A DNA stretch of 64,000 nucleotides from positions 117,863 through 181,862 of the forward strand of contig NZ_JAUYHK010000018.1 in NCBI RefSeq assembly GCF_030690045.1, given 5' to 3'. A model generated the notes under the pieces. That model did not search any database and was not told the origin of the DNA. It saw nothing but the letters and a program-made list of their open reading frames with translations. The DNA is from Thalassospira sp. Lineage in GTDB: Bacteria; Pseudomonadota; Alphaproteobacteria; Rhodospirillales; Thalassospiraceae. Positions 1-64,000 of this stretch are shown here, piece by piece. A program made the translations under genes and the position numbers. The stretch's first letter is position 1; every line of letters starts with the position of its first letter.

Positions 1-115
1 TCCGGTTCCGGGCGGGGTTGGCCCGATGACGATTGCCTGTTTGCTGAACAACACCCTGATTGCGGCGTGCAAGGCCAATGGGGTGACGCCGCCGAAATTG
101 GGTTTTGGTAACTGA
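1..115 (+). CDS. folD: FolD C-terminus (partial): methylenetetrahydrofolate dehydrogenase/cyclohydrolase
   Basis: Only the last 37 codons are in the window, read in the frame starting at base 2; the stop is TGA at 113-115. The peptide contains [10 protein letters not shown] followed by [12 protein letters not shown], the conserved C-terminal signature of the bifunctional FolD enzyme, where the glycine-rich loop contributes to NADP binding. FolD is a cytosolic dimer that interconverts 5,10-methylene-THF and 10-formyl-THF in one-carbon metabolism. The gene begins outside the window. A strong hairpin terminator follows within 25 bases, so it ends a transcription unit. The fragment is too short for the ORF track. 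Confidence 0.9.
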
Positions 116-138
116 TCTGACGTTTGCCGGACATTATC

Positions 139-166
139 GGGGCAGGCCGTTTGGCCTGCCCCTTTT
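139..166 (+). terminator. Rho-independent terminator after folD
   Basis: A perfect 10-bp stem (GGGGCAGGCC / GGCCTGCCCC) with loop GTTT is followed by TTTT on the plus strand. It lies 23 bases after the folD stop and just before the end of the convergent SLC13 gene. On the minus strand no U-tract follows, so it should act mainly on folD. Confidence 0.85.
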
Positions 167-174
167 GGTTTGGG

Positions 175-2061
175 TCACAACGGCCAGACCAGCAACAGCA
201 TCGGCACGCCCACCGCAACCACAATGATTTCAAGCGGCAGGCCCATTCGCCAGTAATCGCCAAACCGGAACCCGCCGGGACCCAGGATCAGGGTGTTGTT
301 CTGATGGCCGATCGGGGTCAGAAAGGCGCAGGATGCCCCGACCGCGACCGCCATCAGGAAGGCATCCGGGTTGACACCCAGTTGCATAGCACTGCCAATC
401 GCAATCGGGCACATGACCGCCGCCGTGGCGGCGTTGTTCATGAAATCGGACAGGGTCATGGTGACAATCAGGATCACGGTCAGGGCAATAATCGCATTGC
501 CCTGCGCCACCCAATCCAGAAGCAGGCGGGCAATCAGATCGGCCGCCCCGGTGCTTTCCATCACGGATGCCACCGGAATCAGGGCCGCCAGCAAGACAAT
601 CACCGGCCAATCAACGGCATCATAAATGTTGCGCGGTGACACAACGCGCAACACCATGGCGGCCAAAACACCCCCGGCAAAGGAAATGGCCGCAGGCACC
701 AGCCCGGCGGCGGCAAAAATCACGGACAGCGCCATAATGCCCGATGCCTTGATGGCCTGCCTTGTATCGGGAAGGCGCAAAGGCCGTTCGGCCAGCGGGA
801 CACAGCCCAGCTGATTGGCAAATTCATATAATGCGTCGGGTGATCCTTGCATCAACAAAACATCGCCCGCCTGCATTTGCATGGTGCGCAGCCGCGCCAT
901 CGACCGTTGCCCCTGCCGCGAAATCGCCAGCAAATTGATGCCGTAACGGGTACGCAGGCGGATATCGGTGGCCGAACGCCCGATAAAAGCCGAATTGGGC
1001 AATACCGCGACTTCCATCAACACAATGTCTTCGGACTGGATGGCGGGGCTTTTGTCTTGCGGCGCGTCTTCCGGTGCATCGTCTTTCTGCCCATCGTCTG
1101 GCCCGGTTTTTTCGGCGGGCTTGCCAGTATCTTTATCTTCATCGTCGCTGTTGGCGGTATTGGCCGGATCGGGGACTTCTTCTTCAAGTTTCAGGTCAAG
1201 GGCAGACAGGGCGGTGGCAATGCCTTCGGGGTCGGCTTCGATCACCAGAATATCGTGGGCGCGGACCTCGCGATACAGGTTGGGGGCCGGGATGCGGGTT
1301 TCGTTGCGGACCAGACCAATGATCTGCGCATCGGCTTTTTCCAATTCCCTGTTGATCGCCTGCAAGGTCATGCCTGCGGTTTTGCTGTTGTCGCCAACGC
1401 GGGCCTCGGTCAGATAGGCGCCGGTTTCAAAACCTTGCGCGCCGGACCGTTCGCGGGTCGGCACCAGCCAGCGGCTGAAAATCACGATGAAAACCAGCCC
1501 GGCAAGGGTGATGGCCAACCCGACCGGGGTAAAATCAAACATGGTGAAGCTGCCATCCCCCAACCGGTTGCGAAACCCGGCAACAATCAGGTTGGGCGGG
1601 GTGCCGATCAGGGTGGTCATGCCCCCCAGAATCGAGCCAAAAGCCAGCGGCATCAGGATTTTGCCCGGCGGCAGGCCCTGTTTGGTGGCAATTTGCAGGG
1701 CGACCGGCATCAAAAGGGCCAATGCCCCGACATTATTCATAAAGGCCGAGAGCAGGGCGGCCAGCAGGGTCAGGGCGGCGATGGTGACTGTCGGCCCCGC
1801 CGATTGTGGCAGGATGGTGCGGGTCAGGACATCGACCGCGCCCGATTGCTGCAAGGCGGCACTGAGCACCAGAATGCAGGCGACCGTAATCACGGCGGGA
1901 TGACCAAAACCGGCAAAGGCATCGGAACCGGGCAGCAACCCGGTAATGACGGCCAGCAACAGGGCGGCCATCGCGATCATGTCGTGACGCCATTTTCCCC
2001 ACAAAAACATTGCAATGCTGCTGGCAAGAATGGCAAGGATCAATCCCTGATCAAAGGTCAT
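175..2061 (-). CDS. SLC13/DASS-type permease with RCK_C (TrkA_C) domains
   Basis: The 628-residue inner-membrane protein has a permease architecture split around a cytosolic insert. Residues ~1-200 hold about five hydrophobic segments, ~205-430 hold two TrkA_C/RCK_C-like regulatory domains, and ~440-628 hold further membrane segments including SDFMNNAATAAVM. The first half has the matching AFMNNVGALALL, giving the two SNT-like motifs of the SLC13/ArsB superfamily. Such proteins are annotated as sodium-coupled dicarboxylate or sulfate transporters, but the substrate cannot be read from sequence. An acidic low-complexity stretch (~residues 300-345) separates the two RCK_C domains. ATG at 2061 gives the full first membrane helix. 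It is convergent with folD and divergent from the OsmC gene. Confidence 0.85.
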   Translation of the reverse strand: MTFDQGLILAILASSIAMFLWGKWRHDMIAMAALLLAVITGLLPGSDAFAGFGHPAVITVACILVLSAALQQSGAVDVLTRTILPQSAGPTVTIAALTLLAALLSAFMNNVGALALLMPVALQIATKQGLPPGKILMPLAFGSILGGMTTLIGTPPNLIVAGFRNRLGDGSFTMFDFTPVGLAITLAGLVFIVIFSRWLVPTRERSGAQGFETGAYLTEARVGDNSKTAGMTLQAINRELEKADAQIIGLVRNETRIPAPNLYREVRAHDILVIEADPEGIATALSALDLKLEEEVPDPANTANSDDEDKDTGKPAEKTGPDDGQKDDAPEDAPQDKSPAIQSEDIVLMEVAVLPNSAFIGRSATDIRLRTRYGINLLAISRQGQRSMARLRTMQMQAGDVLLMQGSPDALYEFANQLGCVPLAERPLRLPDTRQAIKASGIMALSVIFAAAGLVPAAISFAGGVLAAMVLRVVSPRNIYDAVDWPVIVLLAALIPVASVMESTGAADLIARLLLDWVAQGNAIIALTVILIVTMTLSDFMNNAATAAVMCPIAIGSAMQLGVNPDAFLMAVAVGASCAFLTPIGHQNNTLILGPGGFRFGDYWRMGLPLEIIVVAVGVPMLLLVWPL

Positions 2062-2342
2062 GGTGGCATCCGGTTATGGCCATCAAAATTGCGGTTTTCC
2101 GCATGTCGATCGCGAAAACAAAAGGGTAGGTCCGGGTATTGCGACCGGTCAAGATTATTCGGGGTTGTTTGGTTCTACTGTCAGAAATGTCAGGAGGATC
2201 TCATCGCATCCTTGTAGTTTTGCGGCATATGTGGCGGAAATCACGGGTGATTTTGTCCTGTTATCAAACCCCGTCCGAATGTCATTATCATGGTGGAACT
2301 GCGGCTTGACTGTGACCTGTATGTAACCTCCAAGGATGTGCG

Positions 2343-2813
2343 ATGAGCAAAGAACATGATTTCACCTGCCAGATCGCCTGGACCGGCAATCGCGGCGAGG
2401 GCACGAAAAACTATCGTGGCTATGACCGGACCTGGAATGTGCAAACACCCGGCAAGCCGGTGATCAAATGCTCCAACGATCCCTTGCTGGGCGGTGATCC
2501 GACATTGCCAAACCCCGAAGACATGCTGATCGCGGCCCTGTCGGCCTGTCATATGTTGTGGTTTTTGCATCTGGCCAGCACGGCGGGCATTGCGGTGCAG
2601 GGATATGAAGACAATCCGGTCGGGGTGGGTGAAAGCAGCCCCAATGGTGCCGGGCGGTTTGTCCGCGCCACCTTGCGCCCGACGATCCGGGTGCCAAAAG
2701 GCACCGATTGCCAACAGGCCGATGCGATCCATCACGAAATTCACAAATATTGTTTCATTGCCCGGTCGGTGAATTTTCCGGTGGCGTATGAGGCGACCTA
2801 TATCGAGGTTTGA
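2343..2813 (+). CDS. OsmC family peroxiredoxin-like protein
   Basis: 156 residues. The two catalytic cysteines of the OsmC/Ohr fold are visible in SACHMLWFLHLA and HKYCFIARSVNFPV. In characterised members they reduce organic hydroperoxides in the cytoplasm. The sequence around NPEDMLIAALSACH is typical of the OsmC branch (YhfA-like) rather than of classic Ohr. The start ATG is preceded by AAGGATG, a usable ribosome site. The downstream glycosylase gene starts only 8 bases after its stop, suggesting one transcript that pairs oxidative-damage defence with DNA repair. The exact peroxide substrate is unknown. Confidence 0.85.
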   Translation: MSKEHDFTCQIAWTGNRGEGTKNYRGYDRTWNVQTPGKPVIKCSNDPLLGGDPTLPNPEDMLIAALSACHMLWFLHLASTAGIAVQGYEDNPVGVGESSPNGAGRFVRATLRPTIRVPKGTDCQQADAIHHEIHKYCFIARSVNFPVAYEATYIEV

Positions 2814-2821
2814 GGATAATC

Positions 2822-4051
2822 ATGTCTGAACGCAAACCGGTTGCGATAAGTGCCAGACAGGCCCGGCACCTTGCCCTGGGTGCGCAGGGATTCGAGGCAG
2901 AGGGTGGGAAGGCTGTTGATGCAAGGCGGATCATGAAGATGATCCGTAAAACCGGTTTGTTGCAGATCGACAGTGTGAATGTTCTGAGCCGTGCGCATTA
3001 TATGCCGGTGTTTTCGCGCCTTGGGATTTATGACCGCGATATTCTGGATCAGCTCAGCTGGGGCCCGAAATCGCGGCGGCGGCTGTTTGAATATTGGGGC
3101 CACGAAGCATCCCTGATCCCGCTGGAAGATTATCCGTTATATCGCTGGCGGATGGAAAATGCCCGGTCGGGGGATGGCATGTGGGGCGGCATTGCGCGGG
3201 TGGCACGCGATCACCCGGAATTTGTGCGCAATATTCTGGATCACATCGCCACCAAAGGTCCGATGGCCGCCAGCGACATGGACGACGAACGCCCGGTATC
3301 GGGCGGCAAATGGTGGGGGTGGTCGAGGGCCAAGACCGCGCTGGAATATCTGTTTTGGAGCGGGCAACTTGCCGCCCGCACCCGGCGCAGTTCGTTTGAA
3401 CGGGTCTATGATCTGCCCGAACGGGTGGTGGGTTCGGATTTTGTTGCGCAGCAAATCCTGCCTAGGGACGTCGCACAGCGTGCCCTGTTGCGCAAGGCGA
3501 TTGCCGCAATGGGGGTGGCGACGACCACCGATTTGCGCAAATATTTCCGCATTCCGACCGATGATGCCAAACAGCGCATTGCCGAAATGGCCGAGGCGGG
3601 GGAACTGATCCCCGCCGATGTGCAAGGGTGGTCGCAACCGGGCTGGATTGCGCCGGACGCAAAATTGCGTCGCCGGGCAATTCCCAGTGCTCTTTTGGTG
3701 CCGTTTGATCCGGTGATGTGGGATCGTGACCGGGTGGAACGGATTTTCGGGTTTACCTATCGCATCGAAATTTATACCCCGGCGGAAAAACGCCAATATG
3801 GCTATTACGTGCTGCCTTTCATGCAAAATGGCGCGATGGTTGCCCGGGTGGATTTGAAGGCTGACCGGCAGGCGGGCTTGTTGCTGGTGGTTGCCGCCCA
3901 TATCGAACCGGGATGCGTGCCGGGCGAGGTTGCCCCGGATTTGCATCATCATTTGCACCGGCTGGCGGTTTTTCTGGGGCTGGAAGATGTTGATATTGCC
4001 GGGGTGAATGATTTTTCGCGCTATCTGGCCGGGATCCGCAAGGCGGCGTGA
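2822..4051 (+). CDS. YcaQ/AlkX-type winged-helix DNA glycosylase (AlkZ-like family)
   Basis: 409 residues from the ATG at 2822. The ORF track start at 2810 lies before the OsmC stop, whereas TGAGGATAATC gives a good ribosome site for 2822. The protein matches the HTH_42/AlkZ-like family: an N-terminal ISARQARHLALGAQGF segment, LLQIDSVNVL near residue 45, and a C-terminal region with LVPFDPVMWDRDRVERIFGF. The QID triplet corresponds to the Q-hydrophobic-D motif of the YcaQ/AlkX subgroup, which in E. coli unhooks interstrand crosslinks and excises alkylpurines. AlkZ-type enzymes have Q-hydrophobic-Q instead. It is likely co-transcribed with the OsmC gene. Substrate assignment is by family only. 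Confidence 0.8.
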   Translation: MSERKPVAISARQARHLALGAQGFEAEGGKAVDARRIMKMIRKTGLLQIDSVNVLSRAHYMPVFSRLGIYDRDILDQLSWGPKSRRRLFEYWGHEASLIPLEDYPLYRWRMENARSGDGMWGGIARVARDHPEFVRNILDHIATKGPMAASDMDDERPVSGGKWWGWSRAKTALEYLFWSGQLAARTRRSSFERVYDLPERVVGSDFVAQQILPRDVAQRALLRKAIAAMGVATTTDLRKYFRIPTDDAKQRIAEMAEAGELIPADVQGWSQPGWIAPDAKLRRRAIPSALLVPFDPVMWDRDRVERIFGFTYRIEIYTPAEKRQYGYYVLPFMQNGAMVARVDLKADRQAGLLLVVAAHIEPGCVPGEVAPDLHHHLHRLAVFLGLEDVDIAGVNDFSRYLAGIRKAA

Positions 4052-4062
4052 AAAACGTCGGC

Positions 4063-4106
4063 AAAGGACGAACGGGGTGCAGGTCCCACAACCGCACCCC
4101 GTCCTT
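4063..4106. terminator. Hairpin between convergent glycosylase and polyol dehydrogenase genes
   Basis: The inverted repeat AAGGACG-(AA)-CGGGGTGC ... GCACCCCG-TCCTT forms a long interrupted stem 12 bases after the glycosylase stop. The U-tract is poor on both strands, so it may be a weak bidirectional terminator. It lies between two convergent genes, where a terminator is expected. Confidence 0.45.
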
Positions 4107-4168
4107 CCAAAGCCCTGACCCGGTCACCAACGTTCAGGACACCGTGACCGGACAAGTTCCAGCCGCTG

Positions 4169-4939
4169 TTACCAGCAGCTATAACCCCCATCTGCCAGGA
4201 CGATGGAGCCGGTCATCAGGCTGGAGGCATCGGACGCCAGAAACAGCACCACCGACCCGATTTCCTCGGTCAGGCCCAGACGGGCCATCGGCGTGCCATT
4301 GATCCAGGCGTCATACATTTCCGGCTTGGATTTCACAAATTCATTCAGCGGCGTTGCGATATAGGTCGGGGCGACGGCATTGACCCGCACCCCGCGATTG
4401 CCCCATTCCGCGGCCAGCGATTTGGTCAGGTGATGAACCGCGGCTTTTGAGGCGTTGTAATAGGCCTGTTCCTGCGGCTTGTTGACGATAAAACCCGACA
4501 TCGACCCGATATTGACGATGACACCGTTCTTTTTTGCCAGCATCTGTTTGCCAAATTCGCGGCAGCACCAGAACGTGCCGTTCAGATTGACATCAATGAC
4601 ATTCAGCCAGTGTTCGTCTTCAACTTTTTCCGCCGGGGTTTCCGACCGGGCGATCCCGGCATTGTTGACCAGAATGTCAATGCCGCCTGCCTTGGCCTGT
4701 TTTTCCGCACTCGCACGGACCTGATCGGTTTTGGTGACATCCATGATGTCGATATCGGCCTTGTATCCTTTGGATTTCAGGTAATCGCGGCCTTCTTCGG
4801 CGACGGCCTCGCTGATATCGCCAATCACAACATGCGCACCGGCTTCGGCAAGCGCTTCGCAGCAGGACAGGCCGATGGCGCGGCCGCCGCCGGTGACATA
4901 GGCGCGCCGACCGGTCAGGTCGAATTTTTTCAAATACAT
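4169..4939 (-). CDS. SDR-family polyol (galactitol/sorbitol-type) dehydrogenase
   Basis: 256 residues, the usual length for a classical short-chain dehydrogenase. The nucleotide-binding motif TGGGRAIG is near residue 17, NNAG near 90, the catalytic Ser in NIGSMSG near 145, and YxxxK in YYNASK near 160. The C-terminus GGYSCW ends in Trp, as in the Rhodobacter galactitol dehydrogenase I recall, which it resembles through the SMSG..VN and VRVNA..P..IATP blocks. It would oxidise a sugar alcohol to a ketose with NAD+ in the cytoplasm. It is the last gene of a five-gene ABC-transporter operon, so the imported polyol is probably its substrate. Which polyol is not decided. Confidence 0.8.
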   Translation of the reverse strand: MYLKKFDLTGRRAYVTGGGRAIGLSCCEALAEAGAHVVIGDISEAVAEEGRDYLKSKGYKADIDIMDVTKTDQVRASAEKQAKAGGIDILVNNAGIARSETPAEKVEDEHWLNVIDVNLNGTFWCCREFGKQMLAKKNGVIVNIGSMSGFIVNKPQEQAYYNASKAAVHHLTKSLAAEWGNRGVRVNAVAPTYIATPLNEFVKSKPEMYDAWINGTPMARLGLTEEIGSVVLFLASDASSLMTGSIVLADGGYSCW

Positions 4940-5012
4940 TTGTGTCTCGCAGTTTGCTGGTGGGCGTTTGGGCCGGTGGGTTTATGCCCGCACGGTCCGG
5001 TTTCAGTCAAAA

Positions 5013-6020
5013 TCAGGGGGCGGTGATGGCCTGCCCGTGTGCATCGAAACGGTGCAGGCGCGTGGCATCGGGGGTCAGCCAGATGCGGTCATGTTCGCCC
5101 AGCGGCATTTCACCGGTGGCACGCACGGTCATCGGGCCGATGTCATCGGCCACCACATGCAAATAGGTTTCCGCCCCCAGATGCTCGGCGATTTTGACGG
5201 TGGCGGCGATTTCACCCGATTCCGTACTGACGGCGATATGTTCGGGCCGGATGCCCAGCGTATGGCTGTTGCGTTGCCCGGCATAGGCACCCTCGATGAA
5301 ATTCATCTTGGGCGATCCGATGAACCCGGCGACGAATTTGTTGGCCGGGCGGTTATACAATTCCATCGGTGCGCCGACCTGTTCAACCCGCCCGGCCTGC
5401 AACACGACAATCTTGTTGGCCATGGTCATGGCTTCGACCTGATCATGGGTGACATAAACCATCGTGGTTTTCAGGGATTGATGCAGGGCGGTAATTTCAA
5501 GGCGCATATTGACGCGCAAGGATGCGTCCAGGTTCGACAAGGGTTCATCGAACAAAAAGGCCGCGGGATTGCGGACAATGGCACGGCCAATTGCCACACG
5601 TTGGCGCTGCCCGCCCGAAAGCGCACCGGGCCGCCGGTCCAGATAATCGGTCAGATTCAGGATATCGGCGGCATTGCGGACTTTTTCCTCGATCACTGCC
5701 TTGCTTTCGCCCGCCATTTTCAGGCCAAAGGCAATATTGTTGTAAACCGTCATATGCGGATACAGCGCATAGGACTGAAACACCATCGACAGTCCGCGTT
5801 TGGCGGGCGAGGCATCGACAACATCGGTGCCGTCAATCAGGATTTTGCCACCCGATACATCTTCCAGCCCGGCAATCAGCCGCAACAATGTCGATTTGCC
5901 ACAGCCCGACGGGCCGACAAAAACAACAAATTCACCATCATTGATGTCCAGATCGACACCGGGAATGACATCCAGATTCCCGAATGTTTTTCGGACTTTT
6001 TCCAGTCGGATCGCACCCAT
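5013..6020 (-). CDS. Sugar/polyol ABC transporter ATP-binding protein (UgpC/MalK/SmoK type)
   Basis: 335 residues. Walker A is GPSGCGKST near residue 36, the signature LSGGQRQR near 135, and Walker [13 protein letters not shown] near 155, with the switch histidine in VTHDQ. The C-terminal ~110 residues form the MalK-like regulatory (TOBE/OB) domain with GIRPEH. This is the shared ATPase of CUT1 carbohydrate importers, docked on two permease subunits at the inner membrane. It lies 73 bases upstream of the dehydrogenase and 44 bases downstream of the second permease. The specific name smoK is not given because the substrate is inferred only from operon context. Confidence 0.9.
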
Positions 6021-6064
6021 TATGGTGTTCCTTCCTTACGATAATTCAAGGGTCCGGCCACAGG

Positions 6065-6898
6065 CTATTTCACCGCGCCGAAAGTCAAACCGCGCACCAG
6101 TTGCTTTTGCGAGAACCAGCCAATAATCAGGATCGGGGCCACCGCCATGGTCGAGGCCGCCGACAATTTCGCCCAGAACAGCCCCTCGGGGCTGGAATAG
6201 GACGCGATAAAGGCGGTCAGCGGGGCGGCATCCGATGTGGTCAGGTTCAGGGTCCAGAAGGCCTCGTTCCATGCCAGAATGATATTGAGCAGCATGGTCG
6301 ATGCGATGCCCGGCACGGCCATCGGCAACAGCACAAAGAGAATTTCCTTGGGCATGGTGGCCCCGTCCATCCGGGCGGCTTCAAGGATGTCTTTGGGGAT
6401 TTCCTTGAAATAGGTGTAAAGCATCCAGACCATGATCGGCAGGTTCATCAAAAACAGAACCATCATGATGCCAAACCGGTTATCCAGCAGGCCCCAGTCG
6501 CGGAACACCAGATAGATCGGCACCAACACCCCGACCGGCGGCATCATTTTGGTCGATAACATCCATAACAGGGCGTTTTTGGTGCGTTTGGTCGGCGAAA
6601 ATGCCATTGCCCAGGCGCAGGTCACGGCAAAGACCAGCCCAATCAGGGTTGATCCCACCGACAGCACCACAGAATTCATCGCGAATTTGAAATAGTTCGA
6701 CCGCGCCTGAACCTCGACATAATTGGCAAGGGTCCAGTCGAAATCGAAAAACATCGGCGGCATGCTGATGGCATCCAGTTCCGATTTGAAACTGGTCAGA
6801 ACCATCCAGAAAATCGGGAAAAAGATCATCAATCCGACCAGCCAGGCAAAGACCGAAAACGCGATATGTTTCAGGGGCGATTTAAAGGTTTTTTCCAT
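6065..6898 (-). CDS. Carbohydrate ABC transporter permease (MalG/SmoG type)
   Basis: 277 residues from the ATG at 6898 (MEKTFKSPLKHIAFS). The ORF track extends it to 7099, but that overlaps the upstream permease by nearly 200 bases in another frame, so the inner ATG seven bases after the first permease is chosen. Six hydrophobic segments are seen, and the EAA loop EAARMDGATMPKEILFVLLP (~residues 185-205) is the ATPase contact site of MalG-type permeases. It pairs with the neighbouring MalF-type permease to form the CUT1 channel for a polyol or sugar. Confidence 0.9.
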   Translation of the reverse strand: MEKTFKSPLKHIAFSVFAWLVGLMIFFPIFWMVLTSFKSELDAISMPPMFFDFDWTLANYVEVQARSNYFKFAMNSVVLSVGSTLIGLVFAVTCAWAMAFSPTKRTKNALLWMLSTKMMPPVGVLVPIYLVFRDWGLLDNRFGIMMVLFLMNLPIMVWMLYTYFKEIPKDILEAARMDGATMPKEILFVLLPMAVPGIASTMLLNIILAWNEAFWTLNLTTSDAAPLTAFIASYSSPEGLFWAKLSAASTMAVAPILIIGWFSQKQLVRGLTFGAVK

Positions 6899-6905
6899 TT
6901 TCCCC

Positions 6906-7778
6906 TCATCTGTCCAGATTTTTGCCGATGAGGCGAACCAGAAAGATCGCGACAATATTGGCAAGGATGACCGCAACAATCCCGCCTGCCGATGCCCCGC
7001 CAATGTCGTATTGCAACAGGGCCTGGGTATAGACGAGGAAGGCGATATTGGTGGTGGCAAGGCCCGGTCCGCCGCCGGTGGTAACGAAAATTTCGGCAAA
7101 GACCGTCAGCAGGAAAATGGTTTCGATCAGGATGACGACCGTAATGGCGCGCCCCAGATGCGGCAGGGTAATGTAAAAGAAAATCGATATCGGCCCGGCC
7201 CCGTCCATCTGGGCGGCTTCGCGCTGATCACGATCCAGCGACTGAAGCGCGGTCAGAAGAATGAGAACGGCAAAGGGCAACCATTGCCAAGCGACCATGA
7301 TGATAATGGCGGTCAGCGGTGCCTCGGAAAACCAGTCAATCGGTTGCAGGCCGAAACTGGTGGCGATCCAGGCGAACATGCCCGATACCGGATGCATCAA
7401 AAGATTTTTCCACACCAGCGCATTGACCGTCGGCATGATGAAAAACGGCGCGATGATCAACAGGCGTAAAATACCGCGCCCGAAAATCGCCTGATCCAGC
7501 ATCAGGCCCAGCAAAATGCCCCCGACCACGGTAATGATCAGGACAGAACCCACCAGTAACAATGTATTGGCAAGAGAGGCAAAAAACGCCGGATCGGTCA
7601 GAAAGAAGTAATAATTGTCCAGTCCAGTCCATTCTTCCATTCCCGGCATCAGCAAATTATAGCGCAGGAAGGAAAAATAGATTGTCATGCCCAGCGGCAC
7701 GATCATCCATAAAAACAGGATGATGATCGATGGTGCCGCCATGATGCGCCCGGTCAGGGTCGAAGACCTTGTTGACAT
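6906..7778 (-). CDS. Carbohydrate ABC transporter permease (MalF/SmoF type)
   Basis: 290 residues from the ATG at 7778 (MSTRSSTLTGRIMAAPS). The upstream bases AGGGAGCGCACC give a clear ribosome site, so the longer ORF from 7844 is rejected. Six membrane spans are predicted by eye, and the EAA motif REAAQMDGAGPISIFFYITL lies around residues 195-215. It forms the heteromeric inner-membrane channel with the next gene. The order binding protein, MalF-type, MalG-type, ATPase, dehydrogenase matches the sorbitol/mannitol (smo) operons known from Rhodobacter. Confidence 0.9.
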   Translation of the reverse strand: MSTRSSTLTGRIMAAPSIIILFLWMIVPLGMTIYFSFLRYNLLMPGMEEWTGLDNYYFFLTDPAFFASLANTLLLVGSVLIITVVGGILLGLMLDQAIFGRGILRLLIIAPFFIMPTVNALVWKNLLMHPVSGMFAWIATSFGLQPIDWFSEAPLTAIIIMVAWQWLPFAVLILLTALQSLDRDQREAAQMDGAGPISIFFYITLPHLGRAITVVILIETIFLLTVFAEIFVTTGGGPGLATTNIAFLVYTQALLQYDIGGASAGGIVAVILANIVAIFLVRLIGKNLDR

Positions 7779-7879
7779 GGTGCGCTCCCTGTTTGCAATC
7801 GTGGGACAGGGACCGGAAAGAAGGGTGGCAACGTCTGCCGCCACCCAGGCTCTCAGGTCACGAGGGAGAAGCGATCAGA

Positions 7880-9193
7880 TCAATAATATCCGGCACGCTG
7901 CATGGTGCGGTCCGTGCTGGATTGCGCACTGGCAAGGGCATCTTCGATTGAAGACGATCCGCCCAAAGCCGCCGAAAACTGCTGTCCGACCGTGGTGCCA
8001 ATCCCCTGAAATTCAGGAATGGCGGCAAACTGAACCCCGACATAGGGTTTGGGTTTCAGGGTTGAATTGATCGGATCTGCACTGTCGATTGCCAGCAGGG
8101 TTTCATCGGCAAACGGGGCGGCTTCAAGGTATTTCGGGTTGTTATACAGCGAGATGCGCGTGCCCGGCGGGACATTGGCCCAGCCTTCTTTCGATGCGAC
8201 CAGTTCCAGATATTCCTTGGAGGTTGCCCATGCGATGAATTTCTGGGCGGCCTCAACCTTTTGCGAGCCGGTCGGAATGCCAAGATTCCATGCCCACAAC
8301 CAGTTGGCACCGGTGCAGGTTTCGGCACAGGGGGCCTCGGTAAAGCCTACCTTGTCGGCAACGGTGGATTCTGCCGGGTTGCTGACAAAGGATGCGGCGA
8401 CGGTGGCGTCAATCCACATGCCGCATTTGCCCGAATTAAACAGCGACAGGTTTTCGTTAAAGCCGTTCGATGTGGCACCGGGAGGACCATAATTGCCAAG
8501 GATATCGACATACATCGACAGGGCGGCTTTCCATTCCGGGCCGTCAAATTCCGGTTTCCATTCCTCGTTAAACAGGCGTGCGCCATAGGCATTGCCCATC
8601 GTGGTGATCAGGGCCATGTTTTCGCCCCAGCCCGCCTTGCCGCGCAGGCAAATGCCATAAACACCATTGGCCGGGTCATGCAGTTTTTTGGCGATGTCCA
8701 GGGTCTGGTCCCAGGTCAGGCGGTCGGTGATGGTGATGCCCGCCGCCTCGAACAGGTCGGTGCGATACATCATCATCGAACTTTCCGCATAAAACGGTGC
8801 AGCATAAAGTTGTCCGTCCTGACTGACGGCGGAACGAATGGCCGGCATGATGTCGGCTTCGTCATAATCCGCACCCAGTTGATCCAGCGGTGCCAGCCAG
8901 CCTTTTTCAGACCAGATCGGGACTTCATAGGTGCCAATCGTCATCACGTCATACTGGCCACCCTTGGTGGCGATGTCGGTGGTGACGCGCTGACGCAGGG
9001 TGTTTTCTTCCAGCGTGACCCATTCCAGCGAAATATCGGGATGTTTGGCGGTGAAGTCATCCGTCAGCTTTTGCATGCGGATCATATCGCCATTATTGAC
9101 GGTGGCGATGGTCAGTTTGGTTTGCGCATTGGCAGTGAAAGACACGCCGCCCGCCAGTAACGCACACAGCGCTACGCCCATTACATGTTTCAT
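7880..9193 (-). CDS. Extracellular polyol/sugar-binding protein of the ABC importer (SmoE-like)
   Basis: 437 residues. The N-terminus MKHVMGVALCALLAGGVSF with cleavage after TANA is a Sec signal peptide, so it works in the periplasm. The mature protein has the family 1 binding-protein pattern: a TKLTIATVN start, YDVMTIGTYEVPIW near residue 80, and a C-terminal helical region. It captures the substrate and delivers it to the two permeases. It is the first structural gene of the operon. A palindromic operator candidate and a 5-bp inverted repeat (GGGTA/TACCC) lie in its upstream region. Its substrate is presumed to be a polyol because of the linked dehydrogenase. Confidence 0.88.
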   Translation of the reverse strand: MKHVMGVALCALLAGGVSFTANAQTKLTIATVNNGDMIRMQKLTDDFTAKHPDISLEWVTLEENTLRQRVTTDIATKGGQYDVMTIGTYEVPIWSEKGWLAPLDQLGADYDEADIMPAIRSAVSQDGQLYAAPFYAESSMMMYRTDLFEAAGITITDRLTWDQTLDIAKKLHDPANGVYGICLRGKAGWGENMALITTMGNAYGARLFNEEWKPEFDGPEWKAALSMYVDILGNYGPPGATSNGFNENLSLFNSGKCGMWIDATVAASFVSNPAESTVADKVGFTEAPCAETCTGANWLWAWNLGIPTGSQKVEAAQKFIAWATSKEYLELVASKEGWANVPPGTRISLYNNPKYLEAAPFADETLLAIDSADPINSTLKPKPYVGVQFAAIPEFQGIGTTVGQQFSAALGGSSSIEDALASAQSSTDRTMQRAGYY

Positions 9194-9263
9194 GATTCCT
9201 CCCTAAAGGATTTTGTACCTGTTGGGTAACTGCGCTACCCGTTTTGATCATTTATTCAGTACG

Positions 9264-9277
9264 TGAACATTAGTTCA
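9264..9277. promoter_or_regulatory. Palindromic operator candidate for the polyol operon
   Basis: TGAAC-ATTA-GTTCA is a perfect 14-base dyad 71-84 bases upstream of the binding-protein start. On the minus strand it overlaps a possible -35 (TTGAAC) with TAAATG about 18 bases further on, so a bound repressor would block the promoter. The adjacent SorC/DeoR-type regulator is the likely ligand; this is inference. Confidence 0.5.
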
Positions 9278-9320
9278 ATTCAAGGATGGCTTGTCAAACA
9301 AATTCGTTGCCGCGCTGCAA

Positions 9321-9350
9321 CACAAAAGCCCGTCAGACAGGCTGACGGGC
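9321..9350 (-). terminator. Rho-independent terminator after the SorC-type regulator
   Basis: A 9-bp stem GCCCGTCAG / CTGACGGGC with a 5-base loop is followed on the minus strand by TTTTGTG. It starts 35 bases past the regulator stop, so the regulator is a separate unit from the transporter operon. Confidence 0.8.
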
Positions 9351-9385
9351 CGCAGAAAACCGGGTATTCAAACAGCTGTGAAAAA

Positions 9386-10336
9386 TCAGGACAGCAAAGC
9401 GATTGCCGTGGCCTCGTCGGTGATCAGGGCGGTGATCAGCTTGCCGGTCATGGCGCCGCGAATCGCTGCCACCTTTTTCTGGCCCTTGGCAACGCCGATG
9501 GTGTTTTGCGCCGGGATTTGCAAGGGCGCACTGGTCACCCGGCGATTGACATCATGATCCAGAATGGTGCCATCCCGGTCAAAGGACCAACTGATCAGTT
9601 CGCCAATGCCGCCCTTGTCTTGCAGGCTGCGCAATTCTGCCGGGCTGATGAAACCGTCAATAAACAGCGGGGCATCTTCGCCCAGATGCCCAACCCCGAC
9701 AAACCGGACATCGGCCTTTGCCGCCAGATGCAGGATATTGTCCATCGGCGGCTGTTCCTGAAGGGGCTGGCGCAGGGCGGCGTTGCGCACAATCACTGGA
9801 ATCGGCAACGGATAATGTGGCGCACGGGTCAGATCGGCCAGTTCGGTGACGGCATCATAAAAACTGGCCGCGCCATCGGTGGCGATGGTCCCGACCAGCG
9901 AAACAATTTTATGATGGCGGCCATCAATGCGCTGGGTCTCGTTGACCATGCCGCGCATGGCGCGGCCGGTGCCCAGTGCAATGATTTTTGGATCGGGGGA
10001 CTGCAAAACACGTTCAAGCTGGGCGGCGGCGGCCTGCGCCATGCCAAACATTGCATCGGGGGCGGCCGGGTCGGTCGGCACCACATCGCAATTTTCCAGC
10101 CCGTATCGGTCGCATAATTGCGCGGCCAGTTCCATGCAACGGGCAATCGGATGATCCAGCCGGACCTTGACCAGACCTTCGCTGATCGCGGCGGATACCA
10201 GCCGCTGTGCCGACGGGCGCGAGACACCCAGTTTGGTGGCAATTTCATCCTGGGTATTGCCCGCGCAATAATACAGCCATCCGGCACGGGCGGCTTCATC
10301 CAGTCTGGCGGCTTCTTTCCGGGTACGCTTGACCAT
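9386..10336 (-). CDS. SorC/DeoR-family sugar-binding transcriptional regulator of the polyol operon
   Basis: 316 residues. An N-terminal HTH is seen in QDEIATKLGVSRPSAQRLV (~residues 29-48). A long C-terminal sugar-phosphate-isomerase-like effector domain with LGTGRAMRG and FVGVGHLG follows, which is the SorC/SmoC architecture. Members bind a phosphorylated sugar or polyol and tetramerise on DNA. It lies directly upstream of the transporter operon in the same orientation but is separated by a terminator and an intergenic region holding a dyad. That arrangement, as in the Rhodobacter smo operon, suggests it controls uptake and oxidation of the polyol. Whether it activates or represses cannot be told. 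Confidence 0.85.
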   Translation of the reverse strand: MVKRTRKEAARLDEAARAGWLYYCAGNTQDEIATKLGVSRPSAQRLVSAAISEGLVKVRLDHPIARCMELAAQLCDRYGLENCDVVPTDPAAPDAMFGMAQAAAAQLERVLQSPDPKIIALGTGRAMRGMVNETQRIDGRHHKIVSLVGTIATDGAASFYDAVTELADLTRAPHYPLPIPVIVRNAALRQPLQEQPPMDNILHLAAKADVRFVGVGHLGEDAPLFIDGFISPAELRSLQDKGGIGELISWSFDRDGTILDHDVNRRVTSAPLQIPAQNTIGVAKGQKKVAAIRGAMTGKLITALITDEATAIALLS

Positions 10337-10419
10337 CCCTTTTCCCCGAAATCTGTTTTTATTTGGTTGTTTGCTGTTGCTTGACTAGCGTTTTTTTGCG
10401 GGAATGACCAGCAGGAATG

Positions 10420-10451
10420 AAACAAGCCGCCCGGAAACAGACGGCTTGTTT
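10420..10451 (-). terminator. Rho-independent terminator after asd
   Basis: A 10-bp stem AAACAAGCCG / CGGCTTGTTT with a 12-base loop lies 25 bases past the asd stop. The stem itself supplies the U-rich 3' side on the minus strand. It separates asd from the SorC-type regulator. Confidence 0.65.
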
Positions 10452-10475
10452 ACGCAACAGACGATCAGGATACCG

Positions 10476-11495
10476 TCATTTTTTCGGCAGATATTCCGCC
10501 GCCAGCATTTCGGCGATCTGCACCGCATTCAGGGCCGCGCCTTTGCGCAGATTGTCGCTGACACACCACAGCGACAGGCCATAGGGTACGGTATTGTCCT
10601 TGCGGATGCGGGAAATGAAAACATTGTCCTCGCCCACGACTTCGTGCGGGGTGACATAGCCTTCATCCTGCCGGTGATCGACCACCGAAACACCCGGAAA
10701 CGCTTTCAATGCCTTGCGGGCTTCTTCGACGGTAACGGGCATTTCAAATTCGATGGTGATGGCCTCGGCATGGCCGACAAAAACCGGGACGCGCACACAG
10801 GTGGCATGAACGGCAATATCGGGGTCCAGAATCTTGCGGGTTTCGACCGACATTTTCCATTCTTCGCGCGTGGCACCATCATCCATGAAATCGTCGATAT
10901 GGGGAATGACGTTAAAGGCGATCTGTTTGGTAAAATGTTCCTTGGTCGGCAGATCGTTGACGTAAATGCCACGGGTCTGGTTGAACAATTCATCCATCGC
11001 ATCGCGCCCGGCACCCGATACCGATTGATAGGTCGAAACGACCACGCGCTTGACCGGCTGCAAATCATGCAACGGTTTTAACGCCATCACCATCTGGATG
11101 GTGGAACAATTCGGATTGGCGATGATGTTCTTTTTGGCATATCCGGCCAGTGCGGCACCATTGATTTCCGGCACGATCAGGGGCACGCCCGGTTCCATGC
11201 GAAAGAAGCTGGAATTATCAATGACAACACATCCCGCCGCGGCAGCCTTGGGCGCATATTGTTTGGCGGTGGCACCATCGGCGGCAAACAGGGCGATATC
11301 GATTTTTGAAAAATCGAAATGCGCCAGATCGACCACGGTCAGATCCTTGTCGCCACAGGAAACCTCGCTGCCGATGGATCGCGACGAGGCAACGGCAAAG
11401 ATTTCGTCGGCGGGAAAGTTGCGTTCCGCCAGGGTATTGAGCATTTCGCGCCCGACATTGCCGGTTGCGCCGACAACGGCGATTTTATAGCCCAT
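10476..11495 (-). CDS. asd: Aspartate-semialdehyde dehydrogenase
   Basis: 339 residues from the ATG at 11495; the ORF track begins one codon earlier at a TTG, but AAAGAGG sits at the right distance for the ATG. The N-terminal GATGNVGREM is the NADP-binding loop. The catalytic cysteine is in NPNCSTIQ near residue 130, and the substrate-binding region YQSVSGAG follows near 157. The enzyme reduces aspartyl phosphate to aspartate semialdehyde, the branch point for lysine/diaminopimelate, threonine and methionine. dapF, acting later in the same pathway, is about 25 kb away. It ends at its own terminator. Confidence 0.95.
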   Translation of the reverse strand: MGYKIAVVGATGNVGREMLNTLAERNFPADEIFAVASSRSIGSEVSCGDKDLTVVDLAHFDFSKIDIALFAADGATAKQYAPKAAAAGCVVIDNSSFFRMEPGVPLIVPEINGAALAGYAKKNIIANPNCSTIQMVMALKPLHDLQPVKRVVVSTYQSVSGAGRDAMDELFNQTRGIYVNDLPTKEHFTKQIAFNVIPHIDDFMDDGATREEWKMSVETRKILDPDIAVHATCVRVPVFVGHAEAITIEFEMPVTVEEARKALKAFPGVSVVDHRQDEGYVTPHEVVGEDNVFISRIRKDNTVPYGLSLWCVSDNLRKGAALNAVQIAEMLAAEYLPKK

Positions 11496-11729
11496 CAAAA
11501 GCCTCTTTCATTCTCGGGGATGCGCCACGCCTGCACCAAAAGGTTTTTGTGCCATACGGGCGGATAATCTTGCCGAGATGTAAGCCCTGAGCCGCCCGGA
11601 CGCAAGCAAGTCTTGTCGTTTTACCTCTTGAGATTGCATAAAATTGGGTTAATAATCGGTTCCGGTTGGCAGGGGCTGCGTGATTTGCAGCAGGGGATCG
11701 CATTTCCGGCATAAAGCTAAGGATTGCAG

Positions 11730-12965
11730 ATGACATACCCGATGACACTGGACTGGAAACAAAAAAAAGTTCTGGATTTCTTTCAGACCCATATCACACG
11801 CGGGACACTGGTGTTTCGGGTGGATGGCAAGCACGAAATCGTGCTGGGCGACGGCAATTTGCCCCGCGCCGGGATCACATTGCCCGATTGGGCCGGGACC
11901 CTTAAAATGGCGATCAGCCCGGACCCCGGTTTTGGTGAAGTCTATATGCATGGCGGCTTTGATATGACATCCGACGAGCTTGAGGATGTGATCAAGGTGT
12001 TGCGCCTGAATTTTGAAGGCGGCCATTCAAAAAGCAGTTTCGGCCCGCTGATCGAACGCATTCAGGCCCTGAAATTCCAGATTGCACAATATACTTCGGT
12101 TCGCGCGGCATCGCGCCGGGTGCGGCATCATTATGATATCGGCAATGATCTTTATACCCGGTTCCTTGACCCCGACATGCAATATTCCTGCGCGTTCTGG
12201 GATGACGGGGCTCTGACCCTTGAAGAAGCCCAGCACCGCAAAATGAGCCTGACCACCCAGCGCCTGAAAATTGACAGGCCGGGTTTGCGGGTGGTGGATG
12301 TCGGTTGTGGCTGGGGCGGGTTAAGCCGCTTTATCCGCCGCCATTCCGGGGCCGAGGTGCATGGCATTACGCTTTCGACCGAACAACTGGCATGGGCGCA
12401 GGACCGCAAGGCGGAATTGCCCGCCGAATTTCATCAGGGGCTGGATTACCATTTGATGGATTACCGGCTGTATGCCGATGCCAATGCCGGGCGTTATGAC
12501 CGGGTGGTGTCGGTCGGGATGTTTGAACATGTCGGGCGTCCGCAATTTCGCACCTATTTTAACAAAATCGCGCAATTGCTGAATGATGGCGGGCGGGCGG
12601 TGATCCATACGATCATCAAGCCGCGCCCGGATTTTACCTCGCCGTGGATTGACCGTTATATTTTTCCGGGCGGATATATTCCCGCCGCGCACGAGGTTCT
12701 GGCCGCCGCCGAACAGGCGGAATTGCGGGTCGAGGCCTGTCATTTCCATGATGGCAGCAATTATGCCCGCACCCTGATGGCGTGGCGCGACCGTTTCCGG
12801 GCAACAATCGATCAGCTTGACCCGCAAAAATATGACAACGAATTCAAACGCATGTGGGAATTTTATCTGGCCGGGTGCATCAATGCCTTTGACGCGGGCG
12901 ACGGCGGGGGCGGTATGCGGGTCGGCCAATTTGTCTTTACCAAACCCGGTTACCGGCACACATGA
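11730..12965 (+). CDS. cfa: Cyclopropane-fatty-acyl-phospholipid synthase family SAM methyltransferase
   Basis: 411 residues from the ATG at 11730, with AAGGA seven bases upstream; the ORF track uses an upstream TTG at 11724. Residues ~130-160 carry HHYDIGNDLYTRFLDPDMQYSCAFW and ~190 carries VVDVGCGWGG, the SAM-binding motif I. Both are typical of CFA/Mma-type synthases that methylenate unsaturated acyl chains of membrane phospholipids in situ. FEHVGRPQFRTYF is the conserved catalytic block. The first ~110 residues form the family's lipid-binding N-terminal domain. The gene lies just upstream of an ECF41 promoter. A close relative using another lipid substrate cannot be excluded. Confidence 0.88.
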   Translation: MTYPMTLDWKQKKVLDFFQTHITRGTLVFRVDGKHEIVLGDGNLPRAGITLPDWAGTLKMAISPDPGFGEVYMHGGFDMTSDELEDVIKVLRLNFEGGHSKSSFGPLIERIQALKFQIAQYTSVRAASRRVRHHYDIGNDLYTRFLDPDMQYSCAFWDDGALTLEEAQHRKMSLTTQRLKIDRPGLRVVDVGCGWGGLSRFIRRHSGAEVHGITLSTEQLAWAQDRKAELPAEFHQGLDYHLMDYRLYADANAGRYDRVVSVGMFEHVGRPQFRTYFNKIAQLLNDGGRAVIHTIIKPRPDFTSPWIDRYIFPGGYIPAAHEVLAAAEQAELRVEACHFHDGSNYARTLMAWRDRFRATIDQLDPQKYDNEFKRMWEFYLAGCINAFDAGDGGGGMRVGQFVFTKPGYRHT

Positions 12966-12992
12966 AACGGCACAATAATTTTCGGGTGATCC

Positions 12993-13019
12993 TGTAACAA
13001 ACGCCATCGCTGTCTCGTC
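12993..13019 (+). promoter_or_regulatory. ECF41-type promoter for the CMD-sigma unit
   Basis: TGTAACA at 12993-12999, a 16-base spacer, then CGTC at 13016-13019. The published ECF41 consensus I recall is TGTCACA-N16-CGTC, so spacing and -10 match exactly and one base of the -35 differs. It lies 50 bases upstream of the carboxymuconolactone-decarboxylase gene that precedes the ECF41 sigma gene, as expected for autoregulation. Confidence 0.75.
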
Positions 13020-13020
13020 C

Positions 13021-13055
13021 TGTTTGCAACGGGTGATTTTCACCTTCTGCAAACA
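13021..13055. repeat. 35-bp dyad between ECF41 promoter and CMD gene
   Basis: TGTTTGCA-acg-GGTGA-ttt-TCACC-ttc-TGCAAACA: two nested perfect arms of 8 and 5 bp with a symmetric 3-base internal loop. It begins two bases after the -10 motif and ends just at the ribosome site (AGGAAA at 13055-13060). It could be an operator or a 5'-UTR hairpin that hides the ribosome site. No U-tract follows, so it is not a terminator. Confidence 0.7.
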
Positions 13056-13069
13056 GGAAAGATACCGTA

Positions 13070-13504
13070 ATGAGCCGTTTTGAATTTCCCAAAGCCACGC
13101 CGAAACTGTTTCAGGCCATGTTGAAACTGGCCGATGCCCTGTCGGATAATGCAGCGATCCCGCCGGTTTTGCGCGATCTGATCGAAATCCGGGTATCGCA
13201 AATCAATAATTGTTCCCATTGCCTGCGCATGCATGCCAAAAGTTTTATCGAACATGGCGGCGACACCCGGCAACTGACGATGGTGGCGGTATGGCGCAAT
13301 GCCAACGGGTTCGATGCGGCGGAACGTGCCGCCCTTGACTGGGCCGAATGCCTGACGCGCAATGCTGACAAGGACACAATTTCGCAAAGCTATCAGAACC
13401 TTCTGGCGCATTATGACGTTGCCCTGATTTCCGAAATCTCCTGTATCGTTTCGACGATGAATGCCTGGAACCGGTTGGGGATTGCACAACACGAACTTGC
13501 CTGA
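13070..13504 (+). CDS. Carboxymuconolactone decarboxylase/AhpD-like protein partnered with ECF41
   Basis: 144 residues. The redox motif NCSHCLRMH (~residue 46) with C-x2-C and a following His is the AhpD/CMD-family active site, and ERAALDWAECLT (~80) is the usual second block. Members act as small thiol peroxidase-like or proton-relay enzymes in the cytoplasm; the true substrate of ECF41-linked CMD proteins is unknown. It lies 82 bases upstream of the ECF41 sigma gene in the same direction, the typical association described for this sigma group. An ECF41-type promoter and a long dyad precede it, so it is probably the sigma factor's main target. Confidence 0.85.
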   Translation: MSRFEFPKATPKLFQAMLKLADALSDNAAIPPVLRDLIEIRVSQINNCSHCLRMHAKSFIEHGGDTRQLTMVAVWRNANGFDAAERAALDWAECLTRNADKDTISQSYQNLLAHYDVALISEISCIVSTMNAWNRLGIAQHELA

Positions 13505-13586
13505 AAAACGGTTTTTTTGCCGGAATAATCATGATTGGCGATGTGGGTCCTTGCCCGCATCGCCGGTGCCATTTGTGGATTGACCC

Positions 13587-14474
13587 ATGCAGGATGCGAT
13601 ATTCGAGGATCACCGGCCCCGTTTGATGGCGCTGTCTTACCGGATGCTGGGCAGTCATTCCGACGCCGAAGATGCGGTGCAAGATGTCTGGCTGCGCTGG
13701 CGTGCCGCCCGGCATGATGAATTGCGCGATGTCACCGGCTGGCTGGTGCGGGTCTGCGGCAATATCTGTCTGGATGTTCTGAAATCCGCCCGGCGGCAAC
13801 GCGAAACCTATGTCGGGCAATGGTTGCCCGAACCATGGGTGCCCTCCATCCCGCCCGAGGCCGAAGACAACCTGATCCTGCGCGATGATTTGTCGCAGGC
13901 CTATCTTTTGATGCTGGAACGGCTTGATCCGGTGGAACGGGTGGCGCTGGTCCTGCATGAAGTGTTCGACTGGAACCACGATGCCATTGCCCCGGTGATC
14001 GATCGCACCGCCAACAATGCCCGGCAAATTCTGTTTCGCGCCCGGCGGAAAATGGCGGATGATGTTCCCGGCAGTCCGCTGCGTGCCGCCGATATCATGA
14101 TGGCCGATCGTGATGATATTGCCGCCTTTGTCGAGGCGTTTGGCAGTGGCGATGTCACCCGGATCATGGCGCATCTGGCCCCGGATGTGACCCTGCATTC
14201 CGATGGTGGCGGCAAGGCATCGGCGGCGGTCAACCGGATTTACGGTGCCGATCATGTGGCACGCTTTTTTGCCGGAATCCGGCGCAAGGCCCCGGCGGGG
14301 TACATATCGGAAATCGTGCGGGGCGGGGCGGAATATTGGCTGTTATTGCGTATGAAGTCCGGCGAAATGCCGGTAACGGCCATCAGTTTCCGTCAGGATG
14401 ACACCGGGTTGCATGACATTTTCATTCACCGCAACCCGGATAAAATCGCCCTGTTTGCCCGTCTTGCCGCCTGA
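13587..14474 (+). CDS. ECF41-family RNA polymerase sigma factor with C-terminal SnoaL-like extension
   Basis: 295 residues. Region sigma-2 covers ~1-75 (YRMLGSHSDAEDAVQDVWLRW) and sigma-4 covers ~105-160. A ~110-residue NTF2/SnoaL-like domain follows in place of a separate anti-sigma factor. All three ECF41 signature motifs are visible: WLPEP in the linker (~residue 76), DGGGK in the C-terminal domain (~211), and NPDKI at the end. In studied ECF41 proteins the C-terminal domain both restrains and assists transcription, and the target is the neighbouring CMD/oxidoreductase/epimerase gene. Here that neighbour is the CMD gene with a matching promoter. The stimulus is unknown. Confidence 0.93.
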   Translation: MQDAIFEDHRPRLMALSYRMLGSHSDAEDAVQDVWLRWRAARHDELRDVTGWLVRVCGNICLDVLKSARRQRETYVGQWLPEPWVPSIPPEAEDNLILRDDLSQAYLLMLERLDPVERVALVLHEVFDWNHDAIAPVIDRTANNARQILFRARRKMADDVPGSPLRAADIMMADRDDIAAFVEAFGSGDVTRIMAHLAPDVTLHSDGGGKASAAVNRIYGADHVARFFAGIRRKAPAGYISEIVRGGAEYWLLLRMKSGEMPVTAISFRQDDTGLHDIFIHRNPDKIALFARLAA

Positions 14475-14479
14475 TCCTG

Positions 14480-16531
14480 TCAGGGATTGGCGGTAATGCC
14501 CAGTCCCAGCAATTCGGCTAGGGCGGGCGGCGGTAATTGCCCGCCTGCAAGGGCACCGATCAGCACAGGCTGTTGCGGGGCAAGGCCGATTTGCAAATGC
14601 TGCGGGGTGGCCAGCCATTCCGCCAACTGGCCCAGCGCATCGGCCAGAACCGGGCTTTGGGCAAAGGCCTGCTGGGTTTGCAAAACCGTCATCCCGGCCA
14701 TCAATTGCATTTCGTCGGGTGCCATACCGTTTTGCAATGATGCCAGACCCAGCATGAAGGGCAGCAATTTTTCGCCCGACACTTCAAGATTGGCTCGGGC
14801 AAATTCAAGCTGCGTCATCACAATGATGCCCAGATTGCCAATATCGGCAACCTGCGTGTCGAGCAGGGCATGCATGGTGTCGGCAGGCAAGCCGGCCAGC
14901 ACCAGTTCCAGTTTTGCCGCCCCGATATCGCGCAGTTCCAGATTGTCGATGGCATAAATATAGGTGCCGTCTTCCGGGTTCCAGACCTGATGCATTGCCA
15001 TATCAAGGGTCAGAGTGTTGAGGTCGTCGATATCAAGCGTTTCCAAAATCACCGGGTCATTGGCAATCCTGTCGGGAAACCGGATTTTCAGGCCGGAAAC
15101 CGTGCTATCCAATGACCGTGCATAGGCGAAACCGGCATTGGGTGGCGTTTCAATATCGCCAAATTTCCCGTCCAGAAGATCAATCATGGTGCCGAATTGC
15201 TCGTCATCGGAGATGTCGATATCGAGTTTTTCAAGGCGATAGGATTCAAACAGGGGGCGGCCCAGGGGAAAGCCCAGTTCGCCCATCGTCATTTCCTGCA
15301 TGCGGGCCATTTGCGCCTCGGGATCGTTCAGGCGGCGCGTGGGAAAATGATTGTCCCATAAGGCAATCAGTTCCGGAAAATGGATGCGCCGGACATCCAG
15401 TGCCCCGACTTTCAAGGACACAGCCGGGCTTTCTTCAAGGGTGACAAGCCTGAAACCGGCCGCATCAAGTTGCCCCAGAATGCCTGCGTCCAAACCGTTC
15501 AGGGCAAATCTGCCAAGGCCAATTTCGCCTTCGGGTACGGTGATTTTCGGGTCTTGCAGGGATACGCTGGCAAAACGGATGGCCTTGATCGCGGCAATCA
15601 TTTGATCCGGGTCGGGATTGGTTTGCAGATCGCGCCACATATCGGGGGTGATGTCGTGGTTAAAATCGCTGATTTCAATCTGCCCGACAGACATGCCACC
15701 ACGATTACCACGATCGGCAATTGCCAGCCCGTCAAGACGGGCCATGCCAATGCTGCGCACCGTCAAATCCTTGCCGTCAAAGGCGGCAATATTGACGGTT
15801 GTGGTATCGTCAAGTGTCAGCGACAGGTCGGAAAAGGCGATTTCCCGGCACAGGGCGGCGTCGGTGGCATCAATCGTGCTGTCCAGTAACTGGCCGATCA
15901 GTTGCACCGGACCGGCACATTCGGCAAACGCGCCCTGGGCCATGTTGCCACTGACCGGTGTGGGGGCGGTTTTGCTGAAATTCCAGTCGGTAACGTTCAG
16001 GCTGCCAATCGTGTCATAGCCGATATTGGTGCCGTCCAGCCGGGCAAAGCGGTTTTGATGGACACCGTTTTGCAGGGTGACATCAATGATGTCGGCCTTG
16101 CCGGCAACATAACCCTGCGGCATCCATGTGGCGGTGTTGACCTGAACATTTTCAAGGGTGGCCTGCTTCATGGTGATTTTCAGGCCGTTGCGGGTGATGC
16201 GCGGATCATCAAGCCGCATTTTTGCGGCAATGCCGCTGCTGCCCGGTGTGATGCCGTAAAAGGCCAGCCAGTCCACGCCGTCAAATTCAATCCGGTCCGC
16301 TTCGTAATAGGAACCATCCTGATGGGCCAGTTTGATATTGTTGGCCGACAGGGTGCCACCAAACAGCGACATGCGAAAATCGGAAAATTCCCCGCGTACC
16401 TGCGATGCCGGATCGGTCAACGTCGCACGCAACTGGCTCAGCATATAGGCGGGGGCGGCAAAATGCAGACCTGCACCTACCAGTCCGGTGACGACAATCG
16501 CCCCGAGAATCAGCTCTTTTCTTCTGCTCAT
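14480..16531 (-). CDS. Large membrane-anchored protein of unknown function
   Basis: 683 residues from the ATG at 16531; an upstream in-frame ATG at 16645 would add 38 residues without hydrophobic character. Residues ~8-30 (LILGAIVVTGLVGAGLHFA) form one N-terminal membrane anchor. The rest is soluble, rich in Asp/Leu, with many short strands such as GRFALNGLDAGIL and GLAIADRGNRGG, suggesting a repetitive beta structure outside the cytoplasm. This resembles AsmA/DUF-type bridge proteins in general shape, but I cannot assign a family. It is convergent with the sigma gene (5-base gap) and follows leuB after a terminator, so it has its own promoter. Confidence 0.75.
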   Translation of the reverse strand: MSRRKELILGAIVVTGLVGAGLHFAAPAYMLSQLRATLTDPASQVRGEFSDFRMSLFGGTLSANNIKLAHQDGSYYEADRIEFDGVDWLAFYGITPGSSGIAAKMRLDDPRITRNGLKITMKQATLENVQVNTATWMPQGYVAGKADIIDVTLQNGVHQNRFARLDGTNIGYDTIGSLNVTDWNFSKTAPTPVSGNMAQGAFAECAGPVQLIGQLLDSTIDATDAALCREIAFSDLSLTLDDTTTVNIAAFDGKDLTVRSIGMARLDGLAIADRGNRGGMSVGQIEISDFNHDITPDMWRDLQTNPDPDQMIAAIKAIRFASVSLQDPKITVPEGEIGLGRFALNGLDAGILGQLDAAGFRLVTLEESPAVSLKVGALDVRRIHFPELIALWDNHFPTRRLNDPEAQMARMQEMTMGELGFPLGRPLFESYRLEKLDIDISDDEQFGTMIDLLDGKFGDIETPPNAGFAYARSLDSTVSGLKIRFPDRIANDPVILETLDIDDLNTLTLDMAMHQVWNPEDGTYIYAIDNLELRDIGAAKLELVLAGLPADTMHALLDTQVADIGNLGIIVMTQLEFARANLEVSGEKLLPFMLGLASLQNGMAPDEMQLMAGMTVLQTQQAFAQSPVLADALGQLAEWLATPQHLQIGLAPQQPVLIGALAGGQLPPPALAELLGLGITANP

Positions 16532-16643
16532 ATGTCCGTGCTTTCCGTTGCTGTGTCGCGCAAGGGTATTTTTTTGAGGATTGCTATCCAGTTGTATGGT
16601 CTTGCCGCAATCTGTCAAGCACCCTTTCGCAAATGCGGGCAGC

Positions 16644-16669
16644 AAAAAAGCCGGGTTTCCCCGGCTTTT
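16644..16669 (-). terminator. Rho-independent terminator after leuB
   Basis: GCCGGG-TTTC-CCCGGC flanked by A and T runs; on the minus strand the stem is followed by TTTTTT. It lies 33 bases after the leuB stop and ends the leucine operon. Confidence 0.88.
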
Positions 16670-16701
16670 GACGTCAAAATGTTGCTGATGCGATATCGCA
16701 A

Positions 16702-17805
16702 TCAGGCGATTTTGTTCAGTTCGCTGATCACCGATTCACCCATCACGGAGGTTGAAACCCGCGCCATACCCGGCTGCATGATGTCACCGGTGCGCAGGCC
16801 ACCCTTCAGGACGTTCTGAACGGCGGTTTCGATCATGGTGGCGTCATCACCCATGTCGAACGAATAGCGCAGCATCATGGCAAAGGACAACAAGGTCGCC
16901 AGCGGATTGGCAATATCCTGCCCGGCAATGTCCGGGGCCGATCCGTGGACCGGCTCGTACAGCGCACGGCGTTTGCCATTGGCATCTGCCGCGCCCAGCG
17001 ATGCCGATGGCAACATGCCCAGCGACCCGGTCAGCATGGCGGCACAATCAGACAGAATGTCGCCAAACATGTTGGTGGTGACCATCACGTCGAACTGTTT
17101 CGGGTTGCGGACAAGCTGCATGGCAGCATTATCGACATACATATGGCTGACTTCGACTTCGGGGAAATCCTTGGCGACCCGTTCGACCACTTCGCGCCAC
17201 AGCACGGTGGATTCCAGAACATTGGCCTTGTCAACCGAACACAGGCGTTTGTTGCGCTTCATCGCCATGTCAAAGGCGACACGCGCAATGCGTTCGACTT
17301 CGGGTTCGGAATAAATCAGGGTGTTGAAACCAACCCGCACACCGTCGCGTTCTTCGATGCCGCGCGGCTGGCCGAAATAAATGCCGCCGGTCAATTCGCG
17401 CAGGATCATGATATCCAGACCCTTGACGACTTCTTCTTTCAGGGTCGATGCCCCGACCAGCGCATCAAAGACCAGTGCCGGGCGCAAATTGGCAAACAGG
17501 CCCATTTCCTTGCGGATTTTCAAAAGGCCGCGTTCCGGTTTGATATCAAACGGCAGATTATCCCATTTCGGACCCCCGACCGCGCCCAGCAAAACCGCAT
17601 CGGCTTCCATCGCCATCGCAAGGGTTTCATCGGTCAGCGGATTGTTGTGGGCGTCAATCGATGCGCCGCCAATCAGGCCTTCGGTAACGTCAAAATTGAC
17701 ACCGCGTTTTTTGGTCATCCAGTCCATAACACGCTGGACCTGACGCATGACTTCGGGGCCGATACCGTCACCGGGCAGCATCAATACTTTTTTGGGGGTA
17801 CTCAT
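16702..17805 (-). CDS. leuB: 3-isopropylmalate dehydrogenase
   Basis: 367 residues, the normal length. [10 protein letters not shown] at the N-terminus, VGGPKWDN near 77, [10 protein letters not shown] near 135 and [12 protein letters not shown] near 280 identify the beta-decarboxylating dehydrogenase family, leucine branch. It oxidises 3-isopropylmalate to 2-isopropyl-3-oxosuccinate with NAD+ in the cytoplasm. GAAGG eight bases upstream supports the ATG. It is the last gene of the leuC-orf-leuD-leuB cluster and is followed by a terminator. The gap to leuD is about 100 bases, so an internal promoter is possible. Confidence 0.97.
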
Positions 17806-17908
17806 ATCCGATACCTTCGCAATGTTATCAGCGCAGACGCGCCGGGCAGGTTATGCGGGACAAAAAGGCGGCGAAAAGAAAAACCCCTTTCGCCGCCGGG
17901 AATGAAGA

Positions 17909-18520
17909 TTACAGCGCCAGCCAGGGCTGGCTTGCGGCCCGCTGGGCTTCAAAGGTTTTGATCGCATCGGCCTTTTGCAGCGTCAGGCCAATGTCATCAA
18001 GGCCATTCAGCAGGCAATGCTTGCGGAACGGTTCGACATCAAATGTGATGCAACCGCCATCCGGGCCATAAATTTCCTGTTTTTCAAGGTCGATGGTCAC
18101 GGTGGCGTTGGAACCGCGTTCGGCATCTTCCATCAGTTTGGCGACATCTTCGGCAGGCAACCGGATCGGCAGAATGCCGTTCTTGAAACAGTTGTTATAG
18201 AAAATATCGGCAAAGCTGGGGGCGATGATGCAGCGAATGCCAAAATCCAGCAGCGACCACGGCGCATGTTCCCGCGACGAGCCACAGCCGAAATTATCCC
18301 CGGAAACGAGGATTTTGGCATTGCGATAGGCCGGTTTGTTCAGCACGAAATCGGGGATTTCATTCCCGTTATCGTCAAAACGCATTTCATCAAACAGGTT
18401 CTTGCCAAGACCGGAACGCTTGATGGTCTTGAGAAACTGTTTGGGAATGATCATGTCGGTATCGACATTGATCATCGGCAGTGGTGCGGCCACACCGGTC
18501 AGTGTTGTAAACTTGTCCAT
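17909..18520 (-). CDS. leuD: 3-isopropylmalate dehydratase small subunit
   Basis: 203 residues from the ATG at 18520 ([15 protein letters not shown]). AAGGGAT upstream supports this start over the longer ORF from 18553. [13 protein letters not shown] and [14 protein letters not shown] are the LeuD swivelling-domain signatures. With LeuC it isomerises 2-isopropylmalate to 3-isopropylmalate. It starts four bases after the stop of the 62-residue ORF, so translation may be coupled through that ORF. Confidence 0.96.
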
Positions 18521-18524
18521 TGGC

Positions 18525-18713
18525 TTATCCCTTGCTTCCAAAGTCCCACGCACGTCCGAGGGCCTCGATCAGTTCGTCGGTCGGATCCACGTCATTGGCG
18601 ACGAAATCCGGCAAATTGATCCCTGCGAGTTGCGGCAGCAATGTGTCAAGAATTGCGGCACGGCCATATCGCAGAACGCCATCTTCATGCATGATCAGGA
18701 CTGATGCAGACAT
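18525..18713 (-). CDS. Unrecognised 62-residue protein inside the leucine operon
   Basis: [20 protein letters not shown] followed by an acidic C-terminal half; no cysteines, no membrane span, and no family I recognise. It fills the space between leuC (stop 12 bases upstream) and leuD (start 4 bases downstream) almost exactly. AAGGCG, overlapping the leuC stop, could serve as its ribosome site. The tight spacing argues for a real, co-transcribed gene, perhaps a helper of the LeuCD dehydratase or a device for translational coupling. No other frame in this interval is open. Function is unknown. Confidence 0.65.
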
Positions 18714-18725
18714 TGTTGTTTCGCC

Positions 18726-20132
18726 TTATCCGAGCTTGCGGACATCGGTCAGATGACCGGTGACGGCGGCCGCTGCGGCCATCGCCGGGCTGACCAGATG
18801 GGTACGACCACCGCGGCCCTGACGGCCTTCAAAATTGCGGTTGGATGTCGAGGCACAGCGTTCACCCGGTTCCAGACGATCCGGATTCATGGCCAGACAC
18901 ATCGAACAACCCGGTTCGCGCCATTCAAATCCGGCTTCCAGAAAGATTTCATGCAGGCCTTCGGCCTCGGCCTGTTCCTTGACCAGACCCGAACCCGGCA
19001 CAACCATCGCATTGACATGCCCGGCCACCTTGCGGCCCTTGGCAATCACGGCGGCGGCGCGCAAATCTTCGATGCGGCCATTGGTGCAGGACCCGATAAA
19101 CACCCGGTCGATGCGGATGTCTTCCATATTGGTGCCTGCGGTCAGGCCCATATAATCGAGCGACCGGGTAATGGCTTTTTTCTTGCCCTCATCGGTCACG
19201 TCATCGGGGCCGGGCACCTTGCCGGTCACCGGCACCACGTCTTCGGGGCTGGTGCCCCATGTGACTTGCGGCACCAGATCTTCAGCACTCAGTTCGACGA
19301 TCTTGTCGTAATGGGCACCATCGTCGGACGGCAGGGTTTTCCAATAGGCAACAGCCTGTTCAAAGGCCGCACCCTTGGGCGCCATCGGGCGGCCCATGAT
19401 GTAATCGAATGTGGTCTGGTCCGGGGCAATCAGGCCTGCACGTGCACCGGCTTCGATGCTCATATTGCAGACCGTCATGCGGCCTTCCATCGACAGGGCG
19501 CGGATCGCCGATCCGGCATATTCGATGACATAGCCGGTGCCGCCCGCCGTCCCGATCTTGCCGATGATGGCAAGGGTGATGTCCTTGGCGGTCACACCGG
19601 GCGGAATATCGCCTTCAACCCGCACCAGCATGTTTTTGGCCGGTTTCTGAACCAAAGTCTGGGTGGCAAGAACATGTTCGACTTCGGAGGTGCCGATGCC
19701 AAAGGCCAATGACCCGAATGCACCGTGGGTCGAGGTATGCGAATCGCCACACACCATCGTAATCCCCGGCAGGGTAAACCCTTCTTCGGGGCCGACAATA
19801 TGCACCACACCCTGACGCAAATCATTCATCGGGAAATAATGAATGCCGGTGTCGCGCGCGTTGGTATCAAGGGTTTCAACCTGAATGCGGCTGTCTTCTT
19901 CCTTGATGCCCTGCGACCGGTCGGTGGTCGGCACGTTATGATCGGGCACGGCCAGGGTCAGTTCCGGATGAAGCACCTTGCGCCCGGCATTGCGCAGCCC
20001 CTCAAAGGCTTGCGGGCTGGTGACTTCATGGACGAGATGGCGGTCAATATAAATCAGGCAGGTTCCGTCATCCTGCCGATCCACCACATGACTTGCCCAT
20101 ATCTTGTCAAAAAGGGTTTTCGGGTTACCCAT
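18726..20132 (-). CDS. leuC: 3-isopropylmalate dehydratase large subunit
   Basis: 468 residues. The aconitase-family Fe-S ligands are seen in [12 protein letters not shown] and in [11 protein letters not shown], and [21 protein letters not shown] is the conserved substrate-binding block. With LeuD it forms the [4Fe-4S] isopropylmalate isomerase of leucine synthesis. GGAGGTCGAG directly before the ATG is a strong ribosome site. It heads the leuC-orf-leuD-leuB cluster. The upstream 500-base region holds a short candidate leader ORF but no leucine-rich leader peptide. Confidence 0.97.
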
Positions 20133-20650
20133 CTCGACCTCCTCTCTTAATCGATCCGTTTATGCAGCACGGCACACATCAGGGCGGCAGTTTTGGAAAA
20201 TATTGTCCGGGTCAGGGGGCTGTTATCAGTCGGGCTGATATCGTATCCGCTGATTGCGGTCATGGACCGCCTGTTCCTCCGGTGCGACAGGTTGGCCTGT
20301 CTTGCGAAATATTATTATCCAGAAACGCCTGCCCTTGGCCGTTTTTGCCGCGGGACTGCTTTTATACACGCCCGCCCCCAAAGCGCAAGCGCGAGAACGG
20401 GTGTTTTTTCGGTCACCGGCACCCCAAAATAGTATTTGGAAAAATCCGGCATCTTTGGGTGGTTGTAAGGGCAAAAAACCCGGACGTCAGGATAAATCAT
20501 CAATACCTGATATACGGCGTTCTGATAGAAAGACCGCATTGTTTCCGCCAAACAGACCGTGCCGGGCATGAATTTGGGGCGATTCGATAATTGCACGCAA
20601 AAAGTGTGTTGCGCATCGGGTCGTCGCCCGGTTTACCGGAGGGGTATGAA
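20133..20650. other. Intergenic leader region of leuC (about 520 bases)
   Basis: This stretch between leuC and the rplS terminator must hold the leucine-operon promoter. On the minus strand a 38-codon ORF (20263 to 20147; MTAISGYDISPTDN...) ends 14 bases before leuC, right at its ribosome site. It is not rich in leucine and lacks a well-spaced ribosome site, so it is only a candidate leader peptide. The ORFs listed in the track here look like chance frames. I see no tRNA, known riboswitch or mobile element. Confidence 0.4.
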
Positions 20651-20680
20651 AAACGGGCCCGTTTTGCAACGGACCCGTTT
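20651..20680 (-). terminator. Rho-independent terminator after rplS
   Basis: AAACGGG-C-CCGTT TTGC AACGG-A-CCCGTTT: a 13-bp arm with one mismatch, followed on the minus strand by TTTTTC. It is 31 bases past the rplS stop and ends the rpsP-rimM-trmD-rplS transcript. Confidence 0.85.
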
Positions 20681-20710
20681 GATCTGGCATCTTGCGACCC
20701 GGAACGCAGA

Positions 20711-21115
20711 TTATTTCTGGCGTTCAGCGGCCGTCAGTTTGCCTTTGTGGCCGGTGGTCTGTTCGGCGATACGTGCCGACTTACCGGTACGACCACGCAG
20801 ATAGTACAGTTTCGCACGGCGAACATCGCCACGACGCACGACTTCGATTTTGTCGATGGCCGGGGAATAGTTCTGGAAGATACGCTCGACACCTTCACCC
20901 GATGCGATTTTACGCAGGGTAAAGGACGAATTCAGGCCACGGTTTTTACGGGCGATGCAAACGCCTTCAAACTGCTGAATACGGTCACGGGTACCTTCGG
21001 TGACTTTCAGGTAAACACGAATGGTGTCACCGGCGTCGAATTCCGGGACTTCGCGTTTGGCGGAGATTTTATCAAGCTGATCTTTTTCGATCTGCTGAAT
21101 GATAGCATTGGTCAT
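20711..21115 (-). CDS. rplS: 50S ribosomal protein L19
   Basis: 134 residues from the ATG at 21115 ([14 protein letters not shown]). The longer ORF overlaps trmD and lacks support. [30 protein letters not shown] and [13 protein letters not shown] are diagnostic of bL19, which sits at the 30S-50S interface. It is the last gene of the canonical rpsP-rimM-trmD-rplS operon, 2 bases after trmD, and is followed by a terminator. The length is slightly above the ~115 residues of E. coli because of a C-terminal basic tail. Confidence 0.97.
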
Positions 21116-21117
21116 GA

Positions 21118-21834
21118 TTAAACCCTCTTTGGAATACCCCCGGCGACATACTGATCCCACAGATCAGGACGTCGTTCGCGGGTGATTTCTTCTGCCTGTG
21201 CGACGCGCCAGGCCTGTACCTTGGCATGATGACCGGAAAGCAGAATTTCCGGCACTTCACGTCCGTTCCAATTGGCCGGGCGCGTAAAATGCGGATATTC
21301 AAGCAACCCGGTTTCGAAGCTTTCCTCGTCGATGGAATCGGTTTTGCCGACCACACCGTCGATAAGGCGAATGCACGATTCGATCAGCACCATGGCCGGC
21401 AGTTCGCCGCCCATGAGGATGTAATCGCCGATGCTGACCTCTTCGGCCTGATGTTCGTCCAGTACACGCTGGTCGATACCTTCGTAACGACCGCACAACA
21501 GGATGACACCCGGCCCCGCTGCCAATTCGCGGCAGCGTTTCTGGTTCAGCATTTTTCCCCGCGGGCTGAGATAGATCAGCGGTAATTCCGGATTGGGCGT
21601 CCGGATTTCACGCAGGGCGGCGTCAACGATGTCCGGGCGCATGACCATACCGGCCCCACCCCCGAACGGATTATCGTCAACAGTGCGGTGACGGTCGGTT
21701 GCCTGATCGCGGATGTTGATCACATCAAGCGACCATTTCCCGTTTTCCAAAGCCTTCCCTGCCAAAGACTGGCCAAGAGGACCGGGGAACATTTCCGGGA
21801 AAAGCGTTGCAACCTTGGCCTGCCACACTGACAT
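21118..21834 (-). CDS. trmD: tRNA (guanine-N1-)-methyltransferase (m1G37)
   Basis: 238 residues. [30 protein letters not shown] and [18 protein letters not shown] are the SPOUT-knot and SAM-binding signatures of TrmD, which methylates G37 of tRNAs reading CNN codons and prevents frameshifting. It lies between rimM (3-base gap) and rplS (2-base gap) in the standard order, so the genes are translated from one message. Confidence 0.97.
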
Positions 21835-21837
21835 CGT

Positions 21838-22509
21838 TCAGGCCTCCTTTCCGCTGCCGGTCGCGGGTTCCGCGCCTGCCGCATCTGCGGTCACGGCATC
21901 AGAGTCGCGGTCGGCCTGAGGATTTTTACGGGAAGGGGGGCGGCGGGTACGATTGCCCGGTCCGTCTTCTTCCTGCAAAAGCCCCTCGGGCGGATTGACT
22001 ACCAGTTTGCGTTCCGACAGGACCACGTCAGGAACCATTGCCTTGGTAAAGGGCAGAACAACGACTTTTCCCCGGCCTTCTTCCAGTGCGATTTCAATAA
22101 CATCGCCTGCACCAAAATCGGCCACGCCGCGTACCGTCCCAAACACCGATCCATTCACATGGAACGCTTTCAGGCCGACAAGATCGGCAAGATAAAATTC
22201 GTCTTCATCACCCGTTTCGGGCAACGCCTCACGCGGGACATGCAGCCGGGTACCCCGCAGCCGCTCGGCACCATTGCGATCATCGACGCCGTCGATCTTG
22301 GCGATCAACTGGTCGCGAACATGTCCGACAGGGGCCAGAGTATATTTCTGTTTCCCTTTGGCGTCGAACAACGGGCCGTAGCTGACCAGATCATCCGGAT
22401 CAACGGTATAGCTTTTGACGCGGACGGCACCACGCACCCCATGCGGGGCGGTGATCATGCCGACGCAGACAAAAGCGTCGCTGGATTGGGATTTACGGGT
22501 TTCAGCCAT
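21838..22509 (-). CDS. rimM: Ribosome maturation factor RimM with a long C-terminal tail
   Basis: 223 residues, against ~170-180 in most bacteria. Residues ~13-175 hold the RimM N-terminal barrel (VGMITAPHGVRGAVRVKSYT) and PRC-barrel (EFYLADLVGLKAF; LPFTKAMVPDV). The last ~45 residues, after LLQEEDGPG, are a hydrophilic Arg/Pro/Ala-rich tail likely to be disordered. RimM binds ribosomal protein S19 and helps mature the 30S head. The gene follows rpsP after 45 bases in the standard operon. Confidence 0.95.
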   Translation of the reverse strand: MAETRKSQSSDAFVCVGMITAPHGVRGAVRVKSYTVDPDDLVSYGPLFDAKGKQKYTLAPVGHVRDQLIAKIDGVDDRNGAERLRGTRLHVPREALPETGDEDEFYLADLVGLKAFHVNGSVFGTVRGVADFGAGDVIEIALEEGRGKVVVLPFTKAMVPDVVLSERKLVVNPPEGLLQEEDGPGNRTRRPPSRKNPQADRDSDAVTADAAGAEPATGSGKEA

Positions 22510-22554
22510 GTCGGTTCACAGATGTCCAATGTCTGATCAAAGCGTGCGTACGTC

Positions 22555-22971
22555 TTATTCTTCGCTGGCAGCTTCTTCAGCAGCCGGAGCAGCAGCAGCG
22601 GCGGCTGCGGCAGCAGCAGCTTCAGCAGCGTCGGCGGCTTTCTGTTCTTTTTCACGGGTACGTTCCTGGGCTTTCGCCTTCGGAGCGGACTTTTTCGGCT
22701 GTTCGGTCGGTTTGAACGCTTCGGCCAGGCCCATCTGGCCCAGGAAACGTGCAACACGATCGGTCGGCTGTGCGCCAACGCCCAGCCAATATTTTACGCG
22801 CTCTTCCTTGAAGGTTACGCGGTTACCGGCTTCCTTCGGGAGCATCGGATCATATGTTCCGATTTTCTCGATGAAGCTGCCGTCACGCGGGGCACGGGCG
22901 TCCGCAACTACGATACGGTAGTACGGGCGTTTTTTGGCACCGCCACGGGAAAGACGAATCTTGACAGCCAT
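22555..22971 (-). CDS. rpsP: 30S ribosomal protein S16 with an Ala/Glu-rich extension
   Basis: 138 residues versus ~80-90 in E. coli. [31 protein letters not shown] is diagnostic of bS16. After about residue 85 the sequence becomes basic, then strongly Ala-rich ([13 protein letters not shown]) and ends EEAASEE. Such tails are seen on S16 of other alphaproteobacteria. The DNA here is a GCN-rich low-complexity run that could be prone to slippage. It is the first gene of the rpsP-rimM-trmD-rplS operon, about 115 bases after ffh, with three small hairpins in between. Confidence 0.96.
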
Positions 22972-23016
22972 TCGGATCAGTTCCTTTCAGCTTTTTAAAC
23001 AAGTAGTTCTGGTGTC

Positions 23017-23078
23017 ATGATCCCGAAGGATCATTTTAGTGCGGTTCAATGAACCGTTCGTTCTGGTTCTTGCGAACC
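23017..23078 (-). repeat. Three consecutive small hairpins between ffh and rpsP
   Basis: On the minus strand: GGTTC-GCAA-GAACC, CGGTTC-ATT-GAACCG and ATGATCC-TTCG-GGATCAT. Two carry the extra-stable GNRA and UUCG tetraloops. No U-tract follows, so they do not look like a terminator. RNA processing or pausing sites at the ffh-rpsP boundary are possible. Confidence 0.6.
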
Positions 23079-23087
23079 GGGTTTTGG

Positions 23088-24587
23088 CTATTTCTTTTTG
23101 CCAAAACCCTGAAATCCCGGCGGCAAACCGCCGCCGCCGCCCAATCCCGGAAACCCGGGCGGAAGACCGCCCCCGGCACCGGGAAAACCTTTGGGAAGGC
23201 CACCAGCGGGCATGTCGCCCCCTTGCAGCATGGCCGGGTCCATGTCGGGCATACCGCCGCCCATCATCTTGCCGAACATTCCCTTTTTGCCCATCTTGCC
23301 CACCTTTTTGATCATGGTGGCCATGGTCTGATATTGTTTCAGAAGCTTGTTGACATCCTGCACCGACAAACCGCAACCCGCCGCGATCCGCACCTTGCGC
23401 GATGCCTTGATCAGCGCCGGGTTTTCGCGTTCTTTCGGGGTCATCGACTGGATGATTGCTTCCTGATGTTTCAGCAATTTCGGGTCGATCTTGGTCTGTG
23501 CCATCTGTTTTTTCAGACCGCCCATACCGGGCAACATCCCCATGATGCCCGACAGATCACCCATTTTCTGAAGCTGTTTAAGCTGCGACAGAAGGTCATT
23601 GAGGTCAAACTGACCCTTTGACAGCTTCTTCGCCATTTTCTCGGCGTCTTCTTTTTCGATCGTCTCGGCGGCGCGTTCGACAAGGCTGACAACGTCGCCC
23701 ATGCCCAGAATGCGTCCGGCCAGACGGTCCGGATGGAAGGGTTCCATCTCGGTGATTTTTTCACCAACGCCCAGCATCTTGATCGGGCAGCCGGTGATTT
23801 TGCGCATCGACAGGGCGGCACCGCCACGGGCATCGCCATCCACACGGGTCAGAACGATGCCGGTCACGCCGACCTTGTCGGCGAATTCCTTGGCGACATT
23901 GACCGCATCCTGACCGGTCATCGCATCGGACACCAGCAGGGTTTCGGCCGGATTGACGGCATCGCGGATCTGCGCGACTTCGCTCATCAATTCCATGTCG
24001 ATATGCAGGCGACCGGCGGTATCAAGGATAACGACGTCAAACCCTTCGCGCCGACCCATATCCATGGCGCGCTTGGCAATCGCCACCGGCTTTTCGCCCA
24101 TGATGATTGGCAGGGACGCCAGACCGTTATCATCGGCCAGAATTTTCAATTGCTGCTGGGCGGCCGGGCGATAAACGTCCAGCGATGCCAGCAAAACCTT
24201 TTTGTTGCGCTTGCCGGTCAGATGCAGGGCAATCTTGGCCGAACTGGTGGTTTTACCCGATCCCTGCAAACCGACCATCAGGATCGGCACCGGGGCGACG
24301 GCGGCCAGATTGATATCCTCGCCTTCGCCCAGCATGTTTTTCAGTTCGTCATGAACGATCTTGACGACCATCTGACCCGGCGTGACCGAGCGCAAAACAT
24401 CCTGACCAACCGCCCGTTCGGTGGCATTGGCGATGAATTCCTTAACGACCGGCAAGGCAACGTCAGCCTCAAGCAAGGCGACACGCACCTCGCGCATGGC
24501 TTCCCGTACGTCGGATTCCTTTAACGCGCCGCGTTTCCGCAGTTTGTCAAAAACCCCGCCAAGACGATCGCTTAGTCCTTCAAACAT
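23088..24587 (-). CDS. ffh: Signal recognition particle protein Ffh (SRP54)
   Basis: 499 residues. The N domain is followed by the GTPase G domain with VGLQGSGKTTSSAKIA (G1, ~105), DTAGRLHID (G3, ~190) and the TRVDGDARGG block (~250). The Met-rich M domain (~300-450) follows. The tail (~440-499) is a Gly/Pro/Phe low-complexity stretch with repeated GLPPGFPG-like units, longer than in E. coli. Ffh binds 4.5S RNA and delivers nascent membrane proteins to FtsY. It is upstream of rpsP in the same direction; no SRP RNA gene was seen in the window. Confidence 0.97.
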   Translation of the reverse strand: MFEGLSDRLGGVFDKLRKRGALKESDVREAMREVRVALLEADVALPVVKEFIANATERAVGQDVLRSVTPGQMVVKIVHDELKNMLGEGEDINLAAVAPVPILMVGLQGSGKTTSSAKIALHLTGKRNKKVLLASLDVYRPAAQQQLKILADDNGLASLPIIMGEKPVAIAKRAMDMGRREGFDVVILDTAGRLHIDMELMSEVAQIRDAVNPAETLLVSDAMTGQDAVNVAKEFADKVGVTGIVLTRVDGDARGGAALSMRKITGCPIKMLGVGEKITEMEPFHPDRLAGRILGMGDVVSLVERAAETIEKEDAEKMAKKLSKGQFDLNDLLSQLKQLQKMGDLSGIMGMLPGMGGLKKQMAQTKIDPKLLKHQEAIIQSMTPKERENPALIKASRKVRIAAGCGLSVQDVNKLLKQYQTMATMIKKVGKMGKKGMFGKMMGGGMPDMDPAMLQGGDMPAGGLPKGFPGAGGGLPPGFPGLGGGGGLPPGFQGFGKKK

Positions 24588-24643
24588 CCGTCATCCCGTC
24601 TGTTTTTCCGGCTTTTCCACCGAGCACGCACAAAATAAATTAA

Positions 24644-24670
24644 CCCAGTGCCCGATTCTCGGGGACTGGG
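24644..24670. repeat. Inverted repeat upstream of ffh
   Basis: CCCAGT-G-CCCGA-TTC-TCGGG-G-ACTGGG: 11 paired bases per arm with one symmetric mismatch, 57-83 bases upstream of the ffh start. It is not followed by a U-tract toward ffh. It may be an operator or leader hairpin; the function is unknown. Confidence 0.5.
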
Positions 24671-24828
24671 GGAGTCATCCCGCCGGGACGACCAAGTGCG
24701 TGGTGTTTAATGGACAGGGTCGGCAGAGTCAAGCGCAATCGGGTGCCAAGGCGCGGCATTCCGGGCTTTTGCCCGAATGTTTCCGATCATCGCATTGCAA
24801 TCGGCGATTCTGCTATCTGCCGGGACTT

Positions 24829-25695
24829 TTATCCGACAGATTGCGGCGGCGTTATCGCCAGATTGTCAATCAGCCGGGCCTTGCCCAGACGGGCGGCAAC
24901 AAAAATGCGGGCCGGGCGGGCAAGGGTGCCGGTGACCGGTTGCAGGTTTTCGGCATCACGGATTTCAAGATAATCAATCTCGCCAAACCCGGCGGCCTTA
25001 ATATCGGCCTTGCCCTGTGTGATCAGGGGGTCAATCAGATTGCCCCGGTTTGCCGCCGTGGCAATGTCTTGCAGGACATGATGCAGGGTCGGGGCGATGG
25101 CGCGTTCCTGTGCGGTCAGATACCGGTTGCGCGATGACATCGCCAGACCATCGGCCTCACGATGGATGGGGGCGCCGATAATATCGACCGGGATGTTCAG
25201 ATCGGCAACAAAACGCCGGATCACCATTAATTGCTGATAATCCTTTTCGCCAAACAGGGCGCAATCGGGCAGGGCCTGTAACAGCAATTTGGTGACGATC
25301 AGCGCCATGCCGTCAAAATGGCCGGGCCGGGTTGCCCCGCACAACACATTGGTCAGGCCTTCGACATGGATGCTGGTGGCGAAATGGTCCGGATACATTT
25401 CGCTGACATTAGGCGCGAAACACATCTCGACCCCGGCGGCATCCAGTCGGGCCTGATCATCGGGCAGGGTGCGGGGATAGGCCGCGAAATCTTCGTTCGG
25501 GCCAAACTGCGCCGGATTGACGAAAATACTGACGACCACACGGTCGGCGTGGCGGCGGGCCAGATCGGTCAGGCTGATATGGCCCTGATGCAGGGCACCC
25601 ATGGTTGGCACCAGCGCAACCCGCAGGCCTTCGGCACGCCAACCGGCAATGATTGCGCGCATTTCTGCAACGCTGTGAACGGTTTTCAGGGTCAT
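24829..25695 (-). CDS. panC: Pantothenate synthetase
   Basis: 288 residues. VPTMGALHQGHISL near 29, SIFVNPAQFGPNEDF near 56, CGATRPGHFDGMALIV near 119 and FGEKDYQQLMVIRR near 148 are the ATP- and pantoate-binding signatures. The KMSKS-like SSRNRYL follows near 187. It joins pantoate and beta-alanine to give pantothenate for coenzyme A. panB lies 16 bases upstream in the same direction, giving a panB-panC operon that covers two consecutive steps. Confidence 0.97.
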   Translation of the reverse strand: MTLKTVHSVAEMRAIIAGWRAEGLRVALVPTMGALHQGHISLTDLARRHADRVVVSIFVNPAQFGPNEDFAAYPRTLPDDQARLDAAGVEMCFAPNVSEMYPDHFATSIHVEGLTNVLCGATRPGHFDGMALIVTKLLLQALPDCALFGEKDYQQLMVIRRFVADLNIPVDIIGAPIHREADGLAMSSRNRYLTAQERAIAPTLHHVLQDIATAANRGNLIDPLITQGKADIKAAGFGEIDYLEIRDAENLQPVTGTLARPARIFVAARLGKARLIDNLAITPPQSVG

Positions 25696-25711
25696 GGACC
25701 GTATTCGCTGC

Positions 25712-26560
25712 TTATTTCACGGCGCGGAGAGGGCCGGTTTTGGGAATGCCAAAGCAATGTTCCTCACCGGGAAACTGGCGGGCCCGAACTTCGGCGGCAT
25801 AGGTTGCGGCGGCGTCCGATATCTGATCGCCCAGATTGGCATAGCGTTTGACGAATTTCGGGGTGAAATCCGAAAACAGCCCCAGAATATCCTCGGTCAC
25901 CAGAACCTGCCCGTCGCAGGCCACCGATGCCCCGATGCCGATGGTCGGAATATCGATTTCGGCGGTGATCTGGTGGGCGACAGCCTCGACCGTGCCTTCG
26001 ATCACTACGGCAAAGGCCCCGGCACGGGCAATGGCGCGGGCATCTTCGATCAGGCGGGCAGCGGCGGCATCATCGCGGCCCTGACTTTTGAAACCGCCCA
26101 TGGTGTTGACCTGTTGCGGCATCAGGCCGATATGCGCCATCACCGGAATGCCACGGCCCTGCAAAAACGCGATGGTGTCGGCCATTTCAGCGCCACCTTC
26201 AAGTTTGACGGCCGCACAGCCGGTTTCGGCCATGATGCGGGCGGCGGTGCGAAACGCCTGTTCCCGTGATTCCTGATAACTGCCAAAAGGCAGGTCGATG
26301 ACCACGCAGGCATGCTTGCTGCCGCGCATCACGGCAAGGCCATGATTGATCATCATATCGACGGTGACGGCCAATGTGCTGTCCATGCCGTAAACCACCA
26401 TGCCCAGCGAATCCCCGACCAGCAACAGGTCGCAATGCGGGTCAAGGCGCTGCGCCATGGGCGCGGTATAGGCGGTCAGGCAGACAATCGGATCGCCACC
26501 CTTGCGGGCACGAAGGGCAGGAACCGTGATGCGGCCCTGTTTGTTCTTGGTGGCACTCAT
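25712..26560 (-). CDS. panB: 3-methyl-2-oxobutanoate hydroxymethyltransferase (ketopantoate hydroxymethyltransferase)
   Basis: 282 residues from the ATG at 26560, with GGGGAGAAACG as ribosome site; the ORF track start at 26623 is rejected. [29 protein letters not shown] and [13 protein letters not shown] are PanB signatures for the Mg-dependent TIM-barrel enzyme that makes ketopantoate from 2-ketoisovalerate and methylene-THF. It begins a panB-panC operon 137 bases downstream of the fnr gene. Confidence 0.97.
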
Positions 26561-26697
26561 GACGTTTCTCCCCCGGATATTACCGGTGCTTGGGGGCCGG
26601 AACGCAGTCCGGCTCTGGGTCATGTTTACAATATGATGACGCCGGGCGGGAAATGTTTTTTCGCAGTTGCAAAAATCATGGTCCGAAAAACCCGGTT

Positions 26698-27396
26698 TTA
26701 AAGCCCTTCGGCCAGATCTTCGAGCATACCCATGCCAATGGCTTCGATATGTTTGTTGTCTTTCAGCACAATTGTGGATTCTTTTTTCAATTGTGTCAGG
26801 GTCCGCGACACGGTTTCAATCGTCAGGCCCAGATAATCGGCAATGTCGGACCGGCTCATCGGGACTTCGATCAAATCTTCGTCGGCACCGCGATGATGCT
26901 GACGGCGGGCCAACATCAACAGGAACGACGCAACCTTTTCCTTGGCGGTCTTGCGGCCCAGCAACAACATCTGGTCCTGGGCGGCGGCCAGTTCATCAAC
27001 CGCCATGCCCAACATGCGTTTTTCAAGGCGCGGATATTCGTCAAACAGCTTTTCCAGCTTTTGCCGGGAAAACCGGCAGGCGGTTACCGGCTCAATCGCT
27101 TCGGCGGTATAGCTGTAGGTTTCATTAAGGGCGAGGCCCAGAAAATCCCCGGCAAACAGAAAGCCGGTAATCTGTCGGCGGCCATCGCCCAGCAATTTGT
27201 AAAGCTTGACCGAGCCGGACGTGACGTTGAACACGTAATCGGCGGTTTCGGTTTCATGGAAAATGGTGCTGTGACCGTCGTACTGAACATGGGTCAGTAT
27301 CTGGCGCAGACGGGTATGTTCTTCGCCCTGCAAGGAGGAACAGAATGTCAGTTCCTTGATATCACAGGCCTCGCAGAGTTGGGACCGAACCGCCAT
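26698..27396 (-). CDS. FNR-type oxygen-sensing Crp/Fnr regulator
   Basis: 232 residues from the ATG at 27396, chosen because GGAGGATAAT precedes it; the ORF track start is 12 codons further up. Cys8, Cys11 and Cys19 plus Cys107 (TACRF) match the four [4Fe-4S] ligands of FNR/FnrL proteins. A cNMP-binding-like beta roll spans ~30-120. The C-terminal winged HTH has [20 protein letters not shown], whose E..VSR recognition helix reads TTGAT half-sites. It lies just downstream of the cbb3 assembly genes and is the obvious regulator of the FNR boxes upstream of ccoN and the GNAT gene. FnrL, AadR or FixK1 are equivalent names in relatives. Confidence 0.92.
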
Positions 27397-27489
27397 ATTA
27401 TCCTCCGGAGACCGAAAAAGTTGCACATTCACAAACTGGAATTACTTTAGACGATCCCGATATGATGTGACAAGCAGATCAGGCCATCC

Positions 27490-27666
27490 TCATTTTTTTT
27501 CGGACGGTTTTTTATCGGGGTGATCCAGATCATCATCGAACAGGATACGATTAGCCGCCCCTTCCATATCGTCAAATTGCCCGGATTTCAAGGACCACAA
27601 AAAGGCCGCCAGACCCAAAAGGCCCAGAAACAGGGCGACGGGGATCAACAGCAACAGATTGCTCAT
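27490..27666 (-). CDS. ccoS: Cytochrome cbb3 oxidase assembly protein CcoS
   Basis: 58 residues, absent from the ORF track because of its size. The translation begins MSNLLLLIPVALFLGLLGLA, a single N-terminal membrane helix, followed by DDMEGAANRILFDDD, the hallmark of CcoS/FixS. CcoS is needed to insert cofactors into the cbb3 oxidase. Its ATG overlaps the ccoI stop by four bases (ATGA), giving translational coupling, and the Lys-rich C-terminus ends 93 bases before fnr. Confidence 0.95.
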   Translation of the reverse strand: MSNLLLLIPVALFLGLLGLAAFLWSLKSGQFDDMEGAANRILFDDDLDHPDKKPSEKK

Positions 27667-30023
27667 GACGGTTTTTTCCAGTTCAGGCGCAGGGCATTGG
27701 CAATCACCACCAGCGACGATGTTGACATGGCGATGGCGGCAATCAGCGGTGTGACCATACCACCGACAGCCAGCGGGATGGTGATTATATTGTAAGCAAA
27801 GGACAATCCGAAATTCTGCCGCACCAGCCGGTCGGCAAAGCGTGCGGTGTCAAACGCCTCGACCACCGCGCCCAGCCGGTCGCCCTGAAAGACGATATCG
27901 GCGGTGATCTGGCTGATCTCGGCGGCGGTGGCAGGGGAAACGGAGACATGGGCGGCGGCAAGGGCGGGGGCATCATTAATGCCATCCCCGACCATCAAAT
28001 CCTTTTTGCCCATATCGGCGCGCCGGGTGATTTCATCGGCCTTTTGCGCCGGGGAAAATCCGGCGTGCCAGTCGGCAATGCCGACTGTTGCGGCCAGATC
28101 GGCGACGGTTTCCGGGCGGTCGCCGGAAATCAGGGTGACCGTCAAATCGCGGGATTTCAGGCGGGCAACGGTTTGTGTGGCATCCGGGCGTGGCTGATCG
28201 CGAAAGCCAAACCGCACCGCCTTGCCATCGGGTGGCAACAACCATAATTCCGGCCCGGTCTGGTTTGCATCGGCTGTTTTTGCAATGTCGCAAAAGGCAC
28301 GATTGCCCAGCTTTGTTTCCCCCTCGATCCCGGTTTTGCGCAGGCCCAATCCGGGATGTTCGGTGACACCTGCCGCCGGAACAACATCGGGTGCGGCCAG
28401 ACACAGGGCACGCGACAGCGGGTGGGTGCTGTTCGCCGCAAGACTGGCGGCCAGTCGCAGGGATCTGGAATCGGGATGATCAACCAGTTCGGGGCGTCCA
28501 ATGGTCAGGGTGCCGGTTTTGTCAAACACCACGCCGTCAATTTGCGTCAACCGTTCCAGCGCGGTCGCCGATTTGACCAGAATGCCCGATTTCAACAGGC
28601 GGCCGGTCGCCACCACCTGCACCACCGGTACGGCAAGGGCCAATGCACAGGGGCAGGTGATGATCAGAACGGCAATCGCATTCATCAGGGCATCCTGCCA
28701 GCCGATCCCGCCCCACAGCCACCAGCCCAGAAACGTGATGGCCGACAGAAAATGCACAACCGGCGCATAGGATTTTGCCACCCGGTCGGCAATCGCAACA
28801 TAACGTGCCCGGCCCTGTTCGGCATTTTCCATCAGGCGGACAATTTCCGATAACAGCGTTGCCTCGCCGGTGGCTGTCACCCGAATGCGAATCGGGGCCG
28901 ACAAATTGACCGTTCCGGCAAAAACCCGGGTGCCGCGGGTGGCAACTGCCGGGATGCTTTCGCCGGTGATGATGCTGGTATCGATGTCCGATTGACCATC
29001 AATGATGTCGCCATCAATGCCGATGCGTTCGCCCGCTGCGACCAGAACCACCATGCCCGGTTGTGCCTTTTGCGGGGCCAGCAGGCTTCTGGTGCCGTCT
29101 TGGGCCAGAACCGTGATCGACCGGGCATTGAGCGACAGCAGATGTTCGGCGGCGGATCGGGCCTGCCCGCGGGCGCGACTGTCCAGATACCGCCCGATCA
29201 ACAGGAAAAACAGCAAGGTCAGGGCGGAATCAAAATAGGCGTGCGGCGCACTGCGCATGGTTTCGGCCAGACTCATGGCAAGGGCCAGAATAACCCCCAG
29301 CGTGATCGGCACATCCATATTGACCCGGCGATTGCGGATTGCACCAATCGCCGACCGTAAAAAAGGCCGCCCGGCATAGGCCGCCGCAGGCAGGGCGATC
29401 AGGGCGGAAATCCAGTGAAACAGATCGCGGGTCGCCCCGCCCATGCCCTGAAAATACCCGGCCCACACCGATACCGACAGCAACATGACATTACCGGCGG
29501 CAAAACCGGCAACCGCCAGACAGCGCAGCAATTCACGATTGCGCTGATCGGATGCCTGTTCAAGGGCGGCCGGGTCAAACGGCACCAGCCGGTATCCCAT
29601 CTGCAAAACCGGATGAATGAGGGTGTCGATATCCGATGCCGCCCCGCGCCATGCCAGATGCAGGCGGCGGGTTGTCATATTGACCCGTGCCTTTTCCACG
29701 CCCGGCTGACGCGCCAGCAAGGCCTCGATCAACCAGACACAGGCCGCACAATGAATGCCATCAACCATCATGTCGATCTGGCAGATACCACTGTCATCAA
29801 CACGCACCAGATCACTGAAATCAAAGGCGGTGGTGGCGTCGTCGTCGGGTTTTAACGGGCGGATTTTCGGGTCAATACTGCGCCGGTTATAATAGGAATC
29901 CAGCCCCATATCGCCCAGCAATTCATACGCGCCCGCACATCCCTGACAACAGAAATCAGGTTTGGCCGGTGACCGGGCGCTGACCGGATCGCCGCAATGA
30001 CGGCAGGCGGTGATCGCGTTCAT
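27663..30023 (-). CDS. ccoI: Copper-transporting P1B-type ATPase for cbb3 oxidase (CcoI/FixI/CtpA)
   Basis: 786 residues. The N-terminus has a Cys-rich segment (CRHCGD; FCCQGCAGAYELL) and an HMA domain with GIHCAACVWLIE (~90). Membrane helices follow, with the CPC motif in TCPCALALAVP near 460, DKTGTLTIG (phosphorylated Asp) near 505 and GDGINDAPAL near 690. These define the CtpA/FixI group that exports copper for CuB of the oxidase. It overlaps both ccoH (ATGA) and ccoS (ATGA), so the ccoH-I-S trio is translationally coupled. It is an inner-membrane protein. Confidence 0.95.
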   Translation of the reverse strand: MNAITACRHCGDPVSARSPAKPDFCCQGCAGAYELLGDMGLDSYYNRRSIDPKIRPLKPDDDATTAFDFSDLVRVDDSGICQIDMMVDGIHCAACVWLIEALLARQPGVEKARVNMTTRRLHLAWRGAASDIDTLIHPVLQMGYRLVPFDPAALEQASDQRNRELLRCLAVAGFAAGNVMLLSVSVWAGYFQGMGGATRDLFHWISALIALPAAAYAGRPFLRSAIGAIRNRRVNMDVPITLGVILALAMSLAETMRSAPHAYFDSALTLLFFLLIGRYLDSRARGQARSAAEHLLSLNARSITVLAQDGTRSLLAPQKAQPGMVVLVAAGERIGIDGDIIDGQSDIDTSIITGESIPAVATRGTRVFAGTVNLSAPIRIRVTATGEATLLSEIVRLMENAEQGRARYVAIADRVAKSYAPVVHFLSAITFLGWWLWGGIGWQDALMNAIAVLIITCPCALALAVPVVQVVATGRLLKSGILVKSATALERLTQIDGVVFDKTGTLTIGRPELVDHPDSRSLRLAASLAANSTHPLSRALCLAAPDVVPAAGVTEHPGLGLRKTGIEGETKLGNRAFCDIAKTADANQTGPELWLLPPDGKAVRFGFRDQPRPDATQTVARLKSRDLTVTLISGDRPETVADLAATVGIADWHAGFSPAQKADEITRRADMGKKDLMVGDGINDAPALAAAHVSVSPATAAEISQITADIVFQGDRLGAVVEAFDTARFADRLVRQNFGLSFAYNIITIPLAVGGMVTPLIAAIAMSTSSLVVIANALRLNWKKPS

Positions 30024-30526
30024 TCGGTGATCAGAATATCTTCGACTGTCTGGTAATCATCGCCCATGGCATGGGCGATCAGGCGCATTTGCCAGCGACC
30101 ATACACGGCAAAATGCGCACTGGTGCGATATTCACCCGGCGCAATTTCCACCAACGGCACCGTCTGATCCAGATTGTCGCGGTCCTGACGGGTCAGAACC
30201 GCCTGCATTTTGGCCCCGGTGATCGGGTTGCTGTCGCGGTCGCGAAACAGGACGGTGATGGTGGCATTGTTATTGAGGATGCCGGAAACCGTGGTCTTGC
30301 TGCGCCAGCCCAGTTCGGCCTGCCGCTGGGCGCCGGACATGGCGGCATTGTAATTATTGCCTTCTTCAAACGCCTTTTTGGTCACAAGACCATTCCAGCT
30401 GGTCATCGAAAACGTGATCAGCGAAATATTGGCAACCAGCATGACGGCAAAGCCGCCGACAAAATACCACGGAATCAGACGATCCGATTTGCGCTTGTCA
30501 GACAGGTTCGGGGCGGCGGGGCTCAT
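30020..30526 (-). CDS. ccoH: Cytochrome cbb3 oxidase maturation protein CcoH/FixH
   Basis: 168 residues from the ATG at 30526, with GGAGAACCCAAT as ribosome site; the ORF track start at 30604 is too far upstream. One N-terminal membrane helix (~22-45, PWYFVGGFAVMLVANISLI) is followed by a periplasmic domain with WNGLVTKKAFEEGNNYN and GEYRTSAHFAVYGRWQMRL, the FixH pattern. FixH/CcoH is a subunit-like assembly factor of cbb3 oxidase. The stop overlaps the ccoI start (ATGA). The gap to ccoG is 31 bases. Confidence 0.93.
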   Translation of the reverse strand: MSPAAPNLSDKRKSDRLIPWYFVGGFAVMLVANISLITFSMTSWNGLVTKKAFEEGNNYNAAMSGAQRQAELGWRSKTTVSGILNNNATITVLFRDRDSNPITGAKMQAVLTRQDRDNLDQTVPLVEIAPGEYRTSAHFAVYGRWQMRLIAHAMGDDYQTVEDILITE

Positions 30527-30557
30527 ATTGGGTTCTCCGGATGACGTTTCAGGACCG

Positions 30558-32069
30558 TTACTTTTTAGGTCCGGCAAAAACAGTATCATAGGTCTTGGTG
30601 GCACCGGTTACCTTGTCTGTCACGGTGAAATCCATCGGTGTTGCTTCATCTTGCAACACAGCCGGATCGGCGGCGACAAAAACCCGGAAACTGCCCACAC
30701 GGTCAGGCGCGACATCCAGTTCAAAGTCGCCATTCTGGTTCGGGGTCAGGCCAATCACCTGAAAATCCCGGACATCAACGCCGGTGGCCGTCAGGATAAA
30801 GGTTTTTTCGGCCTGTTCCTTGTTCAATATCTTAAGGGTATAGCCATTGCGGACATCGCCATTGGACAGCGGGACAAACAACGGATTGCGATCACGCAGC
30901 ACATTGACTTCAAGGGTTTCGCGGTTAAACAGGCCAAAGGCCATGACAGCCGACACCAGCACGACAAGGAAACTATAGAAAATCGTGCGCGGGCGGATGA
31001 TGCGTGTTCTGGTGGCCTGGCCATGTTCACGCAGGCGGGTGTTTTGAATCGAATCAAACCGTACCAGATCACGGGGGAACCCGACCTTGTCCATCATTTC
31101 GTTACAGGCATCGATGCACAGACCACAGCCAATACATTCCAGTTGCAAACCATCGCGGATATCAACACCGGTCGGGCAGACATTGAAACAGGCATAACAA
31201 TCAATGCAATGTCCGGTTTCCGGGACTTCACCGCGGGCCAGATTTTTACGCTTGATCGGGCCGCGTGTTTCCCCGCGCCAGCCTTCATAGGTCACGATCA
31301 TCGATTCTTCATCAAGCATCGCCGACTGAAACCGCGGCCACGGGCACATATAGGTACAGACCTGTTCACGCGCCCACCCGGCCAGCAAATAGGTTGAACC
31401 GGTCAGAAAGGCGATGGTCGAATAAACCCCGACCGAGGCATTGCCGGTAAAAACATCCCTGACCACCGTGGCGGCATCGTGGAAATACAATACAAACGCC
31501 CCGCCGGTCGCCGCCGAAATCACCAGCCACGCCAGATGGGTGGTGCCCAGTTTCCAGATTTTTTCAAAACCCCATGGCGATTTGTCGAGTTTCATGCGGG
31601 CATTGCGGTCGCCCTGGATATACCGTTCGACCAGCATGAACAGGTCGGTCCACACCGTTTGCGGGCAACCATAACCACACCAGATGCGCCCAAACAGCGA
31701 CGTCGCCAGAAACAGCCCGACCGCCGCCAAAATCAACAGGCCGGTAATGTAATAAACTTCCTGCGGCCAGATTTCGATAAAGAAGAAATAGGCACGCCCC
31801 AGATCCATATCGATCAAAACGGCCTGATCGGGCGCACTTGGCCCGCGATCCCAGCGCAACCACGGCACAACCCAGTAAATCAGCAGCAAAACAATCAGCG
31901 CAACCCATTTCAGGTTCCGGAATTTGCCCGAAACCCGTTTCGGATAAACCTTTTTACGAGTCTCGAATAACGGATGGTCGCGGTCGTCTTCGGCCAGTTC
32001 GGCGGCGGGCTGAAGATTGCTGATTGCCGGATTTGCAGGATCAGAATGTTGTGTGCGGGGAATGGCCAT
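30558..32069 (-). CDS. ccoG: Cytochrome c oxidase accessory protein CcoG/FixG (iron-sulfur)
   Basis: 503 residues from the ATG at 32069; the ORF track adds 35 unsupported residues. An N-terminal soluble segment is followed by several membrane helices (~70-250). Two ferredoxin-like 4Fe-4S motifs, CIDCYACFNVCPTG and CIGCGLCIDACNEMM, lie around residues 280-320, and GYGCPQTVWTDLFM near 150 is typical of FixG. The C-terminal ~140 residues form an Ig-like periplasmic domain. CcoG reduces Cu(II) for the oxidase copper pathway. It begins the ccoG-H-I-S assembly operon, separated from ccoP by a 242-base gap with a terminator and an FNR-like box. Confidence 0.94.
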   Translation of the reverse strand: MAIPRTQHSDPANPAISNLQPAAELAEDDRDHPLFETRKKVYPKRVSGKFRNLKWVALIVLLLIYWVVPWLRWDRGPSAPDQAVLIDMDLGRAYFFFIEIWPQEVYYITGLLILAAVGLFLATSLFGRIWCGYGCPQTVWTDLFMLVERYIQGDRNARMKLDKSPWGFEKIWKLGTTHLAWLVISAATGGAFVLYFHDAATVVRDVFTGNASVGVYSTIAFLTGSTYLLAGWAREQVCTYMCPWPRFQSAMLDEESMIVTYEGWRGETRGPIKRKNLARGEVPETGHCIDCYACFNVCPTGVDIRDGLQLECIGCGLCIDACNEMMDKVGFPRDLVRFDSIQNTRLREHGQATRTRIIRPRTIFYSFLVVLVSAVMAFGLFNRETLEVNVLRDRNPLFVPLSNGDVRNGYTLKILNKEQAEKTFILTATGVDVRDFQVIGLTPNQNGDFELDVAPDRVGSFRVFVAADPAVLQDEATPMDFTVTDKVTGATKTYDTVFAGPKK

Positions 32070-32225
32070 GATCGTAACCTGACTGTCTGTCGTGCCATGC
32101 AGTCCGTCTGTTCTCTCGCAACGGGCTCCCGCCTGCTGCCATCCGGTTCTGCGTGTTTTCCGAAAGAGCGGCACGTCTGCCCGCCCGGAAATTGGGATGG
32201 TTCAAATCTCGGATGCAAAGTAAAA

Positions 32226-32300
32226 GAAACCCGCCGGGCTGTTCCATGACACATATCAATATCAGACAGATGTCATGGAAAATACAGCGCGGCGGGTTTC
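32226..32300 (-). terminator. Long nested terminator hairpin after ccoP
   Basis: Outer stem GAAACCCGCC / GGCGGGTTTC (10 bp, perfect) encloses an inner stem TTCCATGACA / TGTCATGGAA (10 bp, perfect). On the minus strand TTTTACTTTG follows the outer stem. It begins just 12 bases after the ccoP stop and probably limits read-through from ccoNOQP into ccoG. The inner stem also holds an FNR-like site. Confidence 0.75.
32246..32259 (-). promoter_or_regulatory. FNR-like box upstream of ccoG
   Basis: TTGATATGTGTCAT on the minus strand matches 7 of 8 defined bases of the TTGA-N6-TCAA FNR/FixK pattern. It lies about 180 bases upstream of the ccoG start and overlaps the inner stem of the terminator hairpin, so it may drive ccoGHIS separately. 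It is weaker than the ccoN box. Confidence 0.45.
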
Positions 32301-32311
32301 AAAGGTTTGTG

Positions 32312-33184
32312 TTACTGACCGCCACCCAGCGAATGGACATAAACCGCCAGCATTTTGATGGTTTCTTCGTCCAGACGGCCTTCCCATGCGGGCATGACGC
32401 CCCCGCGGGAATTGGTCACAGTTTCCGTAATCGTTGCGACATCACCACCATACAGCCAGATGCCGTCGGTCAGGTTGGGCCCGCCCAGTTCCTGAATACC
32501 CTTGCCATCTTCGCCGTGGCACGATGCGCAGTTAAATTCAAAAACCTCGGCACCCCGCCTTGCTGCGGTCGCATCGGTTTCCCGACCGCTAAAGGCCAGA
32601 ACATATTGCACAACGTCGCCAATTTCGTCGCGTGACAGCAATTCGTCACGGCCAAAAGCCGGCATTTCGTTAAAGCGGGTATCGGGGTTTTCAGTCCAGC
32701 GAACCCCGGCATGCAGGGTCTGGGAGATATCGTCCAGAGTCCCGCCCCAAAGCCAGTCATCGTCCAGCAAGGACGGATAACCGGGATTGCCAACGCCGCC
32801 GGTGCCATGACAAGGCGCGCAATTATCGGCGAAAACCGCTTTGCCCCCGGCCATCGAGAAATTCAGCAATTCGGCATCATTGGCGACTTCATGAAGATCA
32901 AGGGCAGCCAGACGTTCCATATAGGGGGCGCGTTCGGCGGCGACATTGTTCAGGGTTTCGTGCAACTGGGTCCGGTTGGTGGTGCCAAACGTGCCCTTCA
33001 GGTAATCCGTGGCGCTGGGCCAGGATGGATAAACCACCCAATAGCCCACCGACCAGACAATACAGGCCCAGAACACATAGACCCACCAAGACGGCAGCGG
33101 CGTGTTCAGTTCCCGGATGCCATCCCATTCATGACCGGTGGTATCCGTGCCCGTTACGGCGTCTTTTTCGACATGTGTCGACAT
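32312..33184 (-). CDS. ccoP: Cytochrome cbb3 oxidase subunit III, diheme cytochrome c (CcoP)
   Basis: 290 residues from the ATG at 33184; the ORF track adds 36 residues that overlap ccoQ. One N-terminal membrane helix (WWVYVFWACIVWSVGYWVVY) follows ELNTPLPSWW, which is typical of CcoP/FixP. Two heme-binding CXXCH motifs, CAPCHG (~135) and CASCHG (~220), lie in two periplasmic cytochrome c domains, with distal ligand regions RFNEMPAF and GGVMPAWEG. It passes electrons from soluble cytochrome c to CcoO and CcoN. GGGAG lies about ten bases upstream. Confidence 0.96.
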   Translation of the reverse strand: MSTHVEKDAVTGTDTTGHEWDGIRELNTPLPSWWVYVFWACIVWSVGYWVVYPSWPSATDYLKGTFGTTNRTQLHETLNNVAAERAPYMERLAALDLHEVANDAELLNFSMAGGKAVFADNCAPCHGTGGVGNPGYPSLLDDDWLWGGTLDDISQTLHAGVRWTENPDTRFNEMPAFGRDELLSRDEIGDVVQYVLAFSGRETDATAARRGAEVFEFNCASCHGEDGKGIQELGGPNLTDGIWLYGGDVATITETVTNSRGGVMPAWEGRLDEETIKMLAVYVHSLGGGQ

Positions 33185-33197
33185 AACTCTGTTCTCC

Positions 33198-33359
33198 CTA
33201 GTCCTGGTCCTTGAAGGGAATCCGGGCGTGATCATCCATTTCCTGTTTGCGCTTCTTGCTGGGCCACAAGGCCCAGGCAAGAATGCCAACAAAGAAAATC
33301 ATCAGCCACAGACCCCACAAGGGCCGGAGAAAATCAGCGAGTGCGCTAAAAAATTCCAT
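33198..33359 (-). CDS. ccoQ: Cytochrome cbb3 oxidase subunit IV (CcoQ)
   Basis: 53 residues, missed by the ORF track because of its size. The translation MEFFSALADFLRPLWGLWLM continues through one membrane helix and ends in a basic-then-acidic tail (WPSKKRKQEMDDHARIPFKD), the standard CcoQ pattern. It stabilises the oxidase complex. It starts 15 bases after ccoO and ends 13 bases before ccoP, in the canonical N-O-Q-P order. Confidence 0.94.
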   Translation of the reverse strand: MEFFSALADFLRPLWGLWLMIFFVGILAWALWPSKKRKQEMDDHARIPFKDQD

Positions 33360-33374
33360 GATGTTCCCCTTGCC

Positions 33375-34103
33375 CTAACGCAGGTTCAGTTGCGGGTTGT
33401 AGGTGGTGAAATCCACCATACGTCCCAGAACCTGAAGATAGGCAACAAGAGCATCCATCTCGGTCAGGCGGTCCGGATTGCCGTCAAAGTCCCCGGTGGC
33501 GGCATTCGGATAACGGGCGAGGAAATCATCGTAATCCTCGTTCGCGGTGGCCTGAAGATGGAGGTCGGCAACCGCCAGTTCGATCTGTTCGTCGCTGTAC
33601 GGAACGCCAACAACGCGCAGGGTCGAAAGGTGGGCCGCCGCATCATCAAATTTCAAATCGCGATTGGCCAGAAACGGATAGCCGGGCATGATCGATTCCG
33701 GCACGACAGAACGCGGGTCAATCAGATGGGCAACATGCCAGTCATTGGAATATTTGCCCCCGACCCGTGCAAGGTCAGGACCGGTACGTTTCGATCCCCA
33801 CTGAAACGGATGGTCATACATCGATTCCGCAGCCAGGCTGTAATGACCATACCGTTCAACTTCGTCGCGGAACGGACGAATTTGTTGGGAATGGCAGTTA
33901 TAGCAGCCTTCGCGCAGATAGATGTTACGGCCAGCCTGTTCGAGCGGTGAATAGGGACGGACCCCGTTCACCTTCTCGATGGTCTGTTCCATGGTGAACA
34001 ACGGCACGATTTCAACGATACCGCCGACAATCACGGTCAGGAAAATCCCCAGAACGAGAAGAAATACGTTCTTTTCAACAAGGGCGTGTTTTTTAAGAAG
34101 CAT
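33375..34103 (-). CDS. ccoO: Cytochrome cbb3 oxidase subunit II, monoheme cytochrome c (CcoO)
   Basis: 242 residues from the ATG at 34103, with a strong AAGGAGG ribosome site; the ORF track start overlaps ccoN. An N-terminal membrane helix ([20 protein letters not shown]) is followed by the heme motif in [14 protein letters not shown] near residue 70. The axial Met is in IMPGYPFL, and the C-terminus [11 protein letters not shown] is typical of CcoO. It relays electrons from CcoP to the CcoN catalytic subunit. It starts 13 bases after ccoN. Confidence 0.96.
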
Positions 34104-34116
34104 TTTCGTTCCCTCC

Positions 34117-35592
34117 TTACCGTGCTGCCGCAGCGGCGATAGCATCGGCCTCGCCAATCGGTTCTGAACGGCGGACATCACCCCGGATCGTCTTGTAGAC
34201 GTTCCAGACCATGATCAGGGCGCCGAGCAGGAACAGGAACCCGCCAAATGCCCGGATGATGTAGTAGGGATGCATCGCCTCGACAGTTTCGATGAACGAA
34301 TATTGCAGGAAACCAAGGTCGTCATAGGCGCGCCACATCAGACCCTGCATGATCCCCGACACCCACATCGAGGTGATGTAAAGAACGATGCCAATCGTGC
34401 CGAGCCAGAAGTGATAGGCCACCAGCCGCATCGAATACAGCCGTTCACGATTCCACAGAACCGGGATCAGGAAGTAGATCGCCCCAAAGGAAATGAATGC
34501 GACCCAGCCGAGTGCGCCGGAATGAACGTGACCAACGGTCCAGTCGGTATAGTGCGACAGGCCATTGACCGCCTTGATCGACATGACCGGGCCTTCAAAG
34601 GTTGACATGCCATAGAAACCAATGGCGGCAACCATGAAACGCAGAACCGGATCGGTACGCAGTTTGTCCCATGCGCCCGAAAGCGTCATCAGGCCGTTGA
34701 TCATCCCGCCCCAGGATGGCATCCACAACATGATCGAAAAGGTCATGCCAAGGGTTTGCGCCCAATCGGGAAGGGCCGTGTAGTGCAGATGGTGCGGACC
34801 GGCCCAGATATAAAGGAAAATCAGCGCCCAGAAATGGATGATCGACAGGCGATAGGAATAGACCGGGCGGTTGGCACGTTTCGGCACGAAATAATACATC
34901 ATGCCAAGGAAACCGGCCGTCAGGAAAAAGCCCACGGCATTATGGCCATACCACCATTGCGTCAGCGCATCCTGCACGCCCGAAAACATGCTGTAGGATT
35001 TTGCGCCAAAGAACGATACCGGCACCGCAAGGTTGTTACCCAGATGCAGCATGGCAATCGTGACGATAAAGGCCAGATAAAACCAGTTGGCGACGTAAAT
35101 GTGGGGTTCCTGCCGTTTCAGCAGGGTGCCGACAAAAATCGCCAGATAGCAAACCCAGACCAGCGTCAGCCACAAATCGACGAACCATTCCGGTTCGGCA
35201 TATTCGCGACCCTGGGTCACGCCGGTGACATAGCCGATGGCGGCCATGACGATGAACAGCTGATATCCCCAGAAGACAAAGGCCGGCAAGGCCTTGCCGC
35301 CAAACAGGGACGCACGACAGGTGCGCTGTACGACGTAAAATGATGTTGCCAACAGGGCGTTACCGCCGAAGGCAAAAACAACAGCCGAGGTATGAAGCGG
35401 CCGCAAACGGCCGAAATTCAGATACTCGATGTCAAAATTCAGTACCGGAAACGCCAACTGCCAGGCGATGACATCGCCCACCAGAAAACCGACGACGCCC
35501 CAAAAGACGGTCGCGATTGCGCCCCAACGTACGACGTCCATGTTGTAATCAACGCTGGACGAAGCGGACTGTGCCATGCTCCCCTGGCTCAT
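34117..35592 (-). CDS. ccoN: Cytochrome cbb3 oxidase subunit I, catalytic (CcoN)
   Basis: 491 residues from the ATG at 35592, supported by GGGAG seven bases before it; the ORF track adds 56 residues with no support. About twelve membrane helices are present. The heme and CuB histidines lie in [47 protein letters not shown] and [12 protein letters not shown], the heme-copper oxidase C-family pattern. It reduces O2 to water with high affinity under microaerobic conditions. It is the first gene of ccoNOQP, with an FNR-type promoter about 220 bases upstream. Confidence 0.97.
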
Positions 35593-35786
35593 TCTAGACT
35601 CCCGTTCAAGATGGTCGGGTGGATTGCCAAAAGCGGGCTGGCAATCCGGTCTGCCCTGGCGACATCCTGCATGGCATTCGCCATCCCCCGTGTCGCCTGC
35701 AACAAAAGCCCCGCCTGTCCCGGTTTCTTCCGGGGTTAACCGGACAAAAAACAGGTACAACAGGCAGGGATATCAAATCTGGCCTT

Positions 35787-35828
35787 ATTATGCGGACAGT
35801 CCCCGTTACATCCATTGATCCACATCAA
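35787..35828 (-). promoter_or_regulatory. Class II FNR-dependent promoter of ccoNOQP
   Basis: TTGATCCACATCAA at 35815-35828 is a perfect FNR box (TTGAT-N4-ATCAA). On the minus strand a CATAAT -10 hexamer lies at 35792-35787, which puts the box near -41.5 from a start site around 35780, the geometry of FNR-activated class II promoters. The 5' UTR would be about 190 bases. The FNR protein is encoded in the same locus. Confidence 0.88.
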
Positions 35829-35920
35829 TATCAGTACGAATTCCGCATAACCCTGCGTCCCCCGCCTGTCAGACGGCCTTGTCACCTGTATCTTATGCGC
35901 TTTTATTGTCTTGGTTGTTG

Positions 35921-35934
35921 TTGATGCAAGTCAA
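35921..35934 (+). promoter_or_regulatory. Second FNR box, upstream of the GNAT gene
   Basis: TTGATGCAAGTCAA matches TTGA-N6-TCAA perfectly and TTGAT-N4-ATCAA at 9 of 10 positions. It is 57 bases before the GNAT ATG, and if centred at -41.5 transcription would start near 35969. The rest of the 398-base ccoN-GNAT interval holds no gene; no clear -10 for the GNAT unit was seen. Confidence 0.65.
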
Positions 35935-35990
35935 CGCCGACATGTTTTCTTTACGGCATCCTGATCGCCATAACTCAGGATACCAACATT

Positions 35991-36482
35991 ATGCCAGATA
36001 CATATTCAGCACGCCCCCTGACCGACAAAACAGCCGAGATGACCTATCCGCTGGTGCAGATGATGCAATCTGGACTGACGCAGGAAGACTGGCGGAAATT
36101 CGTCGATAGCTATAGCGATGTCGAAATTGAAAAGACCAATGCGCGGCAACGCCTTCGGGATCCGTGGTTGCGTCGGCAGGGAATCATCGTCGTCTGCAAC
36201 GAACGCGGTTATGTGCACGGACTGTTTTCCTATGAAATCCGGCGCGACATTGGCGGCGGGCCGGTCTTGCATGTCGATAATGTGATTGCGGTGGAAATTG
36301 TTGCACGCGGCTATGCGCTCAGTGCGATGCGTCGGGCGATGACGCGGCTGGTGGAATTGCATGATTGCAAGGCGGTGCATGTCGCACTGTCCGACACGGA
36401 CAGCAAATTGAAATCCTATTTCACCGATGCCGGATTTGTGGCGCAAAAAACCCGGTATTGTGCGTCGGTATCGCGGCCCTGA
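35991..36482 (+). CDS. GNAT-like N-acyltransferase, divergent from ccoN
   Basis: 163 residues, no close family recognised. The fold pattern is GNAT-like: a beta strand IIVVCNERGYVHGLFSYEIR (~67-88), then DNVIAVEIVARGYALSAMRRAM, where VARGYALSAM could be the acetyl-CoA pyrophosphate loop. A later HVALSDTDSKLKSYFTDAGF with the GF end matches motif B. The substrate is unknown. Its promoter region carries an FNR box, and it is followed by dapF after 50 bases in the same direction, so dapF may be co-transcribed. It could acetylate a protein or metabolite when oxygen is low; this is inference. Confidence 0.7.
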   Translation: MPDTYSARPLTDKTAEMTYPLVQMMQSGLTQEDWRKFVDSYSDVEIEKTNARQRLRDPWLRRQGIIVVCNERGYVHGLFSYEIRRDIGGGPVLHVDNVIAVEIVARGYALSAMRRAMTRLVELHDCKAVHVALSDTDSKLKSYFTDAGFVAQKTRYCASVSRP

Positions 36483-36532
36483 GACTGTCAATGGCGCTGG
36501 ACGCCGTGTGTTTTGGCCATTATAAGCAAGGC

Positions 36533-37378
36533 ATGAACAATATCCCGTTTGTCAAAATGCATGGCCTTGGAAATGATTTCGTTGTCTTTGACGGACGACG
36601 CGATCCCGCCATGCTGGATCTTGATAATGCCAGTGCGGCCCGCATTGCCGATCGCAAAACCGGGGTGGGATGCGATCAGTTGATCGTGATCGAACCGCCG
36701 CGTGACCGTGACGCCGACGCCTTTATGCGGATTCGCAACAATGATGGCGGCGAGGTCGGGGCCTGTGGCAATGCCGCCCGCTGTATCGCCGATATCCTGA
36801 TGACCGAATTGCAACGCCGCGATGTCACCATCCAGACCGTGGCAGGCCTGCTGGAGGCCAACGGCCTTGAGGATGGCCGGGTGACGGTCGATATGGGCAT
36901 TGCCCGGCTGGACTGGCGCGATATTCCCCTGGCCGAGGCTGCCGATACCAATCATATCCCGGTTGCACTGGGTGATTTGCGCGATCCTGTCGGGGTGAAT
37001 GTCGGCAATCCGCATGCGGTGTTTTTTGTCGAAAATGCAGAACGGATTGATATCGAAAAACTGGGTCCTGTTCTGGAACATCATGCGATGTTTCCCGAAC
37101 GTGCGAATATCGAGGTGTGCCACATCATCAGCCCGGACCGCATCCGCATGCGGGTCTGGGAACGCGGTGTGGGTGTGACGCGGGCCTGTGGCACCGGTGC
37201 CTGTGCGGTGGGTGTGGCGGCGGCGCGTCGCGGCCTGACCGGGCGCAAGGTTGATATTGTTCTGGATGGTGGCGAACTGACCATCGAATGGTTGCCCGAT
37301 GAACATGTTTTGATGACCGGGCCGGTTTCCACCAGCTTTTCCGGCTTTTTGCACCCGTCGTTGCTGGGGCTGCACTGA
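36533..37378 (+). CDS. dapF: Diaminopimelate epimerase
   Basis: 281 residues from the ATG at 36533 (MNNIPFVKMHGLGNDFVVFD), which fits the family N-terminus; an ATG 14 codons earlier lacks a ribosome site. The two catalytic cysteines are in GACGNAARC (~78) and RACGTGACA (~222). The enzyme converts LL- to meso-diaminopimelate for lysine and peptidoglycan. It follows the GNAT gene and precedes pgk by 75 bases, with a weak hairpin (CCGGG/CCCGG then TTTTT) near 37403-37428 in that gap. Confidence 0.96.
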   Translation: MNNIPFVKMHGLGNDFVVFDGRRDPAMLDLDNASAARIADRKTGVGCDQLIVIEPPRDRDADAFMRIRNNDGGEVGACGNAARCIADILMTELQRRDVTIQTVAGLLEANGLEDGRVTVDMGIARLDWRDIPLAEAADTNHIPVALGDLRDPVGVNVGNPHAVFFVENAERIDIEKLGPVLEHHAMFPERANIEVCHIISPDRIRMRVWERGVGVTRACGTGACAVGVAAARRGLTGRKVDIVLDGGELTIEWLPDEHVLMTGPVSTSFSGFLHPSLLGLH

Positions 37379-37453
37379 CCGGCTTTTCGTCCTGTATTCC
37401 AGCCGGGCATCCCTCCCACCCGGTTTTTGTAAAATCCAAAGGCAGGTTTCATA

Positions 37454-38650
37454 ATGGCTGATTTCAATACGCTTGACGGTGTCAATGTCGCAGGCAAGCG
37501 CGTGTTGCTGCGCGCTGATCTGAATGTTCCGATGAAAGACGGCGTGGTGGGCGATACCACCCGCATTGACCGCACGGTGCCGGGCCTGATCGAACTGGCC
37601 GATGCCGGGGCCAAAGTTATCGTCATGACCCATTTTGGCCGCCCCAAGGGGCAACGGGTGCCGGAAATGTCGCTCAAACCGGTCGCCGACGTGCTGGCGC
37701 GTCATCTGGGTCGCCCGGTTGCCTTTGCTGATGATTGCATTGGCGATGCCGCCCAAAATGTGATTGCGGCGATGAAGGATGGCGATATCGCGATTCTGGA
37801 AAACCTGCGCTATCACGCCGCCGAAGAAAAAAACGATCCGGCCTTTGTCGCCGAACTGGCGAAACTGGGCGATATTTACGTCAATGACGCCTTTTCCTGC
37901 GCGCATCGCGCCCATGCCTCGACCGAAGGTCTGGCGCATCAACTTCCGGCCTATGCCGGACGATTGATGCAGGCAGAACTTGAGGCACTGGAAAAGGCGC
38001 TTGAGGCACCGAAACATCCGGTAATGGCGATTGTCGGCGGGGCCAAGATTTCGACCAAGCTTGATTTGCTGGGCAATCTGGTATCGCGGGTTGATCAGTT
38101 GGTGATTGGCGGGGGCATGGCCAATACGTTTCTGGCGGCCAAAGGCGTCAATGTTGGCAAATCCCTGTGCGAACATGATCTTCTCGATACCGCCCGCGAG
38201 ATTTTTGGCAAGGCCAAAGCCGCCGGGTGCGAAATCGTCCTGCCGGTCGATGGTCTGGTGGCAAAGGAATTCAAGGAAAATGCCGCCTATGACACCGCCG
38301 GTCTGGATCATATTGCCGCCGATGGCATGATTCTGGATGCCGGTCCGGCCACCATTGCCGATCTGAACAAACGCCTTGAAAGCTGCAAGACGCTGGTCTG
38401 GAACGGGCCGCTGGGCGCGTTTGAGATCAAACCCTTTGATACCGCCACGGTATCGGTTGCCCGACAGGCCGCCAAACTGACCAAATCCGGTGCGTTGCTG
38501 TCGGTGGCCGGGGGCGGGGATACGGTTGCGGCCCTGCGCCACGCCGGAGTCGATGCGGATTTTACCTATGTCTCGACCGCAGGCGGGGCATTTCTGGAAT
38601 GGCTGGAAGGCAAACCCCTGCCGGGCGTCGCTGCCCTTCGGGTGGCCTGA
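37454..38650 (+). CDS. pgk: Phosphoglycerate kinase
   Basis: 398 residues, normal length. [21 protein letters not shown] and [10 protein letters not shown] are N-domain substrate-binding motifs. The GGAKISTKL block lies mid-protein, and the C-domain nucleotide site shows NGPLGAFE and [11 protein letters not shown]. It makes ATP from 1,3-bisphosphoglycerate in glycolysis, reversible in gluconeogenesis. Other glycolytic neighbours such as gap or fba are not here. A bidirectional terminator follows within 35 bases. Confidence 0.97.
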
Positions 38651-38684
38651 ACCGCCAACGTCTATCCATATATCCGACATTTCC

Positions 38685-38714
38685 AAAACCCCGTCCTTGT
38701 GGCGGGGTTTTGTT
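38685..38714. terminator. Bidirectional terminator between pgk and the squalene/phytoene synthase-like gene
   Basis: AAAACCCCG-N9-CGGGGTTTT with T-rich 3' flanks on both strands (TTTTGTTA on plus, TTTTGG on minus). It sits 34 bases after pgk and touches the stop of the convergent gene, so it can serve both. Confidence 0.88.
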
Positions 38715-39684
38715 ATTCCGGCAGGCTGTTACCGGCGGTTTCGCGGATGATTTTGGCACGTTCGGCCAGAAATGCGCCATAACCGCCGGTCATCAGACTG
38801 GCAAGTTCGATATAGACGGTGAACAGACGCGACAGGGTATCGGTTTCATCGGCGTCCAGAAACGCCAGCAATTCCGCACTGCGGGCCTGTCCTGTTTCAA
38901 AATGCTCCCACGCCTTTTCCAGCATCAGATCGGCCAGCGATTGCAGGGCGTCATACTGTTTCTGGCCGATGGCATTGCGAATTTCGCCAATGCTGATATC
39001 GGCCCCGGCCAGAATTTCGCCGGGGATGGTCACAAGGCGATCGGGGCCTTTGATATCGTCGGGCAAATCGCGCAGGATATGCACGATGTAACAGAAAATC
39101 GCCATGTCGCGGGCGTAATAAAGCGGCGAGTCGCCCAGTGGCGAGACATAGCCGATGACATCGTCATACCGCGCCGACAGCAAATAGACAAAAATCGAGG
39201 CCGGGGCGGCGGTGGCCCCATCGCAATAACGAATGAAATCATCCCATTCATCCAGCGGTTCTTCGGCAACATCCTTGCGCAGGGCATCGGCCAGATGCAC
39301 CCAAGGGTCGGCGGCAAGGTCGCTTCTGCCCAATGTCAGGCGCAGGGCACGAAACACCGCATGATCCAGCGGCCCGTCATCGGGATGGGGATTATCGATA
39401 TTGGCCTTGGCGGCCAGAATTTGCGCCTGCCAACGATCAATTGCCAGCAATGTATCGGCGCGGTTTTCGGCCCGTTCGGCATCGGGCAATTCCAGAAAAC
39501 CGTCATCGACAATGTCGTCAATCACCCGCATCGAGGCATAAGACGCCAGAAAAAACCGCTGCCGGTTTTCATTCAGCAGCATTGCCGCCCGGTACAGATT
39601 GGCATTTTTGGCCGCGGCCAACGCCTTGCAGACGGTAAACGGGTCTTCGGGAATGCCGTTGGTCGAAGAATGCGGGGCGGTCAT
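38713..39684 (-). CDS. Squalene/phytoene synthase family protein
   Basis: 323 residues from the ATG at 39684; the ORF track starts at a TTG three codons earlier. The first aspartate-rich motif is in SYASMRVIDDIVDD (~53-66) and the second in HILRDLPDDIKG (~205), the pair that binds prenyl diphosphate through Mg2+. The GATAAPASIFVYL block is typical of the HpnC/CrtB-like family. It would condense prenyl diphosphates to squalene or phytoene at the membrane. No hpnD, crtI or shc partner is nearby, so the pathway (hopanoid, carotenoid or other) is open. Confidence 0.82.
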   Translation of the reverse strand: MTAPHSSTNGIPEDPFTVCKALAAAKNANLYRAAMLLNENRQRFFLASYASMRVIDDIVDDGFLELPDAERAENRADTLLAIDRWQAQILAAKANIDNPHPDDGPLDHAVFRALRLTLGRSDLAADPWVHLADALRKDVAEEPLDEWDDFIRYCDGATAAPASIFVYLLSARYDDVIGYVSPLGDSPLYYARDMAIFCYIVHILRDLPDDIKGPDRLVTIPGEILAGADISIGEIRNAIGQKQYDALQSLADLMLEKAWEHFETGQARSAELLAFLDADETDTLSRLFTVYIELASLMTGGYGAFLAERAKIIRETAGNSLPE

Positions 39685-39831
39685 GAAAGGCAAACCCGGT
39701 GTTGTGGAAACAAAGAAGCGCAGGCAGGGCCGGGCGCAACCGACCGAACAGGCAAAATGCAGAAAGCCAGCGAAGCTTTCAAGCTTTCCTGTGTTTTGGG
39801 CAGCGGAAAAGTGAAAAGGGGGGCTGAAAAA

Positions 39832-40476
39832 TCAGAATTCCAGACGATAACCGGCCGTCAGGCCCAACATGGCATCAACCCCCGGAAGGGTTGATCCGGG
39901 GGCAGCGTTGAAATCGCTGGTCACACGGCCATGCACGCCAATCCAGATATCCTGCAAGGGCATGTAAGACAGGCTGGCAGCCAGTCCGGCATTATCCTGC
40001 CCGGATGGCAGGGAAGATGTCAGGCGCAGGCGTTGGGTGCTGCCGCCCTGGCGTTGCGTCGGGGTGACGCTGTAATCATCGGCATAACCCGCCCCCATGC
40101 CTTGCCCAAGGGTGCCGTTCAATTCAACAACCGGGCCAAAGGACAGGCCAAGATCGCTGCTGGGCGCATAACCCAGCCCCAATTGGGCCGAAACGCCGTT
40201 GGACGTTGTCGGACCCATGCCCATTTCCAGCCACATCAAGCCGTCATCCGCAGACGGATCCTGTTCATCGGGGCCAAAAACCATCAGATTGTGCCGGGTG
40301 CCGCCAGACATGCCGGGCATTGGTAAAATCCCCTGAACCAGCGCATGGGATGATTTTTTTGCAGGAACACCGGTTTCAGGCACGGTTTGCTGTGCATATG
40401 CCGGGGCGATGTTCGCCATCACGGGGATAGCAAAGGCAAACATCAAACTCAGAACGGGCAGAATGCGGTGTTCCAT
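39832..40476 (-). CDS. Probable outer-membrane beta-barrel protein
   Basis: 214 residues. A signal peptide (MEHRILPVLSLMFAFAIPVM, cleavage near AYAQ) is followed by a Gly/Ser-rich protein with alternating strands such as GVSAQLGLGYAPSSDLGLSF and AGLAASLSYMPLQDIWIGVH. It ends GYRLEF with a terminal Phe, the typical recognition signal for outer-membrane barrel insertion. Eight or fewer strands would fit. No family is recognised. It lies between the squalene-synthase-like gene and an alpha/beta hydrolase, all on the minus strand with small gaps. Confidence 0.7.
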   Translation of the reverse strand: MEHRILPVLSLMFAFAIPVMANIAPAYAQQTVPETGVPAKKSSHALVQGILPMPGMSGGTRHNLMVFGPDEQDPSADDGLMWLEMGMGPTTSNGVSAQLGLGYAPSSDLGLSFGPVVELNGTLGQGMGAGYADDYSVTPTQRQGGSTQRLRLTSSLPSGQDNAGLAASLSYMPLQDIWIGVHGRVTSDFNAAPGSTLPGVDAMLGLTAGYRLEF

Positions 40477-40507
40477 GTCCTGTCATCCCAAAGGGGATAA
40501 AACCTTG

Positions 40508-41362
40508 TTATGGGTTTGTGGCGATTTTTCGCCGGTCTTGTAAAAAATCATGCACGGCACTGATCTGGTCATCTGTATTCAGATAGGGAGCATGTCCGCA
40601 TTCGGCGATGCTCAGAACCTGCATTTCCGGCTTCATCACGCACATTTTACTGACGATGGCCGGGGTGATCAGATCAGATCGCGCCCCATGTATCAGTAAT
40701 ATCGGGCATTGCAAGGCCGAAAATATGTCCCAGCCGTCAAATTCATCAATATGTGCGGCAAAAACCGTCATCACCGCCGGATCATAATGGAAAGCAAACC
40801 GGCCGTCTGTGACGCGGCGCACAGATCGCGCCGCAAGATGGGCCCATTGCGCATCACTGGCGATGCCAAACGGCGCATAGATAAACCGCAACAGGTTTTC
40901 TGCCGCCTTGACGGTCTCAAACAGCGGCGGGGTGCCGACATAGGCCTTGATGCGGGCAACCGCACCGGTATCGAGTTCCGGCCCGATATCGTTTAAAATC
41001 AGTCTTCTGATCCGTTCGGGGGCCAATGCCCCAATGCCCATGCCAATCAGCCCCCCCATCGAGGTGCCCAGCCAGTCGCATTGCTTGATGCCAAAATGAT
41101 CGAGCATCGCCAATGCCTGTTGCCCGTAAAAGGGCAGGGTATATTCGGAATCCGGGTCTTTGGCCCAGCCCGACAGGCCGCGTCCGATGGTATCGGGGCA
41201 CAGAATGAAATAATCATCGGCCAGACGGGATGCGATAATATCAAAATCATCGGCGAGTCGCGCCAGCCCGTGCCACATCACAAGGGCGGGTTTGTCCGGG
41301 GTGCCCCATTGGCGGATATGTATTTCATAGCCGCAACAATCGATAAAATGCGTGCAAACCAT
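40508..41362 (-). CDS. Alpha/beta hydrolase
   Basis: 284 residues. The oxyanion block MWHGLARLADDF, the nucleophile elbow GTSMGGLIG (Ser near residue 100), HGARSDLI (acid near 230) and ECGHAPYL (His near 258) form a complete catalytic triad. The family includes esterases, lactonases and haloperoxidases and the substrate cannot be told. No signal peptide is seen, so it is cytoplasmic. It is 37 bases downstream of the trans-aconitate methyltransferase gene. Confidence 0.85.
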   Translation of the reverse strand: MVCTHFIDCCGYEIHIRQWGTPDKPALVMWHGLARLADDFDIIASRLADDYFILCPDTIGRGLSGWAKDPDSEYTLPFYGQQALAMLDHFGIKQCDWLGTSMGGLIGMGIGALAPERIRRLILNDIGPELDTGAVARIKAYVGTPPLFETVKAAENLLRFIYAPFGIASDAQWAHLAARSVRRVTDGRFAFHYDPAVMTVFAAHIDEFDGWDIFSALQCPILLIHGARSDLITPAIVSKMCVMKPEMQVLSIAECGHAPYLNTDDQISAVHDFLQDRRKIATNP

Positions 41363-41399
41363 CGGCGATCCTTGTGCAAAGGTCGCCCGGCAGCCCTGA

Positions 41400-42197
41400 T
41401 CAGCGCTTGCGGGCGATCATAAACAGACGATTGAAGGGAAACAGCGTGACACCATCGGGGCGCGGGGGATAGGCCTGTTTCATCAGGGCCTTGTAACGAC
41501 CGCAAAAAATCTCGCGTGCGGCATCGTCGGGCAGGGCGGCCAGAATTGGCCGCAAGGTGGTGGAATGAACCCAGTCAAAAACCGGGTCTTCGCCGCGCAG
41601 CAGGTGGCAATACTGGGTTTGCCACAAATCAATGGCATCGCAATCCACCGACAACGCCTCAAAATAATCGCCCGGACGCATGATGCGGCTGTGTTTCTGC
41701 GCTTCGGCTACCGCATCCTGCCATTCCTTGCCCGCACTGCCGATCATGTTATGGCTGGGGGCCAGAAAATTATTGGGAATCTGAATGGCAATCAGGCCGC
41801 CGGGGCGCAATTGCCCGGTCAGATGCGGGATCAGGGCGGCATGATCGGGCACCCAGTTCAGGGCGGCATTGGAAAAAATCAGGTCCAGCGGCACCGGCGA
41901 TTGCCATGTGGCAATATCGTCCTGTTGCCATGTGATGGATTCGGGGCGGGTGCGGGCAATCGCCATCATGTCGGGGGATGTATCAATGCCGGTAATTGTC
42001 GGGGTGTGACCGGCGGTGGCAAAGGCCCCGGCCAGAAGGGCGGTAACGTCACCGGGGCCACAACCCAGATCGACAATATGATCGGGGGCAAAACCATCGC
42101 CGGGTTTGGGCAGACGGGCAATCAGATCGACTGCCGGGCGGCGGCGTTCATCCCCGAAAAGGCTGTAACGGGCAGGGTCCCAGCTTGTCTTGCTCAT
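41400..42197 (-). CDS. tam: Trans-aconitate 2-methyltransferase
   Basis: 265 residues. IVDLGCGPGDVTALL (~40-55) is the SAM-binding motif I. FSNAALNWVPDH (~108), followed by LRPGGLIAIQIPNNFLAPSH (~130), is specific to the Tam group, which methylates trans-aconitate to detoxify this aconitase inhibitor. YxxxxxxDxxRRxA in the N-terminus (YSLFGDERRRPAVDL) also fits. It starts 30 bases after a small membrane-protein gene. Activity is inferred from family similarity. Confidence 0.87.
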   Translation of the reverse strand: MSKTSWDPARYSLFGDERRRPAVDLIARLPKPGDGFAPDHIVDLGCGPGDVTALLAGAFATAGHTPTITGIDTSPDMMAIARTRPESITWQQDDIATWQSPVPLDLIFSNAALNWVPDHAALIPHLTGQLRPGGLIAIQIPNNFLAPSHNMIGSAGKEWQDAVAEAQKHSRIMRPGDYFEALSVDCDAIDLWQTQYCHLLRGEDPVFDWVHSTTLRPILAALPDDAAREIFCGRYKALMKQAYPPRPDGVTLFPFNRLFMIARKR

Positions 42198-42227
42198 TCT
42201 GTATGTCCTGCCTGTACGATATGCGGA

Positions 42228-42416
42228 TCAGTGGTTTTGCTTTTCCTGTTCGTCATAAAAGTTTTTGATCAGATGGAACAGGAACAACACAGCGGCAATA
42301 AAAACGATCAGACCAATAAAATACGAATACCCGTCCACCGAGCCGGAGGCATAAAACAGGCCGCCAATGGCAACAAGGATGGTGAGAACACCGAAAATAA
42401 TGCGATCAAGGCCCAT
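42228..42416 (-). CDS. Small two-helix membrane protein of unknown function
   Basis: 62 residues. Two hydrophobic helices (FGVLTILVAIGGLFYASGS and SYFIGLIVFIAAVLFLFHLI) are followed by a charged tail. A strong GAGGAG ribosome site seven bases before the ATG supports a real gene. It lies 30 bases upstream of tam and 52 bases downstream of rppH, all on the minus strand. I do not recognise a named family. Confidence 0.75.
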   Translation of the reverse strand: MGLDRIIFGVLTILVAIGGLFYASGSVDGYSYFIGLIVFIAAVLFLFHLIKNFYDEQEKQNH

Positions 42417-42468
42417 TCTGGAACTCCTCTAAACTTATGGTACAGGATAATGGCGGCAATTTACCGAT

Positions 42469-43116
42469 TTATGCGCCTGGATCAATCGCCAATTCAGCCG
42501 GACTGCTCTGTTTGATCATTTGCGGGATGTTTTTAAAGATTCCGACCAGCTGGGCATAGACCGGACGTTTGAACGGCACGATCAGATCGGGCAGAGTCAA
42601 AAAATCGTTCCAGCGCCAGGCGTCAAATTCCGGATGTTTGGTGGCAATCACAATATCGCTGTCTTCACCATCAAAACGCATGGCAAACCATTTTTGTTTC
42701 TGGCCGCGATATTTGCCGCCAAACGCCTTGCCGATCAAATGATCAGGCAAGTCATAGGTCAGCCAGTCCGGGGTATGGGCAACAATCGTGGCGCGATTTG
42801 TGCCGATTTCCTCGTGCAATTCGCGCAAGGCGGCCTGTTCGGGCGTTTCGCCATCATCAATGCCGCCTTGTGGCAATTGCCATGCCCCTTCAAATCCGAA
42901 CCGGTTCCCGATCCAGACTTCGCCGCGATCATTGAACAACGCAATGCCGACACAGGGCCGATAAGGCAGATCAAGACCCGGCGGCACATTCTGTTCGGGG
43001 GTATCGGTCATGCCGACCGGCGCACCTGCCCGGTGACGCGCACCGGATTTTTTCTTTTTCCCCGACTTTTTCTTTTTGTCGGGTTTATCCAGGGTGTCGG
43101 GCGCATGTTTGCTCAT
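42469..43116 (-). CDS. rppH: RNA pyrophosphohydrolase (Nudix) with a basic N-terminal extension
   Basis: 215 residues, about 45-50 longer than E. coli RppH. The Nudix box is GGIDDGETPEQAALRELHEEIG (~residues 81-103), preceded by YRPCVGIALFN and WQLPQGG and followed by the RppH-specific GQKQKWFAMRF. The extra N-terminus is Lys-rich (KKKKSGKKKKSGARH), possibly contacting RNA. It removes pyrophosphate from the 5' end of mRNA to start decay. It lies 6 bases after the polysaccharide deacetylase gene. Confidence 0.93.
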   Translation of the reverse strand: MSKHAPDTLDKPDKKKKSGKKKKSGARHRAGAPVGMTDTPEQNVPPGLDLPYRPCVGIALFNDRGEVWIGNRFGFEGAWQLPQGGIDDGETPEQAALRELHEEIGTNRATIVAHTPDWLTYDLPDHLIGKAFGGKYRGQKQKWFAMRFDGEDSDIVIATKHPEFDAWRWNDFLTLPDLIVPFKRPVYAQLVGIFKNIPQMIKQSSPAELAIDPGA

Positions 43117-43122
43117 GATCGA

Positions 43123-44625
43123 TCAGTTCCCTTCGATCGTATCTTCGTCGGCGGCAGTTTCCGCAGGGGTGCTTTCTTGTTCGGCACGGGCGGCGGCACG
43201 CGCGGCATCGGCTTCTGCCGTTGATTGCGCGGCGACCTGACGGCTGCTGATGGCTGAAATCGGGGCCAGTTTGACGCCCTGACGTTCCAGCCGCAACGAC
43301 CAGTTCCGCAACCGTTGTATGGTAACGGGATAGGATCCGGCAATGCCAACCGCAACCCCGTTGCGTTTCGCCTGTGCCACCAGATCATTCAGGCGGTCAT
43401 CAATGTAACGGCGGCTGGGCACTTCGTCGATGACGATATTGCTGATCGCATTGGGCGCCCCGGCATTGGCGGCCAGTTGGGCGGCAAGACTGACCGATAC
43501 GGTGGTGCCGCCATCAACATACATCAGGCCGGACTGGTTGATAAACTGGATCACCGGGCGGATGCCGGTGTCAAGATTGCTGAACTTTGATCCCAGATGG
43601 CTGATCACCCCGACATAACCGGGAAACCGCGATAACAGCCATTCCAGCCGCACCAGATTTTCACCTTCGGACAGGCCGGTCATCAGGGCACGCGGACCGG
43701 GATCGGACAATGGAAAATCATCGGGTTCCATCGGCATTTGCAAAAAGACTTCATGGCCCATTTCGCGGGCCGCCGCCGCCGTTTGCGGCAGATCGGGCCC
43801 ATAGGGCGACAGGCCCAGCGAAATGTTCAACGGCAATTCGCGAATGGCGGTATCGGTGCGTTCGCGGTTCATGCCCAACCCGGTCACGATGACCGCAACA
43901 TAGGGCTGGTTTTCCACCAGTTCAAACGGGCGGGCATAGGCACGGGCCGGGGTGGTGCCATCATCGCCAATTTTCGGAATGCGCCCGAAACTGCCCGCGG
44001 TGTCCAGTCCGGGGAACGGGGCCGGGCGTAAGGGGTCGGGGGTGATCGGTTCGTCAAGTCCCCCTTCATCGGCCATCGCGGCGAGTTGTTCGGGGGTGAA
44101 AACTTCACCTTCGGTCGTTTCGCCCGCTCCGTCCTCGCCGGTATCCTCGGGGGGCGGTGCGCCCATCAGGTCGGCGACGGCGGCAAGATCGGCCTCGGAC
44201 GGGGCTTCGCCGCTGGCGGTGGCGTCGTCGATGCGTTCCTGTGCCGCGCGGGCGCGGGCCTCCATATCCAGAACGCCTTGGGCGATTTCATCTTGCAATT
44301 CGCGTTCGGTGCCGGGGATCGCAACAGTACTGCGCGGCGATCCGGCATGAAACAGACGCCATCCGGTTTCCGGATCAATGACCGGTATCGCGCCAAACGA
44401 CAAAACCAGAAAAGGCAAAAACAGCAAAACAACCAACAGCGCCTTGGACAGGTTCCAGCGGCGCGATGGCGGATGCTTGGGCAGTAATTGATATTGAAGG
44501 TCGTAAGGCAGTTCGGTAAACGGCAAATCCTCCCCGCCCGATGGCGACACATCCATGTCGTCATCAAACGGAGAGGTTTCTTTGTTCCTGCGAAAACGCA
44601 GCGACTTGATCAGTTTGCCGATCAC
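43123..44625 (-). CDS. Divergent polysaccharide deacetylase family protein (YibQ-like)
   Basis: 500 residues from a GTG at 44625. An N-terminal cytosolic stretch precedes one membrane helix (~59-80, LSKALLVVLLFLPFLVLSFG), then a ~120-residue acidic linker. The catalytic-like domain (~240-460) has VAVIVTGLGMNRERTDTAI, MPMEPDDFPLSDPGP and GLMYVDGGTT, typical of the divergent (DUF610/YibQ) deacetylase group. Typical deacetylases have a D-D-H metal site that this group often alters. It sits in the usual envC-ctpA-deacetylase-rppH order and probably works on the envelope. Confidence 0.88.
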   Translation of the reverse strand: MIGKLIKSLRFRRNKETSPFDDDMDVSPSGGEDLPFTELPYDLQYQLLPKHPPSRRWNLSKALLVVLLFLPFLVLSFGAIPVIDPETGWRLFHAGSPRSTVAIPGTERELQDEIAQGVLDMEARARAAQERIDDATASGEAPSEADLAAVADLMGAPPPEDTGEDGAGETTEGEVFTPEQLAAMADEGGLDEPITPDPLRPAPFPGLDTAGSFGRIPKIGDDGTTPARAYARPFELVENQPYVAVIVTGLGMNRERTDTAIRELPLNISLGLSPYGPDLPQTAAAAREMGHEVFLQMPMEPDDFPLSDPGPRALMTGLSEGENLVRLEWLLSRFPGYVGVISHLGSKFSNLDTGIRPVIQFINQSGLMYVDGGTTVSVSLAAQLAANAGAPNAISNIVIDEVPSRRYIDDRLNDLVAQAKRNGVAVGIAGSYPVTIQRLRNWSLRLERQGVKLAPISAISSRQVAAQSTAEADAARAAARAEQESTPAETAADEDTIEGN

Positions 44626-44662
44626 CGGTTTTCAGTCTCTTGCCGTAATAATGGCCTTGCCT

Positions 44663-45967
44663 TTAGCCTTTCGGGCGTGTGTTGAACAGGGAAATGCCGC
44701 GAATCATATCAAGGGCACGCGACAATTGATAATCCGTTTCCGCCAGTAACTGGGCGGCGTCCCGTTTTTCATTGGCCTGGGTCGCGGCATCATCCGTTGT
44801 GCCGTTTTCATTGCGCAGCGCACCGCTCAGATCGGCTTCGGACAGGCGTTGCAGGGCTTCGATGGTTTCAAGTTTTGCCTGCGGTACGATGATGTCCGGC
44901 ACAATGCCGACTTCCTGAATCGATGTGCCCGACGGGGTATAATACCGCGCCGTTGTCAGGCGCAAGGCGACATTGCCGGGCATCGGCAGGATGGTTTGCA
45001 CCGATCCCTTGCCAAAACTGCGTGTGCCCATGATCACCGCCCGGCGATGATCCTGAAGGGCGCCCGCGACAATTTCCGATGCCGATGCCGACCCGTCATT
45101 GATCAGCACCACCACCGGGTAATTTTCCGCCAGATCGCCGGGACGGGCGTTGTAACGTTCGGTGTTTTCGCTGTCACGCGGGCGGGTCGAAACAATTTCG
45201 CCCTTATCAAGGAATGAATCCGAAACCGCAATTGCCTGATCCAGCAAACCACCGGGATTGTTGCGCAAATCAATCACGAAACCCTTGAGGTTTTCCGGGC
45301 CGATTTCGGTGGTCAGTTCACGGATGGCGCGTTGCAGGCCGCTATTGGTTTGTTCGTTGAATTTGGTGATGCGGACATAGCCAACATCGTCTTTTGCTTC
45401 GGAACGCACCGACTGGATCTTGATCACCGCCCGGGTCAGGGTCACGTCAAACGGGGCCGGTTCGCCCTTGCGCTGGATGGTCAGCAGGATGTCGGTATTG
45501 ACCTTGCCGCGCATCATATCGACCGCGTCGGAAAGATTAAGGCCCCGGATCGGCTTGCCATCGATATGGGTGATGAAATCGCCCGGCTGCAATCCGGCCT
45601 TTTCGGCAGGGGTGTCATAGATCGGGGCGATGACCTTGACGAAACCCTCTTCCATCGTCACTTCGATGCCCAGCCCGCCAAATTCGCCGCGGGTATCGAC
45701 CTGCATCTCCTGGAAATTATCCATGTTGAGGTACGACGAATGCGGGTCAAGCGATGTCAGCATGCCGTTGATGGCGGCCTCGATCAATTGCTTGTCGTCC
45801 ACTTCTTCAACATATTTGGCTTTGACCTGTTCAAAGACATCGCCAAACAGATTAAGCAGACGATAGGTTTCCGCCGAGTTGCTTGAAGATTGCGCAAATC
45901 CCGGAGAAGCCAGGCCAAGGCTCAAGCCGGTAGCCAGTGCGAGTATTGCCAATCGTGAGGTTTTCAT
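44663..45967 (-). CDS. ctpA: Carboxy-terminal processing peptidase CtpA (S41 family)
   Basis: 434 residues from the ATG at 45967, chosen because ATGA overlaps the envC stop by four bases. A signal peptide (cleaved near GFAQ) leads to the periplasm. A PDZ domain lies ~90-175 (GLGIEVTMEEGFVKVIAPI). The catalytic core has DLRNNPGG, the Ser in NDGSASASEIVAGAL (~310) and the Lys in GTRSFGKGSVQT (~335). CtpA proteases cut periplasmic substrates that control peptidoglycan hydrolases. Its location beside envC supports a shared cell-wall role. Confidence 0.94.
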   Translation of the reverse strand: MKTSRLAILALATGLSLGLASPGFAQSSSNSAETYRLLNLFGDVFEQVKAKYVEEVDDKQLIEAAINGMLTSLDPHSSYLNMDNFQEMQVDTRGEFGGLGIEVTMEEGFVKVIAPIYDTPAEKAGLQPGDFITHIDGKPIRGLNLSDAVDMMRGKVNTDILLTIQRKGEPAPFDVTLTRAVIKIQSVRSEAKDDVGYVRITKFNEQTNSGLQRAIRELTTEIGPENLKGFVIDLRNNPGGLLDQAIAVSDSFLDKGEIVSTRPRDSENTERYNARPGDLAENYPVVVLINDGSASASEIVAGALQDHRRAVIMGTRSFGKGSVQTILPMPGNVALRLTTARYYTPSGTSIQEVGIVPDIIVPQAKLETIEALQRLSEADLSGALRNENGTTDDAATQANEKRDAAQLLAETDYQLSRALDMIRGISLFNTRPKG

Positions 45968-47343
45968 CCACTTACCTTGCCGTTTTGTGAGGCCAGCCAT
46001 GGAAGCGGATTAATCGCTTCGCCGTTCTGGCGTATTTCAAGATACAGTTTCGGCCTGCTGGTGCCCATTATCCCGACCGGTTCGCCCGCCAGCAAGTATT
46101 GACCTGCAATACTGTCCAGACGTTCAAAGCCGGCAACGAGGCTATGGTATCCTTCGCCGTGTTCGATAATCAAGAGGCGGCCATATCCGCGGAACGGTCC
46201 GGCGAACACAACCTTGCCATCAAAAGGCGATACGACCTGCGCATTTTCGCGTGTGGAAATCTCGATTCCCTTGGAATGCGTGGCACTCAGCCCGTCGGGG
46301 CGCTGGGCGCGTTGTCCAAACAGGGTAACAATTTTTCCGGCGGCGGGCATGCGCAAATGTCCGCGTGAAAGCGTGATCGACGCCCCAACTGACACATCTT
46401 CGTCATCATTCTGATTCTTTTGGCTCTTTTCCGGCGGCGTCGCGGCCGGTCGGGATGGTGACGGGGATGGCGACGGGGATGACAAGGCAACTTGCTGGCT
46501 GCCGGTGTCATCTTCTGTCTGTTGGCTGCGTCGGGCCAGTGCGATTTCGGGTTTGGATCGCGGTTCAGGCAGGCCTTCGGCGCGTCTTTGCAAACTTTCC
46601 AAAAGATCGGTCAGAGTGTTGGCTTCTTTTGCCAGTTGATCGACGGCGCGTGCCGCCAGCCGGGCTTCTTCCTCGGTTTCGGATCGCAGGCGGCGCTTGT
46701 CGGCCAAAAGATTGGCAAGGGCAAGGCGTTCCTGCTGTAATTCGGTGGTGACATCGCCCAGTTCGCCGCGCCGGGCAATGATTTCGGCGCGCAAAACGGT
46801 GATGCCACCCAATTCGGCCTTCAGATCGCGGGCGTGCTGTTCAACGCCGGGCAGGGCCGCTTTCAAAAGAATGGCCGATCGCAGGGTTTCCTGCGGGCTG
46901 CGCGGCAGGGCGATCAGGGCTTCGGGCGGGGTGGTCGAAAGACGCTGTAACGCCATCAGGATGCGGGCATATTGCCCGGCCTTGTCTTCAAGGCTGGTGG
47001 CGGCGTCTTTTTCGCGGTTTTCAAGGTCGATCAACTGGTCTTCAAGGCTGGTCAGTTCACTTTCCAGCCGCTGGGTACGGCGGGCCACCGAAATCGCTTC
47101 GGATTGCAGGGCCTGTTCTTCGGTCCATAATTCACGCGATTTGCGCGACAGGAATTCTTCCTGCTTTTTCTGTTCTGAAAGCTGCGATTCCAGAACATCC
47201 AGCTTGTCGCCGACTTTTTCCGCCGATTTCCCTGCCCCCTGGGCCAAAACCGGCGACATCCCGCCGGTCAGCATCGTGAAAATCACGACACAGACCAGCA
47301 GGATCAACCGGTTGCAAGGATCAGCTTGCCGCGCGCAGCGCAT
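45964..47343 (-). CDS. envC: EnvC-family murein hydrolase activator (coiled coil plus LytM domain)
   Basis: 459 residues from the second of two adjacent ATGs (47343), which has the better spacing from AAAGG; the first is at 47346. A signal peptide is followed by a long coiled coil (~45-260), a Ser/Pro-rich linker and a C-terminal LytM/M23 domain (~330-459). In that domain the usual metal ligands look altered: THSKGIEI has Glu where zinc enzymes have Asp, and GYHSLVAG lacks the second His. This fits EnvC proteins that activate amidases instead of cutting peptidoglycan. It overlaps both gpmI and ctpA slightly, suggesting one operon. Confidence 0.9.
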   Translation of the reverse strand: MRCARQADPCNRLILLVCVVIFTMLTGGMSPVLAQGAGKSAEKVGDKLDVLESQLSEQKKQEEFLSRKSRELWTEEQALQSEAISVARRTQRLESELTSLEDQLIDLENREKDAATSLEDKAGQYARILMALQRLSTTPPEALIALPRSPQETLRSAILLKAALPGVEQHARDLKAELGGITVLRAEIIARRGELGDVTTELQQERLALANLLADKRRLRSETEEEARLAARAVDQLAKEANTLTDLLESLQRRAEGLPEPRSKPEIALARRSQQTEDDTGSQQVALSSPSPSPSPSRPAATPPEKSQKNQNDDEDVSVGASITLSRGHLRMPAAGKIVTLFGQRAQRPDGLSATHSKGIEISTRENAQVVSPFDGKVVFAGPFRGYGRLLIIEHGEGYHSLVAGFERLDSIAGQYLLAGEPVGIMGTSRPKLYLEIRQNGEAINPLPWLASQNGKVSG

Positions 47344-48916
47344 CATTGCCTTTCAGACCTTCGATCAGGGGCGTGCCAGTCATTTCCGAGGGTTGCGGCA
47401 GGCCCAAAAGCTGCAACAGGGTCGGCGCAACATCGGCCAGCCGCCCGTTTTTAAGATGCACATCCGCCGGTCCATTGACCAGAATGGTCGGAACCGGGTT
47501 CAGGGTATGTGCGGTGTGGGGTTCCCCGGTTTCCGGGTCGGTCATCATTTCGCAATTGCCATGATCGGCGGTGACAAACATCACGCCGCCAACCTTTTTG
47601 ACCGCCGTCACGACCTGTCCCAGACACTCATCGACGGCTTCGGCGGCTTTGATTGCGGCTGACAAAATGCCGCTATGCCCCACCATGTCGGGATTGGCGA
47701 AATTGACGATGATGGCGTCATATCGTTCATCTTCAATGGCCCCGACCAGTTTGGCGGCCACTTCATAGGCCGACATTTCCGGCTGCAAATCATAGGTCGC
47801 AACCTTGGGCGAGGGGACCAGAATGCGGTCTTCGCCCGGATAAACCTGTTCTTCGCCGCCATTGAAAAAGAACGAAACATGCGGGTATTTTTCGGTTTCG
47901 GCGATGCGCAATTGCGTCATCCCGGCCTGTGACACCACCTCGCCAAAAATCCGGGTCAGTTTTTGGGGCGGGTAAATGGCATCCATATATTTGGCATGGT
48001 CGGATGAATATTCGACCATCCCGGCCTGAACGGCAAATTTGACCGGGGTACCCCGATCAAAACCGTCAAATTCCGGCGCACACAGGGCGGACAGAATTTC
48101 CCGCGCCCGGTCGGCGCGATAATTGGTCAACAAAATTCCGTCGCCATCTTTCATGCCGTCATAATCGCCAATCACGGTTGGCAGGACAAATTCATCGCCG
48201 GTATCGGCGGCATAGGAGGCGTCAATCGCGGCTTCGGCGGTGGCAGCGCGGTGCGCCTGCGCATCGTTTTGGCCTTGCGTCATGGCGAACACCGCCTGCG
48301 ATACCCGTTCCCAGCGATTGTCGCGGTCCATGGCATAATAACGCCCGGTCACGGTAACGATTTCGACATCGGCATCGCCCAGATCGGCGCGGAACAGTTT
48401 CAGGAAATGTCTGGCGCTGCGCGGTGGCGTGTCGCGGCCATCCAGCCAGGCGTGAATTTTAACCGGCACACCGGCCCCGGCAATGATTTTGGCAAGGGCG
48501 GCCATATGGCCCTGATGCGAATGCACCCCGCCATCCGACAACAATCCGGCAATATGACAGACGCCGCCGCTTTCGCGCAATCTGGCGATCAGTTTTTGCA
48601 CGGTGGCGGTGTGCGCGATGTCGCCGGTTTTGACCGCCTGATCGATTTTCGGCAATTCCTGCATGACCACACGCCCGGCACCCAGATTCATATGGCCGAC
48701 CTCGGAATTGCCCATCTGACCTTCGGGCAGGCCAACATCCAGCCCGCAGGCGGTCAGAAACCCGGTGGGGTTGTTGGCATACAGCCCGTCCCACACCGGC
48801 GTTTTGGCCAGTGCCACGGCATTATCCTTGCTTTCCGCGCGATAGCCCCAGCCATCCAGAATACACAGCACCACCGGACGGGGACGCTTTGCGGTCGTTT
48901 TTTCGGTCACGTTCAT
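47321..48916 (-). CDS. gpmI: 2,3-bisphosphoglycerate-independent phosphoglycerate mutase
   Basis: 531 residues. CILDGWGYR at the N-terminus, MGNSEVGHMNLGAGRVVMQ with the catalytic Ser near 70, the DGRDTPP block near 163, VANFANPDMVGHSG near 425 and VTADHGNCE near 475 are the alkaline-phosphatase-fold and Mn-site motifs of iPGM. It interconverts 3- and 2-phosphoglycerate. The gene starts the gpmI-envC-ctpA-deacetylase-rppH run and overlaps envC by 23 bases. Confidence 0.97.
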   Translation of the reverse strand: MNVTEKTTAKRPRPVVLCILDGWGYRAESKDNAVALAKTPVWDGLYANNPTGFLTACGLDVGLPEGQMGNSEVGHMNLGAGRVVMQELPKIDQAVKTGDIAHTATVQKLIARLRESGGVCHIAGLLSDGGVHSHQGHMAALAKIIAGAGVPVKIHAWLDGRDTPPRSARHFLKLFRADLGDADVEIVTVTGRYYAMDRDNRWERVSQAVFAMTQGQNDAQAHRAATAEAAIDASYAADTGDEFVLPTVIGDYDGMKDGDGILLTNYRADRAREILSALCAPEFDGFDRGTPVKFAVQAGMVEYSSDHAKYMDAIYPPQKLTRIFGEVVSQAGMTQLRIAETEKYPHVSFFFNGGEEQVYPGEDRILVPSPKVATYDLQPEMSAYEVAAKLVGAIEDERYDAIIVNFANPDMVGHSGILSAAIKAAEAVDECLGQVVTAVKKVGGVMFVTADHGNCEMMTDPETGEPHTAHTLNPVPTILVNGPADVHLKNGRLADVAPTLLQLLGLPQPSEMTGTPLIEGLKGNDALRAAS

Positions 48917-49109
48917 AACCCCACTTCTAGGTCAAAAGCCTGAATTACCGGTAAAGATCATCCTGTATCGGCAAGGCGGCGTTCATATCACACAGGCACC
49001 GGGCGCGGTGGGTCCGCCTTCTGGTGCAAAACTTGTGATGTAATCTAGCATGAATGGCCGTGATGAACAGCTACCGCCGCGAAATATTCCGCATCTGCGT
49101 TGCGGCTCT

Positions 49110-49139
49110 TTGACAAGCTTCCCCGCAAACAGGTACGAT
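49110..49139 (+). promoter_or_regulatory. Sigma-70-type promoter of the riboswitch-sdaA transcript
   Basis: TTGACA (49110-49115), an 18-base spacer and TACGAT (49134-49139). A start near 49146 would put the riboswitch aptamers right at the 5' end of the message. The preceding ~190 bases (48917-49109) hold the divergent gpmI upstream region and nothing else I can name. Confidence 0.7.
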
Positions 49140-49169
49140 GGCGCACTTAACGGTGATACCTCGATATAC

Positions 49170-49372
49170 CGCAGTGGGAGAGACCGGCAAGGCGCAAGCC
49201 CTGTTGGCGCCGAAGGAGCAATCTGCCCCGAAAACTCTCAGGCACAAGGACCGCGGCGGGATGAGGCTCTGGAGAGTGAAGGTTTGCCCGCGCAAATCTT
49301 CCACCGAAGGATGAAGCCTGTTGCAAATTGCAGCATGGCGCACAATCTCAGGTCAAGGGACAGAGGGGGCAG
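49170..49372 (+). ncRNA. Tandem glycine riboswitch (two aptamers)
   Basis: Aptamer 1 (about 49170-49256) has GTGGGAGAGACC, CGCCGAAGGAGCAA and AAACTCTCAGGCACAAGGACCG. Aptamer 2 (about 49263-49372) has CTCTGGAGAG, CACCGAAGGATGAAGCC, AATCTCAGGTCAAGGGACAGAG. The paired GCCGAAGG/CTCAGG/AAGGAC blocks repeated twice are the gcvT glycine riboswitch pattern. It controls the downstream serine deaminase gene, whose start lies about 58 bases after it. Glycine binding would be expected to turn expression on. Boundaries are approximate. Confidence 0.9.
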
Positions 49373-49390
49373 ACGCCGGTTCGTGAACGC

Positions 49391-49408
49391 CACGGCATTT
49401 TTGCCGTG
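49391..49408 (+). promoter_or_regulatory. Hairpin in the riboswitch expression platform
   Basis: CACGGC-ATTTTT-GCCGTG forms a 6-bp stem between the second aptamer and the ribosome site (GAGGGAGG at 49419-49426). No U-tract follows, so translation control or an anti-terminator partner is more likely than termination. The pairing partners have not been worked out. Confidence 0.5.
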
Positions 49409-49429
49409 ACTCAGAGCCGAGGGAGGCCC

Positions 49430-50845
49430 ATGACCGATACTTCATCCATGACGTCGAAAGACGTCAATCTTTCCGTTGTTGATCTTTACACCATCGGGAT
49501 CGGACCATCGAGTTCGCATACCGTCGGCCCGATGCGGGCCGGATACCGGTTTTGTCTGGAACTTGACGCCCGCGACCTTTTGGAAAAAACCGGCACGATC
49601 ATTGTCGATCTGTATGGATCACTGGCGCTGACCGGCAAGGGGCACGCCACCGATACGGCGGTGTTGCTGGGCCTGTCGGGGCAACGGCCCCGGTCGGTGG
49701 ACCCCGATCAGGTCGGCCCGATCATGAAGGCAATCACCGCGACGGGAAAATTGCAGTTGTTCGGGGCGCATCCGGTTGATTTCAACCGGGCGCATAATCT
49801 GCTGTTTCATTATACCGAAACCCTGCCGGGCCATCCCAACGGCATGCGGATTTCGGCCTTTGACCGCGATGGCGTTGCCCTGCATCATCAGGAATATTTT
49901 TCGGTCGGCGGCGGTTTTATCGTGTCGGGCGATGATCGCGGCGCGGAATATTCCGGCGACAACATTACCTTGCCCTATCCGTTTTCATCGGCCGATGAAT
50001 TGATGGCGATCTGCAAACACCATGGTTTGTCGATTGCCGACCTGATGATGGAAAACGAAAAATCATGGCGCGATCCATCGGAAACCAACGAATTTCTCGA
50101 TAATGTCCATGCCGCGATGATGGATTGCGTGGATCGGGGCTGTCAAAATGACGGCATTCTGCCCGGCGGGCTGAATGTCAAACGCCGGGCGCGTAAACTG
50201 TATCTGGAACTGACCGAAAAACCCGAAGCCGGCCTGAAAGACCCGTTAACAGTGATTGACTGGGTCAATCTGTATGCCCTGGCGGTTAACGAGGAAAATG
50301 CCGCCGGTGGCCGGGTGGTGACGGCACCGACCAACGGGGCGGCGGGGGTTATTCCGGCGGTGTTGCGGTATTACGAACGGTTTTGCGCCAATGTCGATCA
50401 GGATAAAATCCGGCAATTTTTGCTGACCGCGGCGGCGATTGGCTCGATCTATAAAAAACGCGCCTCGATCTCGGCTGCCGAGGTCGGCTGTCAGGGCGAG
50501 GTCGGTGTGGCCTGTTCGATGGCGGCGGGGGCATTGTGCGCCGTTCTGGGCGGAACCCCCGAACAGGTCGAAAATGCCGCTGAAATCGGGATGGAACATA
50601 ATCTGGGCCTGACCTGTGATCCGATTGGCGGGCTGGTGCAGGTGCCCTGCATCGAACGCAACACCATGGGGGCGGTCAAGGCGATCAATGCGTCGCGTCT
50701 GGCCTTGCGCGGCGATGGGCATCATACCGTGTCGCTGGACAAGGTGATTGAAACCATGCGCCAGACCGGCGCGGATATGCAAAGCAAATACAAGGAAACC
50801 AGCCAGGGCGGCCTTGCCGTCAATGTCAATGTGGTCGAATGCTGA
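49430..50845 (+). CDS. sdaA: L-serine ammonia-lyase (single-chain, iron-sulfur)
   Basis: 471 residues from the ATG at 49430, preceded by GAGGGAGG; the ORF track start at 49328 lies inside the riboswitch. [21 protein letters not shown] starts the beta domain (~10-30), and the alpha domain has [37 protein letters not shown] and the C-terminal Cys, which supply the [4Fe-4S] ligands. It turns serine into pyruvate and ammonia. Control by a glycine riboswitch suggests that excess glycine, after conversion to serine by GlyA, is drained to pyruvate. Confidence 0.95.
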
Positions 50846-50854
50846 CCGTCTGAC

Positions 50855-50897
50855 GGATGGGGCCGGTTCGGGGCCGCGGCAGGCGATTGCCCCATCC
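50855..50897 (+). terminator. Possible terminator hairpin after sdaA
   Basis: GGATGGGGC (50855-50863) pairs perfectly with GCCCCATCC (50889-50897) across a 25-base G/C-rich loop, 9 bases after the sdaA stop. No clear U-tract follows, so it may act weakly or protect the 3' end. Confidence 0.4.
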
Positions 50898-50989
50898 CCG
50901 CCTGATTCTTGCCACCATGTCCGGCCAACCTGCTATTGTAAAAACAACAAACAAGGGGCAACGACCCCAAAAGATGGTTGGTGACACAG

Positions 50990-51523
50990 ATGAAAAAAAA
51001 GCTGTTCCGCATTTACGTTGCGGCCAGTCTGGACGGATATATCGCCCGCCCCAGCGGGGCGGTAGACTGGCTGGAGGATTACGACCCGGCCGAATTTGAT
51101 TTTGACGGCTTTCTGTCGCAAATCGGCACCCTGATCATTGGCCGCAAAACCTTTGATCAGGTGATGGCTTTTGACGACTGGCCCTATGGCGAACGGCGCA
51201 CCATTGTTCTGACGTCGCATCCCCTGACTGGCGATATTCCGGAAAACACCACGGCCTATGGCGGCAGTCTGATCGAACTGGTCACGCAATTGCGCGACGA
51301 TAAATCCAGTCAGGGCGATATCTGGATTGTCGGCGGCGCCAGTGTCGTGACGCAATTTCTGTTTGCCGGTCTGGCTGACCGGATGGAAATTTTTGTCATC
51401 CCGGTCATTCTGGGCGAAGGCCTGCCGCTGTTTGGCAAGGACGCCGCCCAGGCCACACCGAAACTGGTATCATCGGGGCATTATACCTCGGGCGTGGTGC
51501 GGATGGAATATAACCTGCGCTGA
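50990..51523 (+). CDS. Dihydrofolate reductase/RibD C-terminal-like family protein
   Basis: 177 residues from the ATG at 50990; the ORF track begins at TTG/GTG codons just before it, and the ribosome site is weak for all. FRIYVAASLDGYIARPSGAVDWL, GTLIIGRKTFDQVMAF and DIWIVGGASVVTQFL match the DHFR-like fold of the RibD_C/YwjB group. These are predicted NADPH-dependent reductases of unknown substrate, not the essential FolA. Its stop codon directly abuts the stop of the convergent MazF-type gene. Confidence 0.85.
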   Translation: MKKKLFRIYVAASLDGYIARPSGAVDWLEDYDPAEFDFDGFLSQIGTLIIGRKTFDQVMAFDDWPYGERRTIVLTSHPLTGDIPENTTAYGGSLIELVTQLRDDKSSQGDIWIVGGASVVTQFLFAGLADRMEIFVIPVILGEGLPLFGKDAAQATPKLVSSGHYTSGVVRMEYNLR

Positions 51524-51862
51524 TTACCGGATAGAGGACGGCAGATGATCCCGCAATTGCGCCAGGACATCTTCGGTATCTTGCGGATTGATATGGCCGA
51601 TCTGTTTAAGAATGTCGGTCTCGATGGTGGCGATTTTGGCGGTGCGCACCACCGACGGGCTTTTTAATCCGGCCTGATCAAGGCCCCGTAACATCACATC
51701 GCCGGGCCAACGGGCATTGACCGCCGATGTGATCATCAAAACCCAGACCAGATTGCTGTGCGCCGGGGTGGCAATCACCAGACAGGGGCGTCTGCGCACC
51801 ACCGGGCGTTCAACATAGGGAAAAGGTGCCGCAACAACGTCAAACGGCCTAAAGATCGGCAT
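51524..51862 (-). CDS. MazF/PemK-type endoribonuclease toxin
   Basis: 112 residues from the ATG at 51862, which lies inside the antitoxin's last codons; the ORF track start at 51916 is too far upstream. FDVVAAPFPYVERPVVRRRPCLVIA is the start of the CcdB/PemK barrel, with VVRRRPCLVI the usual substrate-side block and LMITSAVN the second. MazF toxins cut single-stranded mRNA. The last ~30 residues are acidic and helical. It overlaps the antitoxin by 14 bases, ensuring coupled synthesis. The conserved Arg and Thr/Ser residues appear to be kept, so it looks intact. Confidence 0.82.
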   Translation of the reverse strand: MPIFRPFDVVAAPFPYVERPVVRRRPCLVIATPAHSNLVWVLMITSAVNARWPGDVMLRGLDQAGLKSPSVVRTAKIATIETDILKQIGHINPQDTEDVLAQLRDHLPSSIR

Positions 51863-52067
51863 AGGCATCCTCGTCGGCGGGGGATTTCCATTCGTCAAAC
51901 AAATGGAACGGATCATCGGTTGCCGGTTCTGACGGTTTGCGTTTCAGCAAAACCGCGTCGCCCCGGATTTCATAAATAATCTCGTCCCCCGGCCCGACAT
52001 GCAGGAAATCCCGCACGCTGCGCGGGATGACCGTTTGCGATTTTGTCGTCAGTCTGGATGTGATCAT
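51849..52067 (-). CDS. AbrB/MazE-type antitoxin
   Basis: 72 residues. TSRLTTKSQTVIPRSVRDFLHVGPGDEI is the swapped-hairpin AbrB/SpoVT DNA-binding domain. The C-terminal ~28 residues, rich in acidic residues and ending DEDAYADL, should wrap and block the toxin. It is first in the pair with its own promoter and two operator-like palindromes, 52079-52128, directly upstream. Confidence 0.85.
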   Translation of the reverse strand: MITSRLTTKSQTVIPRSVRDFLHVGPGDEIIYEIRGDAVLLKRKPSEPATDDPFHLFDEWKSPADEDAYADL

Positions 52068-52078
52068 CGCTTTCTCGC

Positions 52079-52128
52079 GGTAAGAATAATTCTTCCCGGA
52101 TATGGTAAGAAAAATATCTTACCATATC
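52079..52128 (-). promoter_or_regulatory. Twin operators and promoter of the mazEF-type pair
   Basis: Site 1 (52079-52097) is GGTAAGA-ATAAT-TCTTCCC. Site 2 (52099-52128) is the perfect 12-bp inverted repeat GATATGGTAAGA-AAAATA-TCTTACCATATC. Both share the GGTAAGA half-site. On the minus strand TTGATA, 17 bases and TACCAT form a promoter inside site 2, so the antitoxin-toxin complex probably represses its own transcription there. Confidence 0.75.
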
Positions 52129-52136
52129 AAGCCGGA

Positions 52137-52595
52137 TCATTCCCGATGATAGGGATGGTTGGTCTGGATGGCGTGGGCGCGGAATAATTGTTCGGCGATC
52201 AGGGCCCGGACCAGCATATGCGGCCAGGTGGCCTTGCCCAGCGACCACAAGGTATCGGCGCGGGCTTTCAGGGCGTCGCCATGCCCGTCGGCACCGCCAA
52301 TGACAAAGGCGATATTGCCGCCATTCCGGTCGATCCAGCCTTCGAGTTTTTGGGCAAAATCGATGGAGCCATATTCCTGCCCGCGTTCGTCAAGGGCAAC
52401 GACAAAGGCCGCATCGGGAATAACGCCCAGCAGCAATTCCGCCTCGCGCGCCTTAAGCTGGGCGGCGGGCAGTTTTTTCTTTTCTTCCACCTCGCGCACG
52501 ACAAAGGGCCAGCGCAGGCGGGCTGCGTAATGGTCAAAAAGATCTTTCTCGGGGCCGTTTTTCATCCGGCCCACTGCGGCAAGGGTAATTTGCAT
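52137..52595 (-). CDS. rlmH: 23S rRNA pseudouridine-1915 N3-methyltransferase RlmH
   Basis: 152 residues, the normal length. The SPOUT knot is visible in FVVALDERGQEYGSIDFA and IAFVIGGADGHGD, and the C-terminus ALIAEQLFRAHAIQTNHPYHRE is almost invariant in RlmH. It methylates pseudouridine 1915 in helix 69 of the 70S ribosome. It follows rsfS by 34 bases, the standard order in many bacteria. Confidence 0.96.
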   Translation of the reverse strand: MQITLAAVGRMKNGPEKDLFDHYAARLRWPFVVREVEEKKKLPAAQLKAREAELLLGVIPDAAFVVALDERGQEYGSIDFAQKLEGWIDRNGGNIAFVIGGADGHGDALKARADTLWSLGKATWPHMLVRALIAEQLFRAHAIQTNHPYHRE

Positions 52596-52629
52596 CTTCC
52601 CCCACTGCCCGCAACAAACGGGTCGGCTG

Positions 52630-53091
52630 TCAGTACAGCCGGGCCGCCTGTTGTTTCAGTGCCGGATTTTCAACGCCCCACATCTGTTCGATGTTGTAAA
52701 AGGCGCGAACTTCCGGACGGAACAGATGGACAATCACATCGCCGGTATCGACCAGCGCCCAGTCACCCTGTTCAAGGCCTTCTGCCAATGCGCGGCCCTG
52801 ACCGGCATTTTTGAGGGCTTCGACAATGTGCTCGGCCATGGAAGACACCTTCCGCGAGGATGACCCCGTGGCGATGACCATATGATCGGCAATGGCTGTT
52901 TTGTCGGTAAGATCAATGGTGACAAGGTCTTCTGCCTTGTCATCTGCGAGGGTACTCTGGATAAGCGCGAGCAGTTCGCCCGGGGTCAGAGTCTTTTTTG
53001 CGGTACCTATTGTCGCCACCTTAAGAATATGGGCGGGGTTGTCTGCCGCACCATGCGAATGCAGATAACCGCCGTCGGTCAAACCTGCCAC
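52630..53091 (-). CDS. rsfS: Ribosome silencing factor RsfS
   Basis: 153 residues from a GTG at 53091, which overlaps nadD by 13 bases; the conserved part begins at TPGELLALIQSTLADDKAEDL, so the true start could lie further downstream. DLTDKTAIADHMVIATGSSSRKV, EGLEQGDWALVDTGDVIVHLF and EVRAFYNIEQMW are RsfS signatures. It binds ribosomal protein L14 and keeps subunits apart in slow growth. It is between nadD and rlmH as usual. Confidence 0.93.
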   Translation of the reverse strand: MAGLTDGGYLHSHGAADNPAHILKVATIGTAKKTLTPGELLALIQSTLADDKAEDLVTIDLTDKTAIADHMVIATGSSSRKVSSMAEHIVEALKNAGQGRALAEGLEQGDWALVDTGDVIVHLFRPEVRAFYNIEQMWGVENPALKQQAARLY

Positions 53092-53696
53092 CGGCCTTCG
53101 GCGCGAATCGCGGTCGAAGAAGCCGGATGGCGTCTTATTGGCAGGTACACCCAGGCCGGGGCATCAAAATCGGCCAGCAAACCCGCCCTGTCCGAAGCAA
53201 CGCGCCAGCGCGCCATGCGCCGTGCCGCCGTCCCGGACAATGCCTTGTTAGAATACCCCTCGCGATCAAGAACCGCAATGGGGGCGAGTGATATCAGTCT
53301 TTGCCACCATTTCCATTGATGGAACTGGGCCAGATTGTCCGCCCCCATCAGCCAGACAAACCGCGTTTTGACAAAACGCTGCTGCAAGGCCGCCAGAGTA
53401 TCGGCGGTATAGCGGGTCCCGAGATCAGTTTCAATTGCAGAAACCACAATGCGGGGATGTCGTGCCATCATCCGGGCCGAATCAACCCTTTTGGCCAGTC
53501 CGGCCATGCCATTGCGCGATTTGAGCGGATTTTGCGGCGATACCAGCCACCATATTTCATCGAGATGCAGGCGTTTAAGCGCCTCTTGCGAGATGTGCAA
53601 ATGCCCTTCATGCGCCGGGTTGAACGACCCGCCCAACAATCCGACGCGGGGCGGGGCACACAAAACACGCGGAGCCGGAAGTTGCGCCTGCGTCAC
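53079..53696 (-). CDS. nadD: Nicotinate-nucleotide adenylyltransferase
   Basis: 205 residues from a GTG at 53696 whose first bases overlap the proA stop (GTGA). VGLLGGSFNPAHEGHLHIS is the nucleotidyltransferase GxFxPxHxGH motif (His residues bind ATP), and FVWLMGADNLAQFHQW and HPASSTAIRAEGRW are the conserved substrate and SSTxIR blocks. It adenylates nicotinate mononucleotide in NAD synthesis. nadB, an earlier enzyme of the same pathway, is 5 kb away. Confidence 0.95.
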   Translation of the reverse strand: MTQAQLPAPRVLCAPPRVGLLGGSFNPAHEGHLHISQEALKRLHLDEIWWLVSPQNPLKSRNGMAGLAKRVDSARMMARHPRIVVSAIETDLGTRYTADTLAALQQRFVKTRFVWLMGADNLAQFHQWKWWQRLISLAPIAVLDREGYSNKALSGTAARRMARWRVASDRAGLLADFDAPAWVYLPIRRHPASSTAIRAEGRWQV

Positions 53697-54979
53697 GGGC
53701 GGGTTTGCCCGGTGCCGCGCACCACATATTTGTAACTGGTCAGTTGTTCGACGCCAACCGGGCCACGCGCATGCAGTTTGCCGGTCGAAATGCCGATTTC
53801 CGCCCCCATGCCAAATTCGCCGCCATCGGCAAACTGGGTCGAGGCATTGACGATCACAATCCCCGAATCGACACCATTGAGAAATTGTTCGGCCACCGCC
53901 ATATCCTCGGCGATGATCGCATCGGTATGATGCGATCCATGGCTGTTGATATGATCAATCGCCGCCTTGACCCCGGAAACGGTTTTGATCGCGACAATCG
54001 CATCCAGATATTCCGTCATCCAGTCTGCGTCGGTCGCCGCCAGAATGCGGGCATCGGTGGCCTGTGCCGTGGCATCGCCGCGCATTTCACATCCCCGTTC
54101 CGCCAGGGCATCGGCGATTTTGGGCAACAGGGTCGCCACCACCCCATGATCAATCAGGATGGTTTCGGTCGATCCGCAAACACCGGTGCGGCGCATCTTG
54201 GCATTGACGACGATATCGACGGCCTTTTTCGGGTCGGCGCTGGCATGGATATAGGTATGGCACAGCCCTTCCAGATGCTTGAACAACGGAATGCGGCTTT
54301 CCTCGGTAATCCGGCTGATCAGGGATTTGCCCCCGCGCGGCACAATCACATCGATATAATCGGATAATTGCAACATTGCACCAACGGCGGCCCGGTCCGT
54401 GGTCGGCACCAGTTGCACGCTGGCATCGGGTAATCCGGCACGAGCAATGCCCGCCGCGATACAGTCAAAAATCGCCCGCGAGGAATGAAAACTTTCCGAT
54501 CCACCGCGCAAAATTGCCGCATTGCCCGATTTCAGGCACATGGCGGCGGCATCCGCCGTCACATTGGGGCGGCTTTCATAAATAATACCAATCACGCCCA
54601 GCGGCACCGATATTCGGGCGATATCAAGGCCGTTGCGTTCGGGTGACCAACGCGCCAGTTCCCGTCCAACCGGATCGGGCAGGGCGGCGACCACCTCGAT
54701 ACCCTTTGCCATGCCGTCGATGCGGTCATCATTGAGTTCCAGACGGTCCAGCAAGGCGGCGGTCAGGCCCTTGGCGCGTCCGGCTTCCATATCACGGGCA
54801 TTGGCGGCAAGGATCATGGCGCGATTGTCGCGCAGCAATTGTGCCGCCGTCATCAAGGCATCGGTTTTGACCGGGGACGGGACCTGGGCCAGTTCAAGTG
54901 CGGCGTCACGGGCCTTGATGCCCATGTCGCGCATCAGGGCGCCAATGTCCTGTTTTTCGATGCTGGTCTGTACCGTCAT
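53693..54979 (-). CDS. proA: Gamma-glutamyl phosphate reductase
   Basis: 428 residues. GVIGIIYESRPNVTADAAAMCLKSGNAAILRGG (only the family pattern, ~120-155) and the catalytic Cys in MRRTGVCGSTETILID (~270) identify ProA of the aldehyde dehydrogenase superfamily. SHHTDAIIAED near 365 is the usual C-terminal block. It reduces glutamyl-5-phosphate to the semialdehyde for proline. It heads the proA-nadD-rsfS-rlmH run; proB is not in the window. Confidence 0.97.
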   Translation of the reverse strand: MTVQTSIEKQDIGALMRDMGIKARDAALELAQVPSPVKTDALMTAAQLLRDNRAMILAANARDMEAGRAKGLTAALLDRLELNDDRIDGMAKGIEVVAALPDPVGRELARWSPERNGLDIARISVPLGVIGIIYESRPNVTADAAAMCLKSGNAAILRGGSESFHSSRAIFDCIAAGIARAGLPDASVQLVPTTDRAAVGAMLQLSDYIDVIVPRGGKSLISRITEESRIPLFKHLEGLCHTYIHASADPKKAVDIVVNAKMRRTGVCGSTETILIDHGVVATLLPKIADALAERGCEMRGDATAQATDARILAATDADWMTEYLDAIVAIKTVSGVKAAIDHINSHGSHHTDAIIAEDMAVAEQFLNGVDSGIVIVNASTQFADGGEFGMGAEIGISTGKLHARGPVGVEQLTSYKYVVRGTGQTRP

Positions 54980-55211
54980 GATCCGGTTTCCGTTGTTTGG
55001 CAGGCGGGCCGGATAAGGGGCCTAGCCTGTCATTATGTGTTCATAAACCGGCAAAATAGACCGGTGCGGGCCGGACTGCAATCTTCTTGGCGTCTTTTTG
55101 ATATCGGGTTGATATCGGGTGATGGCTTGCCAAAACCCTGTTTGCGGGCCATTTGTGGGATGGGTTTGGAAAAACAGGGCGCAAAACCCGTGCGCCAAGG
55201 GGAATAAAACA

Positions 55212-57053
55212 GTGCAGCAGACAGACGGCAAAACATCACAGGCGAATGCCGATCTTCACGTTATCCGGACATTCCTGCCCTATTTGTGGCCGCGCGGGGA
55301 AACTGAACTGAAACTGCGGGTGGTGATCGCCCTGTTGTTTCTGGTCGGGTCCAAGGTCGCCAATGTTTATGTGCCGATCCTCTATAAACATGCGGTGGAT
55401 GCGCTGGGCGAAGTCAGCACGACCGCCGCCCTTGTTGCCGTGCCTGCCGGGTTGATCATTGCCTATGGGCTGGTGCGGGTTCTGTCATCGGCCTTTGGCG
55501 AATTGCGCGATGCGGTGTTTGCCAAGGTTGCGCAACGCGCCATCCGCAATGCCGCCCTTGGGGTTTTTACCCATTTGCATGCGCTGTCGATGCGGTTTCA
55601 TCTGGACCGTCAGATGGGCGGGCTGTCGCGCGCCATTGAACGCGGGGTCAAGGGCATCGAATTTTTGCTGTCCTTCATGCTGTTCAACATCCTGCCGACG
55701 CTTCTGGAAATCTTCATGGTGTCGGGCATTTTGTGGGTGATGTACGACATCTGGTTTGCCCTGATCACCTTTGTCACCATCGTTATCTACATCGCCTTTA
55801 CCCTGATCGTCACCGAATGGCGGATGAAATTCCGCCGCGAAATGAACAGCCGCGATGACGAAGCCAATACCAAGGCGATCGACAGCCTGATCAATTACGA
55901 AACCGTCAAATATTTCAACAACGAAACCCACGAAGCCCGGCGTTATGACAATGCCTTGCAGGGCTATGAGGTGGCGGCAGTCAAATCGCAGGAATCGCTG
56001 TCAAAACTCAATATCGGGCAGGGCGCGATCATTGCGGTTGGTCTGGTTCTCAATATGTTGCTGGCGGCCCGCGGGGTGACGAATGGCACCATGACGATTG
56101 GCGATTTCGTGCTGGTCAATGCCTATCTGTTGCAGCTTTACATGCCGTTGAATTTTCTGGGATTTGTCTATCGTCAGATTAAACAGTCGCTGATCGATAT
56201 GGAAAAGATGTTTTCCCTGCTCGATGTTGGCAAGGAAGTCGCCGATAGCGACGGGGCGCGGGATCTGGATTGTCGCGATGCCGCCATCCGGTTTGAAAAT
56301 GTGCATTTTTCCTACAATCCGGACCGGCATATCCTCAAAGGCGTCAGTTTCGAGGTCCCGGCAGGCAAGACGGTGGCCGTGGTCGGGCCCAGCGGCGCGG
56401 GTAAATCGACCCTGACGCGCCTGATGTTCCGGTTTTATGACGTATCATCGGGCAAGATCACCATTGACGGGCAGGATATCCGCGATGTCACGCAATCCTC
56501 CCTGCGTCACAGCATCGGCATCGTGCCGCAGGATACCGTCCTGTTTAATGACAGCATCGCCTATAATATTGCCTATGGCCGCCCCGGTGCGGATATGGAT
56601 GCCATCGATGATGTGGCGCGCCTGGCCAGCATTGACGGCTTTATCGCAAGCCTGCCGGATGGTTATAAAACCAAGGTGGGCGAACGCGGCCTGAAACTGT
56701 CAGGCGGCGAAAAACAACGGGTCTCAATTGCCCGCATGTTGTTGAAACGTCCGAAAATCATGATTTTCGACGAGGCAACATCGGCCCTTGATACCCGCAC
56801 CGAAAAGGATATCCAGCAGGCCTTGCGCGATGTGTCGCGGGGTCACACCACCCTGATCATCGCGCATCGCCTGTCCACCGTGATTGATGCCGATGAAATC
56901 ATCGTCTTGCGCGACGGGCAGGTGGCCGAACGCGGCCGCCATCATGATTTGCTCGATCAAAACGGTCTGTATGCCGAAATGTGGGCGCAACAACAGGAAA
57001 TCCGTCAGGCCGAGGAAATCCTGGCCCATGCGGGCGAAATTCCGGCGGGATGA
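55212..57053 (+). CDS. Atm1/HMT1-type ABC exporter (fused permease and ATPase)
   Basis: 613 residues from a GTG at 55212 with AAGGGGAA eight bases before it; the ORF track begins 31 codons earlier at an ATG with no such site. Six membrane helices (~25-310) are followed by an ATPase domain with GPSGAGKST (~395), LSGGEKQR (~500) and IMIFDEATSALD (~520). YFNNETHE (~235) is the hallmark of the Atm1/ABCB7 branch, which exports glutathione-linked or sulfur compounds and helps with heavy-metal resistance or Fe-S supply. It stands alone on the plus strand and is convergent with the AEC gene (6-base gap). Confidence 0.9.
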   Translation: MQQTDGKTSQANADLHVIRTFLPYLWPRGETELKLRVVIALLFLVGSKVANVYVPILYKHAVDALGEVSTTAALVAVPAGLIIAYGLVRVLSSAFGELRDAVFAKVAQRAIRNAALGVFTHLHALSMRFHLDRQMGGLSRAIERGVKGIEFLLSFMLFNILPTLLEIFMVSGILWVMYDIWFALITFVTIVIYIAFTLIVTEWRMKFRREMNSRDDEANTKAIDSLINYETVKYFNNETHEARRYDNALQGYEVAAVKSQESLSKLNIGQGAIIAVGLVLNMLLAARGVTNGTMTIGDFVLVNAYLLQLYMPLNFLGFVYRQIKQSLIDMEKMFSLLDVGKEVADSDGARDLDCRDAAIRFENVHFSYNPDRHILKGVSFEVPAGKTVAVVGPSGAGKSTLTRLMFRFYDVSSGKITIDGQDIRDVTQSSLRHSIGIVPQDTVLFNDSIAYNIAYGRPGADMDAIDDVARLASIDGFIASLPDGYKTKVGERGLKLSGGEKQRVSIARMLLKRPKIMIFDEATSALDTRTEKDIQQALRDVSRGHTTLIIAHRLSTVIDADEIIVLRDGQVAERGRHHDLLDQNGLYAEMWAQQQEIRQAEEILAHAGEIPAG

Positions 57054-57059
57054 TATTTT

Positions 57060-58016
57060 TCAGGGCAGCGGCCCAAAAACCCGCGTGGTTTCAAGGATCC
57101 AAAGCGCGGTGCTGATGGTGATGAAAGACAGCGATGTTGCCACCATCAGCGATGCGGCGCACAATCCTTCATGGCCGTAACGTTGCCCGAACAGGGCATA
57201 GATGCTCAGCATCGGCGAACAGGCAAAACTGACGGCGGCAATCTGTAAAACCGGGTCCATCGGCGGCAACAGCCAGACCATGGCAAACACCGCCAACGGA
57301 TGCAGGATCAGCTTGCCACTGACGATCCGGGCCATATCAATGCGCATCCCGCGGATACTCAGCCCGACCAACCCGCCGCCAATGACAAAAAGCGCGGTCG
57401 GCCCCGCCGTCAGGGCCAGCATGTCAATGGCCTTGAACAGCGGTCCGGGCAGGGTGATCTCGCTGACCGACAGGGCAAGCCCCGCCACAATTGCCAGCAT
57501 GATCGGATTGCGCGCCATGCCGGTCACCACCTTGCGCAAAACCGCAAGACGGTTCTGCCCGTCATGCGCCGCACTGTCGCCCAGCAAAAGCACAAGTGGC
57601 ATCATCGCCAGAATTTCAATCATCATGCACATCGCCAGCGCCATGACCGCCGGCGGGCCCAGCAATTGCAGCGCAACCGGATAACCGATAAAGCCACTGT
57701 TGCAAAACGACATGCCCAGCCCCTGCAACACGGCGTTTGGCATCGATTTGCGCACGATATAGCGTGTAAACAACAGTCCGATGGCAAAGACAATCAGCGA
57801 CCCGCCGCCATAGGCGACAAGAAAGGTGCCATGCAGAACCTCGTTCAGGTCGCGCCCGGAAAAGGACGCAATCAAAAGCGCCGGCAGGGCGAAATTCATG
57901 ACAAAGGCCCCCATGCCGCGCACAACATTCTGCGGCATGATCTTTGCGGCAACCGCGATATAACCGGTTGCCATGATCAGAAAGATCGGTGTGGTGATTG
58001 CCAGGATATCAAGCAT
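57060..58016 (-). CDS. AEC (auxin efflux carrier) family transporter
   Basis: 318 residues with about ten membrane helices in two five-helix halves. MLDILAITTPIFLIMATGYI at the start, MNFALPALLIASFSGRDL (~40-57) and GFIGYPVALQLLG (~112-124) are typical of bacterial MdcF/AEC permeases. The substrate is unknown; relatives move malonate or malate-like acids. It lies 15 bases downstream of the MOSC gene and close to nadB. Confidence 0.88.
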   Translation of the reverse strand: MLDILAITTPIFLIMATGYIAVAAKIMPQNVVRGMGAFVMNFALPALLIASFSGRDLNEVLHGTFLVAYGGGSLIVFAIGLLFTRYIVRKSMPNAVLQGLGMSFCNSGFIGYPVALQLLGPPAVMALAMCMMIEILAMMPLVLLLGDSAAHDGQNRLAVLRKVVTGMARNPIMLAIVAGLALSVSEITLPGPLFKAIDMLALTAGPTALFVIGGGLVGLSIRGMRIDMARIVSGKLILHPLAVFAMVWLLPPMDPVLQIAAVSFACSPMLSIYALFGQRYGHEGLCAASLMVATSLSFITISTALWILETTRVFGPLP

Positions 58017-58031
58017 GCAGGGAGTTTCCGG

Positions 58032-58487
58032 TTACGGGGCGGCGGCAAGGCTGACGGGATCATCAAGGGCAATTTCCCCGCCCCGAACAACCAGACAGGT
58101 CACACCGCCGCGCCAGCCGGGCCGCAATGCGGCCTCAAGCCCGGCGGCGGCCTGTTCCATGCGCTGGCAAGGTTCGGTTTCGCCGGTAATCTGCAAAATC
58201 ACATCGCCGATATGGATATGATCGCCGACATGGTGCGGCAACGTGATGCCCGTGACCAGAAGATTGGCCCGCCGGGTGGTCCAGGGCAAATCGGGCCGGT
58301 TGATGTCATGACAGGCGGCGTGCCAGTCCTCAAGCCGCATCACCGTGACCTTGCGTTTGCGATGCTTGCCGCGAAAATCGCCCTCAATCCCGCGCTCAAC
58401 CGAAATGCTGATCCGTTCCAGCGGTTCGACAATTGCTTTGGGGGCGGCTTTGCGGGCGATACCGGCAAGGGTTCCTGTTGGGTTCAT
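58032..58487 (-). CDS. MOSC-domain protein
   Basis: 151 residues, one MOSC domain. GIEGDFRGKHRKRKVTVMR (~34-52) and LLVTGITLPHHVGDHIHIGDVILQITGET (~86-114) fit the beta-barrel fold of MOSC proteins that handle sulfur or molybdenum-cofactor groups. The invariant Cys expected in the C-terminal part may be that of TEPCQRMEQAA. It is 6 bases downstream of nadB and upstream of the AEC gene on the same strand, so the three may be one operon. Confidence 0.85.
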   Translation of the reverse strand: MNPTGTLAGIARKAAPKAIVEPLERISISVERGIEGDFRGKHRKRKVTVMRLEDWHAACHDINRPDLPWTTRRANLLVTGITLPHHVGDHIHIGDVILQITGETEPCQRMEQAAAGLEAALRPGWRGGVTCLVVRGGEIALDDPVSLAAAP

Positions 58488-58493
58488 GGCAGA

Positions 58494-60140
58494 TCAGCTT
58501 TTCCATTGTCCCGACACGACCCAACGCCCGGCGAAGTTTTCCGGGACCAGAACGGTCTGGCGCGGGGCGGCGCTGTCATCGCGGTCGGGGTAATCAATGG
58601 TGTAATGCAGGCCCCGGCTTTCGCGCCGCCACAGGGCGGATTGAATGATCAGCCGGGCGACGACCGACAGGTTGCGCAATTCCAGCAAATCGTTGGTCAC
58701 ACGGAAATTGCCGTAATATTCATCAATTTCGGATAACAGCAAATCCACCCGGTGCTGGGCGCGTTGCAGGCGTTTGGTGGTGCGGACAATGCCGACAAAA
58801 TCCCACATGACATTGCGCAACTGTTCCCAGTTATGGGCGACGATGACTTCTTCGTCGGAATCGGTCACACCGGTTTCATCCCACGGCGGCAGATCGTTGA
58901 AACGGTCATCGACCGGCAGGGCGGAAATAATGTCATTGGCCGCAGATTCGCCAAACACCAGACATTCCAGAAGCGAATTCGACGCCAGCCGGTTGGCCCC
59001 GTGCAGGCCGGTTCCGGCGCATTCCCCAATCGCATAAAGCCCGGTCAGATCGGTGCGCCCGCGCAAATCGGTCAAAACCCCGCCACAGGTATAATGCGCG
59101 GCAGGCACCACCGGGATCGGTTCGCGGGTCATATCAATGCCAAAGGTCAGGCAGGTTTCATAAACCGTCGGGAAATGTTCGCGGATAAAATCCGTCCCCT
59201 TGTGTGAAATATCCAGAAACACACTGTCGATGCCCAGACGTTTCATTTCATGGTCAATCGCGCGGGCAACAATATCGCGCGGGGCCAGTTCACCACGCTC
59301 GTCGAACCGGTCCATAAAGCGCGTACCATCGGGCAACAATAACTTGCCGCCTTCGCCGCGCACCGCCTCGGTAATCAGAAATGATTTGGCCTGCGGATGG
59401 TAAAGGCAGGTCGGGTGAAACTGGCTGAATTCCATATTCATCACCCGGCACCCGGCCCGCCATGCCATGGCAATGCCATCGCCCGTCGATCCGTCGGGGT
59501 TGGAGGTAAAACGATACACCTTGCTGGCCCCGCCGGTGGCCAGAATGACGGTGCGGGCGTTGAACGCCTTGACAAGGCCCGATTTCAGATCCAGCGCATA
59601 GGCCCCGATGCAACGACGGCCTTCACCGCCCAGCTTGCGGTCCGTGACCAGATCAATCGCCAGATAATCTTCAAAAATATCAATATTGGGATGCCCGACC
59701 GCCTGGCTTTGCAAGGTGGTCTGAACCGCCCGCCCGGTGGCGTCGGCGGCATGAACGATGCGGCGGTGGCTGTGCCCGCCCTCGCGGGTCAGGTGAAAGG
59801 GCTGATCATTGCCGCCCTGCGGATCACGGGTCAGCTGAATGCCCAGATCATCCAGCCAGCGAATGGCGGCAGGCGCATTGCGGGCGACAAATTCAACGGT
59901 TTCACGTTTGCACAGGCCGCCACCGGCAACCAGCGTATCCTCGACATGGTTTTCGATGCTGTCGGCGGCATCCAGCACGGCGGCAATGCCGCCCTGCGCC
60001 CAGTTGGTGGACCCATCGTCAATCCGGCCCTTGGACAGGACGGCAACCCGGACATGCGGGGCAAGTTTCAGCGCGGTGGTCAGACCGGCGGCACCACTGC
60101 CAACGACAAGGACATCATAGTGGAAAGACAAATCGCTCAT
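58494..60140 (-). CDS. nadB: L-aspartate oxidase
   Basis: 548 residues from the ATG at 60140; the longer ORF to 60197 lacks support. [18 protein letters not shown] is the FAD Rossmann motif, [14 protein letters not shown] and [15 protein letters not shown] are substrate-site blocks, and [31 protein letters not shown] is the C-terminal FAD-binding pattern of NadB. It oxidises aspartate to iminoaspartate, the first step of de novo NAD synthesis. nadA and nadC are not in the window. Confidence 0.96.
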
Positions 60141-60312
60141 GATATTCCAACATTTTGACGGATGCCGAACAATAGGACTGCCTGACGGCAATCTCAAACA
60201 TTATTGCGCAGGCCTGCATACCAATGATCCCCATTGTCCCTTGCGATATGATATGTGCTTACCAGATACTGCGTAGATGACACGATGATCATACTCAAAG
60301 GGGAAATTGGCG

Positions 60313-60741
60313 ATGGCGCACAGCGATCAGCACAGTGATCAGCACGGGCTACAGCATACCGGCGGCTGCCATTGCGGCGAGGTCCGCTATGAAGTGCGCG
60401 GCCCGTTGCAGGATGCCTATATGTGCCATTGCAATCTGTGCCGCAAACTGCATGGCCATGTCAGTGTCTATGCCACCACCGGCAAGGATGATTTTCATCT
60501 GGTAAAGGATGAAGGGCTGCGCTGGTATCGATTGTCCAAAAAAACCGATCGTGGATTTTGCAAGGAATGCGGATCGGCCCTGTTCTGGCGCACCATCCGT
60601 TCCAAACAGGTCTCCATCACGCCCGGCACCCTCGATGGCCCCAGTGGCATTACGACCTGCGCGCAGATTTTCTGTGCCGACAAGGGCGATTATTACCCGG
60701 TCGATCCGGCGATCCCGGCTTATGACCGCGATGAACCGTAA
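60313..60741 (+). CDS. GFA (glutathione-dependent formaldehyde-activating) family protein
   Basis: 142 residues from the ATG at 60313; the ORF track uses a TTG two codons before. The zinc ligands C-x-C, C-x2-C and C-x2-C are visible in GGCHCGEVRYEV, YMCHCNLCRKLHG and GFCKECGSALFW, the DUF636/GFA/CENP-V fold. The start has a small His-rich repeat (SDQHSDQHGLQH). Members bind zinc and may handle glutathione adducts, but few are characterised. It is divergent from nadB and convergent with the toxin remnant that follows. Confidence 0.88.
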   Translation: MAHSDQHSDQHGLQHTGGCHCGEVRYEVRGPLQDAYMCHCNLCRKLHGHVSVYATTGKDDFHLVKDEGLRWYRLSKKTDRGFCKECGSALFWRTIRSKQVSITPGTLDGPSGITTCAQIFCADKGDYYPVDPAIPAYDRDEP

Positions 60742-60747
60742 AACGGG

Positions 60748-60904
60748 TCAATATCCGGCTTCTCTTTGGGGGCGGAACGCCAGAATATAGACGGCATTAC
60801 GATCCTGTTCATATCGATACAGGGCGACGAAGCCTGAATTTCCAAACTTGATGACAACGTTTCAGCCCGCGTATGGTTTCTTCGATAACAATTACTCGTG
60901 ACAT
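60748..60904 (-). pseudogene. ParE/RelE-like toxin remnant with internal deletion
   Basis: The ATG at 60904 overlaps the antitoxin end and reads MSRVIVIEETIRGLKRC, the start of a ParE-like toxin. The frame then breaks. A second frame continues as FGNSGFVALYRYEQ and ends AFRPQREAGY at 60750, the typical C-terminus of the same family. The 157-base interval is not divisible by three and codes for about half of the ~95-100 residues expected. The middle ~45-50 residues are missing. This is a dead toxin unless an unusual frameshift occurs. Confidence 0.75.
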
Positions 60905-61077
60905 TCAGGTAATTTTGGCGCGGTTTCACCGCCCCAGCCCTGCAACCAGTCGCGGACTTCCTGCCCGCTCAGATGACGGCCTGTTTCCTGATAGGTCGCC
61001 CATGAGGCAAGGGCTTCTTGCTGGAATTTTTCGCGGGCTTCCTCCCGGTCAACATATTGCTCAATCGCTTCACGCAT
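60892..61077 (-). pseudogene. Truncated ParD/CopG-type antitoxin remnant
   Basis: 61 residues: MREAIEQYVDREEAREKFQQ continues to LSGQEVRDWLQGWGG, the C-terminal half of a ParD-like antitoxin. The ribbon-helix-helix N-terminus is absent. In-frame codons before the ATG read HSI, as a full-length relative would, and then a TAG at 61090-61092 interrupts. The break lies 7-8 bases from the end of higA, so the neighbour's arrival or a deletion probably removed the front. It overlaps the toxin start by 13 bases, as in an intact pair. Confidence 0.65.
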
Positions 61078-61099
61078 GATGGAATGCTGCTACGGTTGG

Positions 61100-61420
61100 T
61101 TACGCTGCCCGGCGGCGTACAACGTTGCGAATATGATTGCCGCTTTTTTCGCCTGTAATTGCCAGATCATAGGCGGCTTGCAGGTTAAGCCAGAAACGTG
61201 CCGATGTTCCAAAATAGGTGCCAAGGCGCAATGCGGTATCGGCCGTAATGGCACGGCTACCCCGGATAATTTCGGCCATGCGGCTTTGCGGGACATCCAG
61301 TGCGCGGGCAAATGCCGCGACCGAAATATTGATTTCGGCAAGTTCATCGGCAAGCACTTCGCCGGGATGGACCGGTGGAAGGGTCACTTCATTAATGATA
61401 GTCGATGATTTCGACGTCAT
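61100..61420 (-). CDS. higA: HigA-type antitoxin (XRE family)
   Basis: 106 residues from the ATG at 61420, with AAAGGAGACGCTC as ribosome site; the ORF track start lies inside higB. PPVHPGEVLADELAEINISVAAFARALDVPQSRM is the HigA/VapI helix-turn-helix, and TYFGTSARFWLNLQAAYDL is the conserved C-terminal block. It neutralises HigB and represses the operon. It overlaps higB by 29 bases; higB comes first, the usual reversed order in this family. Confidence 0.93.
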   Translation of the reverse strand: MTSKSSTIINEVTLPPVHPGEVLADELAEINISVAAFARALDVPQSRMAEIIRGSRAITADTALRLGTYFGTSARFWLNLQAAYDLAITGEKSGNHIRNVVRRRAA

Positions 61421-61670
61421 GAGCGTCTCCTTTGGCAAAGGTAAAACAAATGCGCCATTGGTCATTGATCCGGATGCTGTACTGACCTTTGCGGGTGCCG
61501 TGTAGCGCCTCAAACCGGTTTGAGGGCAGTCGCATCAAATCTTCGATACAGGTGGCTTCATTGAGAACGGCCAAGCGACGAATTGCCTGTCTTTCGACAG
61601 CCTGTAATTCGGGAACCCTCTTTCCCTCAAGAAAGCGGATCGTGCGTTTGCCAACAGCCGTTTTGATCAT
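61392..61670 (-). CDS. higB: HigB-type mRNA endonuclease toxin (RelE superfamily)
   Basis: 92 residues. FLEGKRVPELQ, RLAVLNEAT, PSNRFEALHGTRKGQYSIRI and NDQWRICFTF..DVEIIDYH are the HigB pattern, with the conserved His/Arg/Tyr cluster near the C-terminus. HigB cuts mRNA on the ribosome. It looks full-length. A promoter and palindrome sit directly upstream (61678-61711), and transcription would start about one base before the ATG, so the message may be leaderless. Confidence 0.92.
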   Translation of the reverse strand: MIKTAVGKRTIRFLEGKRVPELQAVERQAIRRLAVLNEATCIEDLMRLPSNRFEALHGTRKGQYSIRINDQWRICFTFAKGDAHDVEIIDYH

Positions 61671-61677
61671 ACGTCAA

Positions 61678-61711
61678 AAATAACCTGCCGGGCGTTATCT
61701 GTCAAACAGAT
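61678..61711 (-). promoter_or_regulatory. higBA promoter with overlapping palindrome
   Basis: On the minus strand TTGACA (61705-61700), 16 bases, TTATTT (61683-61678). The palindrome ATCTGT-CAA-ACAGAT at 61697-61711 covers the -35, fitting autorepression by HigA. It lies between higB and the methyltransferase stop. Confidence 0.6.
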
Positions 61712-61717
61712 TGCCCT

Positions 61718-62683
61718 TTAATCCAGATCGGTCACGCCGGGAACTTTCATCCAGGTCAGTTCGTGCTTGTTATTATACAGATGCACGATCTTGGAGCCCG
61801 GAATATCGGCAAAGGGGGCAATGGCGGCGGGGTCGGTGTCGCCCTGCATTTTGATGGTGCAGATAAAATTGCGCGCCATGCCGGTTTCCAGCCAGTGGGT
61901 GACAAGGCGATACAGCCGGTCCGGGTAACAGATCACATCCGAACACAGCCAGTCCACCGGGCCAAAATCATTGGGATCAAGGCCAAAGGCGCTTTCCTGC
62001 CGGAAATCGACCCGTGGCAGGTTGCCGATGCGCGGGTCAAGGCGGGCCTTGTCCACACTGATCACCGAGGCACCGGTTTCATGCAACACCCATGTCCAGC
62101 CGCCGGGGCTGCCGCCCAGATCAATCGTCAGATCGCCGCGTCCGGGCATGATGCCCAGCCGGGTAAAGGCTTCCCACAATTTCAGATAGGCACGATTGGG
62201 CGGGGTGGTTTTGTCTTCTTCAAATTCGATTTCGCCATGTTTCCACGGGCTGGAACAATCGCTGGCGGCGATAATGGTATCGGTATCAATCAGCGTCCAT
62301 GAACCCAGCGGGGCGCTCGGCGCGGGTTGGCCAAAGATTTGCCGTTTGGCCGACACATGGGGCAGATGCCCCTCGATCAGTTTGGCGCGGGAAAAATGAT
62401 CGAATTTAAACAGCGCCCAGTTGCGCTGGTTAAAACGCAGGATTTTGGCCGCCCCCTTGATCGACGGAATGGCAAGCCGCACCGGATTGCGCCAGACATT
62501 TTGCGCCCAGAAGGCCCGGCGTTCGGGCCCCGGCGCAAACATCAGGCGGTCATGGCGTTCGCACACATCGCCCAGTTCGGCATAAAGCTGATCCTCAAAC
62601 CCCACAGCGGCGAGATAGCCGGTGGCGTTCATCGGTTCGATCACGGCTTCGATGCCGTCGGGCAGGTCAAATTTTTCTGTCAT
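61718..62683 (-). CDS. RlmM/FtsJ-like SAM-dependent methyltransferase
   Basis: 321 residues. An N-terminal domain (~1-150) is followed by a Rossmann methyltransferase domain with LTIDLGGSPGGWTWVLHETG (~187-207). The probable K-D-K-E tetrad is Lys in PPNRAYLKLWEAF, Asp in WLCSDVICYP, Lys in CTIKMQG and Glu in NNKHELTWM. This matches RlmM-type 2'-O-methyltransferases for 23S rRNA C2498, but alphaproteobacterial members are usually annotated only as SAM-dependent methyltransferase. The exact rRNA site is not shown. Confidence 0.82.
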   Translation of the reverse strand: MTEKFDLPDGIEAVIEPMNATGYLAAVGFEDQLYAELGDVCERHDRLMFAPGPERRAFWAQNVWRNPVRLAIPSIKGAAKILRFNQRNWALFKFDHFSRAKLIEGHLPHVSAKRQIFGQPAPSAPLGSWTLIDTDTIIAASDCSSPWKHGEIEFEEDKTTPPNRAYLKLWEAFTRLGIMPGRGDLTIDLGGSPGGWTWVLHETGASVISVDKARLDPRIGNLPRVDFRQESAFGLDPNDFGPVDWLCSDVICYPDRLYRLVTHWLETGMARNFICTIKMQGDTDPAAIAPFADIPGSKIVHLYNNKHELTWMKVPGVTDLD

Positions 62684-62748
62684 GCACCGCTTCTACCGTG
62701 CTTTGCAGGCCGGTAAAAGCCGGAAAATGACACCCGGACGCAAGGGCG

Positions 62749-63504
62749 TCATCGCAGGATCGGACGGGCAAAGACATTCTGGATCGTGCGATTGTTCGGG
62801 CCGGGCTGGGTCGCCATGAATGCCGCCACCTGACCGGCTGAAACGCTTTGCGGTTCTTTCAGCACCAGCCACCACACCCCTTCGGAACAGGGCGGCGTGG
62901 TCAGCGATCCGTTGAAACGGTAATAATCAGGGTTATCGCCCAAAAGGCTTGACGCCGGCACACCGGACGGGGCCGGGCGGGTGTCTCCGGCCTTGGGCGG
63001 CAAATCGGCCCAGAACGGGGCAAGACGGGCATTGGCATCGCCTTCTTCATACAGAATGGCAATCACCGCCAGATTGCCATCCGCGTCGGCATGGACCATA
63101 TGGCCTTCCATCGCAAAGGATTTGCCATTGATGTGGTTTTCGCTTGGCGTGTGAAAATGCATCTGGATCAGGTTAAAGGTCCGGCCTGCAATGGTGATGG
63201 CACTGCCCGGTGTCATATTGATCTGCACGGTATGGCCGTTATTGACGATGTCGGTTGCCGGGGTGCCGTATTTGAAATCAATCGGCGACAAATCGGCTTC
63301 AACAAATCCGGTCATATCAACCGGAGTCTGGTTTTTGCCCGACGCACATAATTCATAGGCGGGGTCAAGCGCCCCCCAATGATCGGGGCCGGTGGAACCT
63401 TCATAGCTCCATCCGCCATGCCCGCCTTCGGCTTGCAAGGCATGCGGCATGGCAAAAGCCAGACCCAGGGCCAAGGCACTTCCCATCAAAAATGACATTT
63501 TCAT
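62749..63504 (-). CDS. Periplasmic alpha-class carbonic anhydrase
   Basis: 251 residues from the ATG at 63504, with GGGGA six bases before; the ORF track adds 87 unsupported residues. A signal peptide (MKMSFLMGSALALGLAFAMP, cleaved near LQAE) leads to the periplasm. GGWSYEGSTGPDHWG is the alpha-CA start, and LIQMHFHTPSENH and GHMVHADADGN carry the three zinc histidines. SLTTPPCSEGVWW is the conserved active-site wall. It interconverts CO2 and bicarbonate. It is followed by the methyltransferase gene, 65 bases further on. Confidence 0.95.
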   Translation of the reverse strand: MKMSFLMGSALALGLAFAMPHALQAEGGHGGWSYEGSTGPDHWGALDPAYELCASGKNQTPVDMTGFVEADLSPIDFKYGTPATDIVNNGHTVQINMTPGSAITIAGRTFNLIQMHFHTPSENHINGKSFAMEGHMVHADADGNLAVIAILYEEGDANARLAPFWADLPPKAGDTRPAPSGVPASSLLGDNPDYYRFNGSLTTPPCSEGVWWLVLKEPQSVSAGQVAAFMATQPGPNNRTIQNVFARPILR

Positions 63505-63906
63505 TGTCGGTCCCCGTGAAATCATCTGTTGCGAATATTTTATCAGAAAGATGCCCGGTTGCCGGAAATTTCTGACGGTCTGTTGTTGATGACGCCCCGC
63601 ACGGGTTTTGTGACAAACAAAAAACAGAAAAACAGCCGCTGCCGCTTTCTTTCCTGCCATGTCCCTCACAGCAAAGGGGCAGCACCAGCCAAATCCCGCC
63701 ATTCCCATGCAGATGGAAACCGGACAGCCGCCGGGCTTCCACCGCCGGGCCTTCGCCCCGATCACACCGGCCCCGCCGCACCATGTCCCCGCTTTCGGGG
63801 TTGTTGCACCTTGTCATTTCAATGATCATACCCGATCAATGAAATCAAAAAATCTGGCGTCGCCGACTCGCTTTCAGTAATCAATCATGATCCCTGAAAA
63901 CAACCG
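63505..63906. other. Non-coding stretch upstream of the carbonic anhydrase
   Basis: About 400 bases without a supported gene. The ORFs here are shadows with unlikely composition. A small plus-strand hairpin CCCCG-CTTT-CGGGG lies at 63787-63800. The CA promoter should be in this stretch, but I could not pick a convincing -10/-35 pair. Confidence 0.4.
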
Positions 63907-64000
63907 CTAAAGTTGCTGCATCACACCCTTCCGCCCCGGAAAACCGCCAGATAACGGCTGTGACAGCCCCCGAATCGCCAACCCGGCAGGACCGATGCAC
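63907..64000 (-). CDS. Possible 3' end of an unrecognised gene (partial)
   Basis: In one minus-strand frame the last bases read CIGPAGLAIRGLSQPLSGGF and on to VMQQL before a TAG at 63907-63909, with no earlier stop up to the window edge. It has protein-like composition but is only 30 codons and matches nothing I know. A second minus frame is open too, so this is a weak call. Confidence 0.3.
   Translation of the reverse strand, partial: CIGPAGLAIRGLSQPLSGGFPGRKGVMQQL

Follow-up and report, generated by a model that had tools for sequence, protein, structure and literature searches.

ECF41 sigma factors are widespread, and the window analysed here (the whole stretch of 64,000 nucleotides of Thalassospira sp. 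DNA) contains one whose gene follows a CMD gene. The question raised by this locus is what the sigma factor recognises at the CMD promoter, where the -35 element departs by one letter from the family consensus, and how that recognition may be tied to translation of the CMD message.

The CMD-ECF41 operon and its promoter

The locus comprises the following features:

11724-12965, plus strand: cyclopropane fatty acid synthase gene (cfa; CMAS, 253 bits)
12993-12999, plus strand: -35 element TGTAACA (family consensus TGTCACA), read from sequence and conserved in the genus
13016-13019, plus strand: -10 element CGTC, within the genus-conserved TCGTCCT; invariant in 29/29 genomes
13070-13504, plus strand: ORF for a CMD-family AhpD-like protein of 144 aa (ATG at 13070, stop at 13504)
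13587-14474, plus strand: ORF for the ECF41 sigma factor of 295 aa (ATG at 13587, stop at 14474)
14480-16645, minus strand: 721-aa ORF without a Pfam match

The sigma factor is organised as follows:

residues 5-70: sigma2
residues 79-83: WLPEP, in the sigma2-sigma4 linker
residues 104-156: sigma4
from about residue 175: SnoaL-like (NTF2-like) domain
residues 206-210: DGGGK
residues 283-287: NPDKI

A sequence-only reading of this DNA had described a complete ECF41 module with a matching target promoter. Reading the sequence directly, we found the ORFs, motifs and promoter where it had placed them, with the COE gene upstream of the sigma gene on the same strand and a promoter before the COE gene only. 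The sigma factor carries the three motifs and the fused C-terminal domain, in agreement with Pfam (Sigma70_r2, Sigma70_r4_2 and SnoaL_2, all above cut-off). It scored 285.7 bits against the NCBIfam SigJ subfamily (cut-off 271), and its nearest solved structure is M. tuberculosis SigJ (5xe7, E 1.8e-39). In a predicted structure, whose pTM is only 0.46 and whose linker (residues 75-102) is unreliable, the whole chain matched SigG1 and SigJ and the C-terminal part matched NTF2-like enzymes.

ECF41 was defined by the WLPEP motif, a C-terminal extension and a COE neighbourhood (Wecke et al. 2012, PMC3426412). Here, sigma2 and sigma4 are the only sigma domains and are followed by a C-terminal extension (about 100 residues in the family); WLPEP and the extension motifs are conserved in the genus. 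The order COE then ECF on one strand is the commonest layout with a COE partner (107/373), and the promoter precedes the COE gene in 97/107 of these cases (PMC3426412). We found a sigma orthologue with CMD directly upstream in all 29 Thalassospira genomes searched, among which protein identity goes down to 43%. No anti-sigma gene was found among the neighbours checked (cfa and the 721-aa ORF), while the COE gene is present at 13070-13504. In plan, the module is thus an ordinary ECF41 member with a common published layout. The 721-aa ORF is convergent with the sigma gene and begins a few bases past its stop.

The CMD protein contains the AhpD-type motif CxxCxxxH (C48, C51, H55) and matched PF02627 (59 bits), the ahpD core domain (ahpD_dom, 46 bits), and the structures of Atu0492 (2gmy) and PA0269 (2ijc, 2o4d) with E values from 2e-19 to 2e-23. 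The AhpD relay has the form E-x11-CxxC-x3-H. Its Glu is absent here, being replaced by Asp36 (Asp, Glu, Ser or His in relatives), and we therefore do not assume AhpD enzyme activity for this protein. The earlier statement that the CMD substrate is unknown across the family was fair, and can be refined in that the protein falls within the AhpD-like CxxC group, outside the decarboxylases.

The promoter TGTAACA-N16-CGTC spans 12993-13019, with a 16-nt spacer and 50 nt from CGTC to the CMD ATG. The pattern has a single match in the 64 kb of the window, where 0.02 would be expected. The genus-extended form, TGTAAC-N16..18-TCGTCCT, matched exactly once in the 4.23-Mb genome and was matched in 28/29 genus genomes; the -35 element is TGTAAC(A/G) in 28 orthologues, and the exception (L026) has CGTAACG at the orthologous place. 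A genome-wide search for the consensus, which the sequence-only reading had recommended, was uninformative in its loose form alone and became specific only with the extended motif, which is unique to the locus. The loose pattern TGTNACA-N15..17-CGTC gave 11 matches in the whole genome, fewer than the 26 of a reversed control; the only one preceding a COE gene was the CMD-sigma locus, and the others lay inside ORFs or before non-COE ORFs. Loose matches were dropped as evidence for a regulon, as they showed no enrichment over the control. One sequence on the minus strand (L003, G000:C6:161632-161658; it begins TGTTACAGGAACGTC) precedes an ORF of 117 aa; with its GGAAC, it may belong to another ECF group.

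Conservation over 29 genomes supports a functional promoter in the genus, and we regard the operon and promoter assignment as very likely. Since transcription in S. meliloti starts 9 nt past the ECF41 promoter motif (PMC3616915), the start expected here by analogy would lie at about 13026-13029.

The cfa gene lies upstream of the CMD-sigma module in most relatives. There, a conserved ORF of about 140 aa separates cfa and CMD (window 12965-13070 compared with L016-L038); it is missing in the window, and as a result the cfa stop is only 27 nt from the -35 element. A terminator-like site was sought between the cfa stop and the promoter in the window and was not found. Given this short distance and the absence of a terminator between, read-through from cfa into the operon is plausible. 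In about half of the genus, the TGTAAC -35 sits in the loop of a strong terminator-like dyad, which is absent in the window. In L017, L018, L027-L029, L033, L036 and L038, this inverted repeat upstream of CMD is GC-rich and a short T-rich stretch comes after it; such a repeat around the -35 looks like an intrinsic terminator of the preceding gene.

The -35 element and the recognition helix

14004-14045, plus strand: codons of the sigma4 recognition helix, residues about 140-153 (N143, N144, I148, L149, F150)

The promoter had been reported to match the ECF41 consensus in spacing and -10. Both are indeed exact, but the fourth base of the -35 differs, and this mismatch, previously treated as minor, turned out to be the most informative letter of the promoter. 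It is A in 29/29 genus loci and C in 52/52 sites found at other ECF41 loci, nearly all of which are alphaproteobacterial. A phylum-wide draw of 24 loci gave a TGTCAC or CGTCAC site in 23 and no site in one. In total, the A of the genus contrasts with a C at about 75 ECF41 loci elsewhere in the proteobacteria.

The sigma protein differs in parallel. N143, I148, L149 and F150 are invariant in 29/29 genus sigma proteins, whereas N143, I148 and F150 occur in 0/57 and L149 in 1/57 of the other ECF41 proteins. In the alignment, F150 corresponds to F175 of E. coli sigmaE, the Phe of its FRAR motif and a residue that contacts T'-33 (PMC6713349). With the two -35 elements registered on their shared AC, T'-33 would be the partner of the switched base. 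As judged from sequence, Thalassospira carries a modified putative specificity pair, in which a TGTAAC -35 goes with an N143/L149/F150 helix. The two changes are probably linked as cause and effect. As the sigma change is one event in a single clade, assigning the effect to a particular helix residue would be provisional.

A second operon bears on this reading. Extra promoter matches in the genus pointed to an operon of NmrA-like and cupin genes in G010 and G011, and searching at the protein level brought the number of genomes that carry it to six (loci L088/L094 in G010, L089/L092 in G011 and L093/L123 in G020, and further loci L091, L122 and L124; the other three genomes are G007, G008 and G028). 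In G007, G008 and G028, CMD and a canonical ECF41 gene, the second ECF41 there, come after the operon, and the promoter is TGTCACT in G007 and G028, the two of this group that were read. In G010, G011 and G020, the operon has no adjoining ECF41 gene, only the Thalassospira-type sigma exists, and the promoters are TGTAACA, TGTAACA and TATAACA, respectively. An ECF41-type promoter sits 97 nt ahead of the NmrA-cupin ATG. This pattern is as expected if the operon had passed between sigma types, and the operon is a predicted unlinked ECF41 target in three relatives. The linked COE operon was the only ECF41 target detected by Wecke et al. (PMC3426412).

It is unlikely, though worth weighing, that TGTAAC and the altered helix reflect neutral drift and that the genus sigma reads TGTCAC equally well. 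A single origin within one genus and the joint alteration of several helix positions are what drift could produce; the fixation of one letter in 29/29 loci and of the other at about 75 loci elsewhere, an NmrA-cupin promoter that tracks whichever sigma type its genome carries, and the placement of F150 at the residue that contacts the switched base pair in sigmaE all argue against drift.

Predicted hairpins around the CMD gene

Two covarying hairpins, at 13019-13057 and 13534-13567, had been missed by the sequence-only reading:

13019-13028, plus strand: discriminator and hairpin 5' arm (CCTGTTTGCA), from fold and covariation
13048-13057, plus strand: hairpin 3' arm (TGCAAACAGG), overlapping the Shine-Dalgarno (SD) AGGA at 13055-13058, from fold and covariation
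13031-13036 with 13040-13045, plus strand: inner stem of the same hairpin
13534-13567, plus strand: hairpin between the CMD and sigma genes, 15-bp stem and 4-nt loop, from conservation and covariation

The arms of the first hairpin pair perfectly (z -3.1 for 71 nt). When the 10 distinct 5' arms were redealt among species, the observed pairing was never reached in 20,000 permutations (p 5e-5); this test ignores kinship but is free of the bias of the pair counts, in which arms registered by best fit favour structure and 24 cells were changed on both sides compared with 9.4 after shuffling (0/500). Covariation shows a stem that joins the discriminator to the Shine-Dalgarno. Its strength showed a weak inverse relation to that of the terminator-like dyad (rho -0.38, p 0.04, kinship ignored), which was not used.

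ECF41 mRNA is expected to start within or past the 5' arm, so that the stem should form only in longer transcripts. The computed cost of opening the SD in the window was 13.1 kcal/mol for an upstream start and 2.4 kcal/mol for a start 9 nt past CGTC, and the means over loci were 7.2 and 3.0 kcal/mol. In a test that shuffled the 28 nt on the promoter side, the SD was more occluded in the native sequence than in the shuffles (p<=0.05) at 66% of genus loci, at 7/22 CMD promoters elsewhere (where a few start codons were mechanically picked and may be wrong) and at 5% of controls (104 sites from window genes). Occlusion was absent in L039, L042 and S. meliloti. SD occlusion at CMD promoters is common, not universal. 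In L061, L063, L066, L054 and L053, from other alphaproteobacterial families, the -10/discriminator is complementary to the SD region; in L061, CTCGTCAGG pairs with CCTGACGAG, and in places CTCGTCA of the -10 itself is used. From the predicted folds, the chances that the start site gates CMD translation appear evenly balanced.

The covarying stem on the SD would also suit a hairpin within the normal ECF41 mRNA, acting as an RNA thermometer or as a switch that responds to a ligand or protein by opening, and the start position in the genus is itself a prediction. For such a leader, transcription would have to begin at 13020 or slightly upstream of it, on the very edge of the -10, which is unusual for ECF promoters. 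Moreover, ECF41 transcripts in other bacteria begin about 9 nt past the motif, and a start at that distance here would leave out most of the 5' arm; an Rfam search gave chance-level matches only and no family. We consider this regulated leader improbable. Still less probable is that the repeat acts as DNA, as the operator of a dimeric repressor: there is a near-perfect dyad directly downstream of the -10, but both arms covary in close relatives with a variable loop length, which one regulator is unlikely to tolerate, and the constant relation of the repeat is to the SD.

The second hairpin forms a strong stem in 29/29 genus genomes, with 15 doubly changed cells, 99% of cells paired and 0/500 shuffles reaching this level. 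It has no T-tract. Roles as an attenuator, a processing site or a 3' stabiliser are all compatible with it; it probably holds sigma output down relative to that of CMD, or shields the CMD part of the message.

Proposed mechanism and comparison with known systems

We propose, by homology, that the SnoaL-like domain keeps the sigma factor in check and that a small signal lifts this restraint. Active sigma would then start transcription 7-9 nt past CGTC (13016-13019), yielding the AhpD-like thiol enzyme and more sigma. Transcripts entering from cfa would fold the SD stem, leaving CMD untranslatable, and ECF41-started mRNA would lack the 5' arm, so that CMD could be translated; this gating step holds only with a start downstream of 13020. 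Speculatively, cfa read-through could supply the first sigma molecules without CMD.

The proposed mechanism draws on the family and fold matches, on conservation in 29 genomes and on the published sigma-dependence in relatives: CMD transcription is sigma-dependent in B. licheniformis, and sigma-responsive promoters were found in two species, including R. sphaeroides (PMC3426412). Sigma-dependence has also been published for this layout in S. meliloti (PMC6180224). Partial truncation of the ECF41 extension activates the sigma factor and full removal inactivates it; no ECF41 phenotype was found in the same study (PMC3426412). A self-regulated operon, in which the sigma acts at the CMD promoter and is restrained by its own C-terminus, is highly probable. 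The converse, a chance promoter match with CMD-sigma transcribed from cfa or another promoter, is scarcely credible: the loose pattern is no commoner in the genome than its reversed control, but position, spacing and extended motif are kept in 29 genomes whose protein identity goes down to 43%.

More tentatively, and with slightly more doubt than confidence, the observations may be joined into one reading: a natural orthogonal pair in which F150 and its neighbours read A instead of C at -33, a rewired NmrA-cupin operon, and a double lock, recurring at some ECF41 promoters, in which the promoter lies within the SD-blocking 5' arm and the sigma controls both transcription and translatability. 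A leak-proof leader on an ECF41 target suggests that CMD synthesis has to be prevented whenever the signal is absent. Together, the single changed letter of the -35 and the changed helix offer a directly testable sigma-specificity rule, useful for orthogonal promoter sets. Our literature search found no study of a Thalassospira ECF41, and no earlier description of the -35 switch, the SD hairpin or the second hairpin in the published literature searched.

The closest known systems are R. sphaeroides RSP_0606-ecf41Rsp and S. meliloti SMb20029-rpoE9, the latter the same single-target ECF41 operon (PMC6180224). Both share with our locus the order of CMD then sigma on one strand, a single promoter before CMD, a 16-nt spacer, CGTC, a CxxC CMD protein and the fused C-terminal domain. 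They differ in the -35 (TGTCACA there, TGTAACA here) and in the sigma4 helix, and the S. meliloti leader is without the SD occlusion seen in the window. M. tuberculosis SigJ (5xe7), the best PDB sequence match and among the top fold matches, has the same sigma2-sigma4 plus SnoaL_2 architecture, with ..AAARQLASRAR in the recognition-helix segment where the window has ..NNARQILFRAR. The CMD protein resembles Atu0492 (2gmy) and PA0269 (2ijc, 2o4d) as a member of the AhpD-like family with CxxCxxxH, but carries Asp36 in place of the E-x11-CxxC Glu found in PA0269.

For the leader, the nearest parallel is T4 gene e, in which the 5' strand of a hairpin that blocks the SD contains an alternative-sigma promoter and only transcripts begun there are translated (PMC3014915). 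In the window, likewise, the SD is paired with the strand containing the -10/start region. Unlike the window, T4 uses a phage late promoter; there is no homology, and gating in the window is predicted from opening energies. Compared with the known ECF41 plan, the locus adds a genus-wide variant of promoter recognition and of the leader.
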